NCBI RefSeq assembly: GCF_003855255.1
Contig: NZ_CP034072.1
Coordinates: 6,676,753-6,740,752, forward strand
Direction: 5' to 3'
Origin: Mycolicibacterium nivoides
Lineage (GTDB): Bacteria > Actinomycetota > Actinomycetes > Mycobacteriales > Mycobacteriaceae
DNA length: 64,000 nt
Shown: positions 1 to 64,000 of the stretch, piece by piece
Layout of the letters: every line of letters begins with the position of its first letter
Numbering within the stretch: position 1 is the first letter of the stretch
Notes under the pieces: model-generated
Seen by the model: the letters and a program-made list of their open reading frames with translations, nothing else
What the model was told of the DNA's origin: nothing
Database searches by the model: none
Made by a program: the position numbers and the translations under genes

Positions 1-18
1 AACGTCGTCGCGGAGTAA
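1..18 (+). CDS. rplI: 50S ribosomal protein L9, C-terminal end (partial)
   Basis: Only the last five codons (NVVAE) and a TAA stop are in the window. Mycobacterial L9 ends in a similar Val-Val-Ala stretch, and rplI lies upstream of dnaB in mycobacteria, in the rpsF-ssb-rpsR-rplI cluster. A strong hairpin follows the stop, as expected at the end of a highly expressed ribosomal operon. The call rests on context and five residues. Confidence 0.6.
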   Translation, partial: NVVAE

Positions 19-51
19 TCCCGTAGCGGAGTAATTCCGCCAGCACTCGAT

Positions 52-93
52 CGCCCGGGTGGGAGCCTGCAGAGGTTTCCACCCGGGCGTTTG
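52..93 (+). terminator. Rho-independent-type hairpin after rplI
   Basis: The arms CGCCCGGGTGG (52-62) and CCACCCGGGCG (79-89) are perfectly complementary over 11 bp, with a 16-nt loop and then a short T run. It lies 34 nt after the rplI stop. Mycobacterial terminators often lack a long U tract, so this is a good candidate for the operon terminator. Confidence 0.7.
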
Positions 94-518
94 CTGTGGC
101 TCTGGCGAACGCGTTGCGGAAAACTCTGGACAGCGAAGCTAACTCGGTGTTAACCCGCCAGGTCCCTGGGCGCAACACAACACGCCCGGGATGGCAACCC
201 GGGACGACACGCCGAAGAACTTCCCATACACAATCACTGACAACCTCTATGGCACTCTGACCTGGGAAAACTATAGATTGCTCGGGAATGATCCACAGGT
301 TCTCCCCAGAGGCTCAACACTGCGACCGAGACCTATCCACATGCCATCCACAGCTTGATTAACAGGGGTGGTTTCGGGAGGCGCCAGCAACGTCTAGCGT
401 GATGCGTCGCAGCGCCGTCACAAAGCTTTGTCGGAGCCCTGTTTTACAGTTGCAGTACCGATTCGAATAAACGTTCGAGCCCGTTGTGAGGCGGGTCTCG
501 GAAGGGGGTGGGGAGTCC
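94..518 (+). promoter_or_regulatory. Intergenic leader of dnaB, no gene seen
   Basis: About 425 bp contain no convincing gene. A small hairpin (CCCGGG at 185-190 and 198-203, 7-nt loop) lies at the left. A cluster of DnaA-box-like sites lies at 289-352. The dnaB promoter should be in this stretch, but I could not assign -35 and -10 boxes confidently. Confidence 0.5.
289..352 (+). promoter_or_regulatory. Cluster of three DnaA-box-like sites upstream of dnaB
   Basis: TGATCCACA (289-297) and CTATCCACA (333-341) each match TTATCCACA at 8 of 9 positions, and CCATCCACA (344-352) matches at 7 of 9. All three have the same orientation within 64 bp. DnaA recognises TT(G/A)TCCACA in mycobacteria. A role in controlling dnaB expression is inferred; there is no dnaA or dnaN nearby to suggest an origin. 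Confidence 0.4.
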
Positions 519-3155
519 GTGGCGGTGGTGGACGACCTGGGGCATCCGGATTCGGAGATGGATGGCCCTCCGCCTGGGGAGGACTTCGGCCGGCAGCCGC
601 CGCAGGACATGGCGGCCGAGCAGGCGGTCCTCGGCGGCATGCTGTTGAGCAAGGATGCGATCGCCGACGTACTGGAGCGGTTGCGCCCTGGAGACTTCTA
701 CCGTCCGGCGCACCAGAACGTGTACGACGCAATCCTGGATCTCTATGGCCGGGGTGAACCGGCCGACGCCGTCACCGTCGCCGCCGAACTCGATCGCCGC
801 AGCCTGTTGCGCCGGATCGGTGGTGCCCCCTATCTGCACACCCTGATCTCCACGGTGCCCACTGCGGCCAACGCCGGTTTCTATGCCGGCATCGTCGCCG
901 AGAAGGCCCTGCTGCGTCGGTTGGTGGAGGCAGGGACCCGGGTGGTCCAGTACGGCTACGCCGGGGCCGACGGGGCCGATGTCACCGACGTGGTGGACCG
1001 GGCGCAGGCCGAGATCTACGACGTCACCGAGCGCCGCGCCTCGGAGGACTTCGTCGCGCTCGAAGACCTGCTGCAGCCCACGATGGACGAGATCGACGCG
1101 ATCGCCTCACAGGGCGGTATCTCGCGCGGTGTGCCGACCGGGTTCACGGAGTTCGACGAGATCACCAACGGCCTGCACCCCGGGCAGATGATCATCATCG
1201 CGGCTCGTCCCGGTGTCGGGAAGGCGCTCGCGCTCGACACCCCACTGCCGACCCCTAGTGGCTGGACCACGATGGGTGACGTTGCGGTAGGTGACCACCT
1301 CATCGGCGCCGACGGTGAACCGACGCGGGTTGTGGCCGCCACCGAGGTCATGCTCGACCGCCCATGCTTCGAGGTCGAATTCTCCGATGGCACAGTGATT
1401 GTCGCCGATGCTCAGCATCAGTGGCTGACGGAGACACGGGCTTCGCGGCGGTCCGCACAGTCGGCGGCGACGGGCTACAATGGTTACAAGAATCAACGGA
1501 CGTTTGCCGCCATCCGCACCACTGCGGAGATCGCGGACTCGTTGCGTTGTGAGACCGCGGACCATCGGCTGAATCATTCGGTGGTCAACGCTGCGCCCGT
1601 CCGGGGGGAGGAGCGCGACCTGCTTGTCCCGCCGTACACGTTGGGTGCGTGGTTGGGCGACGGGACATCAGCATCAGCACAAATTACGACGGCGGATCCG
1701 GAGATCATCGTCCGTATCGAGGCCGAAGGATTCATCGCACGAAAGTCGGATTCCTCGCCCTACCGCTACCAACTCCTGCTGGCCGACGAGCCTGGGCCGA
1801 CGACACGATCCTGTGTGGTCTGCGGTACGGACTTCGTGCCGCAGACCAGCCAGGTCCGTACCTGCGGCCGCGCTTGTGGTGGACGTGCACGGTTCGTGTC
1901 AGAACCGGTGCCTGCTCCCCAGTGCCCGAGATGCGGTCAGCCATCGAGTGGGCTGCGGCTGTGCCAGACCTGCCGAAACGCCGTGGGGACGCTGCAGGCC
2001 CGCTTACGGACGATCGGCGTATTGGGCGCGAAACACATTCCCGCTGAGTACCTTCGAGCATCTGAAGCGCAGCGTCGCGCAGTCCTGGCAGGCCTATTGG
2101 ACACGGATGGAACAGTTACCGCCGGAGGGGCGGTGCAGTTCGCTGTGACCGACCGTCGGCTTGCCGAAGACTTCGCCGAGCTCGTGGTGAGCCTGGGCTA
2201 CCGATGCCAGACATCGACCAAGCGGGTCAAGGGTCGCAGCGAGTCCTCTTCGACGTCATTCACCATCACGTTCTCGACGTCCGATGAGGTCTTTGGCTTG
2301 CACCGGAAGACGTTGCTGCACAAGGAACGCCGACATGCCGTCAGCACGGCTCGGTCGAACTCGCGCTTCATCGTGGACGTACGCCGTGTCGACTCGGTCC
2401 CAGTGCGGTGCGTAGAGGTCGACAATGCGGCCCACATGTACCTCGCGAGTCGTTCGATGGTGCCGACGCACAACTCGACGCTCGGTCTCGATTTCATGCG
2501 GTCCTGCTCCATCAAGCACCGGATGGCCAGCGTCATCTTCTCGCTGGAAATGAGCAAGTCCGAGATCGTCATGCGACTGCTGTCGGCCGAGGCGAAGATC
2601 AAACTGGCCGATATGCGTTCGGGCCGGATGAGTGATGACGACTGGACGAAGCTGGCCCGCCGGATGAGCGAGATCAGTGAGGCCCCGCTCTACATCGACG
2701 ACTCACCGAACCTGACCATGATGGAGATCCGGGCCAAAGGCCGGCGGCTGGCCCAGAAGGCGGACCTGAAGCTCGTGGTCGTCGACTACATGCAGCTGAT
2801 GAGCTCGGGCAAGAAGTACGAGTCGCGCCAGCAGGAAGTCTCGGACTTCTCCCGAAGCCTGAAGCTGATGGCCAAAGAACTCGAAGTGCCGGTGATCGCG
2901 ATCAGCCAGCTGAACCGTGGTCCGGAGCAGCGCACCGATAAGCGTCCGCAGGTCTCGGACCTTCGCGAATCGGGCTCGCTGGAACAGGATGCCGACATGG
3001 TCCTGCTGCTGCACCGCCCCGACGCGATCGACCGTGAAGATCCGCGTGGTGGTGAAGCTGACATCATCCTGGGCAAGCACCGTAACGGCCCGACGGCGAA
3101 TATCACTGTGGCGCACCAGCTTCACTTCTCGCGGTTCACCAATATGGCGCGCTAG
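519..3155 (+). CDS. dnaB: Replicative DNA helicase DnaB with in-frame intein
   Basis: DnaB is the hexameric 5'-3' helicase of the replication fork. The 878-residue precursor begins at GTG 519, preceded by a G-rich ribosome-binding site (about 511-516). Its start MAVVDDL matches the usual mycobacterial N-terminus, so the in-frame GTG at 486 is less likely. The N-terminal domain (PQDMAAEQAVLGG) precedes a RecA-like ATPase domain. The Walker A loop is split: GVGK ends at 1223 and the next extein residue, Ser, is encoded at 2475. Walker B is LVVVDYMQLM and the C-terminal motif is QLNRGPEQR. Removing the 417-residue intein leaves 461 residues, the normal DnaB length. Activity must depend on protein splicing because the insertion breaks the P-loop. 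Confidence 0.97.
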   Translation: MAVVDDLGHPDSEMDGPPPGEDFGRQPPQDMAAEQAVLGGMLLSKDAIADVLERLRPGDFYRPAHQNVYDAILDLYGRGEPADAVTVAAELDRRSLLRRIGGAPYLHTLISTVPTAANAGFYAGIVAEKALLRRLVEAGTRVVQYGYAGADGADVTDVVDRAQAEIYDVTERRASEDFVALEDLLQPTMDEIDAIASQGGISRGVPTGFTEFDEITNGLHPGQMIIIAARPGVGKALALDTPLPTPSGWTTMGDVAVGDHLIGADGEPTRVVAATEVMLDRPCFEVEFSDGTVIVADAQHQWLTETRASRRSAQSAATGYNGYKNQRTFAAIRTTAEIADSLRCETADHRLNHSVVNAAPVRGEERDLLVPPYTLGAWLGDGTSASAQITTADPEIIVRIEAEGFIARKSDSSPYRYQLLLADEPGPTTRSCVVCGTDFVPQTSQVRTCGRACGGRARFVSEPVPAPQCPRCGQPSSGLRLCQTCRNAVGTLQARLRTIGVLGAKHIPAEYLRASEAQRRAVLAGLLDTDGTVTAGGAVQFAVTDRRLAEDFAELVVSLGYRCQTSTKRVKGRSESSSTSFTITFSTSDEVFGLHRKTLLHKERRHAVSTARSNSRFIVDVRRVDSVPVRCVEVDNAAHMYLASRSMVPTHNSTLGLDFMRSCSIKHRMASVIFSLEMSKSEIVMRLLSAEAKIKLADMRSGRMSDDDWTKLARRMSEISEAPLYIDDSPNLTMMEIRAKGRRLAQKADLKLVVVDYMQLMSSGKKYESRQQEVSDFSRSLKLMAKELEVPVIAISQLNRGPEQRTDKRPQVSDLRESGSLEQDADMVLLLHRPDAIDREDPRGGEADIILGKHRNGPTANITVAHQLHFSRFTNMAR
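1224..2474 (+). other. Class 3 (WCT) intein with LAGLIDADG endonuclease and Cys-rich insert
   Basis: The 417-residue intein starts with Ala (ALALDTPLPTP) rather than Cys or Ser and ends MVPTHN before a Ser. It carries the three residues that define class 3 inteins: Trp67 in AQHQW, Cys396 in PVRCVEVD and Thr415 in PTHN. In that class the block F Cys starts splicing. LAGLIDADG-type motifs are visible at LGAWLGDG and LAGLLDTDG, so a homing endonuclease domain is present. Between them (nt 1812-1973) are eight Cys in two CxxC-based tetrads, resembling a pair of zinc ribbons. Confidence 0.92.
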
Positions 3156-3236
3156 GCCCGTAAGAGTCACCGGACCTGAGCGCGTTTGAGCCGGCGCGAC
3201 CGCACGACGCGAATACGGGCGTTGCGATATGACGCG

Positions 3237-4616
3237 TCAACTATGGGCTTTCGTCCTCAAGCACGACGCGGATAAGGGCAGAGCCTTGCGGAGGTGGTAT
3301 GCGGCGACCCGGGCGAGTATGCGCGGTTCGAGGAGTCGCTGCGGTGGGTCGACCATGTTCACGATCCGGACGAGGCGCTCGGTGACGACGATGTCGTCAG
3401 CGGCTTCCAACATCTTGCGGAGGCTCCACTGGAACGCGCGCCGGCGGACCTTGTCCTTCACACCACGGTCGGAAGTGTGCCCGGGCGGCTGGTTGCTGGC
3501 CCATACCGGGGCGATCATCCGCGTCAGTGACTGGTAGAACCGTTGCGGGTCAACGCCTTTGCGCTCACGGAGATGGGTGCGCAGCGCCTGGGCGTGTCGT
3601 GCCGCCATGGTGATCCCTTGCCCGTGGATGGGGTCCAGGCAGCAGAGGGCGTCGCCGATGACGAGCAACCCGTCAGGGTTTCTGGCGCAGCGGTCATAGC
3701 GGTGCCAGGTGCCACCGGGGTAGCGGTAGACCTCGACGTCTGACAGCGGTACGGCCCGGCGGAGTGCCGGATGGATGTGCGATGGCGCGAACTTCACGGC
3801 GAGGGCGAGCATGTCGGCCAACGTTGTGGGTGGTGCCGAGCGCTCGTCTGCGTGCGTTGCGATGGTCAACGTCCAGGTGCCGTGTTCGCCGGCGGCCAGG
3901 CCACCGCGGCCGGCGCTGCCGGGCGGCACGACCAGGACAAGGCGTTCAGGGAAGGAGTCCTGATCGGGGATGGCTAGCTGTTGGCTGTAATACACGCCGC
4001 GCACCGTGAACGACTGCCGCGGTGCCCGGTCGTAGCCGAGCGTCTCCAATAGCCGGGGCGTGCGTGTTGCCCGCCCGGTGGCGTCGATGACCAGGTCGGC
4101 GTCGAGCGTCTTCATCGCACCGGTGCGGCGGTCGTTGATGGTGACACCGGTTATGCGGCCCGGCTTACCGGAGACGAGTTCGCCGATGTCGTGACCATCT
4201 TTGATGATGACGTTGGGCAGGGCAGCGACTCTATGGCGCAGGGCCCATTCCAGCAGAGGTCGTGTCACGAGGTAGGTGGCGAGTGCGGCTGGATCCGCGA
4301 CCGGGTCGGTGCGGTTGAAGGCGTACGGGCCGTTCTGGATGTGCATGCGTGCACCCAGACGGGCGTCGTCGAGAACGTGGCCGCCGGCGGCGACCACGTC
4401 GTCGATCAGGCCTGGGACCAGCTCCTCGATGGTGTGCCAGCCCCGGGACAGCAGGCTGTGCAGGTGTGGCCCCTGCGGTATGCCGCGGCGCTGGGAGGGG
4501 TTGTCCGGCAGGCGGTCTCGTTCGACGACGGTCACGACGCGGCTGGTGTCGGCGAGCGCGGCCGCAGCCAGCAGGCCGGCGATACCCGCGCCGAGGACAA
4601 CAGAGTGGTCAGTCAT
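3237..4616 (-). CDS. FAD-dependent oxidoreductase / monooxygenase-like protein
   Basis: This 459-residue protein starts at ATG 4616 with a good ribosome-binding site (AGGGGAGG, read on the minus strand); a longer frame upstream lacks support. It has an N-terminal Rossmann motif (VVLGAGIAGLLAAAAL) and a C-terminal flavin motif (GDALCCLDPIHGQG), as in PHBH- and geranylgeranyl-reductase-type flavoproteins. Substrate is unknown. It is divergent from an SDR gene at 4738 and shares an AT-rich repeat-bearing intergenic region with it, so the two oxidoreductases may be co-regulated. Confidence 0.8.
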   Translation of the reverse strand: MTDHSVVLGAGIAGLLAAAALADTSRVVTVVERDRLPDNPSQRRGIPQGPHLHSLLSRGWHTIEELVPGLIDDVVAAGGHVLDDARLGARMHIQNGPYAFNRTDPVADPAALATYLVTRPLLEWALRHRVAALPNVIIKDGHDIGELVSGKPGRITGVTINDRRTGAMKTLDADLVIDATGRATRTPRLLETLGYDRAPRQSFTVRGVYYSQQLAIPDQDSFPERLVLVVPPGSAGRGGLAAGEHGTWTLTIATHADERSAPPTTLADMLALAVKFAPSHIHPALRRAVPLSDVEVYRYPGGTWHRYDRCARNPDGLLVIGDALCCLDPIHGQGITMAARHAQALRTHLRERKGVDPQRFYQSLTRMIAPVWASNQPPGHTSDRGVKDKVRRRAFQWSLRKMLEAADDIVVTERLVRIVNMVDPPQRLLEPRILARVAAYHLRKALPLSASCLRTKAHS

Positions 4617-4671
4617 GTCGCGCACGCCTCCCCTGCGTGTCGAACTGAGCGATGTGGTCGACGCTAGCATG

Positions 4672-4699
4672 AAAATAAGAAAAATAAGGCTAAAATAAG
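4672..4699. repeat. Three direct copies of AAAATAAG in a divergent promoter region
   Basis: Exact copies lie at 4672-4679, 4681-4688 and 4692-4699, spaced 9 and 11 nt, in an otherwise very GC-rich genome. They sit between the FAD enzyme (start 4616) and the SDR (start 4738). Direct iterons near helical-turn spacing suit a cooperative regulator binding site, but no adjacent regulator gene is present. Confidence 0.55.
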
Positions 4700-4737
4700 A
4701 CAATTCTAAGGCTCGGGATCTGCATGAGGAGGGGTCA

Positions 4738-5517
4738 GTGAACCGACGGGGTGCAGGAGTGGACGCGGGCGATGAGGTCGCCAACCGGGTCGCGCTGATC
4801 ACGGGAGCCTCCCGTGGAATCGGTGCCGAGGTGGCCCGACTACTGGGTGCGGCAGGCCTCCATGTCCTGGTCAACTATCGCGAGAAGGCCGCGCGGGCGA
4901 ACACTGTGGTCGACGCCATTCGCATGGCTGGGGGACACGCGTCGGCGGCCGGTGCCGATGTCTGCGACGAAGCGGCCGTCAAGGCGCTGCTGGCAGATGT
5001 CGGTGAGCGATTCGGCACGCTCGATGTGTTGGTACTCAACGCCTCTGGTGGTCTCGAGCGCGGAGCTGACCCGGGATACGCCATGCGCCTCAACCGCGAT
5101 GCACAACTGCGTCTGGCCACGCTGGCCCTGCCGCTGATGCCGGCGGGGGCGCGGATTGTCTTCGTCACCAGTCATCAAGCGCACTTCTACCCGGCCAAAC
5201 CGGTGCCCGATGGCTACGAACCCATCGCGCAAAGTAAACGTGCCGGCGAGGATGCGCTGCTCGCAGTGAAGCCTGCTCTCGCCGACCGCGGAATCGCGCT
5301 CAAGGTCGTATCCGGCGACATGATCGACGGGACCATCATCGTTCGACTGCTGCAGCGGCGTGACCCCGCCGCCGTCGACGCCCGCCGCAACCAGGCGGTA
5401 CTGCCGACCGTCGATGAGTTCGCCGCCGCCATCGCCCAAGCGGCGTTGGATTCCGACCATCGCGACACGACCTACGTCGGCGGTGCGGACTATCTGATCG
5501 CAGTGGCGCATGAGTAG
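4738..5517 (+). CDS. Short-chain dehydrogenase/reductase, atypical active site
   Basis: The 259-residue protein starts at GTG 4738 behind a strong GGAGGGG site. The cofactor motif TGASRGIG and an NASGG motif (in place of NNAG) mark it as an SDR, probably NADP(H)-linked. The usual Ser-x12-Tyr-x3-Lys catalytic spacing is not met: the Lys in IAQSK is preceded at the Tyr position by Ile, and the nearest Tyr is seven residues before the Lys. It may use a shifted Tyr or have altered activity. It is divergent from the FAD enzyme. Confidence 0.85.
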   Translation: MNRRGAGVDAGDEVANRVALITGASRGIGAEVARLLGAAGLHVLVNYREKAARANTVVDAIRMAGGHASAAGADVCDEAAVKALLADVGERFGTLDVLVLNASGGLERGADPGYAMRLNRDAQLRLATLALPLMPAGARIVFVTSHQAHFYPAKPVPDGYEPIAQSKRAGEDALLAVKPALADRGIALKVVSGDMIDGTIIVRLLQRRDPAAVDARRNQAVLPTVDEFAAAIAQAALDSDHRDTTYVGGADYLIAVAHE

Positions 5518-5593
5518 ACATCGCCCGTGCCAGTTCGTAGCCTGTCCGGGACATACGTAGCCGGACCACGAGCGGTCCCCGCAGCGAAGGACC

Positions 5594-6625
5594 GTGACGA
5601 TCCGAATGACCCGGGTACGCCATTCACTTCGGCGAGCGGCGTACGGTTCGGCAGCCGCGGTGCTGGTGTTGGGGATGTCGATGGGCGACGTGAAGGCGGA
5701 CCCCGCGGCTGACGCACTGTCCAAGCTCAACGAGTTGTCGCGGCAGGCGGTGGAGAGTCGCGATGCCGTCACAACGGCCCAGCGCGACGCCGATGCCAGA
5801 CTGGCTGCCCAGACAGCGGCCGAAGACCGCCACCGCGCCGATCTCACGGCCCTGGATGTCGCGAACGCCCAGCTGCAGCCCCATCAGGCCGCTGCCAACC
5901 GGGTGGCGGCAATGACGTACATGAGTGGTGGCACCGGACAAATGGCGGCGGTGCTGACCGCGGGCTCCCCGCAACAGCTGATAGGTCACCTGTCCCTGCG
6001 GCGGGTGGTGGCCACAGAGGCGACCGAGCAGATGAAGGCCTTTCAAGCAGGACGTGAGCGCGCGGCCGCCGCCGTCCGGGCCTCAGAGGTATCGGCCGCC
6101 GAGGCCCGCGCCGCAGCCGAGCAGTCGGCCGCGGTGCGCTCAGACCTGCAGGCGAAATGGAGTGAACTGCAGCGTCAGATCGCCGCCGCGGAGGCGCAGT
6201 ATGCCGCGTTGACTCCAGGTCAGCGGGCGGTGATCGACAACGCGGCCGCGGCGCCGCCCGTCGATCTCCCGGAGTCGTTGCCCGTCGGCGTCGCGTCCGA
6301 GGCCGGGTTGCAGGCCAACACCATCGTGGCCGCCCGGGCCGTCAGCGCGAGGTTTCCCCAGATCGCCGACATCGATGGGGTGCGGCCGGATTCGAAGCCC
6401 TGGCATCCCAGCGGTCTGGCGATCGACATCATGATCCCCAACCCCAGCAGCCCCGAGGGCATCGCGCTCGGAGACGAGGTTCTCGCGTTCGCGATGAGCA
6501 ACGCCGCCCGGTTCGGGCTACAGGATGTGATCTGGCGTGGCACCTACTACACGCCTTCGGGCCCGCAAGCATCTGGTTACGGCCACTACGACCACGTGCA
6601 CATCACCACGACACCTCGCCACTGA
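5594..6625 (+). CDS. Secreted coiled-coil protein with LAS-type metallopeptidase-like C-terminus
   Basis: The 343-residue protein has an N-terminal signal sequence (cleavage probably after VKA, residue 35). An Ala/Gln/Arg-rich coiled coil runs to about residue 215, as in Rip-type mycobacterial cell-wall proteins. In the C-terminal 100 residues, HPSGLAID (H-x6-D) and YDHVH resemble the zinc ligands of M15/LAS peptidases that cut peptidoglycan peptides. The start could be GTG 5594 or ATG 5606; neither has a well-placed ribosome-binding site. It most likely acts in envelope remodelling, but hydrolase activity is inferred from the motifs only. Confidence 0.75.
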   Translation: MTIRMTRVRHSLRRAAYGSAAAVLVLGMSMGDVKADPAADALSKLNELSRQAVESRDAVTTAQRDADARLAAQTAAEDRHRADLTALDVANAQLQPHQAAANRVAAMTYMSGGTGQMAAVLTAGSPQQLIGHLSLRRVVATEATEQMKAFQAGRERAAAAVRASEVSAAEARAAAEQSAAVRSDLQAKWSELQRQIAAAEAQYAALTPGQRAVIDNAAAAPPVDLPESLPVGVASEAGLQANTIVAARAVSARFPQIADIDGVRPDSKPWHPSGLAIDIMIPNPSSPEGIALGDEVLAFAMSNAARFGLQDVIWRGTYYTPSGPQASGYGHYDHVHITTTPRH

Positions 6626-6657
6626 CCCGCGGCTCGGCAATCTCCCCGCAAAGGGGT

Positions 6658-7575
6658 CTAGATGTGCCCGCCGGGGAACATCGTCTTGACGGCCTGAGTC
6701 ACGGTGTTGCGTGCGGAGGCGGCGTCGCCGGGTTCCAGGGAGCTGATCGCCATGACGTAGCGGCGTTCGGGTCCGATCGCGCCGGTGGACACGTGCAACT
6801 GGTTGGAGCCGTTCCAGCAGCAGAACCAGCCCTGCTTGACCGCGACCGGCTCGGCATAGAGCCCGTCGGGGATGCCGAAGCGCTGCGGGTAACCGTCGGT
6901 TCCCGTCGGCGTGGATTGCGCGAGGTTGCTCATGATCACGTCGGCCTGCTCGGGGGGCAGCCCGCCGCTGCCGTCCAACAGCATGTCGTAATAGCGGACC
7001 AGGTCGCTTGCGGTGCTCTGCGTGACGTCCCAGTGTCCGTTGTAGGGCGCCGTGGTGCCCTTCAATCCGTACCGCGCCACGATGCGCGAGATGACGGCGT
7101 TTCCTCCGCTGCGGTCCCAGAAGGTCTGGGCCGCGCCGTCATCGGAGGAGCGCAGCATGATGTCGAGCGACTTGCGGTCGGCGGGAGACAGTTTCGTCTC
7201 GCCCTTCGATTCCTGCAGCAGCAGGTCGTCGGCGATGAACAGCTTCACCACAGAGGCGATCGGGAACGGTTGGTTGGCGCCGTTGGAGATGATCTGGCCG
7301 GTGTCGCGGTCCAGCACGACAACCTCGATGTCGGCCCCGGACGTGGCCGCGTCCGCGGTGGCCCGACGGATGCGGACGTCGAGGTCGTCCAACTCGGCCG
7401 GCGGAGTCTGAGGAAACACGGCACGCGTGGCCAGCGGCGCGACACCTGTTGCCCGGGCGGTGTTCGCAGGGTTTGACGGCATGCTCGTGACCTGTGCCTG
7501 ACAACCATTGACGAGCATCGCGGCGCCGAGGACCGCCATGCTCGTCATCGCCCGCTTGGACAGTCGCCGCCGCAT
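6658..7575 (-). CDS. Serine beta-lactamase / penicillin-binding-like lipoprotein
   Basis: This 305-residue protein has a lipoprotein-type signal ending LVNGC (Cys25), so it is probably anchored on the outer face of the cytoplasmic membrane. The beta-lactamase fold motifs are SVVK (SxxK, Ser108-Lys111), SSDD at the SxN position and VKQG at the KTG position. The degenerate second and third motifs suggest a cell-wall esterase or peptidase rather than an efficient beta-lactamase. It resembles the LppW group of mycobacterial lipoproteins. It converges with the peptidase-like gene ending at 6625, with 32 bp between them. Confidence 0.78.
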   Translation of the reverse strand: MRRRLSKRAMTSMAVLGAAMLVNGCQAQVTSMPSNPANTARATGVAPLATRAVFPQTPPAELDDLDVRIRRATADAATSGADIEVVVLDRDTGQIISNGANQPFPIASVVKLFIADDLLLQESKGETKLSPADRKSLDIMLRSSDDGAAQTFWDRSGGNAVISRIVARYGLKGTTAPYNGHWDVTQSTASDLVRYYDMLLDGSGGLPPEQADVIMSNLAQSTPTGTDGYPQRFGIPDGLYAEPVAVKQGWFCCWNGSNQLHVSTGAIGPERRYVMAISSLEPGDAASARNTVTQAVKTMFPGGHI

Positions 7576-7640
7576 ACGTCTCCCGAAGATTCTGAGCCAG
7601 GTGAGCCGGGATGGACGCTGCGCCCACCGGTTATCCCAGC

Positions 7641-8351
7641 TTAACCGGGCATTGCACGGCCAGCGACACGGCCCGGATCAGCCGGTGTCGCGCGGCCGAC
7701 TGCGAGTGGACGGACGATCGCCGGCATGCGGCGCCACGCGTCGTCTCGAGCCGCGACTTGGAAACCGCAGGCGCGCATGAACTCAACGGTGGCGCGGTTG
7801 CACCGGCAGCCGCAGGCGAAGCGGCGCCACGGCTCGTGCAACGTGTCTTGGCATGCCGCCAGTAGGCGGGAACTCGCCCGCACGTGTTCGATGAACAGCA
7901 ACTGCCCCTCCGGGCGGAGTACGCGGGCAATCTCGCGCAGCGCTCGTTCGGGCTCGTCGACCGTGCACAGGGCGAGCGTCGAGACGACGGTGTCTACGGA
8001 CGCGTCGGCGAGTGGCAGATGCTCAGCCGGCGCATCGACGATTCGCGCGGCGCAGTCATGCCGCGCGACACGACGCGAGAGTCTCCTGCGCATCCCGGGC
8101 TCCGGCTCGGTGAGCACCACCTCGGTCACTGCCTCCGGATAGTGCGGAATGTTCAACCCGGTCCCGGCGCCGATCTCGACGACGTTCCCGTAGGCGTGGC
8201 TCAGCAGAGTGCTACGCCGGCGGCGCATGCCGGCGATCTCACCCAGCCAGAGGAGCGAGTCGTACGCGAGGGCGAAGGTCCGCAGCCACGCGGCAGATGA
8301 CGGACTCGGCTGGGATTGGGTTCCCGGTTGCGGGGCGGCGATCTCGGTCAT
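7641..8351 (-). CDS. Class I SAM-dependent methyltransferase
   Basis: A 236-residue protein from ATG 8351 (an in-frame start at 8387 is also possible). The SAM-binding motif VVEIGAGTGLN and the post-motif LPLADASVDTVVSTLALC are typical of the UbiE/Methyltransf_11 family. The C-terminus has a CGCRC cluster and the EH...W pattern seen in phospholipid- and quinone-type methyltransferases. The substrate is unknown. The downstream lipoprotein gene lies 65 bp away on the same strand. Confidence 0.82.
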   Translation of the reverse strand: MTEIAAPQPGTQSQPSPSSAAWLRTFALAYDSLLWLGEIAGMRRRRSTLLSHAYGNVVEIGAGTGLNIPHYPEAVTEVVLTEPEPGMRRRLSRRVARHDCAARIVDAPAEHLPLADASVDTVVSTLALCTVDEPERALREIARVLRPEGQLLFIEHVRASSRLLAACQDTLHEPWRRFACGCRCNRATVEFMRACGFQVAARDDAWRRMPAIVRPLAVGRATPADPGRVAGRAMPG

Positions 8352-8431
8352 GTCCCAAACGTAGGAACGGCCGCATGGTTCGCGCATCGCCCGATCCGGC
8401 CATCTTCTGCCGATGGCCCGTTGCGGCTATC

Positions 8432-9481
8432 TCACAAGAGGCCGAGCCGGCCGGCTTCCGCGACGGCAGCGGTTCGTGAGGTCCGGCCCAGCTTGCGGCG
8501 GATGTTCGCGACGTGGCGGTGCACGGTGTGTGGGCTGAGCACCAGGTGATCGGCGATCTCGCGGTCGCTGAGACCGCGTGCGACGCAAGCGAGGATCTCC
8601 TGCTCGCGACCGGACAGTACGACCTGTTCCGGCGCGCTCGTGTGGTGCGGTGGCGGCTGACCCGGAGCCAGAGCTTCGCGGCACGCGCGGACGACGGAAT
8701 CGACGTCACCGTGCCAGGGGAAGTGAGCGCTCCCTGTCAACGGGATGAATGCCGCGTGCGGGATCGCGGCAGCCACCTCGCGCCCCAGCTGGTACGGCAC
8801 GGCTCGGTCGTCCCGGCGATGCACCACCAGCGTCGGAGATCGGACGAGCGCAAGATGATCGCCGACGTCGAGGCGATACACCATGGCCAACAATGCGGCG
8901 GCGGTCTCGGCCGTCGCCGCCTCTCGCTGCAACCGCGCGAAGCGGTCCTGATCGTCGCCGTCGGCCCCGCTGAGGAAGATGTCGCTGAGCAGGCGCGAAC
9001 CCAGTCCCCAATGTGCTTGTAACGCAGTCAATATCGCGTCCCCCACACCCGGCGCCGTAAGTGCCGTCCCATTCGGGTACGACCCGTACAACACCAAGCG
9101 CTCGACGCGTTCGGGGAACGCCGCGGCGAATGCCACAGCGGTGCAACTGCCGGATGAACCGCCGATGAGCGAAACCCGATCGAGCCCCAGCTCGTCGAGA
9201 ACCGTACGCAGTGTCGAGACTTCGCAGTCGAGGTTCAGGTCGGATTCGAGGAGCGTGCGGTCCGACATGCCGACGCCGACCCGGTCGTAGCGGATCAAGG
9301 TGTATCCGTCGGCGACGCCATTCCAGAATCGCCGGTAGCCCGCATCCTGCCAGTCGAGTTCTAGGTGGCTCACCCACCATGCCGGGGCCACCAGCGGTGG
9401 TCCTTGCCCGCGCACCTCGTACGCGACGCGGCGTCCGCCGACGCGCAGAAACTGGATCCCGGACTTTTCCAGCACGCCCAC
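8432..9481 (-). CDS. Alpha/beta hydrolase fused to LuxR-type HTH
   Basis: The 349-residue protein combines two domains. Residues about 10-270 form an alpha/beta-hydrolase with nucleophile elbow GGSSGS, a late Asp (RRDDRAVPY) and a His near GSAHFPWH. The last ~65 residues are a GerE/LuxR helix-turn-helix (LSGREQEILACVARGLSDREIADHLVLSPHTVHRHV). This suggests a transcription factor whose sensor derives from a hydrolase, binding or turning over a small ester, lactone or lipid. No autoinducer synthase is nearby. Its likely targets are itself or the methyltransferase gene 80 bp downstream. Confidence 0.88.
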   Translation of the reverse strand: MGVLEKSGIQFLRVGGRRVAYEVRGQGPPLVAPAWWVSHLELDWQDAGYRRFWNGVADGYTLIRYDRVGVGMSDRTLLESDLNLDCEVSTLRTVLDELGLDRVSLIGGSSGSCTAVAFAAAFPERVERLVLYGSYPNGTALTAPGVGDAILTALQAHWGLGSRLLSDIFLSGADGDDQDRFARLQREAATAETAAALLAMVYRLDVGDHLALVRSPTLVVHRRDDRAVPYQLGREVAAAIPHAAFIPLTGSAHFPWHGDVDSVVRACREALAPGQPPPHHTSAPEQVVLSGREQEILACVARGLSDREIADHLVLSPHTVHRHVANIRRKLGRTSRTAAVAEAGRLGLL

Positions 9482-9514
9482 GAGCGTAATCCGGTCCCTA
9501 CCTCGACGGTGTCG

Positions 9515-10279
9515 TCACGGATGAAGGTTCCACTGGCCGACATCGGAGGCCAAGGCGTCGTTGACGTCGACTTCGAGCCCGCCGACCACGGGGCCCGGAT
9601 TCGACGCGGTGCTCACCACGCGCTGGTAGAGAACAGCGGCAGGGTGGATCTGGCCGCGAGACCAGGACCGGGTCTGCCATGCCCACGCGCGGCCGGGCGA
9701 GCTCGACCTCCCGACAACGCCATCGGCAATGGCCCACTGGCACGGGTTGATACCCGCGTAGATGCCGGTGCGCTGCACGCCGATCACCGAGTTGATTCCG
9801 CGAAACCACTGCAGCGCGACGGTGTTCCAGGTGTTGCGGTCGATATCGTCGTCGACGCTGAAGAAGACCGGGGCGCTCTGGCCTCCACCTGCCGCGGTGT
9901 GCAGCTGCCAGGCGGTGCGAGCGTCGGCGACGCCGCCGGCGAACCCGCGCGTGAAGTCTGACGGTGCCGTCCCGCCCGGCTTGCCGTATTGGTAGTTGCT
10001 GACGATCACCAAACCGGCGGCGGTCAGCTCACGGGCGTAGGGCAGGGTGATCGGCTTGGCGCCCATGGAGGAGCCGGGCCGTGAAGTCGAGACGTAGTTG
10101 ATCACCCCGGAGTGGCCGGCGGCCCGGATGTCCCGCGCCGGGATCTGGCGCATGGCGAAGTCGATCAGCGTGGGGGCGGCGGCCGATGCGACGGGCATAG
10201 CTGCCGATGCCACGCCGAGACCGGCCAGCGCTGAGGCCGCGGCGGCGTAGCGCAAGGCGTCACGCCTGGAAACCTGCAC
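9515..10279 (-). CDS. Tat-exported DUF1906 glycoside-hydrolase-like protein (paralogue 1)
   Basis: The 254 residues begin with a twin-arginine signal (SRRDALRYAAAASALAGLG). The mature part belongs to the DUF1906 group of TIM-barrel proteins related to GH25-like hydrolases: LIDFAMRQIP, a DDDID acidic stretch and YAGINPCQWAIADG. These are thought to act on the cell wall. A close paralogue is encoded at 24374 on the other strand; both share a SAPxFFSVD block and the C-terminal VDVNDxLAxDxGQW motif. Confidence 0.85.
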   Translation of the reverse strand: MQVSRRDALRYAAAASALAGLGVASAAMPVASAAAPTLIDFAMRQIPARDIRAAGHSGVINYVSTSRPGSSMGAKPITLPYARELTAAGLVIVSNYQYGKPGGTAPSDFTRGFAGGVADARTAWQLHTAAGGGQSAPVFFSVDDDIDRNTWNTVALQWFRGINSVIGVQRTGIYAGINPCQWAIADGVVGRSSSPGRAWAWQTRSWSRGQIHPAAVLYQRVVSTASNPGPVVGGLEVDVNDALASDVGQWNLHP

Positions 10280-10407
10280 GGCGTGATGTTAACAAAGTGA
10301 CTGCTGTGACTCGTGTTGCCTCACGCACCGGTTTCAGTTCGATGCCGCACTGTTATCCAGGTGGTGCTGTGCCCGTTCCGGCGCTCGGGACCGTCACGAC
10401 GACAAGT

Positions 10408-10548
10408 TCACGACAACACGAAGGCCACCGCCGCGAGCAGCACTGCGGCAGCGACGAATGCCACCGCGACGGCTGTCCAGCGGTTGTTCTTGACCCAGAT
10501 CCGTACCGACGGCACCGTGATGTAGATGTGTGGTTCCGCGCTGACCAT
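10408..10548 (-). CDS. 46-residue single-pass membrane protein downstream of topoM
   Basis: ATG 10548 has an AGGGGG ribosome-binding site about 6 nt upstream on the minus strand. Translation gives MVSAEPHIYITVPSVRIWVK at the N-terminus, then an Ala/Val/Leu helix of about 22 residues, ending VLS at TGA 10408. About 85 percent of third codon positions are G or C, as in neighbouring genes, which supports real coding. The start lies 28 bp beyond the topoM stop, so it is probably the last gene of the topoN-topoM operon. Function is unknown. Confidence 0.7.
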   Translation of the reverse strand: MVSAEPHIYITVPSVRIWVKNNRWTAVAVAFVAAAVLLAAVAFVLS

Positions 10549-10576
10549 GGAGCCCCCTCATGCTGTTAGCGCCAGG

Positions 10577-12706
10577 CTACGGCGCCGGTGTCACGTCCGT
10601 CCCGGCACCCTTGACAGACGCCTTCGCCCGATTCTCCGCACGTACCGATCTCTTGCCCCGGACGAACCCGGTCGGGGAGATCGATACCGACAGCAGTGCG
10701 TTCTCGCCGTTGACGAACGGGTGGAACCCGACGCCGGCGCCGCCGCGGCCCTTGACCGGGATGTCGGCGACTTCGGTGACCTTCCAACCTTTTTCGGAGA
10801 TCGACAGCATCGCCTCGCCGTTCTGGCATGAAATCGGCAGCGCCGCGATCACTTCGTCGCCATCGCCTGCCAGCTTCACCCCGGCCACACCGTTGCCGGC
10901 CGCGCCTTGGGGATTCACCGCGGCGGGGTCGATCCGCAGGATCTTCCCGCGACGCGTCACCAGGGCCAGGTGGTAGCCCTCGGCGAGCACGCCGGAGCGC
11001 AGCAGCCCGGTGATGTCCGGCGCCACCGGGATATCGCGGATCTTGAACGGCAGGCCGTTGCCGGTGGTGAACTTCACCCGCCCGTCGGTCCACACGGCCC
11101 AACCGAGACCCGAGGTGAGCAGGTCGCCGTGGCTGTCGGAGAACACCCCGCGATCGTCGAGGCGCCATGCGGCGTTGACCTTGCGCTCGCGCGGCCCGTC
11201 CTCGTCGGCAGACGAGGTCACGGGTGTGGCCTCTGAGTCGAGCACGGTGCGGCGGTCGAACTCGGGCCCTTTGAACAGTTTGGCGGTCTCCACAAGTTCT
11301 TTGTCGATCACCACCCGGCGCGCGTCGGGGTTGGACACCAGCTCGGTCAGCTCGGCGAACTCCGCGTCCAGTTTGTCCGCCTCGGCCTGCAGCTCGATCA
11401 CGTCGAGCTTGGTCAGCCGGCGAAGCTGCAGTGCCAGGACGTAATTGGCCTGCTCTTCGTCGATGTTGAAGTGTTCCTGCAGACCCTGGCGGGCGTCATC
11501 GACGGTGTCGGAACCGCGAATGACCGCGACGGCGGCGTCGATGTCGAGGTGGATCTTCATCAGGCCGGCCACCAGGTGCCGGCGGGCGGTGACCTTCTCC
11601 AGCCGGTACTCGCTGCGGTGCAGCACAACAGAATCGCGCAGGTGCAGGAAGGCACCGATCAGTTCGCGGACGTTCCACCAGCGAGGCACCCGGTCCTCGT
11701 CGAGAGCGACCAGGCTGGCGGCGAATGTCGACTCGAGCGGGGTCAGGGCCAGCAGCTGCTCGCGGATCTGCTCGGCGCTGTAGCCGCGTTTGGCGGTGAC
11801 CAGGATGCGCAGTCCGTTGCGGCGGTCGGTCAGGTCCGACATATCGGCCACACCCGACATCTCGCCGGATTCGACAAGGGACCGGATCCTGTCCTGCACA
11901 GTGTTACTCGCGACGCCGGGCGGCAGCTCGGTGATGATGCAGTTCTTGCCGTCGACAGACACCGTGCCGCGTACGGTGAGCGCGCCGCGGCCGGTGGTGA
12001 TGTACTCCCGCAGTCCGGCGGTGCCGACGACGGTGGCCCCGCATCCCCAGTCGGGGCCGGGGATGAGTTTCAGCAGCCTGTCGTCGGTCATGTTGGGGGT
12101 TTTCAGCAGCGCCCGGCACGCGGCCATGACCTCACGCGGATTGTGCGCGGGCACCTTGGTGGCCCAGCCCTCGGCGATGCCCATGGCGCCGTTGCACAGC
12201 AGCACCGGCCACTGCGCCGGCAGCATCGTCGGCTCGGTCCACTCGCCGTCGAACGTCTGCACCATCGGCACCGCGTGGTCGTTGAGTTCCGCGGTCAGCG
12301 CGGCTCCGGGTGCCGACAGCCGCATCTCGGTGTACCGGTCAGCCGCGGGAATGTCACCTTGGATACGCGGGAACGCACCTTGTCCGTCAATGACTTTCAC
12401 ACGCTGGAAGTCGGCGGCCATCAGGGCGGCGGCGCCGTACATCGACGCGCCACCGTGCGGGTGCAGGTTGCCGGTGACTGCCGAGCAGATCTTCGAGGAC
12501 TTCTGCGGTTTGTTTCCGGGTTGCAGTCCGGAGTCGTGCATCTGGTAGAGCAGACGGCGCTGACCCGGCTTGAGCCCGTCGAATGCCGACGGGATGGCGC
12601 GGTCGCTGACGCTGTAGAGCGCGAAGGTCAGCTGGTAGTGGTTCCAGTAGTCGTCGGCGCTCTGGTCGAGGACCAGGTCGGGGTTCTGTTCGATAAGCGA
12701 TGTCAC
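10577..12706 (-). CDS. topoM: TopoM, GyrA/ParC-like subunit of atypical type II topoisomerase
   Basis: The 709-residue breakage-reunion subunit has the catalytic Tyr125 in DRYTEMR, preceded by the active-site Arg124. It also has the winged-helix HPHGGASMYGA motif and a C-terminal beta-pinwheel-like half with repeated G-x-x-x-R/K-x units. I see no QRRGGKG 'GyrA box', which gyrases need for negative supercoiling. It resembles TopoM of M. smegmatis, reported to act with TopoN as an ATP-dependent type II enzyme with unusual supercoiling behaviour. It starts 21 bp after topoN stops and is presumably co-transcribed with it. Confidence 0.9.
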   Translation of the reverse strand: MTSLIEQNPDLVLDQSADDYWNHYQLTFALYSVSDRAIPSAFDGLKPGQRRLLYQMHDSGLQPGNKPQKSSKICSAVTGNLHPHGGASMYGAAALMAADFQRVKVIDGQGAFPRIQGDIPAADRYTEMRLSAPGAALTAELNDHAVPMVQTFDGEWTEPTMLPAQWPVLLCNGAMGIAEGWATKVPAHNPREVMAACRALLKTPNMTDDRLLKLIPGPDWGCGATVVGTAGLREYITTGRGALTVRGTVSVDGKNCIITELPPGVASNTVQDRIRSLVESGEMSGVADMSDLTDRRNGLRILVTAKRGYSAEQIREQLLALTPLESTFAASLVALDEDRVPRWWNVRELIGAFLHLRDSVVLHRSEYRLEKVTARRHLVAGLMKIHLDIDAAVAVIRGSDTVDDARQGLQEHFNIDEEQANYVLALQLRRLTKLDVIELQAEADKLDAEFAELTELVSNPDARRVVIDKELVETAKLFKGPEFDRRTVLDSEATPVTSSADEDGPRERKVNAAWRLDDRGVFSDSHGDLLTSGLGWAVWTDGRVKFTTGNGLPFKIRDIPVAPDITGLLRSGVLAEGYHLALVTRRGKILRIDPAAVNPQGAAGNGVAGVKLAGDGDEVIAALPISCQNGEAMLSISEKGWKVTEVADIPVKGRGGAGVGFHPFVNGENALLSVSISPTGFVRGKRSVRAENRAKASVKGAGTDVTPAP

Positions 12707-12727
12707 GGCCGGTCTCTCCTACGTTCC

Positions 12728-14761
12728 CTAGCTCAAGTCCAGCGTGGAGGTGTCGACGCGGGCGGCGACATCGGCCATCCACGTACGTCGGCCCTCGGGT
12801 GGCCCGCCGAACAAGGTGTGGTGCAGTTTCTTCTCACCATCGTCGAGATGAACCCGAATCACTGTGCGGCGCTGTGGATCCAGCACGGTGTTCCAGAAGT
12901 CGTCGGCGTCCATCTCGCCGAGACCCTTGTTGCGCTGCACCTCCACCTTGCGCTTGGAGGTGGCTTTCAACTGGGCCACGGCGGTGTCACGCTCGGACTC
13001 GTCCTGGCAGTAGATCCGCTGTGTGCCGTCCTTGACCACGAACAGCGGCGGCAGCGTCACGTAGACCATCCCGGCCTCGACGAGCGGCCGGTAGAAATCG
13101 AGGAACATCGAGATCAGGCTGGAGTTGATGTTGCCGCCGTCGGGGTCGGCGTCGGAGGCGAACAGGATCCGGTCATACCGGCACAGTTCGGGGTCACAGC
13201 TGTCCCGGAGCCCGCAGCCCAGGATGCGTTCGATCGAGTCGAACTCGTCTTTGGCCCGCGCCTTGCTCAGGGCGAAGCCATAAACGTTGGGCGGCTTGCC
13301 TTTCAGTGGGAAGGCCGCCTGAAATGTGGCGTCGCGCGCCGCCTTGATGGTGCCCAGCGCCGAGTCGCCCTCACACAGGAACAGCTCGGCACCGGACCCA
13401 CGGCCGGTCTCCCGGCTGGGCAGCAGTTTGGGCGGCAGCGACAGATTCGTGCCAAGCCCTTTGGCTTTCGACGCGGCACGAGAACGGGCCTTGGCGCCTT
13501 CGGCGCTGCGGCGGGCGCGGGCCGCTTCCAGTGCCAGCTTCGTCCACAGCGTGACGGCGTCGCCGTTTCCGGGGTTGGCCGCCCAGATGGTGACGCTGCG
13601 CGCCACATCCGGGGCCATCGCCACGTTCAGCGATCGTGATGACACCGCGGTCTTGGCCTGGGAGTCCCATGCCACGTCGGGTGCGCGGGTGTCGACGGCC
13701 AGTGCGGTGACGGCAGCGAAATCCTGTGCCTCGGGCCCGTCCTCGCCTTTGGCCAGCCCGAGGTCGCGGATCCGGGACGCACGGTCGGCCAGGGCTTCGG
13801 AGAATCCCTTCACCGCCGCGGTCAGGTGTGATCCGCCGTTCGGGGTGCGCACGGTGTTACAGAACGCGGCCACCGTCGCGGGTTCGGCCGGGCCCGCGGT
13901 CAATGACCAGCGGAACGGGGTGGGGCCGCGCCCGGTGGAGTATTCACCGCGGCCCTCCACCACCGCGCGCACGCCGGGCAGGGGAGTGCCTGCGGCGGTG
14001 CACATCAGGTCGAGCAGGGCATCGGTGCCCCAGGGGCCGCTGAACGGCTCGAGCAACGCGGGCGGGACGTCTCCGCCCGGCCAGCCTTCGTCGACGACGA
14101 TCAGGTTCACCCCTGGCGACATCCGCGATGCGGCGTGCGCCCGCAGCAGCACCTCCCCGACATCCAGGCTGGAGTCGGGCACCACGGCCGGGTCGAACAG
14201 GATGCGCACCGTGGTCCCGTGTGCGTCGGGTTTGCGGTTGCCGGCGCCGCGCAGTTTCTGCGTGTCGGCACGGGTGAACTCCGCGTCCGGGTCGAACTCT
14301 TTCCCCTCGAAGACCCCGGGGTAACCGTGACCGAAGCTCTGCAAGTAGGTCTTTCCGGCGCGGCGCACCGTGACGTCGGTACGGGCGGAGATGAACACCG
14401 CTGCGGCGGCCCCGATCCCGTTCAATCCGGCACCCGTGCTGGTCGCGTCGCTGTGGGCGGAGAACTTGCCGCCGGCCCGAGCGGTGCCCAGTGTTTTGAC
14501 GATGCCGTTCTTCCCGGTCACCGGGTCGGAGTCGACGGGAAGGCCGCGCCCGTCGTCGGCGACGCTGACAGATCCGTCGGCGTGCAAGGTGATGGTCACG
14601 GTGGACCCGCCGTGGCTGGGATCGGCGACCTCTTCGATCGCGTTGTCCACCAACTCGCGCAACGCGGTGTTGAGCACGTCGAGGCCCAAGTTCACCGCCG
14701 GCCGCAGGCGCGTGTGCTGGACATCATCGAGCTCGGTGATGTCTGCGGCGTTGTAACTCAC
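12728..14761 (-). CDS. topoN: TopoN, GyrB/ParE-like ATPase subunit of atypical type II topoisomerase
   Basis: The 677-residue protein has a GHKL ATPase (ELVDNAIEEV with Glu36 and Asn40; DDGRGLPVD) and a TOPRIM domain (FLCEGDSALG and DADPDGGNI for metal binding). The C-terminal RNKGLGEM motif is typical of the GyrB/ParE family. It partners TopoM for DNA strand passage. These proteins are distinct from the essential GyrAB of mycobacteria. The gene heads a likely topoN-topoM-(small membrane protein) operon and is divergent from an ABC-F gene. Confidence 0.92.
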   Translation of the reverse strand: MSYNAADITELDDVQHTRLRPAVNLGLDVLNTALRELVDNAIEEVADPSHGGSTVTITLHADGSVSVADDGRGLPVDSDPVTGKNGIVKTLGTARAGGKFSAHSDATSTGAGLNGIGAAAAVFISARTDVTVRRAGKTYLQSFGHGYPGVFEGKEFDPDAEFTRADTQKLRGAGNRKPDAHGTTVRILFDPAVVPDSSLDVGEVLLRAHAASRMSPGVNLIVVDEGWPGGDVPPALLEPFSGPWGTDALLDLMCTAAGTPLPGVRAVVEGRGEYSTGRGPTPFRWSLTAGPAEPATVAAFCNTVRTPNGGSHLTAAVKGFSEALADRASRIRDLGLAKGEDGPEAQDFAAVTALAVDTRAPDVAWDSQAKTAVSSRSLNVAMAPDVARSVTIWAANPGNGDAVTLWTKLALEAARARRSAEGAKARSRAASKAKGLGTNLSLPPKLLPSRETGRGSGAELFLCEGDSALGTIKAARDATFQAAFPLKGKPPNVYGFALSKARAKDEFDSIERILGCGLRDSCDPELCRYDRILFASDADPDGGNINSSLISMFLDFYRPLVEAGMVYVTLPPLFVVKDGTQRIYCQDESERDTAVAQLKATSKRKVEVQRNKGLGEMDADDFWNTVLDPQRRTVIRVHLDDGEKKLHHTLFGGPPEGRRTWMADVAARVDTSTLDLS

Positions 14762-14984
14762 TGCTGATCCTTTCCACCAGGGCCGATGTCGCAGCGATCG
14801 GGTCCCGTCGGAGTGTCACTCGCGCGCGGCGAGCTCGCTCCCGCCGTGCCAACCACCCCCGGATCCCGCGGGTGGCCTAAGCATTCTGCCTTGGTCCGCC
14901 GACGCCCGGTCTCACCGCCGCGGCTGAAACGGCGCTGAACCTGGCGATGCAGGCTGAGATCCCGGCAAATGCGACGATGAGGCC

Positions 14985-16628
14985 ATGACCGCAACGCTTG
15001 TCGCGAAGAATGTGGCAGGCGGATTCGCCCACCGCACGCTCTTCGAGGGGCTGGACCTGACCGTGGCACCCGGCGACGTCGTCGGGGTCGTGGGGGTCAA
15101 CGGTGCGGGCAAGAGCACACTACTGCGCATCCTTGCCGGAGATCTCAATCCGCTCGACGGTGTGGTCAATCTCGCTCCGGCCGACGGGTTCGTCGGGTGG
15201 CTGCCCCAGGAGCACGAGCGGGTACCGGGGGAGACCGTGGCCGCCTATATCGCGCGGCGTACAGGTTGCACCGCGGCCACCCTGGCGATGGAAGCCGCGG
15301 CCGAAGCCTTGGCGGATCCGGCGGCAGATGCCGACGCCTACTCCACCGCGCTGGACCACTGGCTCGCCACTGGTGCCGCCGACCTCGATGAACGGTTGCC
15401 CGCCGTGCTGGCCGATCTGGGGTTCGATGCTGCCGTGCGGCCGGAATCGACCCTGATGACCGCCCTGTCGGGCGGGCAGGCGGCGCGAGTCGGACTCGCG
15501 GCGCTGATGTTGTCGCGCTTCGACATCGTCCTGCTCGATGAGCCGACCAACGATCTGGACCTCGACGGACTGGCCCGGCTGGAGGATTTCGTCCGGGACC
15601 TCCGCGGCGGCGTGGTGCTGGTCAGTCATGACCGGGAGTTCCTGTCCCGCACCGTAACCCGCGTCTTGGAGCTGGACCTGGCGCAGAACAGAACCACCGT
15701 GTACGGCGGTGGGTACGAAAGCTATCTGGAAGAACGGGAAGTCGCCCGCCGGCACCGCCGCGAGGAATACGACGAGTTCGCGGAGAAGAAGGCCGATCTG
15801 GTGGCGCGGGCCCGAACCCAGCGGGAGTGGTCGAGCCAAGGTGTGCGCAACGCGATGCGCAAGGCGCCCGACAACGACAAGAACCGGCGCCGGGCGCAGT
15901 CCGAGTCCAGTGAGAAACAGGCGCAGAAGGTCCGGCAGATGGAGAGCCGGATCGCCCGGCTGGAGGAGGTCGAAGAGCCTCGGAAGGAATGGGAGCTGCA
16001 GTTCAGCATCGGGGCCGCGCCCCGGTCGAGTTCGGTGGTGGCGACCGTCGACAATGCTGTTGTGCGGCAGGGCGATTTCGTCCTGGGACCGGTCTCGTTA
16101 CAGGTGAATGCCGGCGAGCGGATCGGGATCACCGGTCCCAACGGGGCCGGCAAGTCGACGTTGCTGCGGCTGCTCCTCGGCCGCAGGCAACCTGACGACG
16201 GGCGGGCGAGCATGGGTGCGAACGTCGCCATCGGCGAAATCGACCAGGTCCGTTCTGTTTTCACCGGGCCGGATCGACTCGTCGATCGGTTCGAGCGGCA
16301 TGTGCCGGAATGGCCGACGGCCGATGTCCGGACCCTGCTCGCGAAGTTCGGGCTCAAGGCCGACCACGTGGAACGTGCGGTGGACGATCTCTCGCCCGGT
16401 GAGCGCACCCGCGCCGGCCTCGCGTTGTTGCAGGCCTGTGGCACGAATGTGCTGGTGCTCGACGAGCCGACCAACCATCTCGACCTTCCCGCCATCGAGC
16501 AGCTAGAGCAGGCGCTCGAAAGCTATGACGGTGCCCTGCTTCTGGTTACGCATGACCGCCGAATGCTGCAGAACGTCCGGCTGGATCGTTCGTGGTCCGT
16601 CGAAAACGGCCAGGTAGCGGAGTTGTAA
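14985..16628 (+). CDS. ABC-F family ATPase
   Basis: The 547-residue soluble protein has two ABC cassettes and no membrane segments. The first has GVNGAGKS, LSGGQ and LLDEPTND; the second has GPNGAGKS, a variant signature LSPGE and LDEPTNHLD. A charged, Arg/Lys/Glu-rich linker (about residues 240-330) is typical of ABC-F proteins, which act on ribosomes and include translation factors and antibiotic-protection proteins. It resembles the mycobacterial Rv1473 type in length and layout. The antibiotic or ribosomal state it senses cannot be told from sequence. Confidence 0.88.
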   Translation: MTATLVAKNVAGGFAHRTLFEGLDLTVAPGDVVGVVGVNGAGKSTLLRILAGDLNPLDGVVNLAPADGFVGWLPQEHERVPGETVAAYIARRTGCTAATLAMEAAAEALADPAADADAYSTALDHWLATGAADLDERLPAVLADLGFDAAVRPESTLMTALSGGQAARVGLAALMLSRFDIVLLDEPTNDLDLDGLARLEDFVRDLRGGVVLVSHDREFLSRTVTRVLELDLAQNRTTVYGGGYESYLEEREVARRHRREEYDEFAEKKADLVARARTQREWSSQGVRNAMRKAPDNDKNRRRAQSESSEKQAQKVRQMESRIARLEEVEEPRKEWELQFSIGAAPRSSSVVATVDNAVVRQGDFVLGPVSLQVNAGERIGITGPNGAGKSTLLRLLLGRRQPDDGRASMGANVAIGEIDQVRSVFTGPDRLVDRFERHVPEWPTADVRTLLAKFGLKADHVERAVDDLSPGERTRAGLALLQACGTNVLVLDEPTNHLDLPAIEQLEQALESYDGALLLVTHDRRMLQNVRLDRSWSVENGQVAEL

Positions 16629-16645
16629 TCGAAGCAGACGAGTGT

Positions 16646-17212
16646 TCAGCGCCTCGTCTCGTACCTGGTCAGCACCACGCCGCCGGGGAACGTCCGCGTC
16701 TCGACCATGTTCAGGTTCACCCAGCTGTCCAGCGCGGTGAACAGCGGCGTGCCTGCGCCCACCAGGACCGGGTAGGTGGCCAGCATGTACTCGTCGATCA
16801 GCCCGGCTCGCATGGCGGCTCCGGCGAGCGTTGCGCCGCCGATGCTCATCGGGCCGTCGTCTTCGGCCTTGAGCCGGGTGATCTCGGAAACCGCATCGCC
16901 GGTGACCAGGCGGGTGTTCCAATCGACCTTCTCGATCGTGGAGGAGAACACCACTTTCGGTGTATCCCGCCAGTTGCGGGCGAATTCGATCTCCGCCGGG
17001 GTTGCGTCGGGTTGCTGGTCGCCGGTCGGCCAGTAGGAGCTCATCGTCTCCCAGAGCTTGCGGCCGTACAGTGCCACGCTGCTGGCGCGGTCCTGGTCCA
17101 GCCACCACTGGAACAGTTCGTCGCTCGGTGGCCCGCCCCATGCGATGTCGTCGCCGGGCGCGGCGATGTAGCCGTCCAGAGTCACGTTCATGCCGTAGCG
17201 CAGCTTGCGCAT
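16646..17212 (-). CDS. DHFR-like / RibD C-terminal domain reductase
   Basis: A 188-residue single-domain protein of the dihydrofolate-reductase-like RibD_C family: RKLRYGMNVTLDGYIA at the N-terminus, GRKLWETM centrally and the NADPH-site-like SIGGATLAGAAMRAGLIDEY. Such proteins are NADPH-dependent reductases of pterin, flavin-precursor or unknown substrates. It converges with the ABC-F gene, with 17 bp between them. Stand-alone actinobacterial members are mostly uncharacterised. Confidence 0.85.
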   Translation of the reverse strand: MRKLRYGMNVTLDGYIAAPGDDIAWGGPPSDELFQWWLDQDRASSVALYGRKLWETMSSYWPTGDQQPDATPAEIEFARNWRDTPKVVFSSTIEKVDWNTRLVTGDAVSEITRLKAEDDGPMSIGGATLAGAAMRAGLIDEYMLATYPVLVGAGTPLFTALDSWVNLNMVETRTFPGGVVLTRYETRR

Positions 17213-17295
17213 GGTGTCAGCCTCCCGGGTGTTGCTCTCAGGCGTAATGACCGGTGCCGTGCGGGAAACTCATCGATGCGCGGGGCAGGCCGTGA

Positions 17296-17943
17296 CTAGC
17301 GTTCCACGGTGGCCAGGACGGTGTTGTTCGCATCGACGATGTTGAGCTTGCGCAGCTTCGGCATCGGGATGGATGTCGCCCCTTGCACGACCCCTTTCCC
17401 GGTCGGCATCGCCGCCCAGGTGGCCGCGGGCTGCATCTGCCCGCTGTCGTCCATCGTCCGCAGCGTGAACACACCTTCGGCGGGCAACTGCTTCAGGTCG
17501 AGCACGATGGCGGTCCCCCACGGCTTGGGCGTCAGGGTCACCGACCCGGAGGCGCCGGTGGCCGCGACCGAATGCATCGCGAAGGTGCCCGTGCCCGGCG
17601 GGGTGGTATCGCCGCGCGGGATGACCAACACCAGTGCGACGGCGGCGAGCACCGCGGCGCACGCCCCCAGCGCCACCCGGCGGCGAACGCGGCGCTTAGC
17701 TGCCGTACGTCGGGTGGCGAGCATGTCGCGCAGGATCAGTTCCGACTCGCCACCGTCGGTGGGTCCGGTTTCCAGGTCAGCCGGGTCGACCTTGCTCAGG
17801 AGCGCCGGCAGCGGCGCGAAATCGGCGGCTTGGGCGCGGCATTGGGCACAATCTTTGAGGTGCGCCTCGAAGCGTCCGCGTTCCTCGGCGTCGAGGCCGC
17901 CGAGGATGTAGGCGCCCAGAAGGACATGAGGTTCGTCGATCAC
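17296..17943 (-). CDS. Zinc anti-sigma factor (RskA/RslA-like)
   Basis: The 215-residue protein has an N-terminal cytoplasmic zinc-binding anti-sigma motif (HLKDCAQC, H-x3-C-x2-C). One transmembrane helix (ALGACAAVLAAVALVLVI, about residues 90-110) follows a basic stretch, and the extracytoplasmic domain is of the anti-sigma-K (RskA) C-terminal type. Its start overlaps the sigma gene stop by 4 bp, so translation is coupled. The CxxC site suggests redox control of sigma release, as in RslA and RsrA; this is inferred. Confidence 0.88.
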   Translation of the reverse strand: MIDEPHVLLGAYILGGLDAEERGRFEAHLKDCAQCRAQAADFAPLPALLSKVDPADLETGPTDGGESELILRDMLATRRTAAKRRVRRRVALGACAAVLAAVALVLVIPRGDTTPPGTGTFAMHSVAATGASGSVTLTPKPWGTAIVLDLKQLPAEGVFTLRTMDDSGQMQPAATWAAMPTGKGVVQGATSIPMPKLRKLNIVDANNTVLATVER

Positions 17944-18488
17944 AGCAGCCCCATCTCGTCGAACACCGCCCGCAGTGCGCGCACTGCGTAGTAACTGCGT
18001 GACTTCACGGTACCCACAGCAACATTGAGCCTATCGGCTGCTTCGGCAAGGGTGAGGTCATCGAAGTACAGCGCCTTGACCACCTCGCGATGTTCGGGGG
18101 ACAACCGTTGCAGGGATTCACCGATGACGATCCGCTCCAGGGACTTGTTGACGGCATCGGCACTGGGCAGTGCGACATCGGTGTCGACAAGCACCTCGCC
18201 CCGCCGTGACCTCCGCCGCCATTGATCGACGATGACGTTGCGGGCAACCGTGAACAGGAACGATCTGGGATTGCCTTCGGCCGCGTCGATCTGGTCGATG
18301 TTCTTCCATGCCCGCGCGAACGTCTCCTGCACGACGTCCTCACGGTGCTGCACATCGACGACGTGGCCGGCGACGAATCGCCGGACGGCATCGCCGTGGA
18401 CGGTGTACAGCGCGGTCAACAGCCGGTCGTCGGCCGCACGACCACGCTGTGCGGCCGACGATCTGCGACGTCGTGGACGGTTCGGCAC
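17940..18488 (-). CDS. ECF RNA polymerase sigma factor (SigL/ECF19-like)
   Basis: A 182-residue ECF sigma factor with region 2 (VVQETFARAWKN; FLFTVARNVIVDQWRRR) and region 4 (LSPEHREVVKALYFDDLTLAEAADRLNVAVGTVKSR). The VGTVKSRxxYAVRALR ending resembles mycobacterial SigL. It starts with GTG 18488, 2 bp after the upstream secreted-protein gene stops, and overlaps its anti-sigma gene. It probably directs transcription of the operon starting near 20640, making an autoregulated redox-stress unit. Confidence 0.9.
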   Translation of the reverse strand: MPNRPRRRRSSAAQRGRAADDRLLTALYTVHGDAVRRFVAGHVVDVQHREDVVQETFARAWKNIDQIDAAEGNPRSFLFTVARNVIVDQWRRRSRRGEVLVDTDVALPSADAVNKSLERIVIGESLQRLSPEHREVVKALYFDDLTLAEAADRLNVAVGTVKSRSYYAVRALRAVFDEMGLL

Positions 18489-18490
18489 GG

Positions 18491-18994
18491 TCAGTACCGC
18501 GGGAGCCCGTCAGATTGCATGACCCCCCACTTGGAGTTGCTCAACTGCTTACCCACGCCGTTGTGCTGCCCGGCCGCCTTGTCTTGGACGAACGTGTAGA
18601 GCGGGTGCGAATTCAAGGTCAGCTGGCGGGTGCCATCCGGACGTAGGTACACACCCAATACTCCCTCAACGCCCGCCACCTGTGCCGGCAGCGGGTCGGG
18701 GGCGAGCACGGCGGGCCACTTCTGCAGGCAGTCCTCGCCGCATCCACTGCTCGCGGGAGTATCGCCCTGGAACGCGTACACCGTCATTCCTTCAGCGTCG
18801 ACGATGATCTCGCCAAGGTCCGACGCGTGTTTTGCGAGGACCGGTTGCGGCGTGACCGGCTCGTCGGCGTTCGCATGACCCGGCGCGGCGAGTCCGGCCA
18901 CCAGGCCGGCGGTAAACAGCGCTGCACCAACAGTTCTTCTCATCCGATTGATATCCACGGCCTTACGTACGCCGGCGGAGTTCGAGAGGTTCAT
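18491..18994 (-). CDS. Secreted protein with Secreted_repeat (COG4315) domains
   Basis: The 167-residue exported protein has a signal sequence (GAALFTAGLVAGLAAPGHANA). Two copies of the roughly 40-residue Secreted_repeat motif follow: VDAEGMTVYAFQGDTPASS with CGEDCLQKWPAV, then GTRQLTLNSHPLYTFVQDKAAGQ. The CGEDC pair could form a disulfide or metal site. ATG 18994 overlaps the cytochrome b561 gene by 32 bp and has a weak GGGA site; ATG 18943 is an alternative start. Such proteins often neighbour ECF sigma and b561 genes, suggesting an extracytoplasmic redox role. Confidence 0.82.
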   Translation of the reverse strand: MNLSNSAGVRKAVDINRMRRTVGAALFTAGLVAGLAAPGHANADEPVTPQPVLAKHASDLGEIIVDAEGMTVYAFQGDTPASSGCGEDCLQKWPAVLAPDPLPAQVAGVEGVLGVYLRPDGTRQLTLNSHPLYTFVQDKAAGQHNGVGKQLSNSKWGVMQSDGLPRY

Positions 18995-19538
18995 CGTTCC
19001 CGAAACTCATCCGGCGCAGCATGCCGTCGCGCAAGGTCAGTGTGTGCAGCAGCACCGCTGACACGTGTGCGGCGATCATCGCGACCAGGGCATAGGCCAC
19101 AACCGAGTGGCTGTTGCGAAGCAGGCCGTACAGCTCGGCGTCCACGGGCGCGATCGGTGGCAGCCGAAGCGCGCCGCCCAACCCGACCGGAACCCCACTC
19201 GCCGACACCATCGCCCACCCCAGCAGCGGTTGCGCCAACAGCAGCACGTACATGGCGAGTTCGGAGCCGATCACCGCGATGCGCTCAGCCCGGCCGACCG
19301 TGGCGGGCAGGGCGGGCCCGCGATCGGTGAGTCTGTTGACGACGCGGATCACGAACACCACGAACACCAGTGCGCCCAGAACCTTGTGCACGCTGAGGAG
19401 TACCGCGTAGTCCGCAAGCGAGTTGGCGAGGAAGAACCCGACGAGCAGCGTGCTGAACACGAGCGCTGCGGCAGACCAATGCAGGACGCGGGTGCCGAGG
19501 GCATAGCGGGAGCCGGAGCGGGTGACCGACGCGATCAT
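18963..19538 (-). CDS. Cytochrome b561-family membrane protein
   Basis: From ATG 19538 the protein is 191 residues with four predicted membrane helices. Paired haem-ligand His are visible: RVLHWSAA, LSVHKVLG, and NSHSVVAYALVAMIAAHVSAVLLH. This is the prokaryotic b561 / Ni-Fe-hydrogenase-b fold that moves electrons across the membrane. The ATGA overlap (19535-19538) with the catalase-like gene couples their translation, suggesting it supplies electrons to, or takes them from, that haem protein. Confidence 0.88.
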   Translation of the reverse strand: MIASVTRSGSRYALGTRVLHWSAAALVFSTLLVGFFLANSLADYAVLLSVHKVLGALVFVVFVIRVVNRLTDRGPALPATVGRAERIAVIGSELAMYVLLLAQPLLGWAMVSASGVPVGLGGALRLPPIAPVDAELYGLLRNSHSVVAYALVAMIAAHVSAVLLHTLTLRDGMLRRMSFGNDEPLELRRRT

Positions 19539-20635
19539 CGCGCGACCTCCCCGGCATCGACCTGCGGGGCGGCTCCGGTGACGCCGGCACGTCGGCGAAA
19601 CGACGCCGCGTACACCGCCGAGCGGGCGGGCAGTAGCGGGTCCTCCGAGGGCTCGATCCCGTCCGGCAGCACCATGGGGTCGAAATTGACGTCGCGGGCG
19701 TTCCCGGCCGACTCCGTCGCGATGGAGTCGAGCACCACGGTCCCGGTGTCGATCGTGCGCCGGTCGGCCGGCCACGCGATGGTCGCGTCACGCACATCGT
19801 CCTCCGGTTCGCCCATCGTCACGAGCAGCCGCCAGCGCAACGGCCTCGACCTGATATCGCGAACGACGTTGTCGAACAGCCAGTTCGGTCCGGCCGGCGA
19901 TGTGGGTGGCGGCTTCACCTCCCGCATCGGGCTCAGTGACCATCGCACCGGTGTACGCTCGCCGGCCGCGTTGACGAAGTAGAAGGCGTTGAGCCCCCGA
20001 AAGGTGCTGTCGGCGAAACCGGAGGTGGGCGGTTGCTGCTTGATCGCCGACATGGCGACGGCGGTTTCGGGATGGGCGGCCAGAAAACGTGCCATGGCCG
20101 TGGGATCGGGCTTGCCGGTGCCGGGCACCGGTTTGGATGCCAGCAGCCGGTCGTAGAAACCCTGCACCGAATTGTCCTGGAACACGGGCAGGTTCAGCAT
20201 CGCGGTGCGCCATTGCCCTGCGCCGGGATATCCGATCGCCAGGCCCAGGCCGCGCGGGGCGCCAGTGGTGTCCGAAACGGTGGGATTACCCCCGGGCAGC
20301 GAGAACCGGCCGACGAGAGGGGAGCGGCCGGCGCGGAAGGCTGCGGCCTTGGTCACTTCGGCGCCCGCACCGTTGCTGTCGAAGTAGCCGCTGACCGCAA
20401 CCCCTTTGGCATGGTTGAGGCGGTAGCCGGGATGGATCCCGGCAACCGCGTGAAAGGCGTCGACGAATGCCTGTGGCGTCAACCGCCGTTGCGATCCGAG
20501 CGGACCACGTCCATACAGCACCGCGCCGACGTCGGCGGCCAGGAAGGCGCCGACGGCCGCGATGCCGATGACGACGCTGCGACGGTTGGCTGAAGCGCTG
20601 CGCCACGATGGGGGAACGATCGATCTGCGGTCCAT
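19535..20635 (-). CDS. Catalase-related haem peroxidase (SrpA-like), exported or membrane-anchored
   Basis: From ATG 20635 (GGAAGG site 7 nt upstream) the protein is 366 residues. An N-terminal hydrophobic stretch (SVVIGIAAVGAFLAADVGAVLYG) implies export or anchoring. The catalase-like core shows the distal His motif RLNHAKG and a proximal NFDPMVLPDGI...ARSAVY segment with the haem-ligand Tyr. At this length it is the small catalase-related peroxidase type, not a full catalase. It leads the five-gene operon with b561, secreted repeat protein, sigma and anti-sigma. Confidence 0.88.
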   Translation of the reverse strand: MDRRSIVPPSWRSASANRRSVVIGIAAVGAFLAADVGAVLYGRGPLGSQRRLTPQAFVDAFHAVAGIHPGYRLNHAKGVAVSGYFDSNGAGAEVTKAAAFRAGRSPLVGRFSLPGGNPTVSDTTGAPRGLGLAIGYPGAGQWRTAMLNLPVFQDNSVQGFYDRLLASKPVPGTGKPDPTAMARFLAAHPETAVAMSAIKQQPPTSGFADSTFRGLNAFYFVNAAGERTPVRWSLSPMREVKPPPTSPAGPNWLFDNVVRDIRSRPLRWRLLVTMGEPEDDVRDATIAWPADRRTIDTGTVVLDSIATESAGNARDVNFDPMVLPDGIEPSEDPLLPARSAVYAASFRRRAGVTGAAPQVDAGEVAR

Positions 20636-20722
20636 GAGCGACCTTCCAAACTTGTGCCGGGATGGGGTTACCCGGGGCATACGCCCGTGGGGGAGAAAAA
20701 GTTCACCGCGGCCGAGGGCCAG

Positions 20723-22078
20723 CTAGCCCACCGGACTGCGCCGGGCCCTGATCCAGACGGCCAACCCGGCGACCGCCAACGCCAAGGCGATGGCGGTCAA
20801 GATCGCGTTGATGCCCGCGCCGGTCCCCATCCCGCCGAGTTGGAGCACCTCCAGGACGGTGCCGGACACGGCGACGCCGACGCCGGCCAGCGTCACCAGC
20901 GCGGTCAGGGTGACCCCGGCCGCCTCACCGGCCCGCGCCGGCGCGACCACCGCTTGAGTGGCGACAGTGGTGAACGCGTAGACGAATCCCATGGTGAAGC
21001 CGCACGCCGTGAGCGCGATCGCGTACCCCACCCATCCACCGGAAACAGTCAGTGCGGCAAGGGAAACCGCGGCTGCGATACATCCGGTCGCCATCACGCG
21101 GACCGGAGAGGACGCCGACGGCAGCCGGCCGGAGAGCGTGCCTCCCAGCGCGGCGCCGGCCGACGGCCCCAGGAACACCACGCCCGCCATCAGTGGATCG
21201 AGACCGCGGACCTGTTGCAGATTCAGCGTGGTCAGGAAGACCGTGACCACGTACGCGATATTGGCGACGGTGCCGGCAACGACAAGCACCGCGAAGCCCG
21301 GGTTGCCGAACAACCCGAGATCGACCAGCGGGTGGCGCGTTCGTCGTTCGACTGCCACGAACGCCGTGAGCAGGACAACCGCGGCGATTCCGGCACCGAT
21401 GGTCGCCGGCGACAGCCAACCCCAGGTGGGCGCACGATCGAAAGCCAGGGTGAACAGGCCGATGCCCACCGTGATCAGCGCCAACCCACTCAGATCGATT
21501 CGGCGCGGGGCGGTTTCGTCGAAACTCTCGGGGATCACGCGCGCACCGATGACCAGCGAGATGAGGGTGAAGGGTACCAGCAGCCAGAACACCGCGCGCC
21601 AGCCAACCGTTTCGGTCAGCACGCCGCCTACCAACGGACCGGCAGCGTTCCCCAGCCCGGCGATGCCGTAGGCCGTGCCGATGGCCCTGCTCGCACTGGC
21701 CGCGGGGTAGGCATTGGTCAGGACGCTCACCGAGACCGGAAAGATCATCGCCGCGCCGATACCCTGCAGCGCGCGGAATCCGACTATCGCGGCCGGCGTC
21801 GGAGCCACGGCGCACAGCACCGACGCCACCGCGAACAGCGCGATGCCGGACAGCAGCACACGTCGTCGGCCGAAGATGTCTGCGATGCGACCCGCGGGCA
21901 CCATGAAGGCGCCCAGCGTCAGCATGTAGATGCTCACCACCCACTGCAGGTCGGTGGTGCTGCTGTGCAGATCCGCCGCCATCCGGGGCAGCGCCAGGTT
22001 CACCGCGAAGTAGTCGATCTGCACGCAGAACAGCGCGATGGAGATCGCCGCGAGTATCCAGCGAGTCAGCCCGGCCAC
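20723..22078 (-). CDS. MFS drug-efflux-type transporter
   Basis: The 451-residue protein has about 12-14 hydrophobic segments. The MFS motif GRIADIFGRRRVLL lies between helices 2 and 3, and the proline/glycine motif C (GLGNAAGPLVGGVL) marks drug/H+ antiporters of the DHA type. GTG 22078 lies inside the end of the upstream acyl-CoA-synthetase gene (13-bp overlap), so the two are co-transcribed; the pump could export a product of that enzyme. Confidence 0.9.
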   Translation of the reverse strand: MAGLTRWILAAISIALFCVQIDYFAVNLALPRMAADLHSSTTDLQWVVSIYMLTLGAFMVPAGRIADIFGRRRVLLSGIALFAVASVLCAVAPTPAAIVGFRALQGIGAAMIFPVSVSVLTNAYPAASASRAIGTAYGIAGLGNAAGPLVGGVLTETVGWRAVFWLLVPFTLISLVIGARVIPESFDETAPRRIDLSGLALITVGIGLFTLAFDRAPTWGWLSPATIGAGIAAVVLLTAFVAVERRTRHPLVDLGLFGNPGFAVLVVAGTVANIAYVVTVFLTTLNLQQVRGLDPLMAGVVFLGPSAGAALGGTLSGRLPSASSPVRVMATGCIAAAVSLAALTVSGGWVGYAIALTACGFTMGFVYAFTTVATQAVVAPARAGEAAGVTLTALVTLAGVGVAVSGTVLEVLQLGGMGTGAGINAILTAIALALAVAGLAVWIRARRSPVG

Positions 22079-24147
22079 CCCATCTCCAGGGGAAACTGGC
22101 CCTCGATCAAATGACGTTTCAGGACCTTCCCCGTGGCGGTGCGTGGCAGCTGGTCGACGAATGTGACGTCCCGCGGAATCGAGAAGCGGCTCAGGCGGTT
22201 TCGGACATAGTTCTTGACGGTGTCCGCGTCGAGCGACGACCCCTCGGTGCGGACGACGAACGCCGCCAGACGCTGGCCGAACTCCGGATCCGGAACGCCG
22301 ACCACCGCCACGTCGGCGACCTGTGGCAGCACGGCGATGGCTTCTTCGACGGGCCGCGGAAAAACGTTCTCGCCGCCGGAGATGATCATGTCGTCGTCGC
22401 GTCCGGCGACGAAGAGACGCCCGCTGCCGTCGAGGTAGCCTAGATCGCCGGTGTCCATCAGCCTGTCCTCGACGGCAGGCGACGCCGCATTCGTGTAACC
22501 GTCGAAGAGCATGTCGTTGCCGACGAAGATGCGACCCACGGCGCCGGCCGGCGCGATGGCGCCCGCGTCATCGAGGATGGCGATGCGGGTGCCCAGGGGT
22601 GGCCGGCCCGCCGTGGTCGGGGCGACGCGCAGGTCGGCGGGATCGGCGATCGTCGCCCAGGACACCTCGGTGGATCCGTAGAAGTTGTAGAGAACGTCGC
22701 CGAAGATCTCCATGAACTTGGTGACGGCTGCGCCCGGAATCGGTGACCCGCTGCTGGCGACCACCTTCAGCGACGAGGTGTCGTAGCGGTTGACCACGGC
22801 GGCGGGCAACTCGAGAATGCGCTGCAACATCACCGGAACCAGGATCACCACCGTGCAGCGATGGCGCTCAATGGCTTTGAGGCATTCTTCGGCGTCGAAC
22901 CGGTCCATCAGCACCACCGTTGCCAGCAGCGGCGTGCTCACTTGCAGTGCGGCCAGACCCCAGGTGTGGAACATCGGTGCGCACATCAGCATGACCTCGC
23001 CGTGACGCAGCGGCATGCGCGACAACATCGCGGCGATGGCGCCGAAGCCGGGTGGCGTGGGCCGTCGGGCTCCCTTGGGCGTGCCGGTGGTGCCCGAGGT
23101 GAGCGCCACCAGCTTGCCGGGTTGTTTCGGTGGTGCCACCGGTGCGGCGCCGGTGCCGGTGGAAATGAGATCGTCGATCGAACGCCGATGCCGCGTAGCC
23201 GAATTGGCGTGGATCGAGATTCGCGGGATGTCCGCGGAGACGTACCGCACCTCCGGTTCGAAGTCGCCGTCGAGGAATATGGCGTCGACGTCGTGGCGTT
23301 TGACGATCTCTTCGATCGCGCGGGCGGCGAGGCCGGTGTTGAGCAATACCAGGTCCGCACCCAACTTGCTCGCGGCCACCATGCACTCGACCATCGCCGA
23401 ATGGTTGCGGGCGAGAACCGCGAACGTGCTGTCACTGCTGAAACCGATTACCGCAAGGCCCGATGCCAAGCGGTTGGTGCGCTCGGCCACGTCCGCGTAG
23501 GTCGAGGTCCCGTACCGGTCGATCGACGCGATTGTGCGCGGTGAGCGCGCGGCGGCAGCAGCAAGTCCGCCCGCGAGCGTGAATCCCCATTTGGCGAGCG
23601 AATTGAGCTGGCGAAGTCCACGATCGGGTCGAGACGCGCGCACCACACCGCTGGTGATCATGGTCTTCAAGACGTTGAGTTGCAGGGAACGCCCGTCGCC
23701 CATGTTGACCAGTTGTGAGGACGGTTTATCCGCGAGGGAGTCCGAGATTCGCTGGAGCCCTTCGCGGATCCAGCTCTCGACGACGCTGTCGCTGGCTTTC
23801 GCGATGTCGGGGTGGAGCGTGCCGACCGCGAAGATCCGCAATGCGATCCGGGCGCCGGCCCCTTCGGGAGTCAGGCGAATCGAGGCGAAACAGCGACCCG
23901 TCTGCGTCGCGTCGAGGCGCAACTCCATGCCCGACAGGCGGATGGTCCGGCGCATCTCCTGCACGACGACGGCACCGCGGGAGGTGGACAGACGCACCTC
24001 GAAGAGATGCGGGTCGCCGGCGACGTGTTCGCACGAACCGAGGCCACGAAAGAACCGTGGGTACAGCTCCGGCGCCTCCAGGATGGACCAGATGTCCGGA
24101 CATGGGTGATCGAGCGTCGTGTCGACGGCGATCACGTCTCGGGCCAC
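22066..24147 (-). CDS. SRPBCC (polyketide-cyclase-like) domain fused to acyl-CoA synthetase
   Basis: The 693-residue protein starts at GTG 24147. Residues about 1-150 form a START/SRPBCC domain (VDTTLDHPCPDIWSILEAPE; FFRGLGSCEH), a hydrophobic ligand pocket. From about 185 an ANL adenylating enzyme follows: TSGTTGTPKGA (P-loop), YNFYGSTEVSW, TGDLGYLDGSGRLFVAGRDDD and the C-terminal PRTATGKVLKR with the catalytic Lys. It should activate a fatty or aromatic acid to an adenylate and CoA thioester. No carrier or reductase domain is present. The MFS pump gene overlaps its 3' end. Confidence 0.9.
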   Translation of the reverse strand: MARDVIAVDTTLDHPCPDIWSILEAPELYPRFFRGLGSCEHVAGDPHLFEVRLSTSRGAVVVQEMRRTIRLSGMELRLDATQTGRCFASIRLTPEGAGARIALRIFAVGTLHPDIAKASDSVVESWIREGLQRISDSLADKPSSQLVNMGDGRSLQLNVLKTMITSGVVRASRPDRGLRQLNSLAKWGFTLAGGLAAAAARSPRTIASIDRYGTSTYADVAERTNRLASGLAVIGFSSDSTFAVLARNHSAMVECMVAASKLGADLVLLNTGLAARAIEEIVKRHDVDAIFLDGDFEPEVRYVSADIPRISIHANSATRHRRSIDDLISTGTGAAPVAPPKQPGKLVALTSGTTGTPKGARRPTPPGFGAIAAMLSRMPLRHGEVMLMCAPMFHTWGLAALQVSTPLLATVVLMDRFDAEECLKAIERHRCTVVILVPVMLQRILELPAAVVNRYDTSSLKVVASSGSPIPGAAVTKFMEIFGDVLYNFYGSTEVSWATIADPADLRVAPTTAGRPPLGTRIAILDDAGAIAPAGAVGRIFVGNDMLFDGYTNAASPAVEDRLMDTGDLGYLDGSGRLFVAGRDDDMIISGGENVFPRPVEEAIAVLPQVADVAVVGVPDPEFGQRLAAFVVRTEGSSLDADTVKNYVRNRLSRFSIPRDVTFVDQLPRTATGKVLKRHLIEGQFPLEMGWPG

Positions 24148-24373
24148 TGTGGTTTCTGCCAGGGTGTCGGTAGTTAGCTGCGACTAGCCATTGTGGTTCA
24201 TCTTTCCCTGGCACGGGCCTGTTTCGCCGACGAACGCAGATGTAACCGTTTCCCTGAGCAAAGTTCGGCGCCCGGCGGATCCCGGGGATTCCGCTGGTAG
24301 GCGTTGGACCATGGAAATTTCCGATATCAGGCGGGGGTGGAGTTGCGCCAGATCCGCGGATACGCTTCGGTCC
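24148..24373. promoter_or_regulatory. Divergent intergenic region, no gene
   Basis: The 226 bp separate the minus-strand acyl-CoA synthetase (start 24147) from the plus-strand DUF1906 gene (start 24374). Both promoters must be here. I see no convincing palindrome or ORF. Confidence 0.4.
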
Positions 24374-25153
24374 GTGACGCGATCCGCTTCGCGGCGTGAA
24401 GTCCTCAGGTATGCAGCGCTGTTTGCCCCGGCGTTGGCAGTCCCAGGTGCGCTGGCCGCGTCGGTCGGCACCCAGACCGCATCGGCCGACGGACTGCAGC
24501 TCGTCGATTTCGCCGACCGGCTGGTCCAGCCCGAACAGATCAAGTCCGCGGGCTTCGGTGGCGCACTGGTCTACGTTTCCGAATTGCGGCCGGGGGCCAC
24601 GTTCGATTTCAAGCCCGTGACCCGCGACTACGCCGACCGGCTCCGGTCGGCAGGGCTGCAGGTCGTCAGCTGCTACCAGTTCGGCAAACCCGGATGGCCG
24701 ACGCCGTCGGACTTCACCCGCGGCTACGACGGGGGAGTGGCCGACGCCCAGACGGCACTGAGCCTGCACACCGCGGCCGGGGGGCCGGCGTCGGCGCCGA
24801 TCTTCTTCAGCGTCGACGAGGACATCGATGCCAAGACATGGAAAAGTCTGGCAGTCCAATGGTTTCGGGGAATCCACTCGGTGCTGGGAGTTGGCCGCAC
24901 CGGAATCTACGGGGGCCGTAACCAATGCGGTTGGGCCATCGCCGACGGTGTCGTCGGGGCATCGACCAGTCCGGGTCACCGGTGGGCGTGGCAGACCAAG
25001 GCATGGTCGCGGGGGGAGCGGGAACCGGCCGCCGTACTGTTCCAGAGGGAAGTCGTCACCGCGTCCGATCCGGGCTTCGTGATCGACGGCATCCATGTTG
25101 ACGTGAACGACGTTCTCGCAGCCGATTACGGCCAGTGGGATCTCGCCAGATAG
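24374..25153 (+). CDS. Tat-exported DUF1906 glycoside-hydrolase-like protein (paralogue 2)
   Basis: The start is set at GTG 24374 because it opens the twin-arginine signal SASRREVLRYAALFAPALAV; the longer upstream frame has no such start context. The 259-residue product shares the LVDFADRL, FSVDEDID, GRNQCGWAIADG and C-terminal VDVNDVLAADYGQWD blocks with the protein at 9515. Predicted to act on cell-wall glycan in the periplasm or outside; no substrate is known. Its stop is 11 bp before the next gene. Confidence 0.85.
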   Translation: MTRSASRREVLRYAALFAPALAVPGALAASVGTQTASADGLQLVDFADRLVQPEQIKSAGFGGALVYVSELRPGATFDFKPVTRDYADRLRSAGLQVVSCYQFGKPGWPTPSDFTRGYDGGVADAQTALSLHTAAGGPASAPIFFSVDEDIDAKTWKSLAVQWFRGIHSVLGVGRTGIYGGRNQCGWAIADGVVGASTSPGHRWAWQTKAWSRGEREPAAVLFQREVVTASDPGFVIDGIHVDVNDVLAADYGQWDLAR

Positions 25154-25164
25154 GAGTCACTGTC

Positions 25165-25923
25165 ATGAGCAACACCGACATGCTGGACGCTGCCGCCACC
25201 ACGGGAACGGCGATGGAGCAGGCCGTCGCGGTCTTCATGCTGCACCCGGAGAACTTCGGTGCCAGCGTCGCCGCCGGGTATGAGAACCCGTTGGCCGGTT
25301 ATGTCGCCGGCCGTGGCGGAGTGCTCGGTGAGGCCTCCGGCGCCACCGTCAGCGCTGTCTTCGCGGTGTTCGAGCCCAACGGGCTCGCGGCGATGTGGGA
25401 CGAGGGCGTCGCGGTGCGTGGTGCTGCCGGTGCGGCGCAACAGTATTGGGAGCAGGCAGCCGAGTTCGGGCACAAGTACCTGTCGGATGCCCAGGGTCTG
25501 GATCGGATCGCCGCGCTGGGGGAGAAGATGATCGCCGCGACGCCGATCGCGGGCCTGCCGTTGTTCGCCGGCTGGCGTGCGATGCCGCTGGCCGACGATG
25601 CCGCCGCGCGCGCGTTGCAGGTGATGTTCGTGCTCCGCGAGCTGCGCGCCGGGGTGCATTTCAATGCGTTGACGATTTCCGGGATCGCCCCGGTGGAGGC
25701 GCACATGCTCAACAAGGGGCCGCAGTACACCACGATGTTCGGTTGGCCCGAGCCGTTCGCCGACGGTGCGGACAAGAAGGACCGCTACACCGAGATCGAG
25801 CAGGCGACCAACCGGCGAATGGCGGAGATCTTCGCGGCCGCTCTCGATCCGGCCGAGGCCGAGGAGCTGGCCAAGTTGAGCACAGCGGCACTGGAGACGT
25901 TGAAGGCGAACGTCCCGCGCTGA
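25165..25923 (+). CDS. SCO6745-family protein
   Basis: ATG 25165 is chosen because GGAG lies 8 nt upstream and the protein then matches the usual SCO6745-family length (252 residues). It is soluble and largely helical, with the family signatures VAVFMLHPENFG and GVHFNALTISGIAPVEAH. Function is not established; members often lie near mycothiol-dependent or DinB-like proteins, and the next gene is of that kind. No signal peptide. Confidence 0.78.
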   Translation: MSNTDMLDAAATTGTAMEQAVAVFMLHPENFGASVAAGYENPLAGYVAGRGGVLGEASGATVSAVFAVFEPNGLAAMWDEGVAVRGAAGAAQQYWEQAAEFGHKYLSDAQGLDRIAALGEKMIAATPIAGLPLFAGWRAMPLADDAAARALQVMFVLRELRAGVHFNALTISGIAPVEAHMLNKGPQYTTMFGWPEPFADGADKKDRYTEIEQATNRRMAEIFAAALDPAEAEELAKLSTAALETLKANVPR

Positions 25924-25936
25924 GCGGGTCGATCCG

Positions 25937-26593
25937 ATGCGGCTGAGCCCGGAGGAACGCGAGCGGGTGTTCGCCGCGGTCGCCGACGAGCGGCGGTCGA
26001 TCGCCACCCTGGTCGAAGGGCTCGATGCGGACCAATTGGCCACGCCGAGCCTGTGCGCCGGATGGGACGTCAAAACCGTTGCGGCACATCTGGTCAGCGA
26101 TTTCACCGACGGGTTCTGGGGCTTTATGGCCAGCGGTGTCCGCCACGGCAGCATCGACCGCGGAATCGACGCGCTGGCCCGTCGCCGGGCGCGAGCGTCG
26201 GCCGCCGAGATCGCCGAGACGCTGCGCAGCCGGGCCGATCATCGGCTGAGCCCGCCCATCACCGGTCCGCTGTCAGGCCTGACCGACGTGTTGGTACACG
26301 GCGCCGATATGCGGATGCCACTGGGGCTTCCGCATCACCCGGATCCACAGCATGTCGCGCGGGTGCTCGATTTCCTCACCAGCCGAACGCAGCTCGGCTT
26401 CTTCCCGCACCGGCGCCTGCGCGGTATCGCGTTGCACGACGCGGATACCGGGCGGATATGGGGTCACGGCCGGGCCATTGCCGGCCCGGGCGTCGCGCTG
26501 ATGCTGGCGGCGTGCGGACGCACCGTCGCGTTCGACAGTCTCGCGGGCCCGGGACTTCCCGTACTGCGCTCGCGCCTGCACCTGCCGGATTGA
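25937..26593 (+). CDS. Mycothiol-dependent maleylpyruvate isomerase-family protein
   Basis: A 218-residue DinB-like four-helix protein. The metal-site pattern of the MDMPI family is visible: LVEGLDADQLATPSLCAGWDVKTVAAHLVSD includes the His of VAAHL, and TDVLVHGADMR carries a second His. Members bind a divalent metal and use mycothiol, the actinobacterial thiol. It starts 13 bp after the SCO6745-family gene and is probably in one operon with it and perhaps the DUF1906 gene. Confidence 0.82.
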   Translation: MRLSPEERERVFAAVADERRSIATLVEGLDADQLATPSLCAGWDVKTVAAHLVSDFTDGFWGFMASGVRHGSIDRGIDALARRRARASAAEIAETLRSRADHRLSPPITGPLSGLTDVLVHGADMRMPLGLPHHPDPQHVARVLDFLTSRTQLGFFPHRRLRGIALHDADTGRIWGHGRAIAGPGVALMLAACGRTVAFDSLAGPGLPVLRSRLHLPD

Positions 26594-26705
26594 GCTCTCT
26601 ACCACGCATTTCGTTGCGTTTTCATCCGGCAGCAGAGGTTTGCTCCTTAAGCTGACCACGACCACCAAATCCTGTGGCCATTCGGAACGTCGAAGGGCCT
26701 GGACG

Positions 26706-26831
26706 ATGACAGCTGCCAATAGGTTTCCGACACGTGTGCCGCGGTCACGTGTTCGATGGCCTTGGAAAAAGGGCCGGGTCGTCGGGTGGCCGAAGGTTGC
26801 ATTCGTCAACTTCGGGAGGCAGCGGCGATGA
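26706..26831 (+). CDS. Possible 41-residue basic Trp/Pro-rich peptide
   Basis: ATG 26706 lies 8-9 nt after GAAGGG and encodes a very basic peptide with the core [19 protein letters not shown]. Its TGA (26829-26831) overlaps the ATG of the next small ORF as ATGA, a typical coupling arrangement. Only about two thirds of third positions are G or C, lower than neighbouring genes. It may be a leader ORF or a young gene rather than a conserved protein. Confidence 0.35.
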
Positions 26832-26971
26832 CAAAAGTGTTCCGGAAGACACCGTCCATCGCCACCCTGCTCGGACGGTGGTTCTGGTGGCCCCAGCGGG
26901 TGCGTCCCCGCCCGCCGCGCTCGCCGTGGCCCCAGCCCATCCAGCGCGATCCGGCCGAGGTGGCGTCGTGA
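26828..26971 (+). CDS. 47-residue Trp/Pro/Arg-rich small protein
   Basis: ATG 26828 has GGGAGG 8 nt upstream. The product is rich in Trp, Pro and Arg ([20 protein letters not shown]) and has no membrane helix. Nearly 90 percent of its third codon positions are G or C, as in neighbouring genes. The composition resembles cationic Trp/Pro-rich peptides, but no export signal is seen. It could also be a small nucleic-acid- or membrane-surface-binding protein. It converges with the hydratase gene, which ends at 26987. Confidence 0.6.
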
Positions 26972-26986
26972 CGCGGCGTCAGCGGG

Positions 26987-28009
26987 TCAGCTGAAGCGGA
27001 TGTTCATCGTCGCCAGGCCGAAGATCTTCTTGCCGTCGGCCTTGGCGGCGACGATGACGACACCGGTGCGGGTCTCCGGGTCCAGCGACTTGATCTTGCC
27101 GCTGAACTCGATGTCAGCGCCTTCCTTGGCGGACACGATCGCGGGCTGGGACAGCCGCACGGCGTAGCGGGTGACGGCCCCAGGATCGCCCGACCAGGTG
27201 GAGACGAATCCGGCACCCAGGCCCATGGTGAGCATTCCGTGCGCGATCACGTCGGGCAGGCCGGCCAGCTTGGCGATGTCCTCGTCCCAGTGGATCGGGT
27301 TGGCATCGCCGGCCACGCCGGCGTAGTTCACCAGGTCGCCGCGGGACAGCCGGGTGTGGTGCACGCCGATCTCGTCGCCGACCTTCAGGTCATCGAAGGA
27401 CGGGGTGCCCGGCGTCCGGGTGGTGTCCTCGGCGATCCGGATCTCGCCCTCGGGGCGGACGGTCTTCTCGTACTCGTCGTCGCTGATGCCGAAGATGTCG
27501 ACGTCGTGCATCATCGCCCGCTGCACGGCGGTCTTGATCTCCGGATTGAGATCTTCGGCGGTGACGCCGACGACGGTGGTGTGCAGGGTGTGCACGCGCT
27601 CGCCGGCCCGGTCCGTGAAGGTGTTGGTCACGGTGATCATGTCCCGACCGGCGATCCTGCGGACCGACGTCAGCTCGACGTCGACGTGCAGTTCGTCGCC
27701 GGCCACGATCGGGCGGTGCTGCTCGAAGACCTCTTCGGTCTGCAGGTAGGTGTCATAACCGACGACGATCGACTCGAACATGCGCCGGTTGCAGGCCATG
27801 GCCGGGGTCGAGGTGAAGGTCAGCGGCGCGACCAGGCCCGAGTAGCCCAGCTTCGCGGCGGCGTCGACGTCCCAGTGTGCGGGGTTGTAGTCCTGCACGG
27901 CACGGGCGTACTCGCGGACCTTCTCGCGGCCGACCAGATAGAGGCCGTCTGCCTCGTAGTAGTGGCCTACGCGGGCTTCGAGCGCCGATGCTTCTGGTGC
28001 TGCGGTCAT
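26987..28009 (-). CDS. MaoC-family double hot-dog hydratase (Rv0216-like)
   Basis: From ATG 28009 the protein is 340 residues, matching the mycobacterial Rv0216 group. Two hot-dog halves are visible. The N-terminal half has a degenerate motif (AVQDYNPAHWD), and the C-terminal half has the intact hydratase-2 motif YAGVAGDANPIHWDE with catalytic Asp and His. It probably hydrates or dehydrates an enoyl thioester in lipid metabolism. It is divergent from the serpin-like gene. Confidence 0.85.
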   Translation of the reverse strand: MTAAPEASALEARVGHYYEADGLYLVGREKVREYARAVQDYNPAHWDVDAAAKLGYSGLVAPLTFTSTPAMACNRRMFESIVVGYDTYLQTEEVFEQHRPIVAGDELHVDVELTSVRRIAGRDMITVTNTFTDRAGERVHTLHTTVVGVTAEDLNPEIKTAVQRAMMHDVDIFGISDDEYEKTVRPEGEIRIAEDTTRTPGTPSFDDLKVGDEIGVHHTRLSRGDLVNYAGVAGDANPIHWDEDIAKLAGLPDVIAHGMLTMGLGAGFVSTWSGDPGAVTRYAVRLSQPAIVSAKEGADIEFSGKIKSLDPETRTGVVIVAAKADGKKIFGLATMNIRFS

Positions 28010-28124
28010 GAATTTGCTCAACTTTTCTATCGGCCTGTTCGCTGAAGCCGACGAAAGCACAGTAACGTCTGGCCGCCATTACGCGTACAACCGGCAACGT
28101 TCGATCAGCAGATATGGTGCGGCC

Positions 28125-29342
28125 ATGCCCGGCCTCAGTAACCCCGAGATCGTGTCTGCCTACGCTGCCCCGTTCAACCAGTCAGTGCTCAAAGGGCACA
28201 CGGTGGCCTCGCCGCTGGGTCTGTGGCTGCTGTTGGCGTTGGTGGGGCCGGCGACCGCGGGAGAGCCGCGCCGCGGTCTCGAAGCGGTCCTCGGCACGAC
28301 GGTCGACGACGCTGCCGCGCGGGCCGGCGCCCTGCTGCGTGACCCGCACCCGGCGGTGTCGGCACTGGCCGCGGTGTGGGACCGCAAGCTGGGGCCGGCG
28401 TTCGACGAATGGGCGCAGACCCTGCCCGACGTGGTGGAGCGGGGAGCGGTCCCGGATCAGGCGCAGGCCGATGCCTGGGCGCGGTCCCGGACGAACGGGT
28501 TGATCGACCGCTTCCCGCTGCAGCTCGATGAATTGACCAGGCTGGTACTCGCGTCCGCGCTCGCCACCGACATCAGCTGGGCGGAGCCGCTCGGCACCAC
28601 GGACGAACTGGGCGGGTCGTTCGGCGAACAGATACGCACGGCGTTGACGTTCCGGGACGGAATTCATCTGGTGGTCGACACCGATGCCGCGGGTCTGGTC
28701 GCGGTGGCCGCACCGCCTTCGTCGTCGGCGCTCGACGTCTTCACCGTCATCGCGGAGCCCGGCGTAGCGCCCCACGATGTCGACACCGCGGCACATCAGG
28801 TGGCGGCGCTGCTGCGCGGCGATGACCGCGCCGCCCGCCGGACCCCGATCGAAGAGCTGACCGACGGGCACGCGTGGACTGTGACGGAGCGACGGGAACG
28901 CCGGCTCGGTGGACCGGGCGTACACGCCGAGTGGCGCAGCTACCTGCCGGCCTGGTCGGCGACCAGCGACCATGATCTCGACAACGCACCCGGGGTGGCC
29001 CCGGTGTTCGAGACGATCACCGGCTTCGTTCGAGACGAGGAGCAGCCGGCCGGCTTCGATGCGAAGCAGGCGGCCGTGGCCTCCTATTCGAGGACTGGGT
29101 TCAAGGCCGCGGCCGTGACCGCGATGGGTATCCGCGCGGCGGGAATGCCGTCCTTCCATGAGGTGCTCGTCCGCCGGATCGACGTGCGGTTCAACCGCCC
29201 GTTCGCGGTACTGGCGTGTGCGGGCCGCTACGACGGGCCGGAGCCGTGGCGCGGGGTGCCCATATTCAGCGCGTGGGTCACCGAGCCACAGGAGACGGTC
29301 ATCGAAGCCGCCGGGCCGCCGCGCCCAGTCGCTGTTCGATGA
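28125..29342 (+). CDS. Serpin-family protein
   Basis: From ATG 28125 the product is 405 residues, the usual size of a serpin. The N-terminal helix (VASPLGLWLLLALVGPATAGEPRRGLEAVLG) matches the 'SPlSi..aLamlylGA...T' signature. Near the C-terminus GFKAAAVTAMGI fits the mobile hinge of inhibitory serpins, and VRFNRPFAVLACAGR matches the serpin C-terminal strand signature. The reactive loop should follow AVTAMGI. No signal peptide is seen, so the target may be cytoplasmic. The 3' end overlaps the convergent padR gene by 44 bp. Confidence 0.82.
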   Translation: MPGLSNPEIVSAYAAPFNQSVLKGHTVASPLGLWLLLALVGPATAGEPRRGLEAVLGTTVDDAAARAGALLRDPHPAVSALAAVWDRKLGPAFDEWAQTLPDVVERGAVPDQAQADAWARSRTNGLIDRFPLQLDELTRLVLASALATDISWAEPLGTTDELGGSFGEQIRTALTFRDGIHLVVDTDAAGLVAVAAPPSSSALDVFTVIAEPGVAPHDVDTAAHQVAALLRGDDRAARRTPIEELTDGHAWTVTERRERRLGGPGVHAEWRSYLPAWSATSDHDLDNAPGVAPVFETITGFVRDEEQPAGFDAKQAAVASYSRTGFKAAAVTAMGIRAAGMPSFHEVLVRRIDVRFNRPFAVLACAGRYDGPEPWRGVPIFSAWVTEPQETVIEAAGPPRPVAVR

Positions 29343-29874
29343 CGGCCAGTGCCCGGGCCGCCCAGTCGATGTTCTCCTCCTCGAACCGGATTCCGCGCAG
29401 CAGCGTGAGATACGGACCGATGCGCTCGGACTCGGCCAGGTAGGCAGCTTCGGTGCGGCCGGCCAGCAGGTGTTCCTGCATGCGGCGGTAGCGCGCGAGT
29501 TTGGCGGTGGCCCATTGCCGGCGTTCGGTGAGCGCGTCGCGGACCGACTCGATGTTGCCCGAATCCACCGCCTGGACCTGGACCAGGAGATCTTCGCGGA
29601 TCGCGCCGGGCTTCGGCGGCACCTCGGTGAACTCGAGCAGGGCGTGTCTGCCTTGTTCGGTCAGGGAGTACAGGCGCTTGTTGGGGCGCCGGTCCTGTTC
29701 GACGAGCCGCGCGGCGATGAGTCCCTCCGAAGCCATGCGATCCAGTTCGCGGTAGAGCTGTTGGGGCGTGGCCATCCAGAAGTTGGCGACCGACGCGTCG
29801 AACCCTTTCGCCAGGTCATAGCCCGATGCCTCGCCGTCGAGGAGCGCGGCCAGGACTGCGTCGCGTAACGCCAT
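29299..29874 (-). CDS. PadR-family transcriptional regulator
   Basis: A 191-residue protein with an N-terminal winged helix (LRDAVLAALLDGEASGYDLAKGFD; YRELDRMASEGLIAARLVEQDRRPNKRLYSLTEQG) and a C-terminal Vir-type helical dimerisation domain. These regulators usually repress a neighbouring gene and themselves in response to small aromatic or drug ligands. Its stop lies within the end of the serpin-like gene. A TTCAA/TTGAA inverted repeat just upstream of its start is a possible operator shared with the SnoaL-like gene. Confidence 0.88.
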   Translation of the reverse strand: MALRDAVLAALLDGEASGYDLAKGFDASVANFWMATPQQLYRELDRMASEGLIAARLVEQDRRPNKRLYSLTEQGRHALLEFTEVPPKPGAIREDLLVQVQAVDSGNIESVRDALTERRQWATAKLARYRRMQEHLLAGRTEAAYLAESERIGPYLTLLRGIRFEEENIDWAARALAVIEQRLGAAARRLR

Positions 29875-29901
29875 GAGCAGATGTTAGCAGCGAAGTGATT
29901 A

Positions 29902-29922
29902 TTCAAAATGTTGACTATTGAA
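29902..29922. promoter_or_regulatory. Candidate PadR operator
   Basis: An AT-rich inverted repeat, TTCAA (29902-29906) and TTGAA (29918-29922), lies 28 bp upstream of the padR start and 56 bp before the divergent SnoaL-like gene. Its length and position fit a PadR dimer site. The arms are short, so this is tentative. Confidence 0.45.
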
Positions 29923-29977
29923 AGGGGTCGCGCCTAGCATCGCCGCTAGTTGACGAATCGGGTATTGGAGGTGGCAT

Positions 29978-30394
29978 ATGCATCCGTTCAGGAAGGCAGT
30001 CGAGGCCCGCGACGAGGTCGCGATCGAGGCGCTGTTGGCCGACGACGTGGTGTTCACCAGCCCGGTGGCATTCAAGCCGTACCCGGGCAAGCCCATCACG
30101 GCAGCGATCCTGCGCGCCGTCATGCGGGTCTTCGAGGACTTCCGGTACGTCCGGGAAATCGCGGACGCGTCGGGGCAGGATCACGCGCTGGTTTTCGAGG
30201 CCACGGTGGACGGCAAGAAGATCACCGGATGCGACTTCCTGCATCACGACGCCGACGGCAAGATCGACGACTTCATGGTGATGGTCCGGCCGCTGTCGGG
30301 TGCGACCGCCCTTTCCGAGGCCATGGCCGCGCAGTTCGAGCGGATCAAACAAGAAGCCGCAGAACAGATTCAGCGAGAGTCCGCTCAGGCCTGA
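29978..30394 (+). CDS. SnoaL/NTF2-like fold protein
   Basis: A 138-residue single-domain protein with the NTF2-like pattern: FRKAVEARDEVAIEALLADDVVFTSPV at the N-terminus and HHDADGKIDDFMVMVRPLSG on the final strands. The family includes isomerases, cyclases and ligand-binding proteins; the function here is unknown. It is divergent from padR and is a likely target of it. Its TGA stop (30392-30394) lies in the first unit of a 25-bp tandem repeat. Confidence 0.8.
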   Translation: MHPFRKAVEARDEVAIEALLADDVVFTSPVAFKPYPGKPITAAILRAVMRVFEDFRYVREIADASGQDHALVFEATVDGKKITGCDFLHHDADGKIDDFMVMVRPLSGATALSEAMAAQFERIKQEAAEQIQRESAQA

Positions 30395-30525
30395 TCAGCG
30401 GCCTGCCGCTACGGCCTGATCAGCGGCCTGCCGCTACGGCCTGATCAGCGGCCTGCCGCTACGGCCTGATCAGCGGCCTGCCGCTACGGCCTGATCAGCG
30501 GCCTGCCGCTACGGCCTGATCAGCG
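30388..30525. repeat. Perfect 25-bp tandem repeat, 5.5 copies, between convergent genes
   Basis: Five identical 25-bp units begin at 30388, 30413, 30438, 30463 and 30488, and a 13-bp partial copy begins at 30513. Each unit contains the palindrome CTGATCAG and the hairpin-forming GCGGCCTGCCGC. The plus-strand gene stops in the first unit and the minus-strand lipase stops in the fifth (30509-30511). Each unit carries TGA on the plus strand and TAG on the minus strand. There are no spacers, so it is not CRISPR; it is a VNTR-like array that may also act as a two-way terminator. Confidence 0.95.
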
Positions 30526-32347
30526 TCCCCGCGTCCGACGCCGCCTTCTGCAGCTCCGGGATCGTCATGTCGGCGTAGTCGGCGTTGACCGGACCCGACG
30601 CGTTCCCCAGCCACGGCACCACCCCGGGGTCCGGGGTGACGCCCAGGTGATAGGCCTGGACGCCGGGCAGGTGGTACTGGAGGAAGTTGACCAGGATGTC
30701 GACGACGAAGATGGCGCCTCCGATCGGTCCGGTGCTCAACAGCGCTGCCGAGTTCATCAGCGGGATGGCGGCGTCGGGATTGCCGATCATCACGATCGAA
30801 CCGTAGTGCGGCTTGCTGCCTCCGCCGGGCACGTACTCGGGCATGAACGGCTGCAGTCCGGGCAGGTCCGTGGAGAAGTAGGCCGCGGTGTCCCCGTAGG
30901 TCAGGACGTTGACGAATCCGGAGTCGGCACCGTTGCCCGGCACCGTGGTGTTGAGGCCGGGGCTCTCGAAACCGATGCCGCCCACGCCCGTCTGCTGTGC
31001 CACGTATGCGGCTTCCCATCCGCCGAGTGAGTGGCCGGTGACAAAGATGTCTTCCTTGCGGTAGCCCTGCGCGATGGCGGCGGCCTCCACCTCTTGCTCG
31101 AAGTCCACTGCGTCGAAGAAGGCCTGGGGCGGTGTGTCGGTAAAGATCACCTGGGTGTCCGCGATCACCTGGGAGATCGCGATCAGCGGGTTGTGCAGTA
31201 GGTTCGTGCCACCCGTCGTGCCCTGGTAGGCGATGATGATCTGGCCTTCCGGCGTGACCCACGCCTTGCCGGACATGCCGGTCAGCACATTGGTGGATTC
31301 CATCTGCTTGCCGTTGACCACGAACGGTTTCAGGTCGCCCGGGGCGCCGCCCCACACGTACGCGGCCGTCGCGGCGTTGAGGAACTGCGACACCGTCGGG
31401 GTCTTGCCGGTGGTGGGCCCGTTGTACGTCATCGTCGGCGGTACCGGTTGTACGGCAGGCGTTTTGGTCAGCCCCAGCTGGCCTTCGATCTCACGGAACG
31501 CCGCGAAGAGGGCGTCGTTGACCGGTGCGAAATTGATCGGGCTCTTCGGGCCGTTGGCGGACACCGTGATGTCCAGCACCTGCAGCACCGTGTTGACGAT
31601 GCGCCCGGGCAGCTCGGCGATCTTGGCGATCGGCGACAGCGGCTCCGGAGGGTTCGGAGTCGTCTTGGTCGTGGTGGTTACCGCGGCGACCTTCGCGGTC
31701 AGGGGGATCGCGTTCGCGGCTGTCTTCGGAGCGGCTTGGATGACCGCCGTGATGTCCGGCAGTGCTGCCTTGCGTTCCGGGGTGAGTGCGGGCGCCGACG
31801 ATACCGCGGAGCGGATCTCCTCGCGGTCGGGAACTGCCGACGGGGAGAGCGCCGCCAGGCGCTTCGCGGTCGCGCCGGGCGAGAAGTCGGACTTGGCCAG
31901 ACGCGTGCCGCCGGCCCGGGCCGGGATGGAGGGCTTGATGTCGCGGAGCTTTTCGCGAACGATGTCGGCGATCGACTCCTGCTGCAGCGGTGTCGAATTC
32001 GGCTGTGTCTCGGGGGAGCTGTCGTCGTTCGACGCCGTCGCGTCGGGAGCCGTGGTGTCAGTGCCCGAGTCGTGGGTCTTCGCGGACGTCGAAGGCCGGT
32101 TCGGACGTGTGCCACGCCGGTCGGCCGGCTTCTTGGGCCCGCGCCCGGTTCCCGCACTCGATTGGCTCGACGACTGGCCCGATGAGGCCGACGAGCCGGA
32201 TGAACCGGTGGTGCCGGGGGCAGCCCACGCCACCGGATGCCCGCTCGCGCCCGCGATGCCGATGCCGACACCGATGGCCATGATCGACAGGCCATACCGC
32301 AGCGGCATGCGTCTGGCGTTCTCCGGGCAGCACGAATTCTTCACCAT
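30509..32347 (-). CDS. Secreted class 3-type lipase with long disordered N-terminal region
   Basis: From ATG 32347 the product is 612 residues. A signal sequence (LRYGLSIMAIGVGIGIAGASGHPVAWA) is followed by a Ser/Gly/Thr/Pro-rich low-complexity region to about residue 150. The C-terminal catalytic domain has VFVTGHSLGGWEAAYVA-type lipase_3 features: the GHSLGG nucleophile elbow (sequence IFVTGHSLGGW) and an oxyanion region AYQGTTGG. It probably cleaves host or envelope lipids outside the cell. Starts at 32368 or further upstream are possible. Its stop codon lies in the tandem repeat. Confidence 0.85.
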   Translation of the reverse strand: MVKNSCCPENARRMPLRYGLSIMAIGVGIGIAGASGHPVAWAAPGTTGSSGSSASSGQSSSQSSAGTGRGPKKPADRRGTRPNRPSTSAKTHDSGTDTTAPDATASNDDSSPETQPNSTPLQQESIADIVREKLRDIKPSIPARAGGTRLAKSDFSPGATAKRLAALSPSAVPDREEIRSAVSSAPALTPERKAALPDITAVIQAAPKTAANAIPLTAKVAAVTTTTKTTPNPPEPLSPIAKIAELPGRIVNTVLQVLDITVSANGPKSPINFAPVNDALFAAFREIEGQLGLTKTPAVQPVPPTMTYNGPTTGKTPTVSQFLNAATAAYVWGGAPGDLKPFVVNGKQMESTNVLTGMSGKAWVTPEGQIIIAYQGTTGGTNLLHNPLIAISQVIADTQVIFTDTPPQAFFDAVDFEQEVEAAAIAQGYRKEDIFVTGHSLGGWEAAYVAQQTGVGGIGFESPGLNTTVPGNGADSGFVNVLTYGDTAAYFSTDLPGLQPFMPEYVPGGGSKPHYGSIVMIGNPDAAIPLMNSAALLSTGPIGGAIFVVDILVNFLQYHLPGVQAYHLGVTPDPGVVPWLGNASGPVNADYADMTIPELQKAASDAGTLIRP

Positions 32348-32505
32348 TACCGATGTCCCCCTTGACATTCCGCGATGGTGTCCGGATCTGCCGGTGACGG
32401 GAATGCCAGCCGCCGCGAACACACGCCGGCCCAATATATGACAACGTGTGATGCCAGTCTTGGTTTTGGCGGCCAATGTGGCAGGCAGTCGTCGTAGTCT
32501 CGGGT

Positions 32506-32928
32506 ATGCGTCGGTTCAGAGGCTTTTCCTGGCTGGGTATCGGTGTTGCGTTGGCCGCTGCGGCGGCCACCGGATGCACCACGACCACGGGAACACCCGT
32601 GGCGAAGACGACGAGTGCCACGGTGTCCGAGTCGCCGAAGGCGGCCGAGCCGACCGGTGCGCCCGTGGGCACCGCGGTCATGAAGGTGATCGGGGGCAGT
32701 GCCCCGGTGACCATCCGCTACCGGATCAATGGCGGTGCGGAGCAGACCGAGACGAATGTGACGCTTCCGTGGGAGAAGCAGTACTCCGTCTACGACGAAC
32801 TCAAATCGGAGGTCGCGGCGGACGGCGGGAGCGCCGCGCTGACCTGCACGATCACGATGGATGGCGACAAGCTCGTTTCGTTCAAGACGGAAGTGAAGCC
32901 CGTGTGCAGCTTTTCCTACTGGGGTTAG
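32506..32928 (+). CDS. MmpS-like lipoprotein
   Basis: From ATG 32506 the product is 140 residues with a lipobox (AAAATGC) and a Thr/Ser-rich linker. The C-terminal beta-sandwich resembles MmpS proteins: VTIRYRINGGAEQTETNVTLPWEKQYSVYDEL and ALTCTITMDGDKLV, with two Cys that may form a disulfide. MmpS proteins assist MmpL transporters, but no mmpL is adjacent, and the lipid anchor replaces the usual membrane helix. It is divergent from the lipase gene. Confidence 0.78.
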   Translation: MRRFRGFSWLGIGVALAAAAATGCTTTTGTPVAKTTSATVSESPKAAEPTGAPVGTAVMKVIGGSAPVTIRYRINGGAEQTETNVTLPWEKQYSVYDELKSEVAADGGSAALTCTITMDGDKLVSFKTEVKPVCSFSYWG

Positions 32929-32995
32929 CGCTCAATCGAAAGGCCCAGTGCCACAGTTTCGTTGCCTGTAGGCGCCGAGGAGATGCGCAAACCCC

Positions 32996-33032
32996 TTGAC
33001 AACATACAACCGATTGGTTGTATGTTGGTGTG
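32996..33032 (+). promoter_or_regulatory. Promoter with long palindromic operator for the arsR-SRPBCC operon
   Basis: A perfect inverted repeat has 12-bp arms, CAACATACAACC (33000-33011) and GGTTGTATGTTG (33016-33027), around GATT. A consensus -35 box TTGACA (32996-33001) overlaps its left arm and a -10-like TATGTT (33021-33026) lies in the right arm. The predicted transcript start is close to GTG 33033, so the mRNA may be leaderless. Binding by the ArsR protein here would block RNA polymerase directly. Confidence 0.75.
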
Positions 33033-33371
33033 GTGACCGAGAGCGACGAGGACAAGGCCGATGCCCTGTTCCACGCGCTCGCCGACCGGACCAGGCGGGA
33101 CATCATGCGCCGGGTTCTGGCGGGGGAGCACTCGGTCTCGGTGCTCGCGGCGAAGTACGACATGAGCTTTGCCGCAGTGCAAAAGCACGTCGCCGTGCTG
33201 GAGAAGGCCGGGCTGATCACCAAGCGACGCAACGGTCGTGAGCAGCTGGCCAGCGGTGACGTGGAGGCGGTGCGGTCGGTGGCGTCCATGTTGACTGAGC
33301 TGGAACAGGTTTGGCGTGGCCGCATCGCACGCATCGATGAACTGATCGCATCCGATCCCATGGAGGACTGA
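33033..33371 (+). CDS. ArsR-family transcriptional repressor
   Basis: The start is set at GTG 33033, just after the operator palindrome; TTG 33018 lies inside the palindrome and is unlikely. The 112-residue product is a winged helix (LFHALADRTRRDIMRRVLAGEHSVSVLAAKYDMSFAAVQKHVAVLEKAGLI). It lacks the ELCVC or other metal-binding Cys motifs, so it belongs to the non-metal ArsR group paired with SRPBCC proteins. The downstream gene starts 3 bp after its stop. Confidence 0.9.
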   Translation: MTESDEDKADALFHALADRTRRDIMRRVLAGEHSVSVLAAKYDMSFAAVQKHVAVLEKAGLITKRRNGREQLASGDVEAVRSVASMLTELEQVWRGRIARIDELIASDPMED

Positions 33372-33374
33372 GCC

Positions 33375-33857
33375 ATGCCCGTTACCGATGTCCAACACGA
33401 CCTCGACAATCTGACCCTGACGATCACCGCCGAATTCGCTGCGCCGGTGCAGCGCATCTGGCAGGTCTACGCCGACCCGCGTCAGCTGGAGAAGGTGTGG
33501 GGGCCACCGACCTACCCGGCGACCGTGGTCGACCACAGCCTCACTCCCGGTGGCCGCGTCACCTACTTCATGACCAGCCCGGAGGGCGACAAGTACGCGG
33601 GGTACTGGGTGGTCACGGCCGTCGATGAGCCGACGAGCTTCTCGTTCGACGACGGATTCGCCGACCAGGACTTCAACCCGAACCCGGAGATGCCGGTATC
33701 GAAGAACGTCTACACCTTCGCCGAACACAACGGTGGCACGCGTGCGATCTACGTGAGCACCTACGAGTCCGCCGATGCGCTTCAACAGGTGTTGGACATG
33801 GGCGTGGTCGAGGGTGCTTCGTCGGCGATCAACCAGATCGACGAACTGATCGCCTAG
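33375..33857 (+). CDS. SRPBCC / AHSA1-family protein
   Basis: A 160-residue START-like protein: ITAEFAAPVQRIWQVYADPRQLEKVWGPPTYPATVVDH is the usual start of AHSA1-type SRPBCC domains, with the C-terminal helix near GVVEGASSAINQIDELI. It forms a hydrophobic ligand cavity. ArsR-SRPBCC gene pairs are common in actinobacteria; the SRPBCC protein may sense or sequester the inducing ligand. It is co-transcribed with arsR. Confidence 0.88.
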   Translation: MPVTDVQHDLDNLTLTITAEFAAPVQRIWQVYADPRQLEKVWGPPTYPATVVDHSLTPGGRVTYFMTSPEGDKYAGYWVVTAVDEPTSFSFDDGFADQDFNPNPEMPVSKNVYTFAEHNGGTRAIYVSTYESADALQQVLDMGVVEGASSAINQIDELIA

Positions 33858-33862
33858 CCCCC

Positions 33863-33922
33863 GCGAGCAGACGTGGATGTGCCCGAAAACGGTGAAATAC
33901 GGGTACTTTCGCGTCTGCTCGC
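33863..33922. terminator. Long stem-loop between convergent genes
   Basis: The arms GCGAGCAGACG (33863-33873) and CGTCTGCTCGC (33912-33922) are perfectly complementary over 11 bp. An inner imperfect stem (GTGCCCG with CGGGTAC) lies in the 38-nt loop. The element fills the gap between the SRPBCC stop (33857) and the MHYT stop (33942), where a two-way terminator is expected. The sequence resembles stem-loops I associate with intergenic repeats in fast-growing mycobacteria, so it may be a dispersed repeat. Confidence 0.65.
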
Positions 33923-33941
33923 CGGGTGAAGGGTGCCGCGT

Positions 33942-34727
33942 CTAGCGGTGCCGCCCGGCCGTCGCCGCCACGGGGCGTGACTCGGCCGCGGCCTCCTCGG
34001 CGTCGCGATCGGGTGCCAGCATCACGGCGGTGATCGGGACGCCGAGTGCGAGCAGGCCGATCACGAAGACCGGGAACAGAAACGAGAACACTTCGGGCCC
34101 ACCGGGAACCGGCATCGTGTGATCGACATTCACCCGCACCGCGGCCATGCCGGTGTAGTGCATGCCGACGACGGCGACACCCATCACCAGGCCGGCCACG
34201 AAACGCAGTCCGCGTGATTCGAGGACGAGCGTGAACCACAGCGCCGCGGTGGCCGCGACCACGGCGATCACGAAGGACAGGACGACGAGAGTGGTGTCGT
34301 AGGTCATCGTGCCCTGCATTTGGACCGCCCACATGCCGGTGTAGTGCATCACCGCGACCGCCAGACCGGTGATCACGCCGCCGGCCAGCAGCCGGCGCAG
34401 ATCGAAGTCCCGGCCGATGGTGATCAGCCCGACGAACACCGCGGCGATCGCGATCACGGCCGAAGCGACCGTCCAGCCGAGGTTGTACCGCACCATGCTG
34501 CTGGGGATCGCGAAGCCGAGCATCGCGATGAAGTGCATGAGCCAGATGCCGACGCCGCCGATGGCGATCGAGGCCATGAGCAGCCAGCGGAGCCGGTCGC
34601 GTCCACTGGTTGCGGTGGCGCCGCAACGAGTGCAGGCCAGGCCGACGACCGAGCCGGTCACCGAGACGATGTATGCCAGGAACAGCAGCCAGAGGCCCAT
34701 GTCGAAGTGATGTACTTGGTGGTTCAT
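33942..34727 (-). CDS. MHYT-domain integral membrane protein
   Basis: The 261-residue protein has about seven membrane helices with three MHYT-type motifs (MHFIAMLGF, MHYTGMWAV, MHYTGMAAV). These are thought to bind copper or haem and sense O2, CO or NO. It has no GGDEF, EAL, kinase or other output domain, so it must signal through a partner. It starts 40 bp after the conservon GTPase and is probably the fifth gene of that operon, making it a candidate sensor for it. Confidence 0.88.
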   Translation of the reverse strand: MNHQVHHFDMGLWLLFLAYIVSVTGSVVGLACTRCGATATSGRDRLRWLLMASIAIGGVGIWLMHFIAMLGFAIPSSMVRYNLGWTVASAVIAIAAVFVGLITIGRDFDLRRLLAGGVITGLAVAVMHYTGMWAVQMQGTMTYDTTLVVLSFVIAVVAATAALWFTLVLESRGLRFVAGLVMGVAVVGMHYTGMAAVRVNVDHTMPVPGGPEVFSFLFPVFVIGLLALGVPITAVMLAPDRDAEEAAAESRPVAATAGRHR

Positions 34728-34767
34728 GACGGGTTCCTCGAGACTGTGAGACTGACGGGCGGTGGAT

Positions 34768-35352
34768 CTAGAAGGCTGTCGACGGAAGGCGTTCCAGCGC
34801 GAACGAGGTGATGGCGATCAACGCGTTCTTCGCCGAATCACGGTCCCGTGCATCGACGTTGATGATCGGGACGTTGGGGGACACCGACATCGCTTCGCGC
34901 AGCTCTTCGATGCTGTGGGTCGGGGAGTCGTCGAACTCGTTGACGGCGATCAGGAACGGCAGGCTGCGGGCCTCGAAGAAGTCGACGGCCGCGAAGCTGT
35001 CCTCGAGCCTGCGGGTGTCGACGAGCACCACCGCGCCGATGGCGCCGTGGACCAGGTCGTCCCACATGAACCAGAACCGCCGTTGCCCGGGTGTCCCGAA
35101 CAGGTACAGCACGAGGTCGTCCGCGATCGTGATACGGCCGAAATCCATGGCGACCGTGGTGGTCTCCTTGCCGGGGATCGCCTCCAGGTCGTCATGGCCC
35201 TGCGACGCGTTCGTGACGAGGGCCTCGGTGCGCAACGGCACGATCTCCGACACGGCGCCGACGAACGTGGTCTTGCCGACGCCGAAGCCGCCGGCTATCA
35301 CGATCTTCGTCGACGACACCGTGGGGCCGGAGTCAGAGTGCGCGTAATCCAC
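34768..35352 (-). CDS. Conservon small GTPase (CvnD/Rv3362c-like)
   Basis: The 194-residue Ras-like ATP/GTP-binding protein has P-loop GGFGVGKTTF, a switch-II-like LFGTPGQRRFW lacking the usual Asp of DTAGQ, and NEFD in place of NKxD. This matches the conservon GTPases of Streptomyces (CvnD) and mycobacteria. These form a membrane-associated switch with the Roadblock and DUF742 partners. GTG 35352 overlaps the DUF742 gene by 20 bp. Confidence 0.92.
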   Translation of the reverse strand: MDYAHSDSGPTVSSTKIVIAGGFGVGKTTFVGAVSEIVPLRTEALVTNASQGHDDLEAIPGKETTTVAMDFGRITIADDLVLYLFGTPGQRRFWFMWDDLVHGAIGAVVLVDTRRLEDSFAAVDFFEARSLPFLIAVNEFDDSPTHSIEELREAMSVSPNVPIINVDARDRDSAKNALIAITSFALERLPSTAF

Positions 35353-35710
35353 TGAGGGTCCTTTCGATCAGTAGGCGCCGTTCTGCAACGGTCGAGCGGT
35401 CGGTCAGGGTGGCGTGAACACGAAGGTGGCCGCTGTCCACCAGGTCGCTCACCAGCACCCGGGTCACCCCGATGGGCAGACCGGCATGCGCCGAGATCTC
35501 GGCGATGGACGGTCGGCTGCCGCACAGCCGAACGATGACGGCGGGGATATCGCCTGGCGCGCAGTCGAGCTCACCGGCTGACAGCAGGGCCTCCACCGGA
35601 GCTTCGATCGGCACCTCGACCCGTGCGCGGGTCCGCCCGCCGGTCAGGGTGTATGGCCGCGCGCGACTGGCGGACTGTTTCTGCTCAGGCCTGTCCATAC
35701 TCAGGGTCAT
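35333..35710 (-). CDS. Conservon DUF742 protein (CvnC/Rv3363c-like)
   Basis: From ATG 35710, overlapping the Roadblock stop as ATGA, the product is 125 residues. [11 protein letters not shown] opens the DUF742 domain, and the central segment ([34 protein letters not shown]) resembles a winged helix. It is presumed to link the sensor kinase-like protein with the Roadblock/GTPase pair. Confidence 0.9.
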
Positions 35711-36162
35711 CGAGCCCCATGTGTGGCGCGCGGTGTCGCCTCGACGGTCTTGCCGACCCGGTCGACGAGCAGCGCCATCTCGTACCCGACCTGCCCGATG
35801 TCGCACGAGATCGACGCCAGGGTGGCCAGATACGAGCCGTTGCCGACGCCCATCAACAGCAGGAACCCGTCGTCCATCTCGACGATCGACTGGCGCACGT
35901 TCCCGGCCTCGAACAGCCGGGCCGCACCGGCCGACAAGCTCGCCAATCCGGATGTGACAGCGGCCAATTGCTCGGCACGATCGGCCGGGAGGTGGGAGTT
36001 CGAAGCCATCAGCAGACCGTCGGCCGACACCAGAATCGCGTGTGACACACCCGGTACGTCACGCACGAAGTTGGACACGAACCAGTCGAGGGTTCCGGAG
36101 GTCCCTGACGGCGTTGCAGCAGAGCCCGCGGACCGGTCATGTGGTTGCGTGCCGGTGTTCAT
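35707..36162 (-). CDS. Conservon Roadblock/LC7 protein (CvnB/Rv3364c-like)
   Basis: The 151-residue protein carries one Roadblock/LC7 domain ([34 protein letters not shown]). In MglB-type systems this domain is the GTPase-activating partner of a Ras-like protein. ATG 36162 overlaps the kinase stop (ATGA), and its own stop overlaps the DUF742 start, so translation of the first three genes is coupled. Confidence 0.92.
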
Positions 36163-38786
36163 CGATCTCCTTCGATTCGGCTTTGTGCTGCGTCGGTTTC
36201 AGCCCGGCCCCTGCGTACGCCCGCCAACTGTCGGCTGAGGATGTCTCGGATCGCCGCGGGATCGTTCCCGCCGTCGGGCCTGGCTTGGGCTTCCGATCTT
36301 GCCTCATCCGGCACCAAGCGCGCTCCGCGTTCGCGAATCGGCAGTCCGGATGCGGTGTGCCGCTTGGGTTCCTGCTCGGCGGCCTTTGCGGCGGCGGCCC
36401 AGCCGGCGTCGGCGGCGCTGGCCCAGACGCGGTTGCGGGATTCCGGCGTCGTCGGGTCCATCAGCCACTCCGAGGCCATCCGCTCGAAGATGGGCGCACT
36501 CTCCAAACTCTCCGTCTCGATATCCACCCAACTGGATTTCTTGGCCGGTGCGGGTTCCGGGCTCGGCGGTTTCGAATTGCCCGGGTCGGAATTGCCCGAG
36601 GTGAAATAGGAAAGCGGATTTCCTCGCTGCTGGGGTTCGGGTTCCTCGGGGACGGCGGCCTGAGCGGGAGCCGGGACGGTCGCCGGATGTCCATTGACGC
36701 CGCTGGCACCGGGCGATCGTTTCGGCAGCCCGCTGGCGGTCGCCTTCGCTGGGGTGTCCGATCCACGTTCCGGCTGCGACGTGGTCTGCGAACCGTTCGG
36801 CTCGGGGAGTGCCGCAAGACCTGCGCCGGTGCGCGCACCGAGGACGGCTGCGGCGGCTCGCGGTCGTGATTCGGAAAACGAACCGGTCCGCAGATCGTCG
36901 AGCGTTTCACCCATACCGATGGGCGAGACCAGCGTGCCCGGAAGGTGCACGCTCGCCGTCACGCCGGGCCGCTCGGTCAACGCCGAGGTGGTACGCAGCC
37001 GCACCGTGGCCTCATGGCGTCGAGCCAACCGGCCGACCACGAAAAGACCCATCCGCTTGGCGGTTTCGGAGGTCACCTCGCCGCCGAGCGCGAGGCGTTC
37101 GTTCGCGGCGGTCAAGTCTTCCTTGGACATGCCGAGTCCCCGGTCGGCAACCTCGACCAGCAGGCCGGCGTCGACTGCGCGGCCGACCGTCACCATCACC
37201 GGCGAGTCCGGCGGCGAGTATCGGAGGGCGTTGTCGAGGAGCTCGGCGATCAGGTGGCCGATATCGCTTGCGGCCGAGCCGGCGATCGAGACGTCGGCTA
37301 CGTGTCCGACCTGGACCCGGCGGTACTCCTCGACCTCGGACATCGCGGCACGCAGCATGTCGGGCAGTGCGACGGGTGCTGACGCGCGGTGACGTTCCAC
37401 AGTGTCGGCGAGGACCAGGAGGTTGTCGCCGTTGCGGCGCATGCGCGTCGCGAGGTGGTCGAGGCGGAAGAGGTGATCGAGCCGGACCGGATCTTCCTCG
37501 TCCAGCTCGAGCGTCTCGATGAGTGCCAGCTGCTCTTCGACGAGTGAGCGGCTCCGGCGGGACAGGGTTTCGAACATGTCGCCGATCTGCAGACGGACAC
37601 CGTGCTCACTGGCCAGGCGCACCGCCTGGGAGTGGATGTCGTCGATCGCGCGCGCGAGCTGCCCGACCTCTTCATTGGTACGGAACGGCAGCGTGTGGAT
37701 CTCCGGCATGCCGCCGCCCTTGCTGAGGCGTTCGATCTCCTCGGGCAGCTCGACCTGCGCGACCTGCAGCGCGCCCTGGCGCAGCCGGCCGATCGACCGG
37801 ATGAGGGAGCGGCCGACCGCGAGTGCGAAGACGAGGGCGGCCAGCACGGCGCCGAGGATGATCGCGGTGTCACGCAGAGCATCGGACCGCAATGCGTTGG
37901 CCCGATGGTGCAGCGTGCCGTCGAGGTCGGAGGACAGGCGCTGTGTCATGGCGCGGTACTGCTCGACGCTCGTGCGCATCGCGTCGGTGAACGCGGGCGT
38001 CTGCACGCTGTCGCCGGACGGCTGCGTGTAGCTGTCGCGTCGAACGTCGGATTCCTTGGACAGGGCCGCGACGTCGTCCGTGGGCGTCAGCCGGTTGAGC
38101 CGATCGATGGCGGCCGCCTCCGCGCCCGCGGCGTCGGCCGTCTCGGTACGCAGCTCGTCGGAATCGGCGAAGTCGGGTGCCGCGATCAGTACCCGCTGCG
38201 TCGTCAACGCTCGCTGGGCCGCGAGCGCGTCCACGAGTTGGTCCGCGAGCGGGCGCACGGTGCGGTCGTCGACGGTTTTGGTGGTCGTGGCGATCGCGGA
38301 GACGACACCGGACGCGACGGTGGATGCTCGATCGGCGATCACCCGCTGCGGCAATGGGCCCGATGTGATGTCGTCGCGCAAGGTCTTGGCGGTCGAGGAT
38401 GCGGTTGTCAGCTGTGCGGCCACGGCCGGGTCGAACTCGGCGGACGTGATCAACGAGTCCAGGGCCTTCGCGCTCTCGTCGAACTGTGCGAGCGGTTCGT
38501 CGAGCGGCGCGCCCGAAGCGGCGGCATAGGCCAGCCCGTCGAGCCGGTCGACCAGCTCCACCGCCGGTACGACGATCACGGCGTTGTCTGACGCGAGGTT
38601 CAACCGCGATGCGGCCGACAGTTCGTTGTAGATGCGGACCGCGCCGAACGTCGCCGCGAGCAGGATCGGCAACACCAGGGTCGCGGCGACCTTCCACCGC
38701 AGCGGCCAGCTCTCGATAGACGTGCGAGACGTCCGAATCACGGTCGGATGCCCATGTTCTCCGACGCTCGGATCATGTGCATCCAC
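36159..38786 (-). CDS. Conservon sensor histidine kinase-like protein (CvnA/Rv3365c-like)
   Basis: From GTG 38786 the product is 875 residues. An N-terminal membrane helix ([20 protein letters not shown]) is followed by a nitrate/nitrite-sensor-like extracellular domain and a second helix ([21 protein letters not shown]) with a HAMP-like segment. A dimerisation helix carrying [10 protein letters not shown] leads to a GHKL ATPase ([24 protein letters not shown]). The last 300 residues are disordered and Pro-rich. The longer frame (to 39113) lacks signal or domain content upstream. It is the first gene of the operon. Confidence 0.9.
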
Positions 38787-39281
38787 AGCCGTACCACCCT
38801 TCACCGAGCTAATTGACGTTCCAGCAGGGATGCTCGGCCACGGGACAGGGTAAATGACGGGTAACGATTCTGCATCGACGGGGCTAATGGCGGCGCGTTC
38901 GCTGGCGCCCGTCCTTAATTTGTGCGTGCCGCCTACGTGCGGGTTTCTTGCGAATGTAAGAAACTGCCGCGATTGTGGCAGCCCCGACAGGCGGGGGTTC
39001 GAGGTTCTGGCCCGACTTCGGTAGCTGGCACCGCCGGTGGCGATGATCTTTATCGCTCGATCGCCCAAGCCCGGTTGCCGGGGGTAGCAAACAAGCGGAC
39101 GAAAAAAAGTCAAATCCGGGAGTGTGAATTACGTCTCTGTGAGGCTCTTTCTAGTGTGTAAACGCCGTTTAAGAGCGATCCTTAATGTGTCCACGGCCAA
39201 CTCAGTGCATCGTCTCAGCTTGGCCGAGCACTCTTGCCACTGTGTAGAAGTGTCGTGAAGCTCCGCTGGAGGTCATTGAAG
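38787..39281. promoter_or_regulatory. Divergent intergenic region with two adjacent stem-loops
   Basis: About 495 bp separate the conservon (minus) from the hypothetical gene at 39282 (plus). One stem-loop has arms GTTTCTT (38943-38949) and AAGAAAC (38958-38964). The next, CTGCCGC (38964-38970) with GTGGCAG (38975-38981), has one mismatch. They would lie upstream of, or in the leader of, the conservon transcript. A richer A/T stretch with a run of seven A follows (about 39095-39115). No gene is seen. Confidence 0.4.
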
Positions 39282-39542
39282 ATGGCGACAAAAGCTGCCG
39301 GCTCGACGGTCATCGAGTTGGCGACGCATCCGCTCTGGTGTTCGTCGCAGCGGTACTCGCGTGAGCTGGCCGCGGCCAAGCGCAGGCACCCCTCGTCCTA
39401 TCGGCTTGAGGAAGACGACGACACCCTCGAATCTCAGCGGCTGCCTCAGTCGGGCCTGCGGACCAACGCTCTCGTGACCCCGCTCTCGTGCGCTCGGGTC
39501 CTCAAGCTGAACGCCGCCCGCGAGGAGGCCGTCGCGGACTGA
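39282..39542 (+). CDS. Hypothetical 86-residue protein
   Basis: ATG 39282 has GGAGG 9 nt upstream, better than the in-frame start at 39234. Third codon positions are about 84 percent G or C, supporting coding. The product has two Cys (HPLWCSSQ and LSCARV), a basic patch AAAKRRHP and an acidic LEEDDDTLE stretch, with no membrane helix or signal. I recognise no family. Confidence 0.55.
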   Translation: MATKAAGSTVIELATHPLWCSSQRYSRELAAAKRRHPSSYRLEEDDDTLESQRLPQSGLRTNALVTPLSCARVLKLNAAREEAVAD

Positions 39543-39710
39543 CGCTTCGGGAGATCGGAGCGTTCAGAACGTGCGACGGCTCGGCGCCGTGGCCGAAACG
39601 TGACGAACGCTTGACCGAATTGTCTACGTGTGACTGCACATTCGGGCCGCTGCGGACCAATACCATGACATCGTTCAAGATCATGGGGGCATCGCAGAGG
39701 GATCGAATTG

Positions 39711-40520
39711 ATGCGCGCGGTTGTTCAGGGTGTTCTCGTTGTGGTCGTGGTTGCCATGACCTTCTTTTCCGGCGGTACGAATAGCGTCGACACGGCCGCG
39801 GTCAGCATGCCGTTGACGTCGACGATCGAATCGATCGCGCCCGCCGGAGGTGCCGTCGTCGGTGTGGGCCATCCGGTGGTGGTGACGTTCAAGAATCCGG
39901 TCTCGAACCGGCCTGTCGTCGAACGCGCCCTCGGGATGAAGTCGACGCCGGCACGCACGGGTACGTACGAGTGGCTCGACGCAAACACCGTGTCCTGGAC
40001 CCCGGCTCAGTTCTGGCCGGCGCACAGCACGATGACGCTGTCGGTTGGTGGTTTGCGGACGGAATTCCAAACCGGCCCAGCCGTTATCGGTGTCGCCGAC
40101 ATATCCGACCACACCTTCACCGTGACCATCGACGGGTTGGGTGAAGACCCGCCGATCGCTCTGCCGGCGCCGCATCATCTGCCGCACGCCGGTGAACCGG
40201 GTGTGCTGCTGGCCTCCATGGGGCGTCCGGATTACCCGACCCCGGTCGGTACCTACACCGTGTTGGGGAAAGACCGCACGGTGAAGATGGATTCGAGCAG
40301 CGTCGGCATTCCCGTCGACGCCCCTGACGGCTATCTCCTCGATGTGGACTATGCGGTTCGCTTCACCCACCGTGGCCTGTTCGTGCATTCCGCGCCGTGG
40401 GCTGTCCCGTCGATGGGGCTGGACAACACCAGCCACGGCTGCATCAGCCTGATCCCGGCGGCCGCCGAGTGGTACTTCAACACGGTCAACATCGGCGACC
40501 CGGTGATCGTGCAGGAGTAG
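39711..40520 (+). CDS. L,D-transpeptidase (YkuD domain)
   Basis: From ATG 39711 the 269-residue protein has an N-terminal hydrophobic anchor or signal (VVQGVLVVVVVAMTFFSG). A Big/IgG-like domain follows (GGAVVGVGHPVVVTFKNPVSNRP). The C-terminal YkuD domain has HSAPWAVPSMGLDNTSHGCI, with the catalytic Cys in SHGCISL. Such enzymes make the 3-3 peptidoglycan cross-links abundant in mycobacteria and are targets of carbapenems. It ends 180 bp before a strong two-way terminator. Confidence 0.93.
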   Translation: MRAVVQGVLVVVVVAMTFFSGGTNSVDTAAVSMPLTSTIESIAPAGGAVVGVGHPVVVTFKNPVSNRPVVERALGMKSTPARTGTYEWLDANTVSWTPAQFWPAHSTMTLSVGGLRTEFQTGPAVIGVADISDHTFTVTIDGLGEDPPIALPAPHHLPHAGEPGVLLASMGRPDYPTPVGTYTVLGKDRTVKMDSSSVGIPVDAPDGYLLDVDYAVRFTHRGLFVHSAPWAVPSMGLDNTSHGCISLIPAAAEWYFNTVNIGDPVIVQE

Positions 40521-40698
40521 CGAATCCTGCTGGCGGCCAGTTGAACCGGCACACACCAGCCGCGCCGGTGACGACGGCAACGCAGCCGCCCGCGGGCAAC
40601 CCTTGGCCTGTCTCGGCGCTCAGCGCCTCGGATTGCAGTCACTATCAGGCAGTGATCCGCGGCGTTGATGGTTGACAGAGGCGAACACCGAGGCACAG

Positions 40699-40732
40699 AA
40701 AAGGCGCCTGGCTCGCGGGCCAGGCGCCTTTT
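40699..40732. terminator. Bidirectional intrinsic terminator
   Basis: The arms AAAAGGCGCCTGGC (40699-40712) and GCCAGGCGCCTTTT (40719-40732) are perfectly complementary over 14 bp with a 6-nt loop. This gives a GC stem with a U tract in both directions. It lies between the convergent L,D-transpeptidase gene and the minus-strand gene that ends at 40757. Confidence 0.9.
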
Positions 40733-40756
40733 GTGACGCTGCGTTGTGGGGTTGGG

Positions 40757-41257
40757 CTAGCCGGCAGGGGATTCGTCCGCCGGACCGGGCAGCGTGGGCG
40801 TTCCGGCGACCGGTCCGCCCCCGGGCGAAACGGTCGGCACGCCCTTTCCGGTGCCTGCCGCGATGGCCACCGGGGCAGCGATGGGTGCCGCGGCGGGGAC
40901 GGGGGCGGCGGCCGGTACGACTGGCACAGGGGGCGCCAGGGGTACCGGAGGGACCACCGGCGGCGGTACGAGAGGCACCGGCGGGACGGCCACTGGTGGC
41001 GGCGCGATGGGCACGGGCGGGACGGCTACCGGCGCCGCGGGAACGACGCCTGCGGCTTCCACTGCTGCGGCCGCACACGGTGCGGCCGGCGCCGCCCCAG
41101 CTGCCCCGGCGGCGGCGTCAAGGCATTTGTAGCCGCCGGTCTTGAGTTGGAGTGCCGCTGCCGCGTGCGGGCTCAGCGCTAGTGCGGCCCCGACTGCGGT
41201 CGCGCACAATCCGGCGCTGACAATAGTTTTGACCGTGATGTGAGCAAAGGTGGCCAT
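40757..41257 (-). CDS. Secreted Pro/Ala/Val-rich low-complexity protein
   Basis: The 166-residue product has a signal sequence (VSAGLCATAVGAALALSPHAAAA). A short segment with two Cys is followed by about 80 residues of repeating PPVP/APPVP/VPPV units and a Gly-rich tail. Such Pro-rich exported proteins are common in the mycobacterial envelope. Low complexity limits functional inference. Its transcript would end at the terminator at 40699-40732. Confidence 0.7.
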   Translation of the reverse strand: MATFAHITVKTIVSAGLCATAVGAALALSPHAAAALQLKTGGYKCLDAAAGAAGAAPAAPCAAAAVEAAGVVPAAPVAVPPVPIAPPPVAVPPVPLVPPPVVPPVPLAPPVPVVPAAAPVPAAAPIAAPVAIAAGTGKGVPTVSPGGGPVAGTPTLPGPADESPAG

Positions 41258-41489
41258 CCCCGATCAGCTCCCTTGGGTCGTGCGGAAAATTACATCGATG
41301 AAAATTGTGACGAGCTGAACCGTAGAACTACCTGAAACCCGTGTCCAGGCAAGTTCTCAGATGGTTGCGGGGTCGACATGTGAGCGAGCCGTAGTCGTGA
41401 CCGCATCGTGTCCGACCGGCGGCGTGCGCCGTGATAAGCAAGCGCGCATCAACAGCGAAATGCGTGGCACGGTGCGGATTTCGCAAACG

Positions 41490-42353
41490 TCAATGGCCGA
41501 GCTGCATGAGGATCCCTTTGGCTACAAGCTGTTCGAAGCTGTAGCTGAATTCGCCACGACGTCCGACGGACAGAACGTAGCGGTCCTCGCCTTCGGTCAG
41601 TGACACGGTGAAGGAGAACGTGCAGTTGGATTCGCCGCTCTTGCCCGGTCCCAGGGTGGTGCTCGCCAGGACAGCGCCCTTGCCGTTCTTGACGGTGACG
41701 AGGGTGCCGGAATTGACATCGGAGTATCCGTTGGCGCCCTGGCATGTTGTTCCGTCGGAGGTGATGCCCTCCACGCCGGCGTTGTCGGAGAGGACGAAAG
41801 TGCCATTCACCGTAGCTTTTTCGAGTACGCGGAAACCTTTGGAGAAATGCGGGCAGAACGTGTCGACCGCGATCTTGTCGGCCAGCAGGCCCTGTTGCGG
41901 TTCGCCGTCTTCCAGCCGGCGGCACACCTGCCGCCCGTGGGCGACGGCATTGGCGTCGGAATTGAACTGATCGCTGAGCCCGGCATCCCGCAGTGCTGCA
42001 AGGTATCCGGCTTCCGGCGGGGGTGGCGGCCTGCGGCCCGCCACGAGCAGGACCCACACCACCGCGGCGGTCATCACGATGATCACCGCCGCCGCGGTGG
42101 TTCCCAGCCAGGTCGACCGGATGCCCGCGGTCTTCAACTCCAGGTAATCGGGCAGCATCCGGCCGCCGGCTGGGTCGGTCGATACGGTCCGGCCGTCGCG
42201 GACCCGATTCGTGGGATGTCCGGTGACGAAGTAGCGACCTTCGTGGCGAGCCGTGGGGTCCGGGCGCCAGCCGGTCGACCTGGACCGGACCTGGCCACAG
42301 CGGCTGCAGGTGTCGCTGTCATCGAGTGGCGATCCGCAATACGGGCAGGTCAT
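41490..42353 (-). CDS. Membrane protein with zinc ribbon and DUF732-like domain
   Basis: The start is set at ATG 42353 because it opens a zinc ribbon (MTCPYCGSPLDDSDTCSRCG). The 287-residue product then has one membrane helix (WLGTTAAAVIIVMTAAVVWVLLVAG) and a Pro stretch. A DUF732 segment follows (GYLAALRDAGL...RQVCRRLEDG). The C-terminal region NCTFSFTVSLTEGEDRYVLSVG is like DUF4333/MmpS-type beta folds. A cytoplasmic metal site joined to an outer binding domain suggests sensing or scaffolding. Confidence 0.8.
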   Translation of the reverse strand: MTCPYCGSPLDDSDTCSRCGQVRSRSTGWRPDPTARHEGRYFVTGHPTNRVRDGRTVSTDPAGGRMLPDYLELKTAGIRSTWLGTTAAAVIIVMTAAVVWVLLVAGRRPPPPPEAGYLAALRDAGLSDQFNSDANAVAHGRQVCRRLEDGEPQQGLLADKIAVDTFCPHFSKGFRVLEKATVNGTFVLSDNAGVEGITSDGTTCQGANGYSDVNSGTLVTVKNGKGAVLASTTLGPGKSGESNCTFSFTVSLTEGEDRYVLSVGRRGEFSYSFEQLVAKGILMQLGH

Positions 42354-42555
42354 AGCGCGCGATCCGCCGCGGACAATCGACAACGGTTCGCCGGCGTCAT
42401 CGTTGGGCCATCTGTCATCACTACCCGTTATATGCCGGTCGGTCCGCCTGCACAGCGCGCCGCTCAGATTTGGTTGCCGGGAAAATCGCAGGCGCCGCGT
42501 ATTCGGGTAGCGCAGTACTCGCGATTGGGCGCGCATTCTGCCGAAAACTTCACCT

Positions 42556-42999
42556 ATGGCCGAAGTCGAGCTCGTAGCACTTGTCGCTGTGGACGTGGCC
42601 GTAGCCGTGGCCGCGCCGGTCACGGCTGCCGCGCTGTCCACGTACTGCCCGCTTCAGATCGGGGCTGCCCTGGTCGGAGTATGGACTTTCCTGATGGTCT
42701 GGCGGATTCAGCACGGCAATTCCGAGCGGGAGAGGAAGCGTACGGCAGTGCGGGATGCGATCGTCTCGGCCTTCGTGGCGAGCTATCTGGTCATTGTCGG
42801 CTGGAGTCTGTTCGCACGGACGGACTCCGGGCATCTTGCGGGAAACCTCGACCCGCTCGCTCAAACTCTGCTGGCCCATTTCACTTACCTGACCGGGATA
42901 GTGGTCGCTGCCCATGTCGGTGCTGGTGCGGTGGAGGCGGTGGGTGCCAGGCGCTCGGGCACCCAACCCGATGTCGTAAGCGAAGGCACCCAGGAGTGA
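42556..42999 (+). CDS. Hypothetical membrane protein
   Basis: The 147-residue product has three or four hydrophobic segments: VALVAVDVAVAVAAPVTAAAL, QIGAALVGVWTFLMVW, AIVSAFVASYLVIVGWSLF and TYLTGIVVAAHVGAGAV. A basic stretch (SERERKRTAVRDA) follows the second. No clear ribosome-binding site is seen. Third-position GC is lower than average, but the regular helix pattern supports coding. No family recognised. Confidence 0.55.
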   Translation: MAEVELVALVAVDVAVAVAAPVTAAALSTYCPLQIGAALVGVWTFLMVWRIQHGNSERERKRTAVRDAIVSAFVASYLVIVGWSLFARTDSGHLAGNLDPLAQTLLAHFTYLTGIVVAAHVGAGAVEAVGARRSGTQPDVVSEGTQE

Positions 43000-43065
43000 C
43001 GCTGCTGAGCAGTCGCACGACCCCCTGAAGCTTGGCCGCGGATCTGCGGTATTACCGTGCTAGCC

Positions 43066-43905
43066 ATGACACAGGTGACGGTGATCACTGGCGGCGCGGG
43101 TGGCATGGGTCTGGCGACGGCCAAGGTGGTAGGCCGCGACCGGGCGGTTGTGCTGTGCGATGTACGGCAGGATCGCCTCGACGACGCGGCTACCGCCCTG
43201 GGTGACCTGGGTATCCCGGCCACCATCGCCAACGCCGACGTCACCGATCGCGACGCCGTCGACCGGTTGTTCGAGACCGCGGCCGGGCTCGGCACCGTCA
43301 GCGCCGTCGTTCACGCGGCCGGGGTCAGTCCCAGCATGGGCGACGCCGAGTACGTCATGAGAACCAATGCGCTGGGCACGCTGCATGTCAACGAGTCCTT
43401 CTTCGCGTCCGCGCCCGAGGGCGCGGCGATCGTCAACGTGGCGTCGATGGCGGCACACCTGTTGCCCGAGGAAGTCATTCCCGCTCAGCAGTTTCCGCTG
43501 GCACTGCAGGATCAGGACCGATTCCTCGGCGAAATGCTGGCGGCGTGCGGCATGGCTCCGGAAGACATGAGATCGGGGTTTTCCTACGCCATCAGCAAGG
43601 CCTTCGTGAAGTGGTACAGCTGGTCGCAGGCCGAGCGATTCAATGGTCGCGGCCTCCGCATCGTGTCGGTTTCCCCGGGCTCCATCGATACCGAGATGGG
43701 CCGGCTGGAGGAGCAGGCCGGGGCAGGAGCGATGGTCGCCGATGCCGCGGTGCCGCGGTGGGGCAAGCCAGAGGAGATGGCGGACCTGCTGGCCTACTGC
43801 GTGAGTGAGCGGGCCGGTTACCTCACCGGCACGGACATCCTCAACGACGGCGGAGTCGTCGCCTCGATGCGGGAACGCGCGCGCTTGGCCGCTGCCGGCA
43901 GTTAG
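43066..43905 (+). CDS. Short-chain dehydrogenase/reductase
   Basis: From ATG 43066 the product is 279 residues with the NAD(P) motif TGGAGGMG, HAAG, and a full active site: the Ser in NVASMAAH and YAISK. An insertion of about 30 residues between the catalytic Ser and Tyr (LLPEEVIPAQQFPLALQDQDRFLGEML...) resembles SDRs acting on bulky, often steroid-like, substrates. No ribosome-binding site is evident, so the mRNA may be leaderless. Substrate unknown. Confidence 0.87.
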   Translation: MTQVTVITGGAGGMGLATAKVVGRDRAVVLCDVRQDRLDDAATALGDLGIPATIANADVTDRDAVDRLFETAAGLGTVSAVVHAAGVSPSMGDAEYVMRTNALGTLHVNESFFASAPEGAAIVNVASMAAHLLPEEVIPAQQFPLALQDQDRFLGEMLAACGMAPEDMRSGFSYAISKAFVKWYSWSQAERFNGRGLRIVSVSPGSIDTEMGRLEEQAGAGAMVADAAVPRWGKPEEMADLLAYCVSERAGYLTGTDILNDGGVVASMRERARLAAAGS

Positions 43906-44162
43906 TCGGCCGCACACCGGCCGCACGGTCGTGGGATCATCGATGACGGCATGGGGGTGCCGGGCCTGAGCGGCCCGGTCGTTCAGCGTCAGCAGTTCGG
44001 TTTCCGAACGCCGGTCGGGGGGCTTGGCGTCGAACTTGTCGGGACATTGCCGGCGGACGCGTAGTCGATAACTCGCTGTGGAGTTGGGATCGCGGGTGCG
44101 ACGGGTACCCCCTTTGATGCCGCCAGTGTTCGCACAGGGAGAAGCGTTTTATTCGTAAAGTG
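43906..44162. other. Intergenic gap, possible hairpin only
   Basis: No gene is seen in 257 bp. A hairpin CCGGGC/GCCCGG (43960-43965 and 43973-43978) lies 55 bp after the SDR stop and could be a weak terminator. The promoter of the GH5-like gene should be in the right half. Confidence 0.35.
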
Positions 44163-45341
44163 ATGCAGGTCAACAGGAAAGACGACGGTGCCGGTATGGG
44201 CCGTCGTGCCGCGTTCAAGCTCTCGCTGCTCATGACCGCAGGGTTGTCGGTGACCAGGGCGCCGGGGGCCCATGCGCAGATCGACGGGCACGGGTCCCGC
44301 TGGTCACCTGAGCGGGCGCAACGCTGGTACGCCGCGCAGGGCTGGCTGGTCGGCGCCAATTTCATTCCGTCCAACGCGGGCAATCAGCTCGAGATGTTCC
44401 AGCCGGAAACCTATGACCCGCAGCGGATCGACAATGAGCTGCGCATCGCCAGGCTGGCCGGGTTCAACACGGTGCGGGTGTTCCTGCATGACCAGCTGTG
44501 GGCCCAGGGCCGCTCGGGCTTTCAGAACCGACTGGCCCAGTTCGTTGCTCTGGCATCCAGCCACGGCATCAAGCCGCTGTTCGTGCTGTTCGATTCCTGC
44601 TGGGATCCGTTTCCCCGGTTGGGGCGCCAGCGCCGGCCACGGCCCGGGATCCACAACTCGGTATGGGTCCAGAGCCCGGGTGCGCAGAACCTCGACGATC
44701 ACCGCTACCGGCGAATGTTGCGCGAGTACGTCGTCGGCGTGATCAGCCAGTTCCGCCATGATGATCGGGTGTTGGGGTGGGACCTGTGGAATGAACCGGA
44801 CAACCCCGCGGCCAACTACCGCGAGGTGGAACGGCAGGACAAGGTCGGCCTGATCGAGAAGCTGTTGCCGGAGGTTTTCGGCTGGGCCCGTTCGGTCGAC
44901 CCCGTGCAGCCGTTGACCAGCGGTGTCTGGGACGGGGCCTGGGCCGACCCGCTGCAGCGCAGCGCGATGGCGACGATCCAACTCGACCTCTCGGATGTGC
45001 TGACCTTTCACAGCTACGACGACCCGGCCGGATTCGAGGCGCGGATCGGTGAGCTGGCACCGATGGGACGTCCGATCCTGTGCACCGAATATCTGGCCCG
45101 AGGTGAGGGCAGCACGGTCGAGGGTGTGTTGCCGATCGCCAAACGGCACAACGTCGGTGCCTACAGCTGGGGCCTGGTGGCGGGTAAGACGCAGACCTAT
45201 CTGCCGTGGGATTCCTGGGATCATCCGTACAAGACGCCCCCACCGGTGTGGTTCCATGACTTGTTCCATGCGGATGGACGGCCCTATCGGGACGGTGAGA
45301 TCCGCACGATCCGGAAACTGACCGGGCGGCCGTATCCCTGA
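44163..45341 (+). CDS. Exported GH5-like glycoside hydrolase
   Basis: The 392-residue product has an N-terminal signal with a paired-Arg start (MGRRAAFKLSLLMTAGLS). It folds as a TIM barrel of clan GH-A: WDLWNEPDN supplies the acid/base Glu and LCTEYLARG the nucleophile Glu. WSPERAQRWYAAQGWLVGANFIPSNAGNQLEMFQ is typical of bacterial GH5/cellulase-like proteins often annotated as 1,4-beta-xylanase. The start may be GTG 44160, ATG 44163 or ATG 44196. A lipoprotein gene begins 14 bp after its stop. Confidence 0.87.
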   Translation: MQVNRKDDGAGMGRRAAFKLSLLMTAGLSVTRAPGAHAQIDGHGSRWSPERAQRWYAAQGWLVGANFIPSNAGNQLEMFQPETYDPQRIDNELRIARLAGFNTVRVFLHDQLWAQGRSGFQNRLAQFVALASSHGIKPLFVLFDSCWDPFPRLGRQRRPRPGIHNSVWVQSPGAQNLDDHRYRRMLREYVVGVISQFRHDDRVLGWDLWNEPDNPAANYREVERQDKVGLIEKLLPEVFGWARSVDPVQPLTSGVWDGAWADPLQRSAMATIQLDLSDVLTFHSYDDPAGFEARIGELAPMGRPILCTEYLARGEGSTVEGVLPIAKRHNVGAYSWGLVAGKTQTYLPWDSWDHPYKTPPPVWFHDLFHADGRPYRDGEIRTIRKLTGRPYP

Positions 45342-45355
45342 CGACGGGACTGTCC

Positions 45356-45808
45356 ATGACGGGTGAGAAACGCCGTGCGACGGCGCTGTGGTTGCTGGCC
45401 GCAATCCTGCTGTTCACGACCGGGTGTGGTCCGGGACAGAGCAGGCCGGGCACGCAGGTCTCACCGGATACCGCAGCGCAATTCGGCGACGTGGTTGTCC
45501 CACCGGGTGTCGAGGTGCTGGCGGTCGACTCGGATTCGGGTATCGACACCCGGTACCGATTGGCGTTGCGGACCACGGATGCCCACTTGCCGGCATTGGT
45601 GTCGCAGTTCACCGCACAACCGCAGCCCTCGCAGATTCCGCGCACCACGCCGGTGATCGCCGGGCCGGAGTTGTCCACCGCGCCGAATCCCCTGTACGCC
45701 CAGGACCGGGTCACGACCAAGGCGGGCCGCAAGGTCCACCGCGAGATCATCGTCGACGAGCGGTCACCGGATGAGGTGTACGTGCACCTGGCGATGTACA
45801 CCACCTGA
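45356..45808 (+). CDS. Lipoprotein of unknown function
   Basis: A 150-residue protein with a lipobox (LLFTTGC) after a hydrophobic signal, so predicted to be lipid-anchored. The mature part has no recognised domain and no further Cys. It is probably co-transcribed with the GH5-like gene, suggesting a role at the same envelope site. It converges with the hydrolase gene ending at 45817. Confidence 0.75.
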   Translation: MTGEKRRATALWLLAAILLFTTGCGPGQSRPGTQVSPDTAAQFGDVVVPPGVEVLAVDSDSGIDTRYRLALRTTDAHLPALVSQFTAQPQPSQIPRTTPVIAGPELSTAPNPLYAQDRVTTKAGRKVHREIIVDERSPDEVYVHLAMYTT

Positions 45809-45816
45809 GCCTGAGG

Positions 45817-46887
45817 TCAGCGGCCACCCATCCGGCTGACGTCGGTGATCGCGGCGACGAACTGCTCGGGCGCCTCCTGGGGCACGTTGTGTCCGATGCC
45901 GTTGAGGATGCGGTGTTCGTAGGGCCCGGTGTAGAGCGCGCGGTAGCCGGCGCCGTCCTTGGCCGCGCCGTCGAAGTCGGACCCGATCGTGATGGTCGGC
46001 ACGGTGACGGGCGGCTTGGCGGCCAGCCGTGCCTCGTCGGCGTCGAAGCGGGCTTCACCGGGGGCCAGGCTGAGCCGCCACCGGTAGTTGTGCACGACGA
46101 TGGCGACGTGATCGGGGTTGTCGAACGCCGCGGCGGACAGGGCATAGGCGGCGTCGTCGAAGTGCCACAGCGGTGAGGCCTTCGTCCAGATCAACCGGTT
46201 GAACTCCTTGGTGTTCTCGCGGTAGCCGAGTTCACCGCGCGGGGTGGCGAAGTAGTACTGGTACCACCAACCCAACTCGGCTTCCGGCGCCAGCGGCTTC
46301 AAGTTGGCGGCCAGGTTGACGGTGATGTAGCCGCTGACCGCGACCAGTCCCGCGCAGCGCTGCGGCCACAGGGCGGCGACGTTGTTGGCAGTGCGTCCGC
46401 CCCAGTCGTATCCACCGAGCACCGCCTCGGGGATGTTCAGGGCGTCCATCAGCGCGATGACGTCGTGCGCCAGTGCGGCCTGCTGCCCGTTGCGCACGGT
46501 ATCGGCGGAGCGGAACCGGGTGGACCCGAAGCCGCGCAGGTGGGGCACGATGACGCGGAAGCCCTGATCGGCGAGCAGAGCCGAGGCGTCGGCATAGCTG
46601 TGGATGTCGTAGGGCCAGCCGTGCAGCAGGATCACCGGCTGTCCGTCCGCCGGACCGGCCTCGGTGTAGCCGACGTTGAGTTCGCCGGCGTCGATCTGCT
46701 TGACCGGGTTCATGGTGTGCGACGGCTTCGATGGGGCCCCAGTCGGCGGCCCCGGCGACGGCGCGGGTGAGGTGCCGCAGGCGGCGAGCGTGGCCGCCCC
46801 GGCGGCGGCCGCCGTGAGGAAGCCGAAGTTCCTTCTGCTCAAACCATTCACCGTTGCTGCTCCTTCTCGCGGGGTCTCGGTGTCCAT
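45817..46887 (-). CDS. Tat-exported lipoprotein alpha/beta hydrolase (epoxide-hydrolase-like)
   Basis: The 356-residue product has a twin-arginine signal (LSRRNFGFLTAAAAGAATLAACG) ending in a lipobox Cys. The hydrolase core has an oxyanion motif LLHGWPYD and nucleophile elbow GGYDWGG, where Asp rather than Ser is the nucleophile. This is typical of epoxide hydrolases and haloalkane dehalogenases. A late His (GIGHNVPQEAPE) completes the triad. GTG 46851 is an alternative start. It is divergent from a LysR regulator that may control it. Confidence 0.88.
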   Translation of the reverse strand: MDTETPREGAATVNGLSRRNFGFLTAAAAGAATLAACGTSPAPSPGPPTGAPSKPSHTMNPVKQIDAGELNVGYTEAGPADGQPVILLHGWPYDIHSYADASALLADQGFRVIVPHLRGFGSTRFRSADTVRNGQQAALAHDVIALMDALNIPEAVLGGYDWGGRTANNVAALWPQRCAGLVAVSGYITVNLAANLKPLAPEAELGWWYQYYFATPRGELGYRENTKEFNRLIWTKASPLWHFDDAAYALSAAAFDNPDHVAIVVHNYRWRLSLAPGEARFDADEARLAAKPPVTVPTITIGSDFDGAAKDGAGYRALYTGPYEHRILNGIGHNVPQEAPEQFVAAITDVSRMGGR

Positions 46888-46905
46888 CTCACCCGTCCGG
46901 ACACA

Positions 46906-46922
46906 TCAAGTCCAACGATTGA
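46906..46922. promoter_or_regulatory. Candidate LysR-type binding site
   Basis: TCAA (46906-46909) and TTGA (46919-46922) are separated by 9 nt, giving a T-N11-A dyad in the 75-bp gap between the hydrolase gene and the LysR gene. LysR proteins typically bind such dyads between divergent genes. Confidence 0.55.
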
Positions 46923-46962
46923 ATGTGATGAGGCCCATCGACAGGATAGATAGGCTGACGCC

Positions 46963-47859
46963 GTGGAGTTACGACAGATCGAACACTTCATCGCCGTGGC
47001 CGGCGAGATGAGTTTCACCCGCGCCGCCGAGCGGGCGCATGTCGTGCAGTCGGCGTTGTCGACCTCGATTGCGAAGCTGGAACGTGAACTCGGCGTGGAG
47101 CTGTTCGACCGGTCGCGGCAACGGATCAGCCTGACCGCCGCGGGGGAGGCCTTCCGGTCGCATGCCTACGAGGTGCTGCACGCGGCCCGTGCGGCGGCCG
47201 AATCTGCCGGTCAGTTCCGCGGGTCTCTCATGGGAACAGTCGAATTCGGCTCGTTGATCTCGTATGGGCCGGTCGATGTCGGCGGTGCCCTCGGCGACTT
47301 CCACCGTGCCCACCCGTTCGTCAGGCTGCGGTTGAGGCTGAGCCAATCGGGTGCCTCGGCCTATCTGGCAGCACTCCTGGAGGGCTCGCTGGATCTGGCC
47401 CTGGTCTCGCTGCCCAACCGGTTCCCGGCGCAGCTGGACATGAAGCTGCTGTTCGAGGAGCCGATGGTGTTCGTCTGCCGCGACGACCACGCCCTGGCGC
47501 GTCGTCGCCGTCTGGAGCTGGGGGACCTGGCCGGCGAGGAGCTCGTCGGCTTCCCACCGGAGTTCGGGCTGCGACGCCTGATGGACGAGGCGTTTCACCG
47601 TGCCGGTGTGCAACCGCAGACGCAGTACGAGGTTCCGGCCGGGTTCGCCGCGATCGCCGAACTGGTCGGCAACGGACTGGGCACCGCCTTCATGCCGGCG
47701 TCCGAGGCGCGCCGCTACGGCGATCTGGGGACCGTTGTGCTGCGCGACCCGCCGGTATGGCAGGTCTATCTCGCCGCGCCGCCGGTCGAGCGGATGACAC
47801 CGGCCGCGGCGCGGCTGGCCGAAACCCTGCTCGACGCCGCGGCTTCCGTGTCCGGCTAA
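46963..47859 (+). CDS. LysR-family transcriptional regulator
   Basis: The 298-residue protein starts at GTG 46963. An N-terminal winged helix (LRQIEHFIAVAGEMSFTRAAERAHVVQSALSTSIAKLERELGVELFDR) is followed by a periplasmic-binding-protein-like ligand domain. It most likely regulates the divergent exported epoxide-hydrolase-like gene. Its stop overlaps the convergent VOC gene by 4 bp. Confidence 0.93.
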   Translation: MELRQIEHFIAVAGEMSFTRAAERAHVVQSALSTSIAKLERELGVELFDRSRQRISLTAAGEAFRSHAYEVLHAARAAAESAGQFRGSLMGTVEFGSLISYGPVDVGGALGDFHRAHPFVRLRLRLSQSGASAYLAALLEGSLDLALVSLPNRFPAQLDMKLLFEEPMVFVCRDDHALARRRRLELGDLAGEELVGFPPEFGLRRLMDEAFHRAGVQPQTQYEVPAGFAAIAELVGNGLGTAFMPASEARRYGDLGTVVLRDPPVWQVYLAAPPVERMTPAAARLAETLLDAAASVSG

Positions 47860-48209
47860 CGGGCCAGCGGGCTGTAGAACACCAGGCCGTTGCCCTTGTT
47901 GTCGTAGACCACGGCCCGGCGCTCGTGGGCATCGTCGTACGGGTGCTTGATGATTCCGCCGCCGCTCTCCTCGATGGCCTTGGCCGCACCGTCCACATCG
48001 GCGGTCTTGATCCCGACGACGACCTGCCCGGGGATCGGGTGATCCGCCGAAGTGGCCAGAGCGAGAGTCAGCGATCCACCGTCGAGCGCGGCGAAGTGGG
48101 CGCCATCGCGGAACTTCAGCGGCATTCCCAGCGTCTCGGTGTAGAAGCGGATCGACTCATCCAGGTCGTCGGTCGAGAGAATGATCATCCGCACGTCGTG
48201 GTCGCTCAT
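47856..48209 (-). CDS. VOC-superfamily (glyoxalase/dioxygenase-fold) protein
   Basis: From ATG 48209 (AGGAGGG 6 nt upstream) the product is 117 residues. It has the vicinal-oxygen-chelate pattern: ILSTDDLDESIRFYTETLGMPLKFRDG at the start and RAVVYDNKGNGLVFYSPL at the end. The family includes glyoxalases, dioxygenases and antibiotic-binding proteins. The usual metal ligands are not all obvious, so binding rather than catalysis is possible. Confidence 0.85.
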   Translation of the reverse strand: MSDHDVRMIILSTDDLDESIRFYTETLGMPLKFRDGAHFAALDGGSLTLALATSADHPIPGQVVVGIKTADVDGAAKAIEESGGGIIKHPYDDAHERRAVVYDNKGNGLVFYSPLAR

Positions 48210-48306
48210 CAGTGCCCTCCTATGGCTGAACGGTTTCAGGTTAGGGGCTGCACGGGTGCGGACATAGAGTCCTTGGTCCATCCGGGTCCCTTGACCACTA
48301 CCAGTT

Positions 48307-49227
48307 CTACGGAACCTTCGGTTTGATCTCCTCTATCACCCACTGGGCATAGTCGAGATATTCGGCGACACCGCTGACGGCGGGCAGCGGCACGGCGCTG
48401 ACCGTGACTCCCTGTTCCCCGAGCCAACACAACCGGTCGACGATTTCCTGCGCGCTCATCCCGGACCGGGCATCGGGGTCCTCGCGTACGGCATGCCCCT
48501 CGCCGACGCGCCTGGTCGCCATCCCGTGTACGACGTCGAAGTCCCGTCCGTCGTAATCCGGTTGGGACTTGATGAACTCGATCCGCTCGGCCAGTTGTTC
48601 CGGAGGGGTGAGAAACGACCACCATCCGGTGGCATGCTTCGCGGCGCGCCGTAGCGCCCCGTCGGCGTCCCCCCCGATCCACACCGGAAGGTGCGGTTTC
48701 TGAATCGGTTTGGGCTCGAAAGCGATGTCGTCGAAGGCCACGTATCGGCCTTCGAACCGTGGGGTTTCGCTGGTCCAGAGTTCGATGATGGCAGCCAGGT
48801 ACTCGTCGGCAATCCGTCCCCGTTCGTGAAAAGGAACGCCGAGTAGTTCGAATTCCCGCTGCAGCCAACCGACTCCGAAAGTGACCATCATCCGCCCACT
48901 GCTCATCCAGTCGGCGGTTGCCAGTGACTTGGCGAGGACGAGCGGATGCTGGAGTGGCAGCACCGTGATGCAGGAGTTGAGCCGTATCCGTGAGGTGGCA
49001 CCCGCGAGGTAGGCCTGCGCGGCGGTGGACTGCAGATAGTGCGGTCCGGACAACTCGACGTGTTCGCGCGGGATGGCGAAATGTTCGGGCACGGCGATCA
49101 TGTCGTAGCCCAGCTCGTCGGCCCGCTTCGCCATGCGGGTCTGATCGGCGCCGGTGACTTCGGCCTCCCATGGCTGCATCGTCGCCTTGAGTCGCAGTGT
49201 GTGCGGCAGGTTGAAGATGAATTTCAC
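48307..49227 (-). CDS. LLM-class F420-dependent oxidoreductase
   Basis: The start is set at GTG 49227, opening MKFIFNLPHTLRLK; the much longer open frame upstream runs antisense to an SDR gene. The 306-residue TIM-barrel protein has the luciferase-like signatures RMAKRADELGYDMIAVPEHF, TSRIRLNSCITVLPLQHP and TFGVGWLQREFELLGVPFHERG. Mycobacterial members use cofactor F420. Substrate unknown. It is divergent from the SDR at 49339, with which it may share a palindromic operator. Confidence 0.88.
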   Translation of the reverse strand: MKFIFNLPHTLRLKATMQPWEAEVTGADQTRMAKRADELGYDMIAVPEHFAIPREHVELSGPHYLQSTAAQAYLAGATSRIRLNSCITVLPLQHPLVLAKSLATADWMSSGRMMVTFGVGWLQREFELLGVPFHERGRIADEYLAAIIELWTSETPRFEGRYVAFDDIAFEPKPIQKPHLPVWIGGDADGALRRAAKHATGWWSFLTPPEQLAERIEFIKSQPDYDGRDFDVVHGMATRRVGEGHAVREDPDARSGMSAQEIVDRLCWLGEQGVTVSAVPLPAVSGVAEYLDYAQWVIEEIKPKVP

Positions 49228-49266
49228 CTGGTCTCCGTTCCGTCTTGCCGGGGCCGACGTGCAGGA

Positions 49267-49282
49267 CTCTACATATATAGAG
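49267..49282. promoter_or_regulatory. Candidate palindromic operator between LLM and SDR genes
   Basis: CTCTA (49267-49271) and TAGAG (49278-49282) flank an AT-rich centre. The site lies 40 bp upstream of the LLM start and 57 bp upstream of the SDR start. The TetR encoded at the 3' end of the SDR gene is the likely binder. Confidence 0.55.
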
Positions 49283-49338
49283 ACTTTGTGGGGTAGGTTG
49301 TTCCAGATCAGGCCAACCACGGGAGACCTCGCCAAACG

Positions 49339-50118
49339 ATGACGCTGCAATTCGATCTGTCGAACCGCCGGGTGTTGATCACCGGTGCCGGACAGGGTGT
49401 CGGCCGGGGACTTGCCGATGCTTTCGCCGCGGCCGGTGCCACTGTGCTGGTCAATGACCTCCGAGGCGAGCGGGCCGAGGCTGTGGCCACAGAGCTGCGG
49501 GACGCGGGCGGCGATGCGCTGGCGGTGCCGTTCGACGTCACCGACTACGAAGCGGTCACGCAGGCGATCACGAAGGCCGGGCCCGCCGACATCCTGGTCA
49601 ACAACGCGGGCAACGCCGGGGCCGACGGATTCGCCGCCCGGATGCCTTTCGCGGACACCACCCCTGCGGATTGGGACCCGTTCCTGCAGGTGAATCTGTA
49701 TGGGGTACTGCACTGCACGCGGGCAGCGTTGCCGACGATGGTGGAGCGGCAATGGGGCCGGGTCGTGACGATCGTGTCGGATGCCGGACGGACCGGAGAT
49801 GCCAGCGGTGCGGTGTACGCGGCGGCCAAGGCCGGAGCCGCGGGACTGACGCGGTCGATCGCCTTGGAGAACGGCCGCTACGGCATCACCGCCAACAACA
49901 TCGCGTTGGGCACCATGCGCACACCGCTGACCGAACCGCTGTGGGCTGAGATGGGCGACTCCCCGCAGGCCAAGGCGATCCTGTCGCGCTACCCGATCCG
50001 CAGGCCCGGCCTGCCCGAGGACGTCGCCTACCTCGCGGTGCTGCTGGCCAGCGACCACGGCTCCTGGATCACCGGCCAGACGCTACCGGTCAACGGCGGC
50101 TACTCCTTCGCGATGTGA
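49339..50118 (+). CDS. Short-chain dehydrogenase/reductase (FabG-like)
   Basis: The 259-residue protein has TGAGQGVG for the cofactor, NNAGNAG, a catalytic Ser in VSDAG and YAAAK with Tyr and Lys. The C-terminal LASDHGSWITGQTLPVNGGYSF is the classical SDR ending. Such proteins are often 3-hydroxyacyl-CoA or ketone reductases. Its 3' end overlaps the convergent tetR gene by 36 bp, so transcription of the two genes may interfere. Confidence 0.9.
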   Translation: MTLQFDLSNRRVLITGAGQGVGRGLADAFAAAGATVLVNDLRGERAEAVATELRDAGGDALAVPFDVTDYEAVTQAITKAGPADILVNNAGNAGADGFAARMPFADTTPADWDPFLQVNLYGVLHCTRAALPTMVERQWGRVVTIVSDAGRTGDASGAVYAAAKAGAAGLTRSIALENGRYGITANNIALGTMRTPLTEPLWAEMGDSPQAKAILSRYPIRRPGLPEDVAYLAVLLASDHGSWITGQTLPVNGGYSFAM

Positions 50119-50718
50119 GGCGGCCGGTGCCGCCGCGACGATCGCGGTGATGATGCCGTGCAATTCCTCGTCGGAGTTGATCGTGCGGTCGCCGCGAGCC
50201 AGGGCCAGCATCAGTCCGCTGATGAAAGTCAGCAGTACATAGGACTTTTCATCGATCAGGCCCGGGTCGGTATCGGACGGGCAGAGTGCGACCACCACGT
50301 TTCGGTGCAGCTCGAAGAACCGCTGCTGGTTGTGGCTGAACGCCTCGGCCAGGCCGGCGTCCCGGCTGGACGGCATCACCAGCTCGTAGCGGGCCTTGCT
50401 CCGCACCAGGCGCGCACCGGTTCCGGAGCGGATGACCAGGCGGGCCAGCCCGACCGCTGGTGACGGGCCGTCGCCGCCGTTGTCCGATCGGGTGGCCGCG
50501 GTGAGATCGGCCAGGTCGAGATCGGCGATGCGGTTGGCGGCCGCACGGATCAACGCCGAACTGGTGCGGAAGTAGAACGACGTGGTCCCGTCGGCAACCC
50601 CGGCCTTGCGGTCGACCTTCAGGTGGGTGACACCCTTGATGCCCTCACGGGCGAGCAGAGCGATTGCCGCATCGCACAATTCGCGTCGACGTTGCTCGGG
50701 GTTCTGTTTACCTCCCAT
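50083..50718 (-). CDS. TetR-family transcriptional regulator
   Basis: The 211-residue protein has an N-terminal HTH (RRRELCDAAIALLAREGIKGVTHLKVDRKAGVADGTTSFYFRTSSALIRAAANRI) and a helical ligand domain. It lies in tail-to-tail overlap with the SDR gene and could repress the SDR/LLM pair through the palindrome at 49267. It is 7 bp downstream of the flavin monooxygenase gene on the same strand, so it may instead be the third gene of the helR operon. Confidence 0.88.
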   Translation of the reverse strand: MGGKQNPEQRRRELCDAAIALLAREGIKGVTHLKVDRKAGVADGTTSFYFRTSSALIRAAANRIADLDLADLTAATRSDNGGDGPSPAVGLARLVIRSGTGARLVRSKARYELVMPSSRDAGLAEAFSHNQQRFFELHRNVVVALCPSDTDPGLIDEKSYVLLTFISGLMLALARGDRTINSDEELHGIITAIVAAAPAASHREGVAAVDR

Positions 50719-50725
50719 GCTGGAC

Positions 50726-51931
50726 CTAACGGCGGGCCGGCTCGGGCACGTGTTCCGGACGGACCCCGGTGCCCACCAGGTAGGCGGGGATCGCGGTGAG
50801 CTGGGGGAACCGGCGCACGATGCTCACCAGTGCCCCGGGTGGGGTGACCTCGGCGCCCGCCATCACCGGCGCCATCACCTGACGATGCAGGATCCGTTGA
50901 AAGCCCTGGGTAACGGCGGTCGGCAGGGTGCGCTGGCGCTGCACGGCGGCCAGGTCGGACTCGGTCACCCGGTGCTCGCGCAGCGGCTGGTACAGCAGGC
51001 GGGCGGCCGCGGCGGCGTCCTGGATCGCGACGTTGATACCGACCCCACCCACGGGCGACATGGCATGTGCGGCATCGCCGATGCACAGCACACCGTCGCG
51101 ATGCCACCGCGGCAGGCGGTTGAGCTGGACGTCGAGATGTTTGACGTCGTCCCACGAGGTGAGTGTGTCCACGTCGGCCTCGGGGATCAGCCCGGCCAGC
51201 TCCGCGCGGAACGCGTCCAGCCCACGGGCCCGCAGCCCGGCGTCGCTGCCCTTCGGGATCAGGTAGGCGACCTGGAAGTAGCCCGTGCGGGGAATCATGA
51301 TCAGCGCGCGTCCGGGTGCCGTGCGCGGGATCAGCGAGTACTGGCCGTCCTCGGTGCGCGGCAACCGGAACCACCACACGTCGAAGGGCACCGGGTAGTC
51401 CCGGGTGGTCAGCCCGGCCTCCCGCCTGACCACCGACGTACGGCCGTCGCAGGCCACGGTGAGCTCGGCGCGCAGCTCACCGTCGCCGTCGGGACCGGTG
51501 TAGCGCACCCCGGTGATCCGCTCGCCCTCGCGCAGCAGCCCGGTCACCTCGGTCCGCATGAGCAGCGTGAAGTTGGGTTCACCGCGGCCCGCATCGGCCA
51601 GCAGGTCGAGGAAGTCCCACTGCGGCACCATCGCCACGTACGGGTGAGGCTGGCGCAGCCGCCGGAAGTCGACGAGCGTCACCGGCTGACCGCCGACCGG
51701 GAACTGGGCCTTCTCCACCTTGCTGTAGCCGATCTTGCTGAACTCGCCGAAGAGCCCCAGCTCATCGAGCATGCGCATGGTGCTCGGATGCACTGTGTCA
51801 CCGCGGAAATCGCGCAGGAAGTCGGCGTGCTTCTCCATGACGGTGACCGCCACCCCGCACCGCGCCAGGATCAGGCCGAGCATCATCCCGGCGGGACCGC
51901 CGCCGACGATCGCACATGTGGTGTCAGACAT
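50726..51931 (-). CDS. Group A flavoprotein monooxygenase downstream of helR
   Basis: The 401-residue FAD enzyme has GGGPAGMMLGLILA (dinucleotide-binding), the central ACDGRTSVVRR (DG motif) and CIGDAAHAMSPVGGVGIN (FAD ribityl GD motif), as in PHBH-type hydroxylases. It lacks the C-terminal thioredoxin-like domain of larger aromatic hydroxylases such as the rifampicin monooxygenase Rox. ATG 51931 overlaps the helR stop by 8 bp, so it is translated from the same mRNA and should be induced with helR. A drug-modifying role is inferred from context only. Confidence 0.88.
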   Translation of the reverse strand: MSDTTCAIVGGGPAGMMLGLILARCGVAVTVMEKHADFLRDFRGDTVHPSTMRMLDELGLFGEFSKIGYSKVEKAQFPVGGQPVTLVDFRRLRQPHPYVAMVPQWDFLDLLADAGRGEPNFTLLMRTEVTGLLREGERITGVRYTGPDGDGELRAELTVACDGRTSVVRREAGLTTRDYPVPFDVWWFRLPRTEDGQYSLIPRTAPGRALIMIPRTGYFQVAYLIPKGSDAGLRARGLDAFRAELAGLIPEADVDTLTSWDDVKHLDVQLNRLPRWHRDGVLCIGDAAHAMSPVGGVGINVAIQDAAAAARLLYQPLREHRVTESDLAAVQRQRTLPTAVTQGFQRILHRQVMAPVMAGAEVTPPGALVSIVRRFPQLTAIPAYLVGTGVRPEHVPEPARR

Positions 51932-54098
51932 GGGCCAGACCGTTCAGCGCGTCGGGCAGGGGTTCGGTGTGCAGCACACCGAGGCGTTGCGTCGCGCGGG
52001 TGAGCGCGACGTACAACTCGGCGGCACCGCGGTCACCATCGGCCAGGATGTGTGCGGGTTCCACGACGAGTACCGCGTCGAACTCAAGGCCCTTGGTTTC
52101 CGAAGGGGCCACCGCGCCGGGCACCCCGGGCGGGCCGATCACCACAAAGGTGCCCTCGCGGGTGGCTTCATCTCGTGTGAATTCCTCGACAGCGGAAGGG
52201 ATTTCGTCGGCAGTCAGCTGCTTCGACCACGGCTGCACGCCACACGCCCGCACCGACTCCGGAGGCTGAACCCCGGGTGCGAACTCGGCCAGCAGTGCTC
52301 CGGCCACCGTCATGATCTCGGCCGGGGTGCGGTAGTTCACCGACAGCGTCCGGTAGATCCACCGGCCCGGCACATACGGCTCGAGCATCCTGTCCCAGGA
52401 CCGGGCGCCGGCGGCGGAGCGGCGCTGGGCCAGATCGCCGACGACCGTGAAGGACCGGCGTGGGCAACGGCGCATCAGGATCCGCCAGTCCATCTCGGAC
52501 AGTTCCTGGGCTTCGTCGACCACAACATGACCGTAGGTCCAATCCCGGTCGGCCGCAGCACGTTCAGCGAGTTCCCGGGTATCGCGCTCGAGGAACCGGT
52601 CGGCCAGGTCCTCGGCGTCGATGAGGTCGCTGGCCAGCAGGTGATCCTCGTCGTCCATCAGATCCTCGCGGGCGATCATCAGGTCGAGCACCCCTGCGGC
52701 GTAGGCCGCTTCCTCCCGTCGTTCGCGTTCCGCGGCTTCGTCGGCCGCCTTGTCCCGGCCCAGCAGGTCGACCAACTCGTCGAGCAACGGCACGTCCGAG
52801 ATGGTCCAGGCGCTGCCGTCGGCACGGAGCAGCCGGGGATCGGCGCCGGCCGCGGACAGCCGATCGGGTGACGAGTACAGCGGGGTCAGCAGGGATTCCG
52901 GGGTCAGGATCGGCCACAGCCGATCGAGTGCCTCGGCGAACGCGGCGTTCTCGTCGAGTTCGCTGACCACACTCGCCCGGAGCTCCTCCCATGCTGCCTT
53001 GTCCGCGCGGCTGAGCCATCCCTTGCCGATGCGGGCCACGGCGCGTTCGGTGAGGACGTAGGTGACGATGTCGCGGAACGTCGCGCGGGCCTCGTTGTGC
53101 GGCAGCCCGGTCTCGCGGGCCTCCTCGATGGCCCACTGCGCGATTTCGGCGTCGATGCGCACCGTGACGTCGGGCAGTTCGATGAAGATCGGCTCGGCGG
53201 GCACCTCCTGGCGGTCGGCCACCGCGGCGGCCAACACGTCGAGGATCTGCAGCGAGCCCTTGATCGCGGCCACCTCGGGCGCGTCTTCGGCGGTGACGTG
53301 CAGGCCGGGGACCAGGTCGCCGGGTGTCATGAACACCGCATCGGACTCACCCAGCGAGGGCAGCACCCGGCCGATGTGGTCCAGGAACGCCTCATTGGGC
53401 CCGACGACCAGAACGCCGTGGCGTTCGATCCGCTCGCGATGGGTGTAGAGCAGGTAGGCCACGCGGTGCAGTGCCACCACGGTCTTGCCGGTGCCCGGGC
53501 CGCCCTCCACCACGAGCACTCCGGTGTGTTCGTTGCGGATGACCTCGTCCTGTTCGGCCTGGATCGTCGCGACGATGTCGCGCATGCCCTCGCCGCGCGG
53601 GGCGTTCACCGCAGCCAGCAGTGCGGCATCACCTTCATCACCCTCGGTGGGCCGGCCCAGCACCTCGTCGGTGAAATCGAGCACGCGACGCCCAAGCGTG
53701 CGGAACTGGCGGCGCCGGCGCATGTTCTCGGGGTTGGCCCCGGTCGCGGTGTAGAACGGCCGGGCCAGCGGTGCCCGCCAGTCCAGCAGCAACGGTTCGT
53801 AGTCGTCCTCACGGTCGAAGAGACCCAGGCGGCCGACGTAGAGATGTTCTCCGGCAAGGGTTTCCAGCCGCCCGAAGCACAGGCCGTTGTCGGCCACGTC
53901 GAGCCGGTTGGCTTCCTTGGCCAGCGCCCGTACCTCGGCGTCGCGTTCCACCGCGGAACCGCCGTGCTCGCGCAGCGCGGTGCGGTACCGGTCACGTACC
54001 CGGATGCGCTCGGCGTCCAAGCGGGAGTAGAGCCCGTCGACATAGGTCTGTTCGGTCTGTACTTCGATGTCGTGCTCGTCAGTTGGCACGTTCCCCAC
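51924..54098 (-). CDS. helR: HelR/HelD-like RNA-polymerase-associated helicase
   Basis: The 724-residue superfamily 1 ATPase starts at GTG 54098 with GAGG 6 nt upstream. A coiled N-terminal region (TYVDGLYSRLDAERIRVRDRYRTALREHGG) is followed by Walker A VVEGGPGTGKTVVALHR, Walker B HVVVDEAQELSEMDW and the C-terminal VALTRATQRLGVL. This is the layout of HelD-family proteins, which enter the RNA polymerase channels and remove DNA or rifamycin. In M. abscessus and Streptomyces, HelR gives rifamycin tolerance. The RAE upstream of this gene supports HelR rather than a DNA-repair helicase. Confidence 0.9.
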   Translation of the reverse strand: MGNVPTDEHDIEVQTEQTYVDGLYSRLDAERIRVRDRYRTALREHGGSAVERDAEVRALAKEANRLDVADNGLCFGRLETLAGEHLYVGRLGLFDREDDYEPLLLDWRAPLARPFYTATGANPENMRRRRQFRTLGRRVLDFTDEVLGRPTEGDEGDAALLAAVNAPRGEGMRDIVATIQAEQDEVIRNEHTGVLVVEGGPGTGKTVVALHRVAYLLYTHRERIERHGVLVVGPNEAFLDHIGRVLPSLGESDAVFMTPGDLVPGLHVTAEDAPEVAAIKGSLQILDVLAAAVADRQEVPAEPIFIELPDVTVRIDAEIAQWAIEEARETGLPHNEARATFRDIVTYVLTERAVARIGKGWLSRADKAAWEELRASVVSELDENAAFAEALDRLWPILTPESLLTPLYSSPDRLSAAGADPRLLRADGSAWTISDVPLLDELVDLLGRDKAADEAAERERREEAAYAAGVLDLMIAREDLMDDEDHLLASDLIDAEDLADRFLERDTRELAERAAADRDWTYGHVVVDEAQELSEMDWRILMRRCPRRSFTVVGDLAQRRSAAGARSWDRMLEPYVPGRWIYRTLSVNYRTPAEIMTVAGALLAEFAPGVQPPESVRACGVQPWSKQLTADEIPSAVEEFTRDEATREGTFVVIGPPGVPGAVAPSETKGLEFDAVLVVEPAHILADGDRGAAELYVALTRATQRLGVLHTEPLPDALNGLAHV

Positions 54099-54152
54099 AG
54101 TTACCTCGCTTATCCGTGGTTTGGTTCGGCCAGCGATTGTGCGCCATCACCG

Positions 54153-54171
54153 GGGCCTTGCCGCAAGGCCC
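54153..54171 (-). promoter_or_regulatory. Rifamycin-Associated Element (RAE) upstream of helR
   Basis: Read on the minus strand the site is GGGCCTTGCGGCAAGGCCC, differing at one position from the published 19-bp RAE, GGGGCTTGCGGCAAGGCCC. It lies 54 bp upstream of the helR start, in the 106-bp gap after the upstream helicase gene. RAEs are found upstream of rifamycin-inactivating and HelR genes in actinobacteria and mediate rifamycin induction. The match is recalled from knowledge of the element, not from a search. Confidence 0.88.
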
Positions 54172-54204
54172 GGGGTCCGCGATAAAATGGGGTTCAGCAA
54201 CCGC

Positions 54205-56751
54205 TCACCCCATCCGGCCCACGTCCACGATACGCAGCACCGCGGCACCCTCCTCATCGCTGGCAGCCAGGTCGACTTCCACGTCGAAGCCCCAATCGTG
54301 ATCTCCGGCAGGATCTTCGAGGATCTGTCGAATTCGCCACACCTGCGCCTGCCGGTCGAAGATCAGCAACGCCGGGCCACGGGCGTCGGCTCCGGTACCC
54401 ACCTCCGCGTGCTCGTCGAAGTACGCCTCGCCCGCGTCGGCCCAGCGCTCGGCCGTCCAGCCGGACGCGGCGTCAAGCGCCCCGAGCTCGTCCCAGCGGG
54501 ACCGGGCGAACAACTCGACCCGGCGGAACAACGCGTTGCGGACCATCGCGGTGAAAGCCCGCTCGTTGCCGGTCAGCGGGCGTGGCCGGGCCGGCACCGC
54601 GCGGATTTCTTGCACGGGAACGCCCGCCTCTTGGTCCGGGCTCGTCAGCTGCTCCCACTCGTCGAGCAGGCTGGAATCGACCTGGCGCACCAGCTCGCCG
54701 AGCCATTCGACGATGTCGGCGAGCTGCTCGGTGCGGGCGGCCGTCGGCACGCCCGAGCGCAGCGCCTTGAACGCGTCGGACAGGTAGCGCAGCACGGCGC
54801 CTTCGGAGCGGGTCAGCCCGTAGACGCTGATGTACTCGCGGAAGGTCAGGGCCCGCTCCCACATCTCGCGAACCACCGACTTGGGGGACAGGTGTCCGTC
54901 GGCGGCCCACGGGTTGGTCTGCCGGTACACCTCGTAGGTGTGTTCCAGCAGTTCTTGCAGCGGCTTGGGATAGGTGACCTCGTCGAGCAGCTCGATGCGT
55001 TCGTCGTACTCGATCCCGTCGGCCTTCATCTGCGCCACCGCCTCACCCCTGGCCTTGTTCAGCTGGGCGGCCAGGATCTGGCGAGGGTCTTCCAGGGTGG
55101 CCTCGATCACCGAAACCACGTCCAGCGCATAGGTTTCCGAGTCGGGATCCAGGACGTCGACCGCCGCCAGCGCGAAGGTCGACAGCGGCTGGTTGAGCGC
55201 GAAGTCGTCCGGTAGGTCGACGGTCAGCCGGTACCGGCGGCCGTCAGGTTCGGGTGTGTCGAGGCGCTCGATGACTCCGGCCTGCAGCAACGAGCGGGCG
55301 ATCCCGACCGCCTCCCGGATGTGCTTGAGCTGACGCTTGCGGGGTTCGTGATTGTCGGTGAGGAGCCGTCGCATCGCCGCGAACGGGTCGCCCGGGCGGT
55401 CGACCACGTCGAGGATCATCGCCGTGGAGACCCGCATGTTGCTGGTCAACGGTTCGGGCGCGGCGTCGATCAGCCGGTTCATGGTGGCCTCGCCCCACGG
55501 CACCATGCCCTCAGGTGCCTTGCGCCGCACCAACTTCCGGCGCTTCTTGGGGTCGTCGGCCACCTTGGCGAACTGCTTGAGGTTCTCCACCTCGTGGTCG
55601 GGTGCCTGCACCACCACGGTGCCTGCGGTGTCGTATCCCGCGCGCCCGGCCCGCCCGGCGATCTGGTGGAACTCACGGGCGTTGAGCAACCGCATGCGGG
55701 TGCCGTCGTACTTGGACAGGGCGGAGAACACCACGGTGCGGATCGGGACGTTGATGCCGACCCCGAGGGTGTCGGTGCCGCAGATCACCTTGAGCAGTCC
55801 GGCCTGGGCCAGTTGTTCCACCAGCCGCCGGTACTTGGGCAGCATGCCGGCGTGGTGGACGCCGATGCCGTGCCGCACCAGTCGCGACAGGGTGGTGCCG
55901 AAGGTCGTCGAGAAACGGAAGCCGCCGATCATCTCGGCGATGGCGGCCTTCTCCTCCTTGGTGCAGACGTTGACGCTCATCAACGCCTGGGCCCGCTCGA
56001 GGGCGGAGGCCTGGGTGAAGTGCACGACGTAGATCGGCGCCTGTTTGGTGTCGAGCAGATCGGCGATGGTCTCGTGCATCGGCGTGGTGGCGTACGAGAA
56101 GAACAGTGGCACCGGCCTTTCCGCCCCTGCGACCAGCGCGGTCGGACGTCCCGTGCGGCGGGTGAGGTCCTCACGCAGGAACGTGACGTCGCCCAGCGTC
56201 GCCGACATCAGCAGGAACTGGGCCCTGGGGAGTTCGAGCAGCGGGACCTGCCACGCCCAGCCGCGATCCGGGTCGCCGTAGAAGTGGAACTCGTCCATCA
56301 CCACCAGGCCGATGTCCGCTTCGGCCCCTTCGCGCAGCGCGAGGTTGGCCAGGATCTCGGCGGTACACGCGATGATCGGCGCGTCGGCGTTGACCGACGC
56401 GTCCCCGGTGAGCATGCCGACGTTGTCGGCCCCGAACACATCGCACAGCGCGAAGAACTTCTCACTGACCAATGCCTTGATCGGGGCGGTGTAGAAACTG
56501 ACGCGGTCCGCGGCGAGCGCCGCATAGATCGCCCCGGTGGCCACCAGGGATTTGCCGGAACCGGTCGGCGTCGCGAGGATCACGTTCGCTCCGCTGACCA
56601 GTTCGATCAGCGCCTCCTCCTGCGCGGGATAGAGCGTGGTGCCGTTGGCCTCGGCCCAGCCGGCGAAGTCGGTGAACAGGGTGTCGGCATCGTTGCCCTT
56701 GGCATGCAGCGCCGACAGGTCGCTCGGGTCATCGAGGAGGGGAGTGGTCAT
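54205..56751 (-). CDS. Ski2-like DExH RNA helicase (DUF3516 type)
   Basis: The 848-residue superfamily 2 helicase has motif I TPTGSGKSLVATG, motif II as DEFH (VVMDEFHFYGD), motif III MSATLG and motif VI QIAGRAGRAGYDT. The C-terminal 400 residues belong to the DUF3516 family. It is related to, but shorter than, mycobacterial HelY. Such proteins unwind structured RNA or DNA. It lies upstream of helR but has its own separation (106 bp, with the RAE between them). Confidence 0.9.
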   Translation of the reverse strand: MTTPLLDDPSDLSALHAKGNDADTLFTDFAGWAEANGTTLYPAQEEALIELVSGANVILATPTGSGKSLVATGAIYAALAADRVSFYTAPIKALVSEKFFALCDVFGADNVGMLTGDASVNADAPIIACTAEILANLALREGAEADIGLVVMDEFHFYGDPDRGWAWQVPLLELPRAQFLLMSATLGDVTFLREDLTRRTGRPTALVAGAERPVPLFFSYATTPMHETIADLLDTKQAPIYVVHFTQASALERAQALMSVNVCTKEEKAAIAEMIGGFRFSTTFGTTLSRLVRHGIGVHHAGMLPKYRRLVEQLAQAGLLKVICGTDTLGVGINVPIRTVVFSALSKYDGTRMRLLNAREFHQIAGRAGRAGYDTAGTVVVQAPDHEVENLKQFAKVADDPKKRRKLVRRKAPEGMVPWGEATMNRLIDAAPEPLTSNMRVSTAMILDVVDRPGDPFAAMRRLLTDNHEPRKRQLKHIREAVGIARSLLQAGVIERLDTPEPDGRRYRLTVDLPDDFALNQPLSTFALAAVDVLDPDSETYALDVVSVIEATLEDPRQILAAQLNKARGEAVAQMKADGIEYDERIELLDEVTYPKPLQELLEHTYEVYRQTNPWAADGHLSPKSVVREMWERALTFREYISVYGLTRSEGAVLRYLSDAFKALRSGVPTAARTEQLADIVEWLGELVRQVDSSLLDEWEQLTSPDQEAGVPVQEIRAVPARPRPLTGNERAFTAMVRNALFRRVELFARSRWDELGALDAASGWTAERWADAGEAYFDEHAEVGTGADARGPALLIFDRQAQVWRIRQILEDPAGDHDWGFDVEVDLAASDEEGAAVLRIVDVGRMG

Positions 56752-56792
56752 GTTGATGACCAGCGTGCCAGTTCGCCCGTGCCGCCGTTCGC

Positions 56793-56826
56793 CCCGGTCG
56801 GCACCCCATACGGTGCGCCGACCGGG
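56793..56826 (-). terminator. Stem-loop after the AhpD-like gene
   Basis: The arms CCCGGTCGGC (56793-56802) and GCCGACCGGG (56817-56826) are perfectly complementary over 10 bp, with further inner pairing ACC/GGT. The stem lies 15 nt downstream of the minus-strand gene that ends at 56842 and before the helicase gene starts. There is no U tract, as is common for mycobacterial terminators. Confidence 0.55.
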
Positions 56827-56841
56827 ACTGCTTGAGCGCCG

Positions 56842-57315
56842 TTATCCGAACTGGCCGGGCTGGTAGTCGCCGGCGGGCTGCTGAATGATCACGTTCAAGC
56901 GGTTGACGGTGTTCATGAAGGCGATCAGGCAGACGAGCGCGGCCAGTTGATCCTCGTCGTAGTACTTGACCGCATTCGCCCACACCTCGTCACTGACCCC
57001 GCCCGCCGCGTCGGCGATCCGGGTGCCCTGCTCGGTCAGTTCCAGGGCCGCGCGTTCGGCCTCGGTGAACACCGTTGCCTCCCGCCACACCGCGACCAGA
57101 TTGAGGCGCTGCTGGGTCTCCCCGGCGAGAGCGGCGTCCTTGGTGTGCATGTCGGTGCAGAAGCCGCAGCCGTTGATCTGGCTGGCGCGCAGTGCCACCA
57201 GTTGGTGCGTGGTGTCTGGAAGCGCCGAGTCGGTGATCACCTTGCCCGCCGAGGTGACGTACTTCAGCATCTTCACGGCGGTCGGGTTCTCGAACAGGTT
57301 CAAACGAGCATCCAT
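56842..57315 (-). CDS. Carboxymuconolactone decarboxylase-family protein (AhpD-like)
   Basis: From ATG 57315 (GGAG upstream) the product is 157 residues. It has the AhpD active-site pattern GCGFCTDMHTKDA: CxxC plus a His four residues on. That motif supports peroxidase or disulfide reductase activity. The stop is followed by a strong stem-loop. It is divergent from the cyclase gene. Confidence 0.88.
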   Translation of the reverse strand: MDARLNLFENPTAVKMLKYVTSAGKVITDSALPDTTHQLVALRASQINGCGFCTDMHTKDAALAGETQQRLNLVAVWREATVFTEAERAALELTEQGTRIADAAGGVSDEVWANAVKYYDEDQLAALVCLIAFMNTVNRLNVIIQQPAGDYQPGQFG

Positions 57316-57395
57316 GGTGCACTCCTGGTTGATGGTGACTACACCCTCAAGACACCGCGACTCGACGGAATGTGACATGCGGCGATAATCAGCGG

Positions 57396-58256
57396 GTGCA
57401 GATGCCGACCACCCTTGAGTCCGTCTTGTTGGTGGTGGTCGTCGTGCTGTTCGCGGCGTTCGTCACGTTCCTGGTGCTGTTCATCGTGAGCCGGCGGCAG
57501 CTCGCGAACGCCAGGCGTGAGATCGAGCGCATGAAGCTCGAGGACGATGACCGCAGGCGGAAGCGTCGTCGGGGTGTGGCGCCGTTGGCCATCAAGACGG
57601 TGTTTCAGACCGCGGACATGCTGATCAACAAAGGGCTGGGCGCTACGGTCCGCAACTCGATCGAGGACCTGGCCGGATGGGCCCAGGTGGAACGGCCGGA
57701 TCTGGCTCGGCTGACCGCTGACGGCCGCGTCGTCATCGTCTTCTCCGACATCGAGGGCTCGACCGAGTACAACGCCGCGATGGGTGACCGGGCCTGGGTG
57801 AAGCTGCTGGAGAAGCACAACAAGCTCGTTCAGGCGCGCGTCGTCAAGCACGGCGGCCACGTGGTCAAGAGCCAGGGCGACGGATTCATGATCGCGTTCG
57901 CCGACCCGGAGAACGCGGTGCGGTTCGCCACGGACGTGCAGAGCGCGCTCGCGGAGAATCCCCAGCGGTGGCAGGCGATCCGGGTGCGGATCGGAGTGCA
58001 CATGGGGACGTCGGTGCGCCGTGGTGACGACCTGTTCGGCCTCGACGTCGCGATGGCGGCCCGGGTCGCCGGTCAGGCCGACGGCGGCGAGATTCTGGTC
58101 AGCGAACCGGTCGGGGAGGCGGTCAGGCACCTCGATGACATCGTCCTGGGTGCGGCCCGCGAAGTGGAACTGAAGGGCCTTCCCGGGACCCACCGGCTCT
58201 ATCCGGTGCTCACCGTCGAGCAGCGGGCGCTGGAGGCGGCTGGACGTGACGCGTGA
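57396..58256 (+). CDS. Membrane-anchored class III adenylate/guanylate cyclase
   Basis: From GTG 57396 (or ATG 57402) the 286-residue protein has one N-terminal membrane helix ([23 protein letters not shown]), a basic coiled linker and a C-terminal cyclase homology domain. Visible catalytic residues are the metal Asp in VFSDIEGST, Lys and Asp in VKSQGDGFM, and the Arg in MAARVA. The Asn that normally lies four residues before that Arg is Ala here. Lys and the substrate Asp suggest ATP use, but activity may be weakened. The 3' end overlaps the convergent cutinase by 47 bp. Confidence 0.87.
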
Positions 58257-58902
58257 CCCATTGCGCGGCGAGCTTGATCAGGCCCGATTTCGGGTAGGTG
58301 ATGTGCGCGTTCCAGTCCTGGCCGAGCGAACAGATGGGGTCGTTGGTGTTGCACAGGTCCGCGGTCCTGGCGCCGAAGTCCGGGCTCATCCGCGTCAGCG
58401 GCTGGCCGAGGCGCGCCGACGGGTTGCCGAAAACCACGACCGAGGCGACGCGCGGGACGACCGCGGCAGGAAGCGGCGCGCTGTAGCCGAGGCCGGCGAC
58501 GGGGGAGGTGGCGACGACGTCGACCACCGCCGCGCCCTGTGAGTAACCGCCCATCACGATCTTGGTCTTGGGGCAGCGCGCCGCGGTGGCCTGGATGCGC
58601 TTGCTCATGTCGGTGGCCCCGGCGGCGGCCTTCATGAAGTCCCACGACGCGGGGTACTGCACCGCGTAGGTGTCGACAGTCGAGCCTTTGACCATGGGGC
58701 GCAGCGTGTCGACGAACGCCTTGCCGACATTGCCGATACCGGCGGGTTCGTCGGTGCCGCGCGCGAACACGACCTCGATGTCGGGACACTTCGGCGCGGC
58801 CGAAGACAGGGGAGCTGCGATCGGGCACACCGCGGCGGCGGCACCTGCCGCCGCAACTCCGGCCCGGCGGCCCGCGCGCCGGGCCCACCTGCCGAAAGGC
58901 AT
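58210..58902 (-). CDS. Cutinase-family secreted esterase (Culp)
   Basis: The 230-residue exported protein has a signal ([23 protein letters not shown]) and the cutinase triad: Ser in GGYSQGAAV, Asp in NTNDPICS and His in NAHITY. Cys pairs give the two cutinase disulfides. Mycobacterial Culps hydrolyse lipids and polyesters at the cell surface. It overlaps the cyclase gene tail to tail. Confidence 0.93.
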
Positions 58903-59025
58903 GCCTCTCCTCGAAGTGGACCTGTCCGATACCGGATGAACCGTTATCCCCAGTTATCACTTCTACCACTGTTTTAACAGCGGCGCCCAGACATGGCGGG
59001 GTCGCGCAGTGGGTACTCGATCACC

Positions 59026-59403
59026 GTGACCAGTCCAGTACTCGACGAACTTCTGCACATCGAACGGGCAGGGTGGGACTCGCTGTGCGAGTCGTCCGGC
59101 GCCGATTTCTACGGCGAACTGATGCTGCCCGACGCCGTCATGGTTCTCGCCAACGGCATGGTGATGGACCGCAATACCGTCGTCAGCGCGCTGGCGCAAT
59201 CCCCGCCGTGGCGTGCCTATGAGATCAGCGGAGTTCGGCTGATCGCGCTCGACGACGACAACGCCGCTCTGGTCTACACGGGTACGGCCTACCGCGACGG
59301 GGATGAGCCCGCGTTCGTCGGTGCCATGTCCAGCGTCTATCACCGGGTCGACGGGGTGTGGAAGCTCACGCTGTATCAGCAGACCCGCAAGCCGGACCAG
59401 TAA
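59026..59403 (+). CDS. NTF2/DUF4440-like protein
   Basis: A 125-residue product from GTG 59026 (ATG 58993 is an alternative) with the NTF2-like pattern: ERAGWDSLCESSGADFYGELMLPDAVMV at the N-terminus and SSVYHRVDGVWKLTLYQQTRKP as the closing strands. The cone fold binds small molecules. No neighbour fixes the function. It lies 52 bp before the Nudix gene and could share its transcript. Confidence 0.78.
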   Translation: MTSPVLDELLHIERAGWDSLCESSGADFYGELMLPDAVMVLANGMVMDRNTVVSALAQSPPWRAYEISGVRLIALDDDNAALVYTGTAYRDGDEPAFVGAMSSVYHRVDGVWKLTLYQQTRKPDQ

Positions 59404-59455
59404 GCGGGCGTGACCTCGCCGGTCGCGTCGTCTGTGTCCCGCATATGGTCGAGCG

Positions 59456-60175
59456 GTGACCATCGCCTATGACGAAGCCCTGCGGGAACGCATCGGTGTG
59501 CATCTGGCGGGCCACGACCGCCGCGCCGTGATCGACCCGAGCAAGCGGCACGCGGCCGTCGCGGTGGTCCTGGTCGATTCCGAACTCGGCGAGGACCGGG
59601 TGGATCCGGCTCCGGTCGACGAATGGATAGACGGTCGGCCCATGCCGGAGCCCGGACTCGACGGACGCATGGTCGATGTCTCCGGCGGGGCCGCTTTCCT
59701 GTTGTGCCGCAGGACTTCCCGGCTCTCTTCCCACGCCGCACAGTGGGCGCTACCCGGCGGCCGGCTGGATCCCGGTGAAACGGCGATCGAGGCCGCGCTG
59801 CGCGAACTGGACGAGGAGGTCGGGGTCAACCTGCCCGACTCGGCGGTGCTGGGCCTGCTCGACGACTATCCGACCCGCTCGGGATACGTCATCACGCCTG
59901 TGGTGGTCTGGGGCGGCGGCCGGCTGGATCTGCGCCCCTCGCCCGACGAGGTGGTGGCGGCATACCGGGTGGGACTGCATCAACTGCAGCGCGAGGATTC
60001 GCCGCGGTTCATCACGATTCCCGAGAGCCCGCGCCCGGTGGTGCAGATTCCGTTGGGCAACGATCTGATCCACGCACCGACCGGCGCGGTGCTGCTGCAG
60101 TTGCGGTGGCTGGCCCTGGAGGGACGCGCCGATCCGGTGGATGAACTCGAACAACCGGTTTTCGCCTGGAAGTAG
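59456..60175 (+). CDS. Nudix hydrolase
   Basis: The 239-residue protein starts at GTG 59456. The Nudix box is intact (GRLDPGETAIEAALRELDEEVG, of the form G-x5-E-x7-REUxEExGU), giving the Mg2+-binding Glu residues. The extended N-terminus and the C-terminal IPLGNDLIHAPTGAVL resemble CoA- or NADH-pyrophosphatase-like actinobacterial members. It converges with the flavin-reductase gene, which ends at 60179. Confidence 0.92.
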   Translation: MTIAYDEALRERIGVHLAGHDRRAVIDPSKRHAAVAVVLVDSELGEDRVDPAPVDEWIDGRPMPEPGLDGRMVDVSGGAAFLLCRRTSRLSSHAAQWALPGGRLDPGETAIEAALRELDEEVGVNLPDSAVLGLLDDYPTRSGYVITPVVVWGGGRLDLRPSPDEVVAAYRVGLHQLQREDSPRFITIPESPRPVVQIPLGNDLIHAPTGAVLLQLRWLALEGRADPVDELEQPVFAWK

Positions 60176-60178
60176 GGC

Positions 60179-60676
60179 TCAGGCGTCGTGTCCGGGCTTG
60201 AGGTCGGCCACGTCGGTGAGGCTGACCCAGGGCCGCGTCTCGTCGGGCGCCAGGCCGTCAACCGGATTCAACAGGTAGCCGACGTGGTCACCGAGATCGA
60301 ATCGGTCGAGGACGACGCCGACGAACCAGGCCGGGGCGGCATCGAGAATCGGTGTACCGGCGGGGCCGGCGTGCCAGCTGCACGCGGCGAACTTGTCGAC
60401 CTCGTCACCGGTCTGCCCGCCGAACCAGCGGGCCAGCTCGAGGTCGTCACGGGCCAGCAGGTGCACACCCAGATGGGTGGCCGCTGCCGCGACGGTAAAG
60501 GTGTGGTTCTTCTTCGAAATCCCGACCAGGAACCGGGGTGGATCGATGCTGGCCTGCGTGGTGAACCCGACCAGACAACCTGCCGTCTCGTTCCCGGCCC
60601 GTGCCGTCACGACGAACATCGGGTAGTCGATGAGTTCGGTGAACCCGTCGAAGCCTTCCCAGCTCTGCGTCACCAC
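60179..60676 (-). CDS. Flavin reductase-like FMN-binding protein
   Basis: The start is placed at GTG 60676 (GTG 60673 is possible), because the upstream part of the frame is Arg/Pro-rich and antisense to the end of tetR. The 165-residue product has the flavin-reductase-like split barrel: YPMFVVTARAGNETAGCLVGFTTQASIDPPRFLVGISKKNHTF and GVHLLARDDLELARWFGG. It begins 20 bp after the tetR stop and is probably co-transcribed. Confidence 0.85.
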   Translation of the reverse strand: MVTQSWEGFDGFTELIDYPMFVVTARAGNETAGCLVGFTTQASIDPPRFLVGISKKNHTFTVAAAATHLGVHLLARDDLELARWFGGQTGDEVDKFAACSWHAGPAGTPILDAAPAWFVGVVLDRFDLGDHVGYLLNPVDGLAPDETRPWVSLTDVADLKPGHDA

Positions 60677-60695
60677 ATCATTGTGGGCCACCGCG

Positions 60696-61424
60696 CTAGC
60701 TGCGGGTCCGGCGCCCGCGGCGCACGGTCGCGGTGGCGGGTGCTGTCGGGTGCGGCGTCGACGGCGGGTCCAAGCGCTGAAAGGACTGCTGGATACGGTC
60801 CCGGTCACCGCCCAGGCCGACCAGCAGATTGGTGATGTGCGGGGCGAGCACCCACGAGACGCCCGCGCCGTCGGTGCCGAAGACGCCGATGATTTCGGCC
60901 AGCACGTAGCCGTGCATCATGGTCCAGATCTGCGCGGCGACGGCCACCGGATCGCCCTCGTCGATGGCGCCGATGTCCATGCAGCGCCGCACGAATACGG
61001 GGATCTGGGCGTAGACCGAGTTGATCTCGGACAGGGCTGCCGGGTTGCCGTCGACGGTGACGTCGCGGCCGATCGGCAGCGCGATGGACGGCGAGGTGAT
61101 TCCGAACATCAGCCGGTAGCGCTGCGGATAGGTGAGCGCGTACTCGCGGTAGGCCAGTCCGGAGGCGAGCAGGTCGGCCACCGGATCGTCGGTGTCCGGA
61201 CGCCGACGCAGGTGTTCGCCGAACCGGACGAATGACTCCCGGACGAGCGCCTCGTAGAGGCCGGGCATGCCGTCGAAGTGCGTATAGACCGCCATGGTGG
61301 AGGCGCCGATCCGCTTGGCCAGCATGCGCGCACTGAGTGCCTCCGGCCCGCTCTCCTCGAGCACCTGGAGGCTCTCCTCGATCAGGCTTTCGCGAATTCC
61401 CATGGTGGACATCGTCCTGGACAT
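60696..61424 (-). CDS. TetR-family repressor adjacent to mmpL
   Basis: The 242-residue protein has an N-terminal HTH (SLIEESLQVLEESGPEALSARMLAKRIGASTMAVYTHFDGMPGLYEALV) and a ligand domain of the TetR_C_33-like type. ATG 61424 is used; ATG 61412 and 61403 are in-frame alternatives. It is divergent from the MmpL transporter across a double palindromic operator, so it most likely represses both transcription units. Confidence 0.92.
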   Translation of the reverse strand: MSRTMSTMGIRESLIEESLQVLEESGPEALSARMLAKRIGASTMAVYTHFDGMPGLYEALVRESFVRFGEHLRRRPDTDDPVADLLASGLAYREYALTYPQRYRLMFGITSPSIALPIGRDVTVDGNPAALSEINSVYAQIPVFVRRCMDIGAIDEGDPVAVAAQIWTMMHGYVLAEIIGVFGTDGAGVSWVLAPHITNLLVGLGGDRDRIQQSFQRLDPPSTPHPTAPATATVRRGRRTRS

Positions 61425-61429
61425 GCTGC

Positions 61430-61465
61430 CATAACAATGTTATACCTGCCAATAACATTGTTATG
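61430..61465. promoter_or_regulatory. Double palindromic TetR operator between tetR and mmpL
   Basis: Two 13-bp palindromes, ATAACAATGTTAT (61431-61443) and ATAACATTGTTAT (61452-61464), mirror each other. Together they form an inverted repeat with perfect 14-bp arms (61430-61443 and 61452-61465) across 8 bp. Centre-to-centre spacing is 21 bp, two DNA turns, so two repressor dimers could bind on one face. It overlaps the only space available for both divergent promoters. Confidence 0.88.
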
Positions 61466-61481
61466 GACGGGGTGGGGAGCG

Positions 61482-64000
61482 GTGTTGGCGAGCATTGCGC
61501 GATGGGCGAGCAGGTACGCGGTCCTGGTGACAGCCGCATGGATGCTGCTGGCCGGCGCCGGCAACATCGCGGTACCCCAGCTCGAACACGTTGTGAAGGA
61601 ACAGTCCCGGGCCTTCTTCCCGACCGACTCCGGCGCGACTCAGGCCGCACAGCGGATGGGGACCCTGTTCGGGGATTCCGACAGCAACAACATCGCCTAC
61701 GTCGTCCTCGAAGCCGACCGGACACTGGGGGAATCCGACCGCGGCTACTACCGCGCGCTGGCCGACCGGCTGCGCAACGGCACCCCCGGCGTCGAATCAG
61801 TCATGGACCTGTGGGACGACCCCGCCGCTGCCGCCGTATTCGAAAGCCAGGACCACAAGGCGTCCTATCTGATGGCACGGCTCTCCGGTCAACTGGGCAG
61901 CAGCACCGCCACCGATGCCGTGGCCGCACTGCGCGCAGCGGTGGACGCCTCCGGCGCACCGGAGGGACTGCGCACGCATGTCACCGGACCGGGGCCCAGC
62001 CTGGTCGATGAATTCGATGCTCTGGATGCACAATTGGCGCGAATCACGGTGCTCACGGTCGCGATGATCGCCGCACTTCTGCTCTTCGTGTACCGATCGC
62101 TGATCGCGGCCGCCGTCCCGCTGGCCTCGGTGGGGCTGTCCCTGGCGGTCGCGCGTCCGTTGGTCGCGCTGCTCGGCGAGCACGGCGTGATCGAGGTGTC
62201 GGTGTTCTCGGTCGCATTGATGTCGGCGATGGTGCTGGGCGCCGGGACCGACTACGGCATCTTCCTGCTCGGCCGCTACCACGAGAACCGGCGGGCGGGC
62301 ATGGCGCCGCCGGATGCCTTGGCCGACGCCTACCGCCGGGTTGCGCCGGTGATCGCCGGGTCGTCCGCGACCATCGCCACCGCGCTGTTCTGCCTGACCT
62401 TCGCCAAGGTGAATTTCCTGCGCAGTGCCGGAATACCCAGTGGGATAGGTGTTCTCGCGGCGATGCTGGGTGCACTGACATTGACGCCGGCTCTGATCGG
62501 CTTGTTCAGCAGGCGCGGTTGGGTCGAGCCGCGGGCGGCACGGATCAGCCGCCGGTGGCGCAAGATCGGCACGGCGGTTGCCCGCTGGCCGGGGCCGATC
62601 CTGGTGGTGGCCGCGGGCGCACTGATCGTCTGCACGGTGCCGCTGCTCGGCGCCAAGATCAGCTTCGCGGAGTTGTCCGCACAGCCGGCGAGCACCGACT
62701 CCAGCCGCGGATACCAGGCCGTCCACGGCCGGTTCCCGGACAACCGGCTGTTGCCGGAGATCGTCTCGATCCAGGCGGACCGGGACCTGCGGACGCCGGC
62801 CGGCCTGATCACAATCGAACGCGTCACCAGGAAGGTCCTTGAGGTGCGCGGGGTGCGCACCGTGCAATCGGCCAGCCGCCCCGCCGGAACCCCGGTGCGC
62901 CAGGGCACGCTGACCTACCAGGCCGGCCAGATCGGTGAACAACTCGACGGCACAGCGCAATCCGCGCTCAACGGGATGAACTCCGTGGACACCGTCACGG
63001 CAACCATCGGTCAACTCGATGCCGCTCTCGACGGTATGCAACGCGGGTTGACCGGTGCCGTCGACGGCCTGAACCGGGTCGGGGCCGGCTCGCAGGACAT
63101 CGGTGCGGGCATGACCGGGTTGCAGGGCAACCTGCAGTCGGTGTCCGGCTATGCCGATCCGTTGCGCCAATTCGTCAACAGCAACCCCGACTGTGCGGCC
63201 AACCCGATCTGCGCGGCAGTACAGAAAATCGTCACACCCCTCGATGACGCGGTCAGCGCGACGGGCACCCTCGCCGGCGGGGCGGGCGCGCTCGAGGAGG
63301 GCGCGGCCAGCGCCACCAGCTCACTCGGCGGGGCGGCCAAGGGTGTGGCGACGATGCGCACGGCGCTGACCCAGCTACGCGGTCTCACCTCCACCTTGCG
63401 CTCCAGCCTGGGCAGTGTCGGGCCGCAGATGCAGCAGATGACCGGTTACCTGTCGCAGCTGAGCACCGATTTCGACGGCAGCTCCGAAGGGGGGTTCTAC
63501 CTGCCTCCACGGACTTTCGACGATCCGGAGTACCGCCGGGTGATGGACATGATGTTCTCGCCCGACGGCCACGCCACCCGGCTTCTGGTCTACGGCGACG
63601 GCGAATCCTGGGGGCGTGACGGTGCGGACCGGTCTGCCGAGATCCGCGTTGCCGCCGCCGAGGCACTCAAGGACACCCCGCTGGCGGTCAGCGGCGTCAT
63701 CGACCTCACGGGAGTCGGAACGGCGACCGCGGAACTCATCGAGTATGTGCAACACGACTTCGCCCTGCTCGTGATCGTCACGCTCATCTTGATTTTCGTG
63801 ATCGTGGCCGGCATGCTGCGCAGCCCGGTCGCCGGGATCGTGGTGCTGGCCACCGTCACGATCTCCTACGCATCGGCGCTCGGGGCCAGCGCCGCCATCT
63901 GGCAGTTTCTGGTCGGCCAACCGCTGCACTGGGCGGTGCCCGCACTGGCGTTCATCGCCCTGGTCGCCGTCGGCGCGGATTACAACCTGCTGCTGGCGAT
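61482..64000 (+). CDS. MmpL/RND-family transporter (3' truncated by window)
   Basis: The frame runs from about GTG 61482 (TTG 61485 has better spacing from GGGGAG) to the window end, 839 codons so far. An N-terminal helix precedes a large extracytoplasmic loop. The first RND core has the MmpL motif GAGTDYGIFLLGRYHENRR, and a second loop with coiled segments follows. At the right edge the second core opens with VAVGADYNLLLA. MmpL proteins use the proton gradient to export lipids, siderophores or drugs. Control by the divergent TetR suggests an inducible exporter. Confidence 0.93.
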   Translation, partial: MLASIARWASRYAVLVTAAWMLLAGAGNIAVPQLEHVVKEQSRAFFPTDSGATQAAQRMGTLFGDSDSNNIAYVVLEADRTLGESDRGYYRALADRLRNGTPGVESVMDLWDDPAAAAVFESQDHKASYLMARLSGQLGSSTATDAVAALRAAVDASGAPEGLRTHVTGPGPSLVDEFDALDAQLARITVLTVAMIAALLLFVYRSLIAAAVPLASVGLSLAVARPLVALLGEHGVIEVSVFSVALMSAMVLGAGTDYGIFLLGRYHENRRAGMAPPDALADAYRRVAPVIAGSSATIATALFCLTFAKVNFLRSAGIPSGIGVLAAMLGALTLTPALIGLFSRRGWVEPRAARISRRWRKIGTAVARWPGPILVVAAGALIVCTVPLLGAKISFAELSAQPASTDSSRGYQAVHGRFPDNRLLPEIVSIQADRDLRTPAGLITIERVTRKVLEVRGVRTVQSASRPAGTPVRQGTLTYQAGQIGEQLDGTAQSALNGMNSVDTVTATIGQLDAALDGMQRGLTGAVDGLNRVGAGSQDIGAGMTGLQGNLQSVSGYADPLRQFVNSNPDCAANPICAAVQKIVTPLDDAVSATGTLAGGAGALEEGAASATSSLGGAAKGVATMRTALTQLRGLTSTLRSSLGSVGPQMQQMTGYLSQLSTDFDGSSEGGFYLPPRTFDDPEYRRVMDMMFSPDGHATRLLVYGDGESWGRDGADRSAEIRVAAAEALKDTPLAVSGVIDLTGVGTATAELIEYVQHDFALLVIVTLILIFVIVAGMLRSPVAGIVVLATVTISYASALGASAAIWQFLVGQPLHWAVPALAFIALVAVGADYNLLLA

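Follow-up and report, generated by a model that had tools for sequence, protein, structure and literature searches.

A rifamycin-associated element precedes helR, a flavin monooxygenase gene, and tetR in Mycolicibacterium nivoides

The window analyzed here is a stretch of 64,000 nucleotides from Mycolicibacterium nivoides (contig NZ_CP034072.1, positions 6,676,753 to 6,740,752). On its minus strand, a palindrome resembling the rifamycin-associated element (RAE) is followed by helR, the gene for a flavin monooxygenase (FMO), and tetR (Table 1). The end of helR and the start of the FMO gene share 8 bp, and tetR begins 7 bp past the FMO stop. Judged from the overlap, helR and the FMO gene are very likely co-transcribed, and the short spacing makes tetR likely to be the third gene of the operon. 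The original prediction had not included tetR. Upstream, helR is separated from the DUF3516 helicase gene by 106 bp. A scan of positions 49900-54300 returned no promoter-like sites (0.2 expected), being blind to the RAE region as a promoter, too, and one terminator-like site (1.2 expected).

Table 1. Features of the helR region (positions within the window)
Feature	Position	Strand	Basis or remark
RAE palindrome GGGCCTTGCGGCAAGGCCC	54153-54171	-	Perfect 19-bp palindrome
helR (class II HelD/HelR), 724 aa	51924-54098	-	NCBIfam models and PDB 6yxu match
Flavin monooxygenase (FMO), NCBIfam PRK06185 family, 401 aa	50726-51931	-	PF01494, 217 bits; NF004833, 655 bits
tetR, TetR-family regulator, 211 aa	50083-50718	-	Pfam TetR_N and TetR_C_31, both just under cut-offs
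DUF3516 DEAD-box helicase gene	54205-56751	-	Upstream same-strand neighbor; outside RAE unit
SDR gene	49339-50118	+	Convergent; overlapped by tetR 3' end

The palindrome GGGCCTTGCGGCAAGGCCC differs in a single base from GGGGCTTGCGGCAAGGCCC, the RAE that this genome carries in front of arr (18 of 19 positions identical), and lies 54 bp from the GTG start codon of helR at position 54098. By chance, a mean of only 0.05 RAE matches with up to three mismatches was expected in the window (100 shuffles). With up to two mismatches, the typed RAE pattern occurred at just two places in the 6.9-Mb genome, i.e. before arr and before helR. Five forward and two reverse matches were obtained genome-wide with up to three mismatches, which was not above the reversed-pattern control (5 and 11), and two forward plus two reverse matches with up to one mismatch to GGGNCTTGCGGCAAGNCCC (control, 0 and 1). 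The locus thus has the arrangement of the RAE regulon, in which a 19-bp palindrome is found shortly before a rifamycin gene. Thirty RAE loci were examined, each from a different genome (drawn from 151 of the 198 with a match). In every one, the element preceded arr (16 loci), a Rox-related FMO gene (8 loci), rgt (3 loci), or helR (3 loci), the aligned part of the gene starting 5-129 bp away.

The helR product was assigned to the class II HelD/HelR family by NF041465 (1443 bits against a cut-off of 1051) and NF041258 (1352 against 1100), and its residues 9-722 match chain H of PDB 6yxu. The primary-channel loop carries the acidic pair at its tip: Glu484 and Asp485 align with Glu484/Asp485 of M. 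smegmatis HelR, which the available part of PMC10719064 links to rifampicin eviction. In the same source, MSMEG_2174 of M. smegmatis and MAB_3189c of M. abscessus belong to the same HelR class and are preceded by the same kind of 19-bp palindrome; whereas this comparison covers helR and the palindrome, in the window the end of helR is also overlapped by an FMO gene with tetR close behind. The original prediction had described a near-perfect RAE 54 bp before a gene for a HelR-like, rifamycin-removing protein that overlaps the next gene by 8 bp. All three points held: the element was confirmed with its low chance expectation and the overlap by the gene coordinates, and the family scores and the loop alignment support HelR with eviction-linked residues.

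It had also been proposed that the drug released by HelR is oxidized by the co-induced FMO, i.e. that the locus is a two-step rifamycin module whose rifamycin monooxygenase is of another kind than Rox. Consistent with such a module are the rifamycin-type genes behind the RAE at every locus examined, eight of them encoding monooxygenases. As evident from its score, the window FMO belongs to the PRK06185 FAD-dependent oxidoreductases (NF004833; curated cut-off, 488 bits). It matches the solved rifampin monooxygenase PDB 5vqb at E 6.5e-16 and carries the motifs of group A flavin monooxygenases. In an alignment of 49 sequences, Gly10, Gly12, and Gly15 were at least 90% conserved, and Asp162, Gly163, Gly285, and Asp286 were invariant; we take these residues to be the GxGxxG, DG, and GD motifs of that group.

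Like the window FMO, Rox/RIFMO is a PF01494 flavoprotein monooxygenase. However, the rifampin monooxygenase model NF033145 spans 472 positions, and the 401-residue window FMO matched it in parts only, with 75 bits (cut-off, 800). The RAE-driven FMOs of other mycobacteria matched most of the model, with 234-459 bits (seven of eight scored; L132 is cut by a contig end). As these enzymes fall short of the cut-off as well, a score below it is not enough to dismiss a rifamycin-related role. Within its own genome, the window FMO ranked ninth of 23 entries for the Rox model, with 52 bits compared with 404 bits. In a tree of 90 sequences, it fell on a different branch from the seven RAE-driven FMOs included; L115 of the eight RAE-driven FMOs and L336, L338, and L340 of the eight own-genome FMO loci, missed by the motif filter, were not part of it. 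The FMOs adjacent to helR formed one clade, with a support of only 0.57. On model score, rank, and tree position, the reading of the window FMO as Rox was rejected, and the same data argue against the two-step module; model scores and tree bear out the earlier suggestion that so short an enzyme falls into a subgroup other than Rox. Rox has an extra C-terminal domain, and the shorter length suggests that the window FMO may lack it.

The association of the three genes was followed through the genus. DNA of the helR-FMO junction was matched in 21 of 396 genomes. Judged from named relatives, these 21 belong to the M. fortuitum complex or lie close to it. A protein of M. conceptionense, a species for which proteomes with and without rifampicin have been published (PMC13246000), is 92% identical to the window FMO. 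In all 21, the gene order was kept. The FMO gene was intact in every one, and in 17 the tight helR/FMO overlap was present by the reference start; both are further points in favor of the two-step module. tetR followed the FMO gene after 6-13 bp in 20 of these genomes, in one of which it was broken, and it was not found after the FMO gene in the remaining one. The gap between the DUF3516 helicase gene and helR was 11-110 bp in 19 genomes; the helicase gene was not found upstream in the other two (G111 and G321), where the gene order was nevertheless kept. Median pairwise dN/dS values of 0.11 for helR, 0.15 for FMO, 0.16 for tetR, and 0.06 for the neighboring helicase (21, 21, 19, and 19 genes) indicate purifying selection on all three genes of the unit. 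An RAE with up to three mismatches preceded helR in 17 of the 21 junction genomes and was not found before helR in the other four, where the helR-FMO link cannot depend on it. A search of 298 genomes of the order from 66 genera (E 1e-120), conducted at the DNA level and hence blind to diverged copies, yielded three junction matches, the genome of the window included, all in one genus and none outside it.

Accidental neighborhood would explain part of this pattern: a rearrangement may have placed FMO and tetR behind helR, where they would ride on its message while tetR or an unseen promoter controls them. An initial comparison with ten other genomes matched between 7 and all 15 of the reference genes in the wider neighborhood, so the adjacency may have been inherited without function, and the junction genomes without an RAE fit this reading as well. 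In addition, another called gene on the same strand lies within 20 bp downstream of helR at 17 of 99 loci outside the group, presumably encoding, for example, glycogen-phosphorylase-like or amidohydrolase-like proteins. The constancy of the order, even where no helicase gene was found upstream, and the purifying selection argue against it, and we consider this explanation improbable. Of the gene-order comparison across mycobacteria called for in the original prediction, the conserved FMO-helR adjacency stood; because it comes from one clade with much of the neighborhood syntenic, it is weak evidence for joint function.

Relatives of the FMO elsewhere pointed to a different partner. Among 34 standalone relatives inspected within the genus, 33 had no RAE nearby, and none was found near 77 named relatives (the three helR-adjacent ones set aside). 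The single exception among the 34 lies beside an RAE-arr gene: in G192, a PRK06185-family FMO gene is situated 0.5 kb from it, across a reversed gene. None of the other 15 RAE-arr loci had such an FMO gene within about 1.5 kb on each side, and a link of the family to arr was rejected; arr matches occurred in 111 genomes, few of which were compared by eye with the FMO matches listed. Membership of the family in the RAE regulon at large was likewise rejected, as the standalone relatives lack an RAE to themselves, and this wide occurrence without an RAE also speaks against the two-step module. Around the 99 helR loci outside the group, the stretches examined contained no FMO-family match at E 1e-20. 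Whereas the window FMO lies beside helR, the outside relatives examined do not and are often located upstream of a related TetR gene. Of 60 tetR entries taken from elsewhere in the genus, at least 30 have a same-strand FMO-family gene 0.2-6.2 kb upstream (FMOs hand-picked among the matches listed, one of them a placeholder; 10 of 70 outside-group tetR genomes left out). Seen in at least 30 genomes of the genus, the FMO-tetR association is probably older than the link to helR.

On balance, we favor with moderate confidence the explanation that, in the M. fortuitum group, a helR unit inducible by rifamycin gained a non-Rox FMO gene together with its linked TetR gene, resulting in an RAE-helR-FMO-tetR operon. 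Its sequence-level parts are evident: the RAE, a HelR with the eviction-linked loop residues, the spacing of the genes (an overlap of 8 bp, then 7 bp before tetR), and purifying selection on all three. Rifamycin would raise transcription through the RAE, HelR would strip the drug from RNA polymerase, and FMO and TetR would be made from the same message; the FMO would have been captured with its regulator and become co-induced with helR. More likely than not, the FMO hydroxylates aromatic or xenobiotic compounds in general rather than being a dedicated rifamycin enzyme. Several observations do not fit the capture readily: the four junction genomes without an RAE, the FMO beside RAE-arr in G192, the synteny, the low clade support, and the failure of the RAE-driven FMOs, too, to reach the Rox cut-off.

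Oxidation of rifamycin by the window FMO, as originally predicted, is left unsupported by the weak and partial Rox match, the standalone relatives without an RAE, and the older TetR link, and we regard the two-step module as rather unlikely. According to the available part of PMC8752049, a rox gene of M. fortuitum, which may be a different gene from that of the window FMO, did not raise the rifampicin MIC in E. coli. The general idea of target protection and drug modification in one operon fared better. The order RAE-rgt-helR was found, in other mycobacteria, at 7 of the 110 helR loci surveyed, one of them an in-frame Rgt-HelR fusion; helR was matched in 125 genomes, of which 15, having fragments or distant matches only, were left out. 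As in the window, an RAE stands in front and HelR is coupled to another enzyme gene, a parallel that counts for the two-step module, but there the enzyme is related to the rifamycin glycosyltransferase Rgt and its gene precedes helR. A more elaborate version, in which HelR ejects the drug, a co-translated PRK06185 FMO of a rifamycin-oxidizing class separate from Rox destroys it, and its own TetR sensor adds a second layer of control in the M. fortuitum group, so that, with the rgt operons and the fusion, HelR-modification coupling would have arisen more than once, appears unlikely.

HelR has so far been described as an RAE-controlled target-protection protein. One RAE driving HelR and an enzyme gene makes the pairing of drug release with drug destruction testable in mycobacteria. 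Should the FMO act on rifamycins, a family without the NCBIfam rifamycin-monooxygenase label would belong in resistance catalogs, in an opportunistic species group; should it not, the locus would exemplify a resistance promoter capturing other genes and call for caution in deducing function from RAE linkage. Of the Rgt partners of helR, two were scored; at 473 and 409 bits, both stayed below the cut-off (800). Internal stops in helR occurred at two of the 110 surveyed loci (G117 and G137).

The original prediction placed helR and a 401-residue flavin monooxygenase gene (FMO), overlapping by 8 bp, in one operon behind a Rifamycin-Associated Element (RAE), and this layout was correct by coordinates (see table). 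Its gene list was right for helR and FMO but left out tetR, encoding a TetR-family regulator, which is to be added. The RAE of the window differs by one base from that before arr in the same genome. With up to three mismatches, 0.05 matches to it are expected by chance per window. Genome-wide, the pattern matched only two places, before arr and before helR, at up to two mismatches, and was no commoner than a reversed-pattern control at up to three. A second arr-like gene of this genome (G000:C1:6395641-6396021), 50% identical, had no RAE match nearby.

Features of the window operon and of RAE-preceded glycosyltransferase-helR units in other mycobacteria
Feature	Location	Strand	Remark
RAE palindrome	54153-54171	minus	perfect palindrome
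helR	54098-51924	minus	downstream of RAE palindrome
FMO	51931-50726	minus	start overlapped by helR end, 8 bp
tetR	50718-50083	minus	starts 7 bp past FMO stop
RAE-rgt-helR pairs	L303, L309, L310, L311, L320, L325		17-20 bp between genes
Rgt-like glycosyltransferase-HelR in-frame fusion	L081:5977-9486 (G192)		1169-aa reading frame, under RAE

HelR of the window scored above the cut-offs curated for the HelD and HelR families of M. smegmatis, and its residues 9-722 aligned with the chain in PDB 6yxu. Its primary-channel loop keeps the acidic pair at the tip, as E484 and D485. A review (PMC10719064) states that this pair is needed for rifampicin resistance, that the helR RAE overlaps the -35 region of the second promoter, and that in M. 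abscessus induction is abolished when the upstream half of this RAE is deleted.

Comparison of gene order across mycobacteria, which had been proposed as a check, showed the arrangement in other genomes as well. DNA spanning the helR-FMO junction was matched across in at least 21 of the 396 genomes compared within the genus (Mycobacterium, judging by named relatives), FMO adjoining helR and being intact in all 21; the remaining rows among the matches listed cover one side only. An order-level search of 298 genomes from 66 genera returned three junction matches in one genus, the window's own genome among them. FMO proteins 86-93% identical to that of the window occur in M. fortuitum, M. lutetiense, M. 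boenickei, M. senegalense, M. conceptionense, M. peregrinum, M. neworleansense, M. septicum, M. porcinum, several unnamed strains and one entry with the incomplete name "Mycobacterium frede...", and the order helR-FMO-tetR was found at three loci of named origin, from M. setense, sp. URHD0025 and sp. NS-7484. The junction genomes are therefore referred to as the M. fortuitum group. An FMO-family match (E 1e-20) lay around helR in 11 of 11 loci inside this group and in none of 99 outside it, for each of which 5-17 kb of surrounding sequence was covered. As far as examined, the operon is confined to this one species group.

Among the 21 junction genomes, tetR followed FMO in 20 (it is broken in G017) and was not found after FMO in G321. 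An RAE with up to three mismatches preceded helR in 17 and was absent in G017, G126, G183 and G339. The RAE-less loci are L070, L072, L074 and L403; in L072 and L074, helR begins 11 bp past an upstream helicase gene. By the reference start, the overlap was 8 bp in 17 genomes, and in the other four the aligned FMO start lay 7-10 bp past the helR stop; for one of these (G111), a longer called FMO frame again gave 8 bp. Because the neighborhood is syntenic (7 to 15 of 15 reference genes matched in the fetched stretches of the ten other genomes compared first), helR-FMO adjacency alone is weak proof. The median pairwise dN/dS was low for helR (0.11), FMO (0.15) and tetR (0.16), and thus all three genes are kept by selection. 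The three-gene operon is real and conserved. In one genome (G313, locus L394), helR was 99% identical to that of the window and FMO only 87%, as if the locus had recombined.

RAE-like palindromes were present in 151 of 198 genomes searched in the genus. The genes behind them, assessed in 30 loci, one per genome, were all of rifamycin type (arr 16, flavin monooxygenase 8, rgt 3, helR 3), with 5-129 bp between the RAE and the aligned part of the gene (the distance in L112 being taken from a second aligned piece). The RAE thus serves well to mark genes of rifamycin type, and the window operon, having one, is a sound candidate for induction by rifamycins. In M. smegmatis, a Rox homologue (MSMEG_2252), helR (MSMEG_2174) and arr are among the genes that rifampicin induces most strongly, according to PMC6529629, and proteomes of M. 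conceptionense with and without rifampicin have been published (PMC13246000). The helR-FMO-tetR operon is probably rifamycin-induced.

It had also been proposed that FMO could oxidize rifamycin, possibly as a member of a subgroup other than that of the rifampin monooxygenase Rox. The separate subgroup was borne out. FMO is a PF01494 flavoprotein that scored 655 bits against NCBIfam NF004833 (PRK06185; cut-off 488) and 75 bits, in partial matches, against the rifampin monooxygenase model. This model gave 23 rows in the window's own genome, none over the cut-off, among which FMO ranked ninth with 52 bits and the best reached 404 bits. In a tree of 90 sequences, which included seven of the eight RAE-driven monooxygenases, these seven clustered with this genome's best Rox-model match, and the window FMO fell among PRK06185 proteins from numerous actinobacteria and some proteobacteria. 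The helR-adjacent copies formed one group with weak support (0.57), beside standalone copies from three other genomes. By sequence, the nearest solved structure was 8uiu, titled only Flavin monooxygenase (E 5.2e-40). Score, rank and tree position do not favor rifamycin oxidation by FMO, possible as it is.

Seven of the eight RAE-driven monooxygenases were scored and gave 234-459 bits over most of the Rox model, all under its cut-off of 800, so that "Rox-like" means for them a match over most of the model, below the cut-off, and no more; five passed the neighboring family PRK06834. The eight, each immediately following an RAE in another mycobacterium (L108, L110, L114, L115, L118, L120, L124 and L132), fall into two sequence types that share about 33-41% identity. 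PMC8752049 reports that, in E. coli, the rifampicin MIC was raised by arr but not by a cloned rox gene of M. fortuitum; as the identity of this rox, a relative of L335, the better Rox match, seems likelier than the window FMO. A literature search covering few subscription papers, mostly at listing level, turned up no paper on an FMO in a helR operon.

The FMO family is widespread, with a match at E 1e-60 in 186 of the 198 genomes searched within the genus. Only one of 34 standalone loci (28, eight of these with only 1.5 kb each side, plus 6) had a nearby RAE; at this locus (L094:5706-7899, from G192) the RAE stands before arr, which lies 0.5 kb from FMO and is separated from it by a reversed gene. 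Among 80 named FMO-family loci, fetched with up to 8 kb each side, three were helR-adjacent, one of them with an RAE, and the other 77 had none. In 30 of 60 paired tetR rows, an FMO-family gene on the same strand had a relative of the window TetR 0.2-6.2 kb downstream, and inspection of three cases (L099, L408 and L409) showed what we take to be a cytochrome P450-like gene next. This pairing and the P450-like gene suggest that FMO and tetR formed a unit earlier, with a role in metabolism or against xenobiotics, and that the M. fortuitum group would later have placed it behind the RAE.

In a survey of 110 near-complete helR loci, from 125 genomes with a match, an RAE lay 1.2-1.3 kb upstream of helR in seven, always with a glycosyltransferase gene between, which in six ended 17-20 bp before helR and in G192 is fused to it in frame. 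Of two that were scored, one unfused glycosyltransferase and the glycosyltransferase part of the fusion had as best family Rgt, a rifamycin-inactivating glycosyltransferase family, at 473 and 409 bits, respectively, both under its cut-off of 800. Thus, other mycobacteria do carry a unit of HelR with a probable rifamycin-modifying enzyme, of another kind than FMO. Both arrangements join HelR to an enzyme, but there the glycosyltransferase gene precedes helR, whereas in the window FMO follows it. Outside the M. fortuitum group, an RAE lay within 200 bp of helR in 49 of 99 loci, and a same-strand called gene began at most 20 bp downstream of helR in 17; no evident rifamycin link was seen among the downstream genes inspected in those 17. 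In L303, L309 and L311, a gene resembling an LLM-class oxidoreductase starts 18 bp after helR. In other genomes, seven more helR reading frames exceed 1000 aa (L077, L259, L288, L314, L316, L323 and L332) and are candidate fusions.
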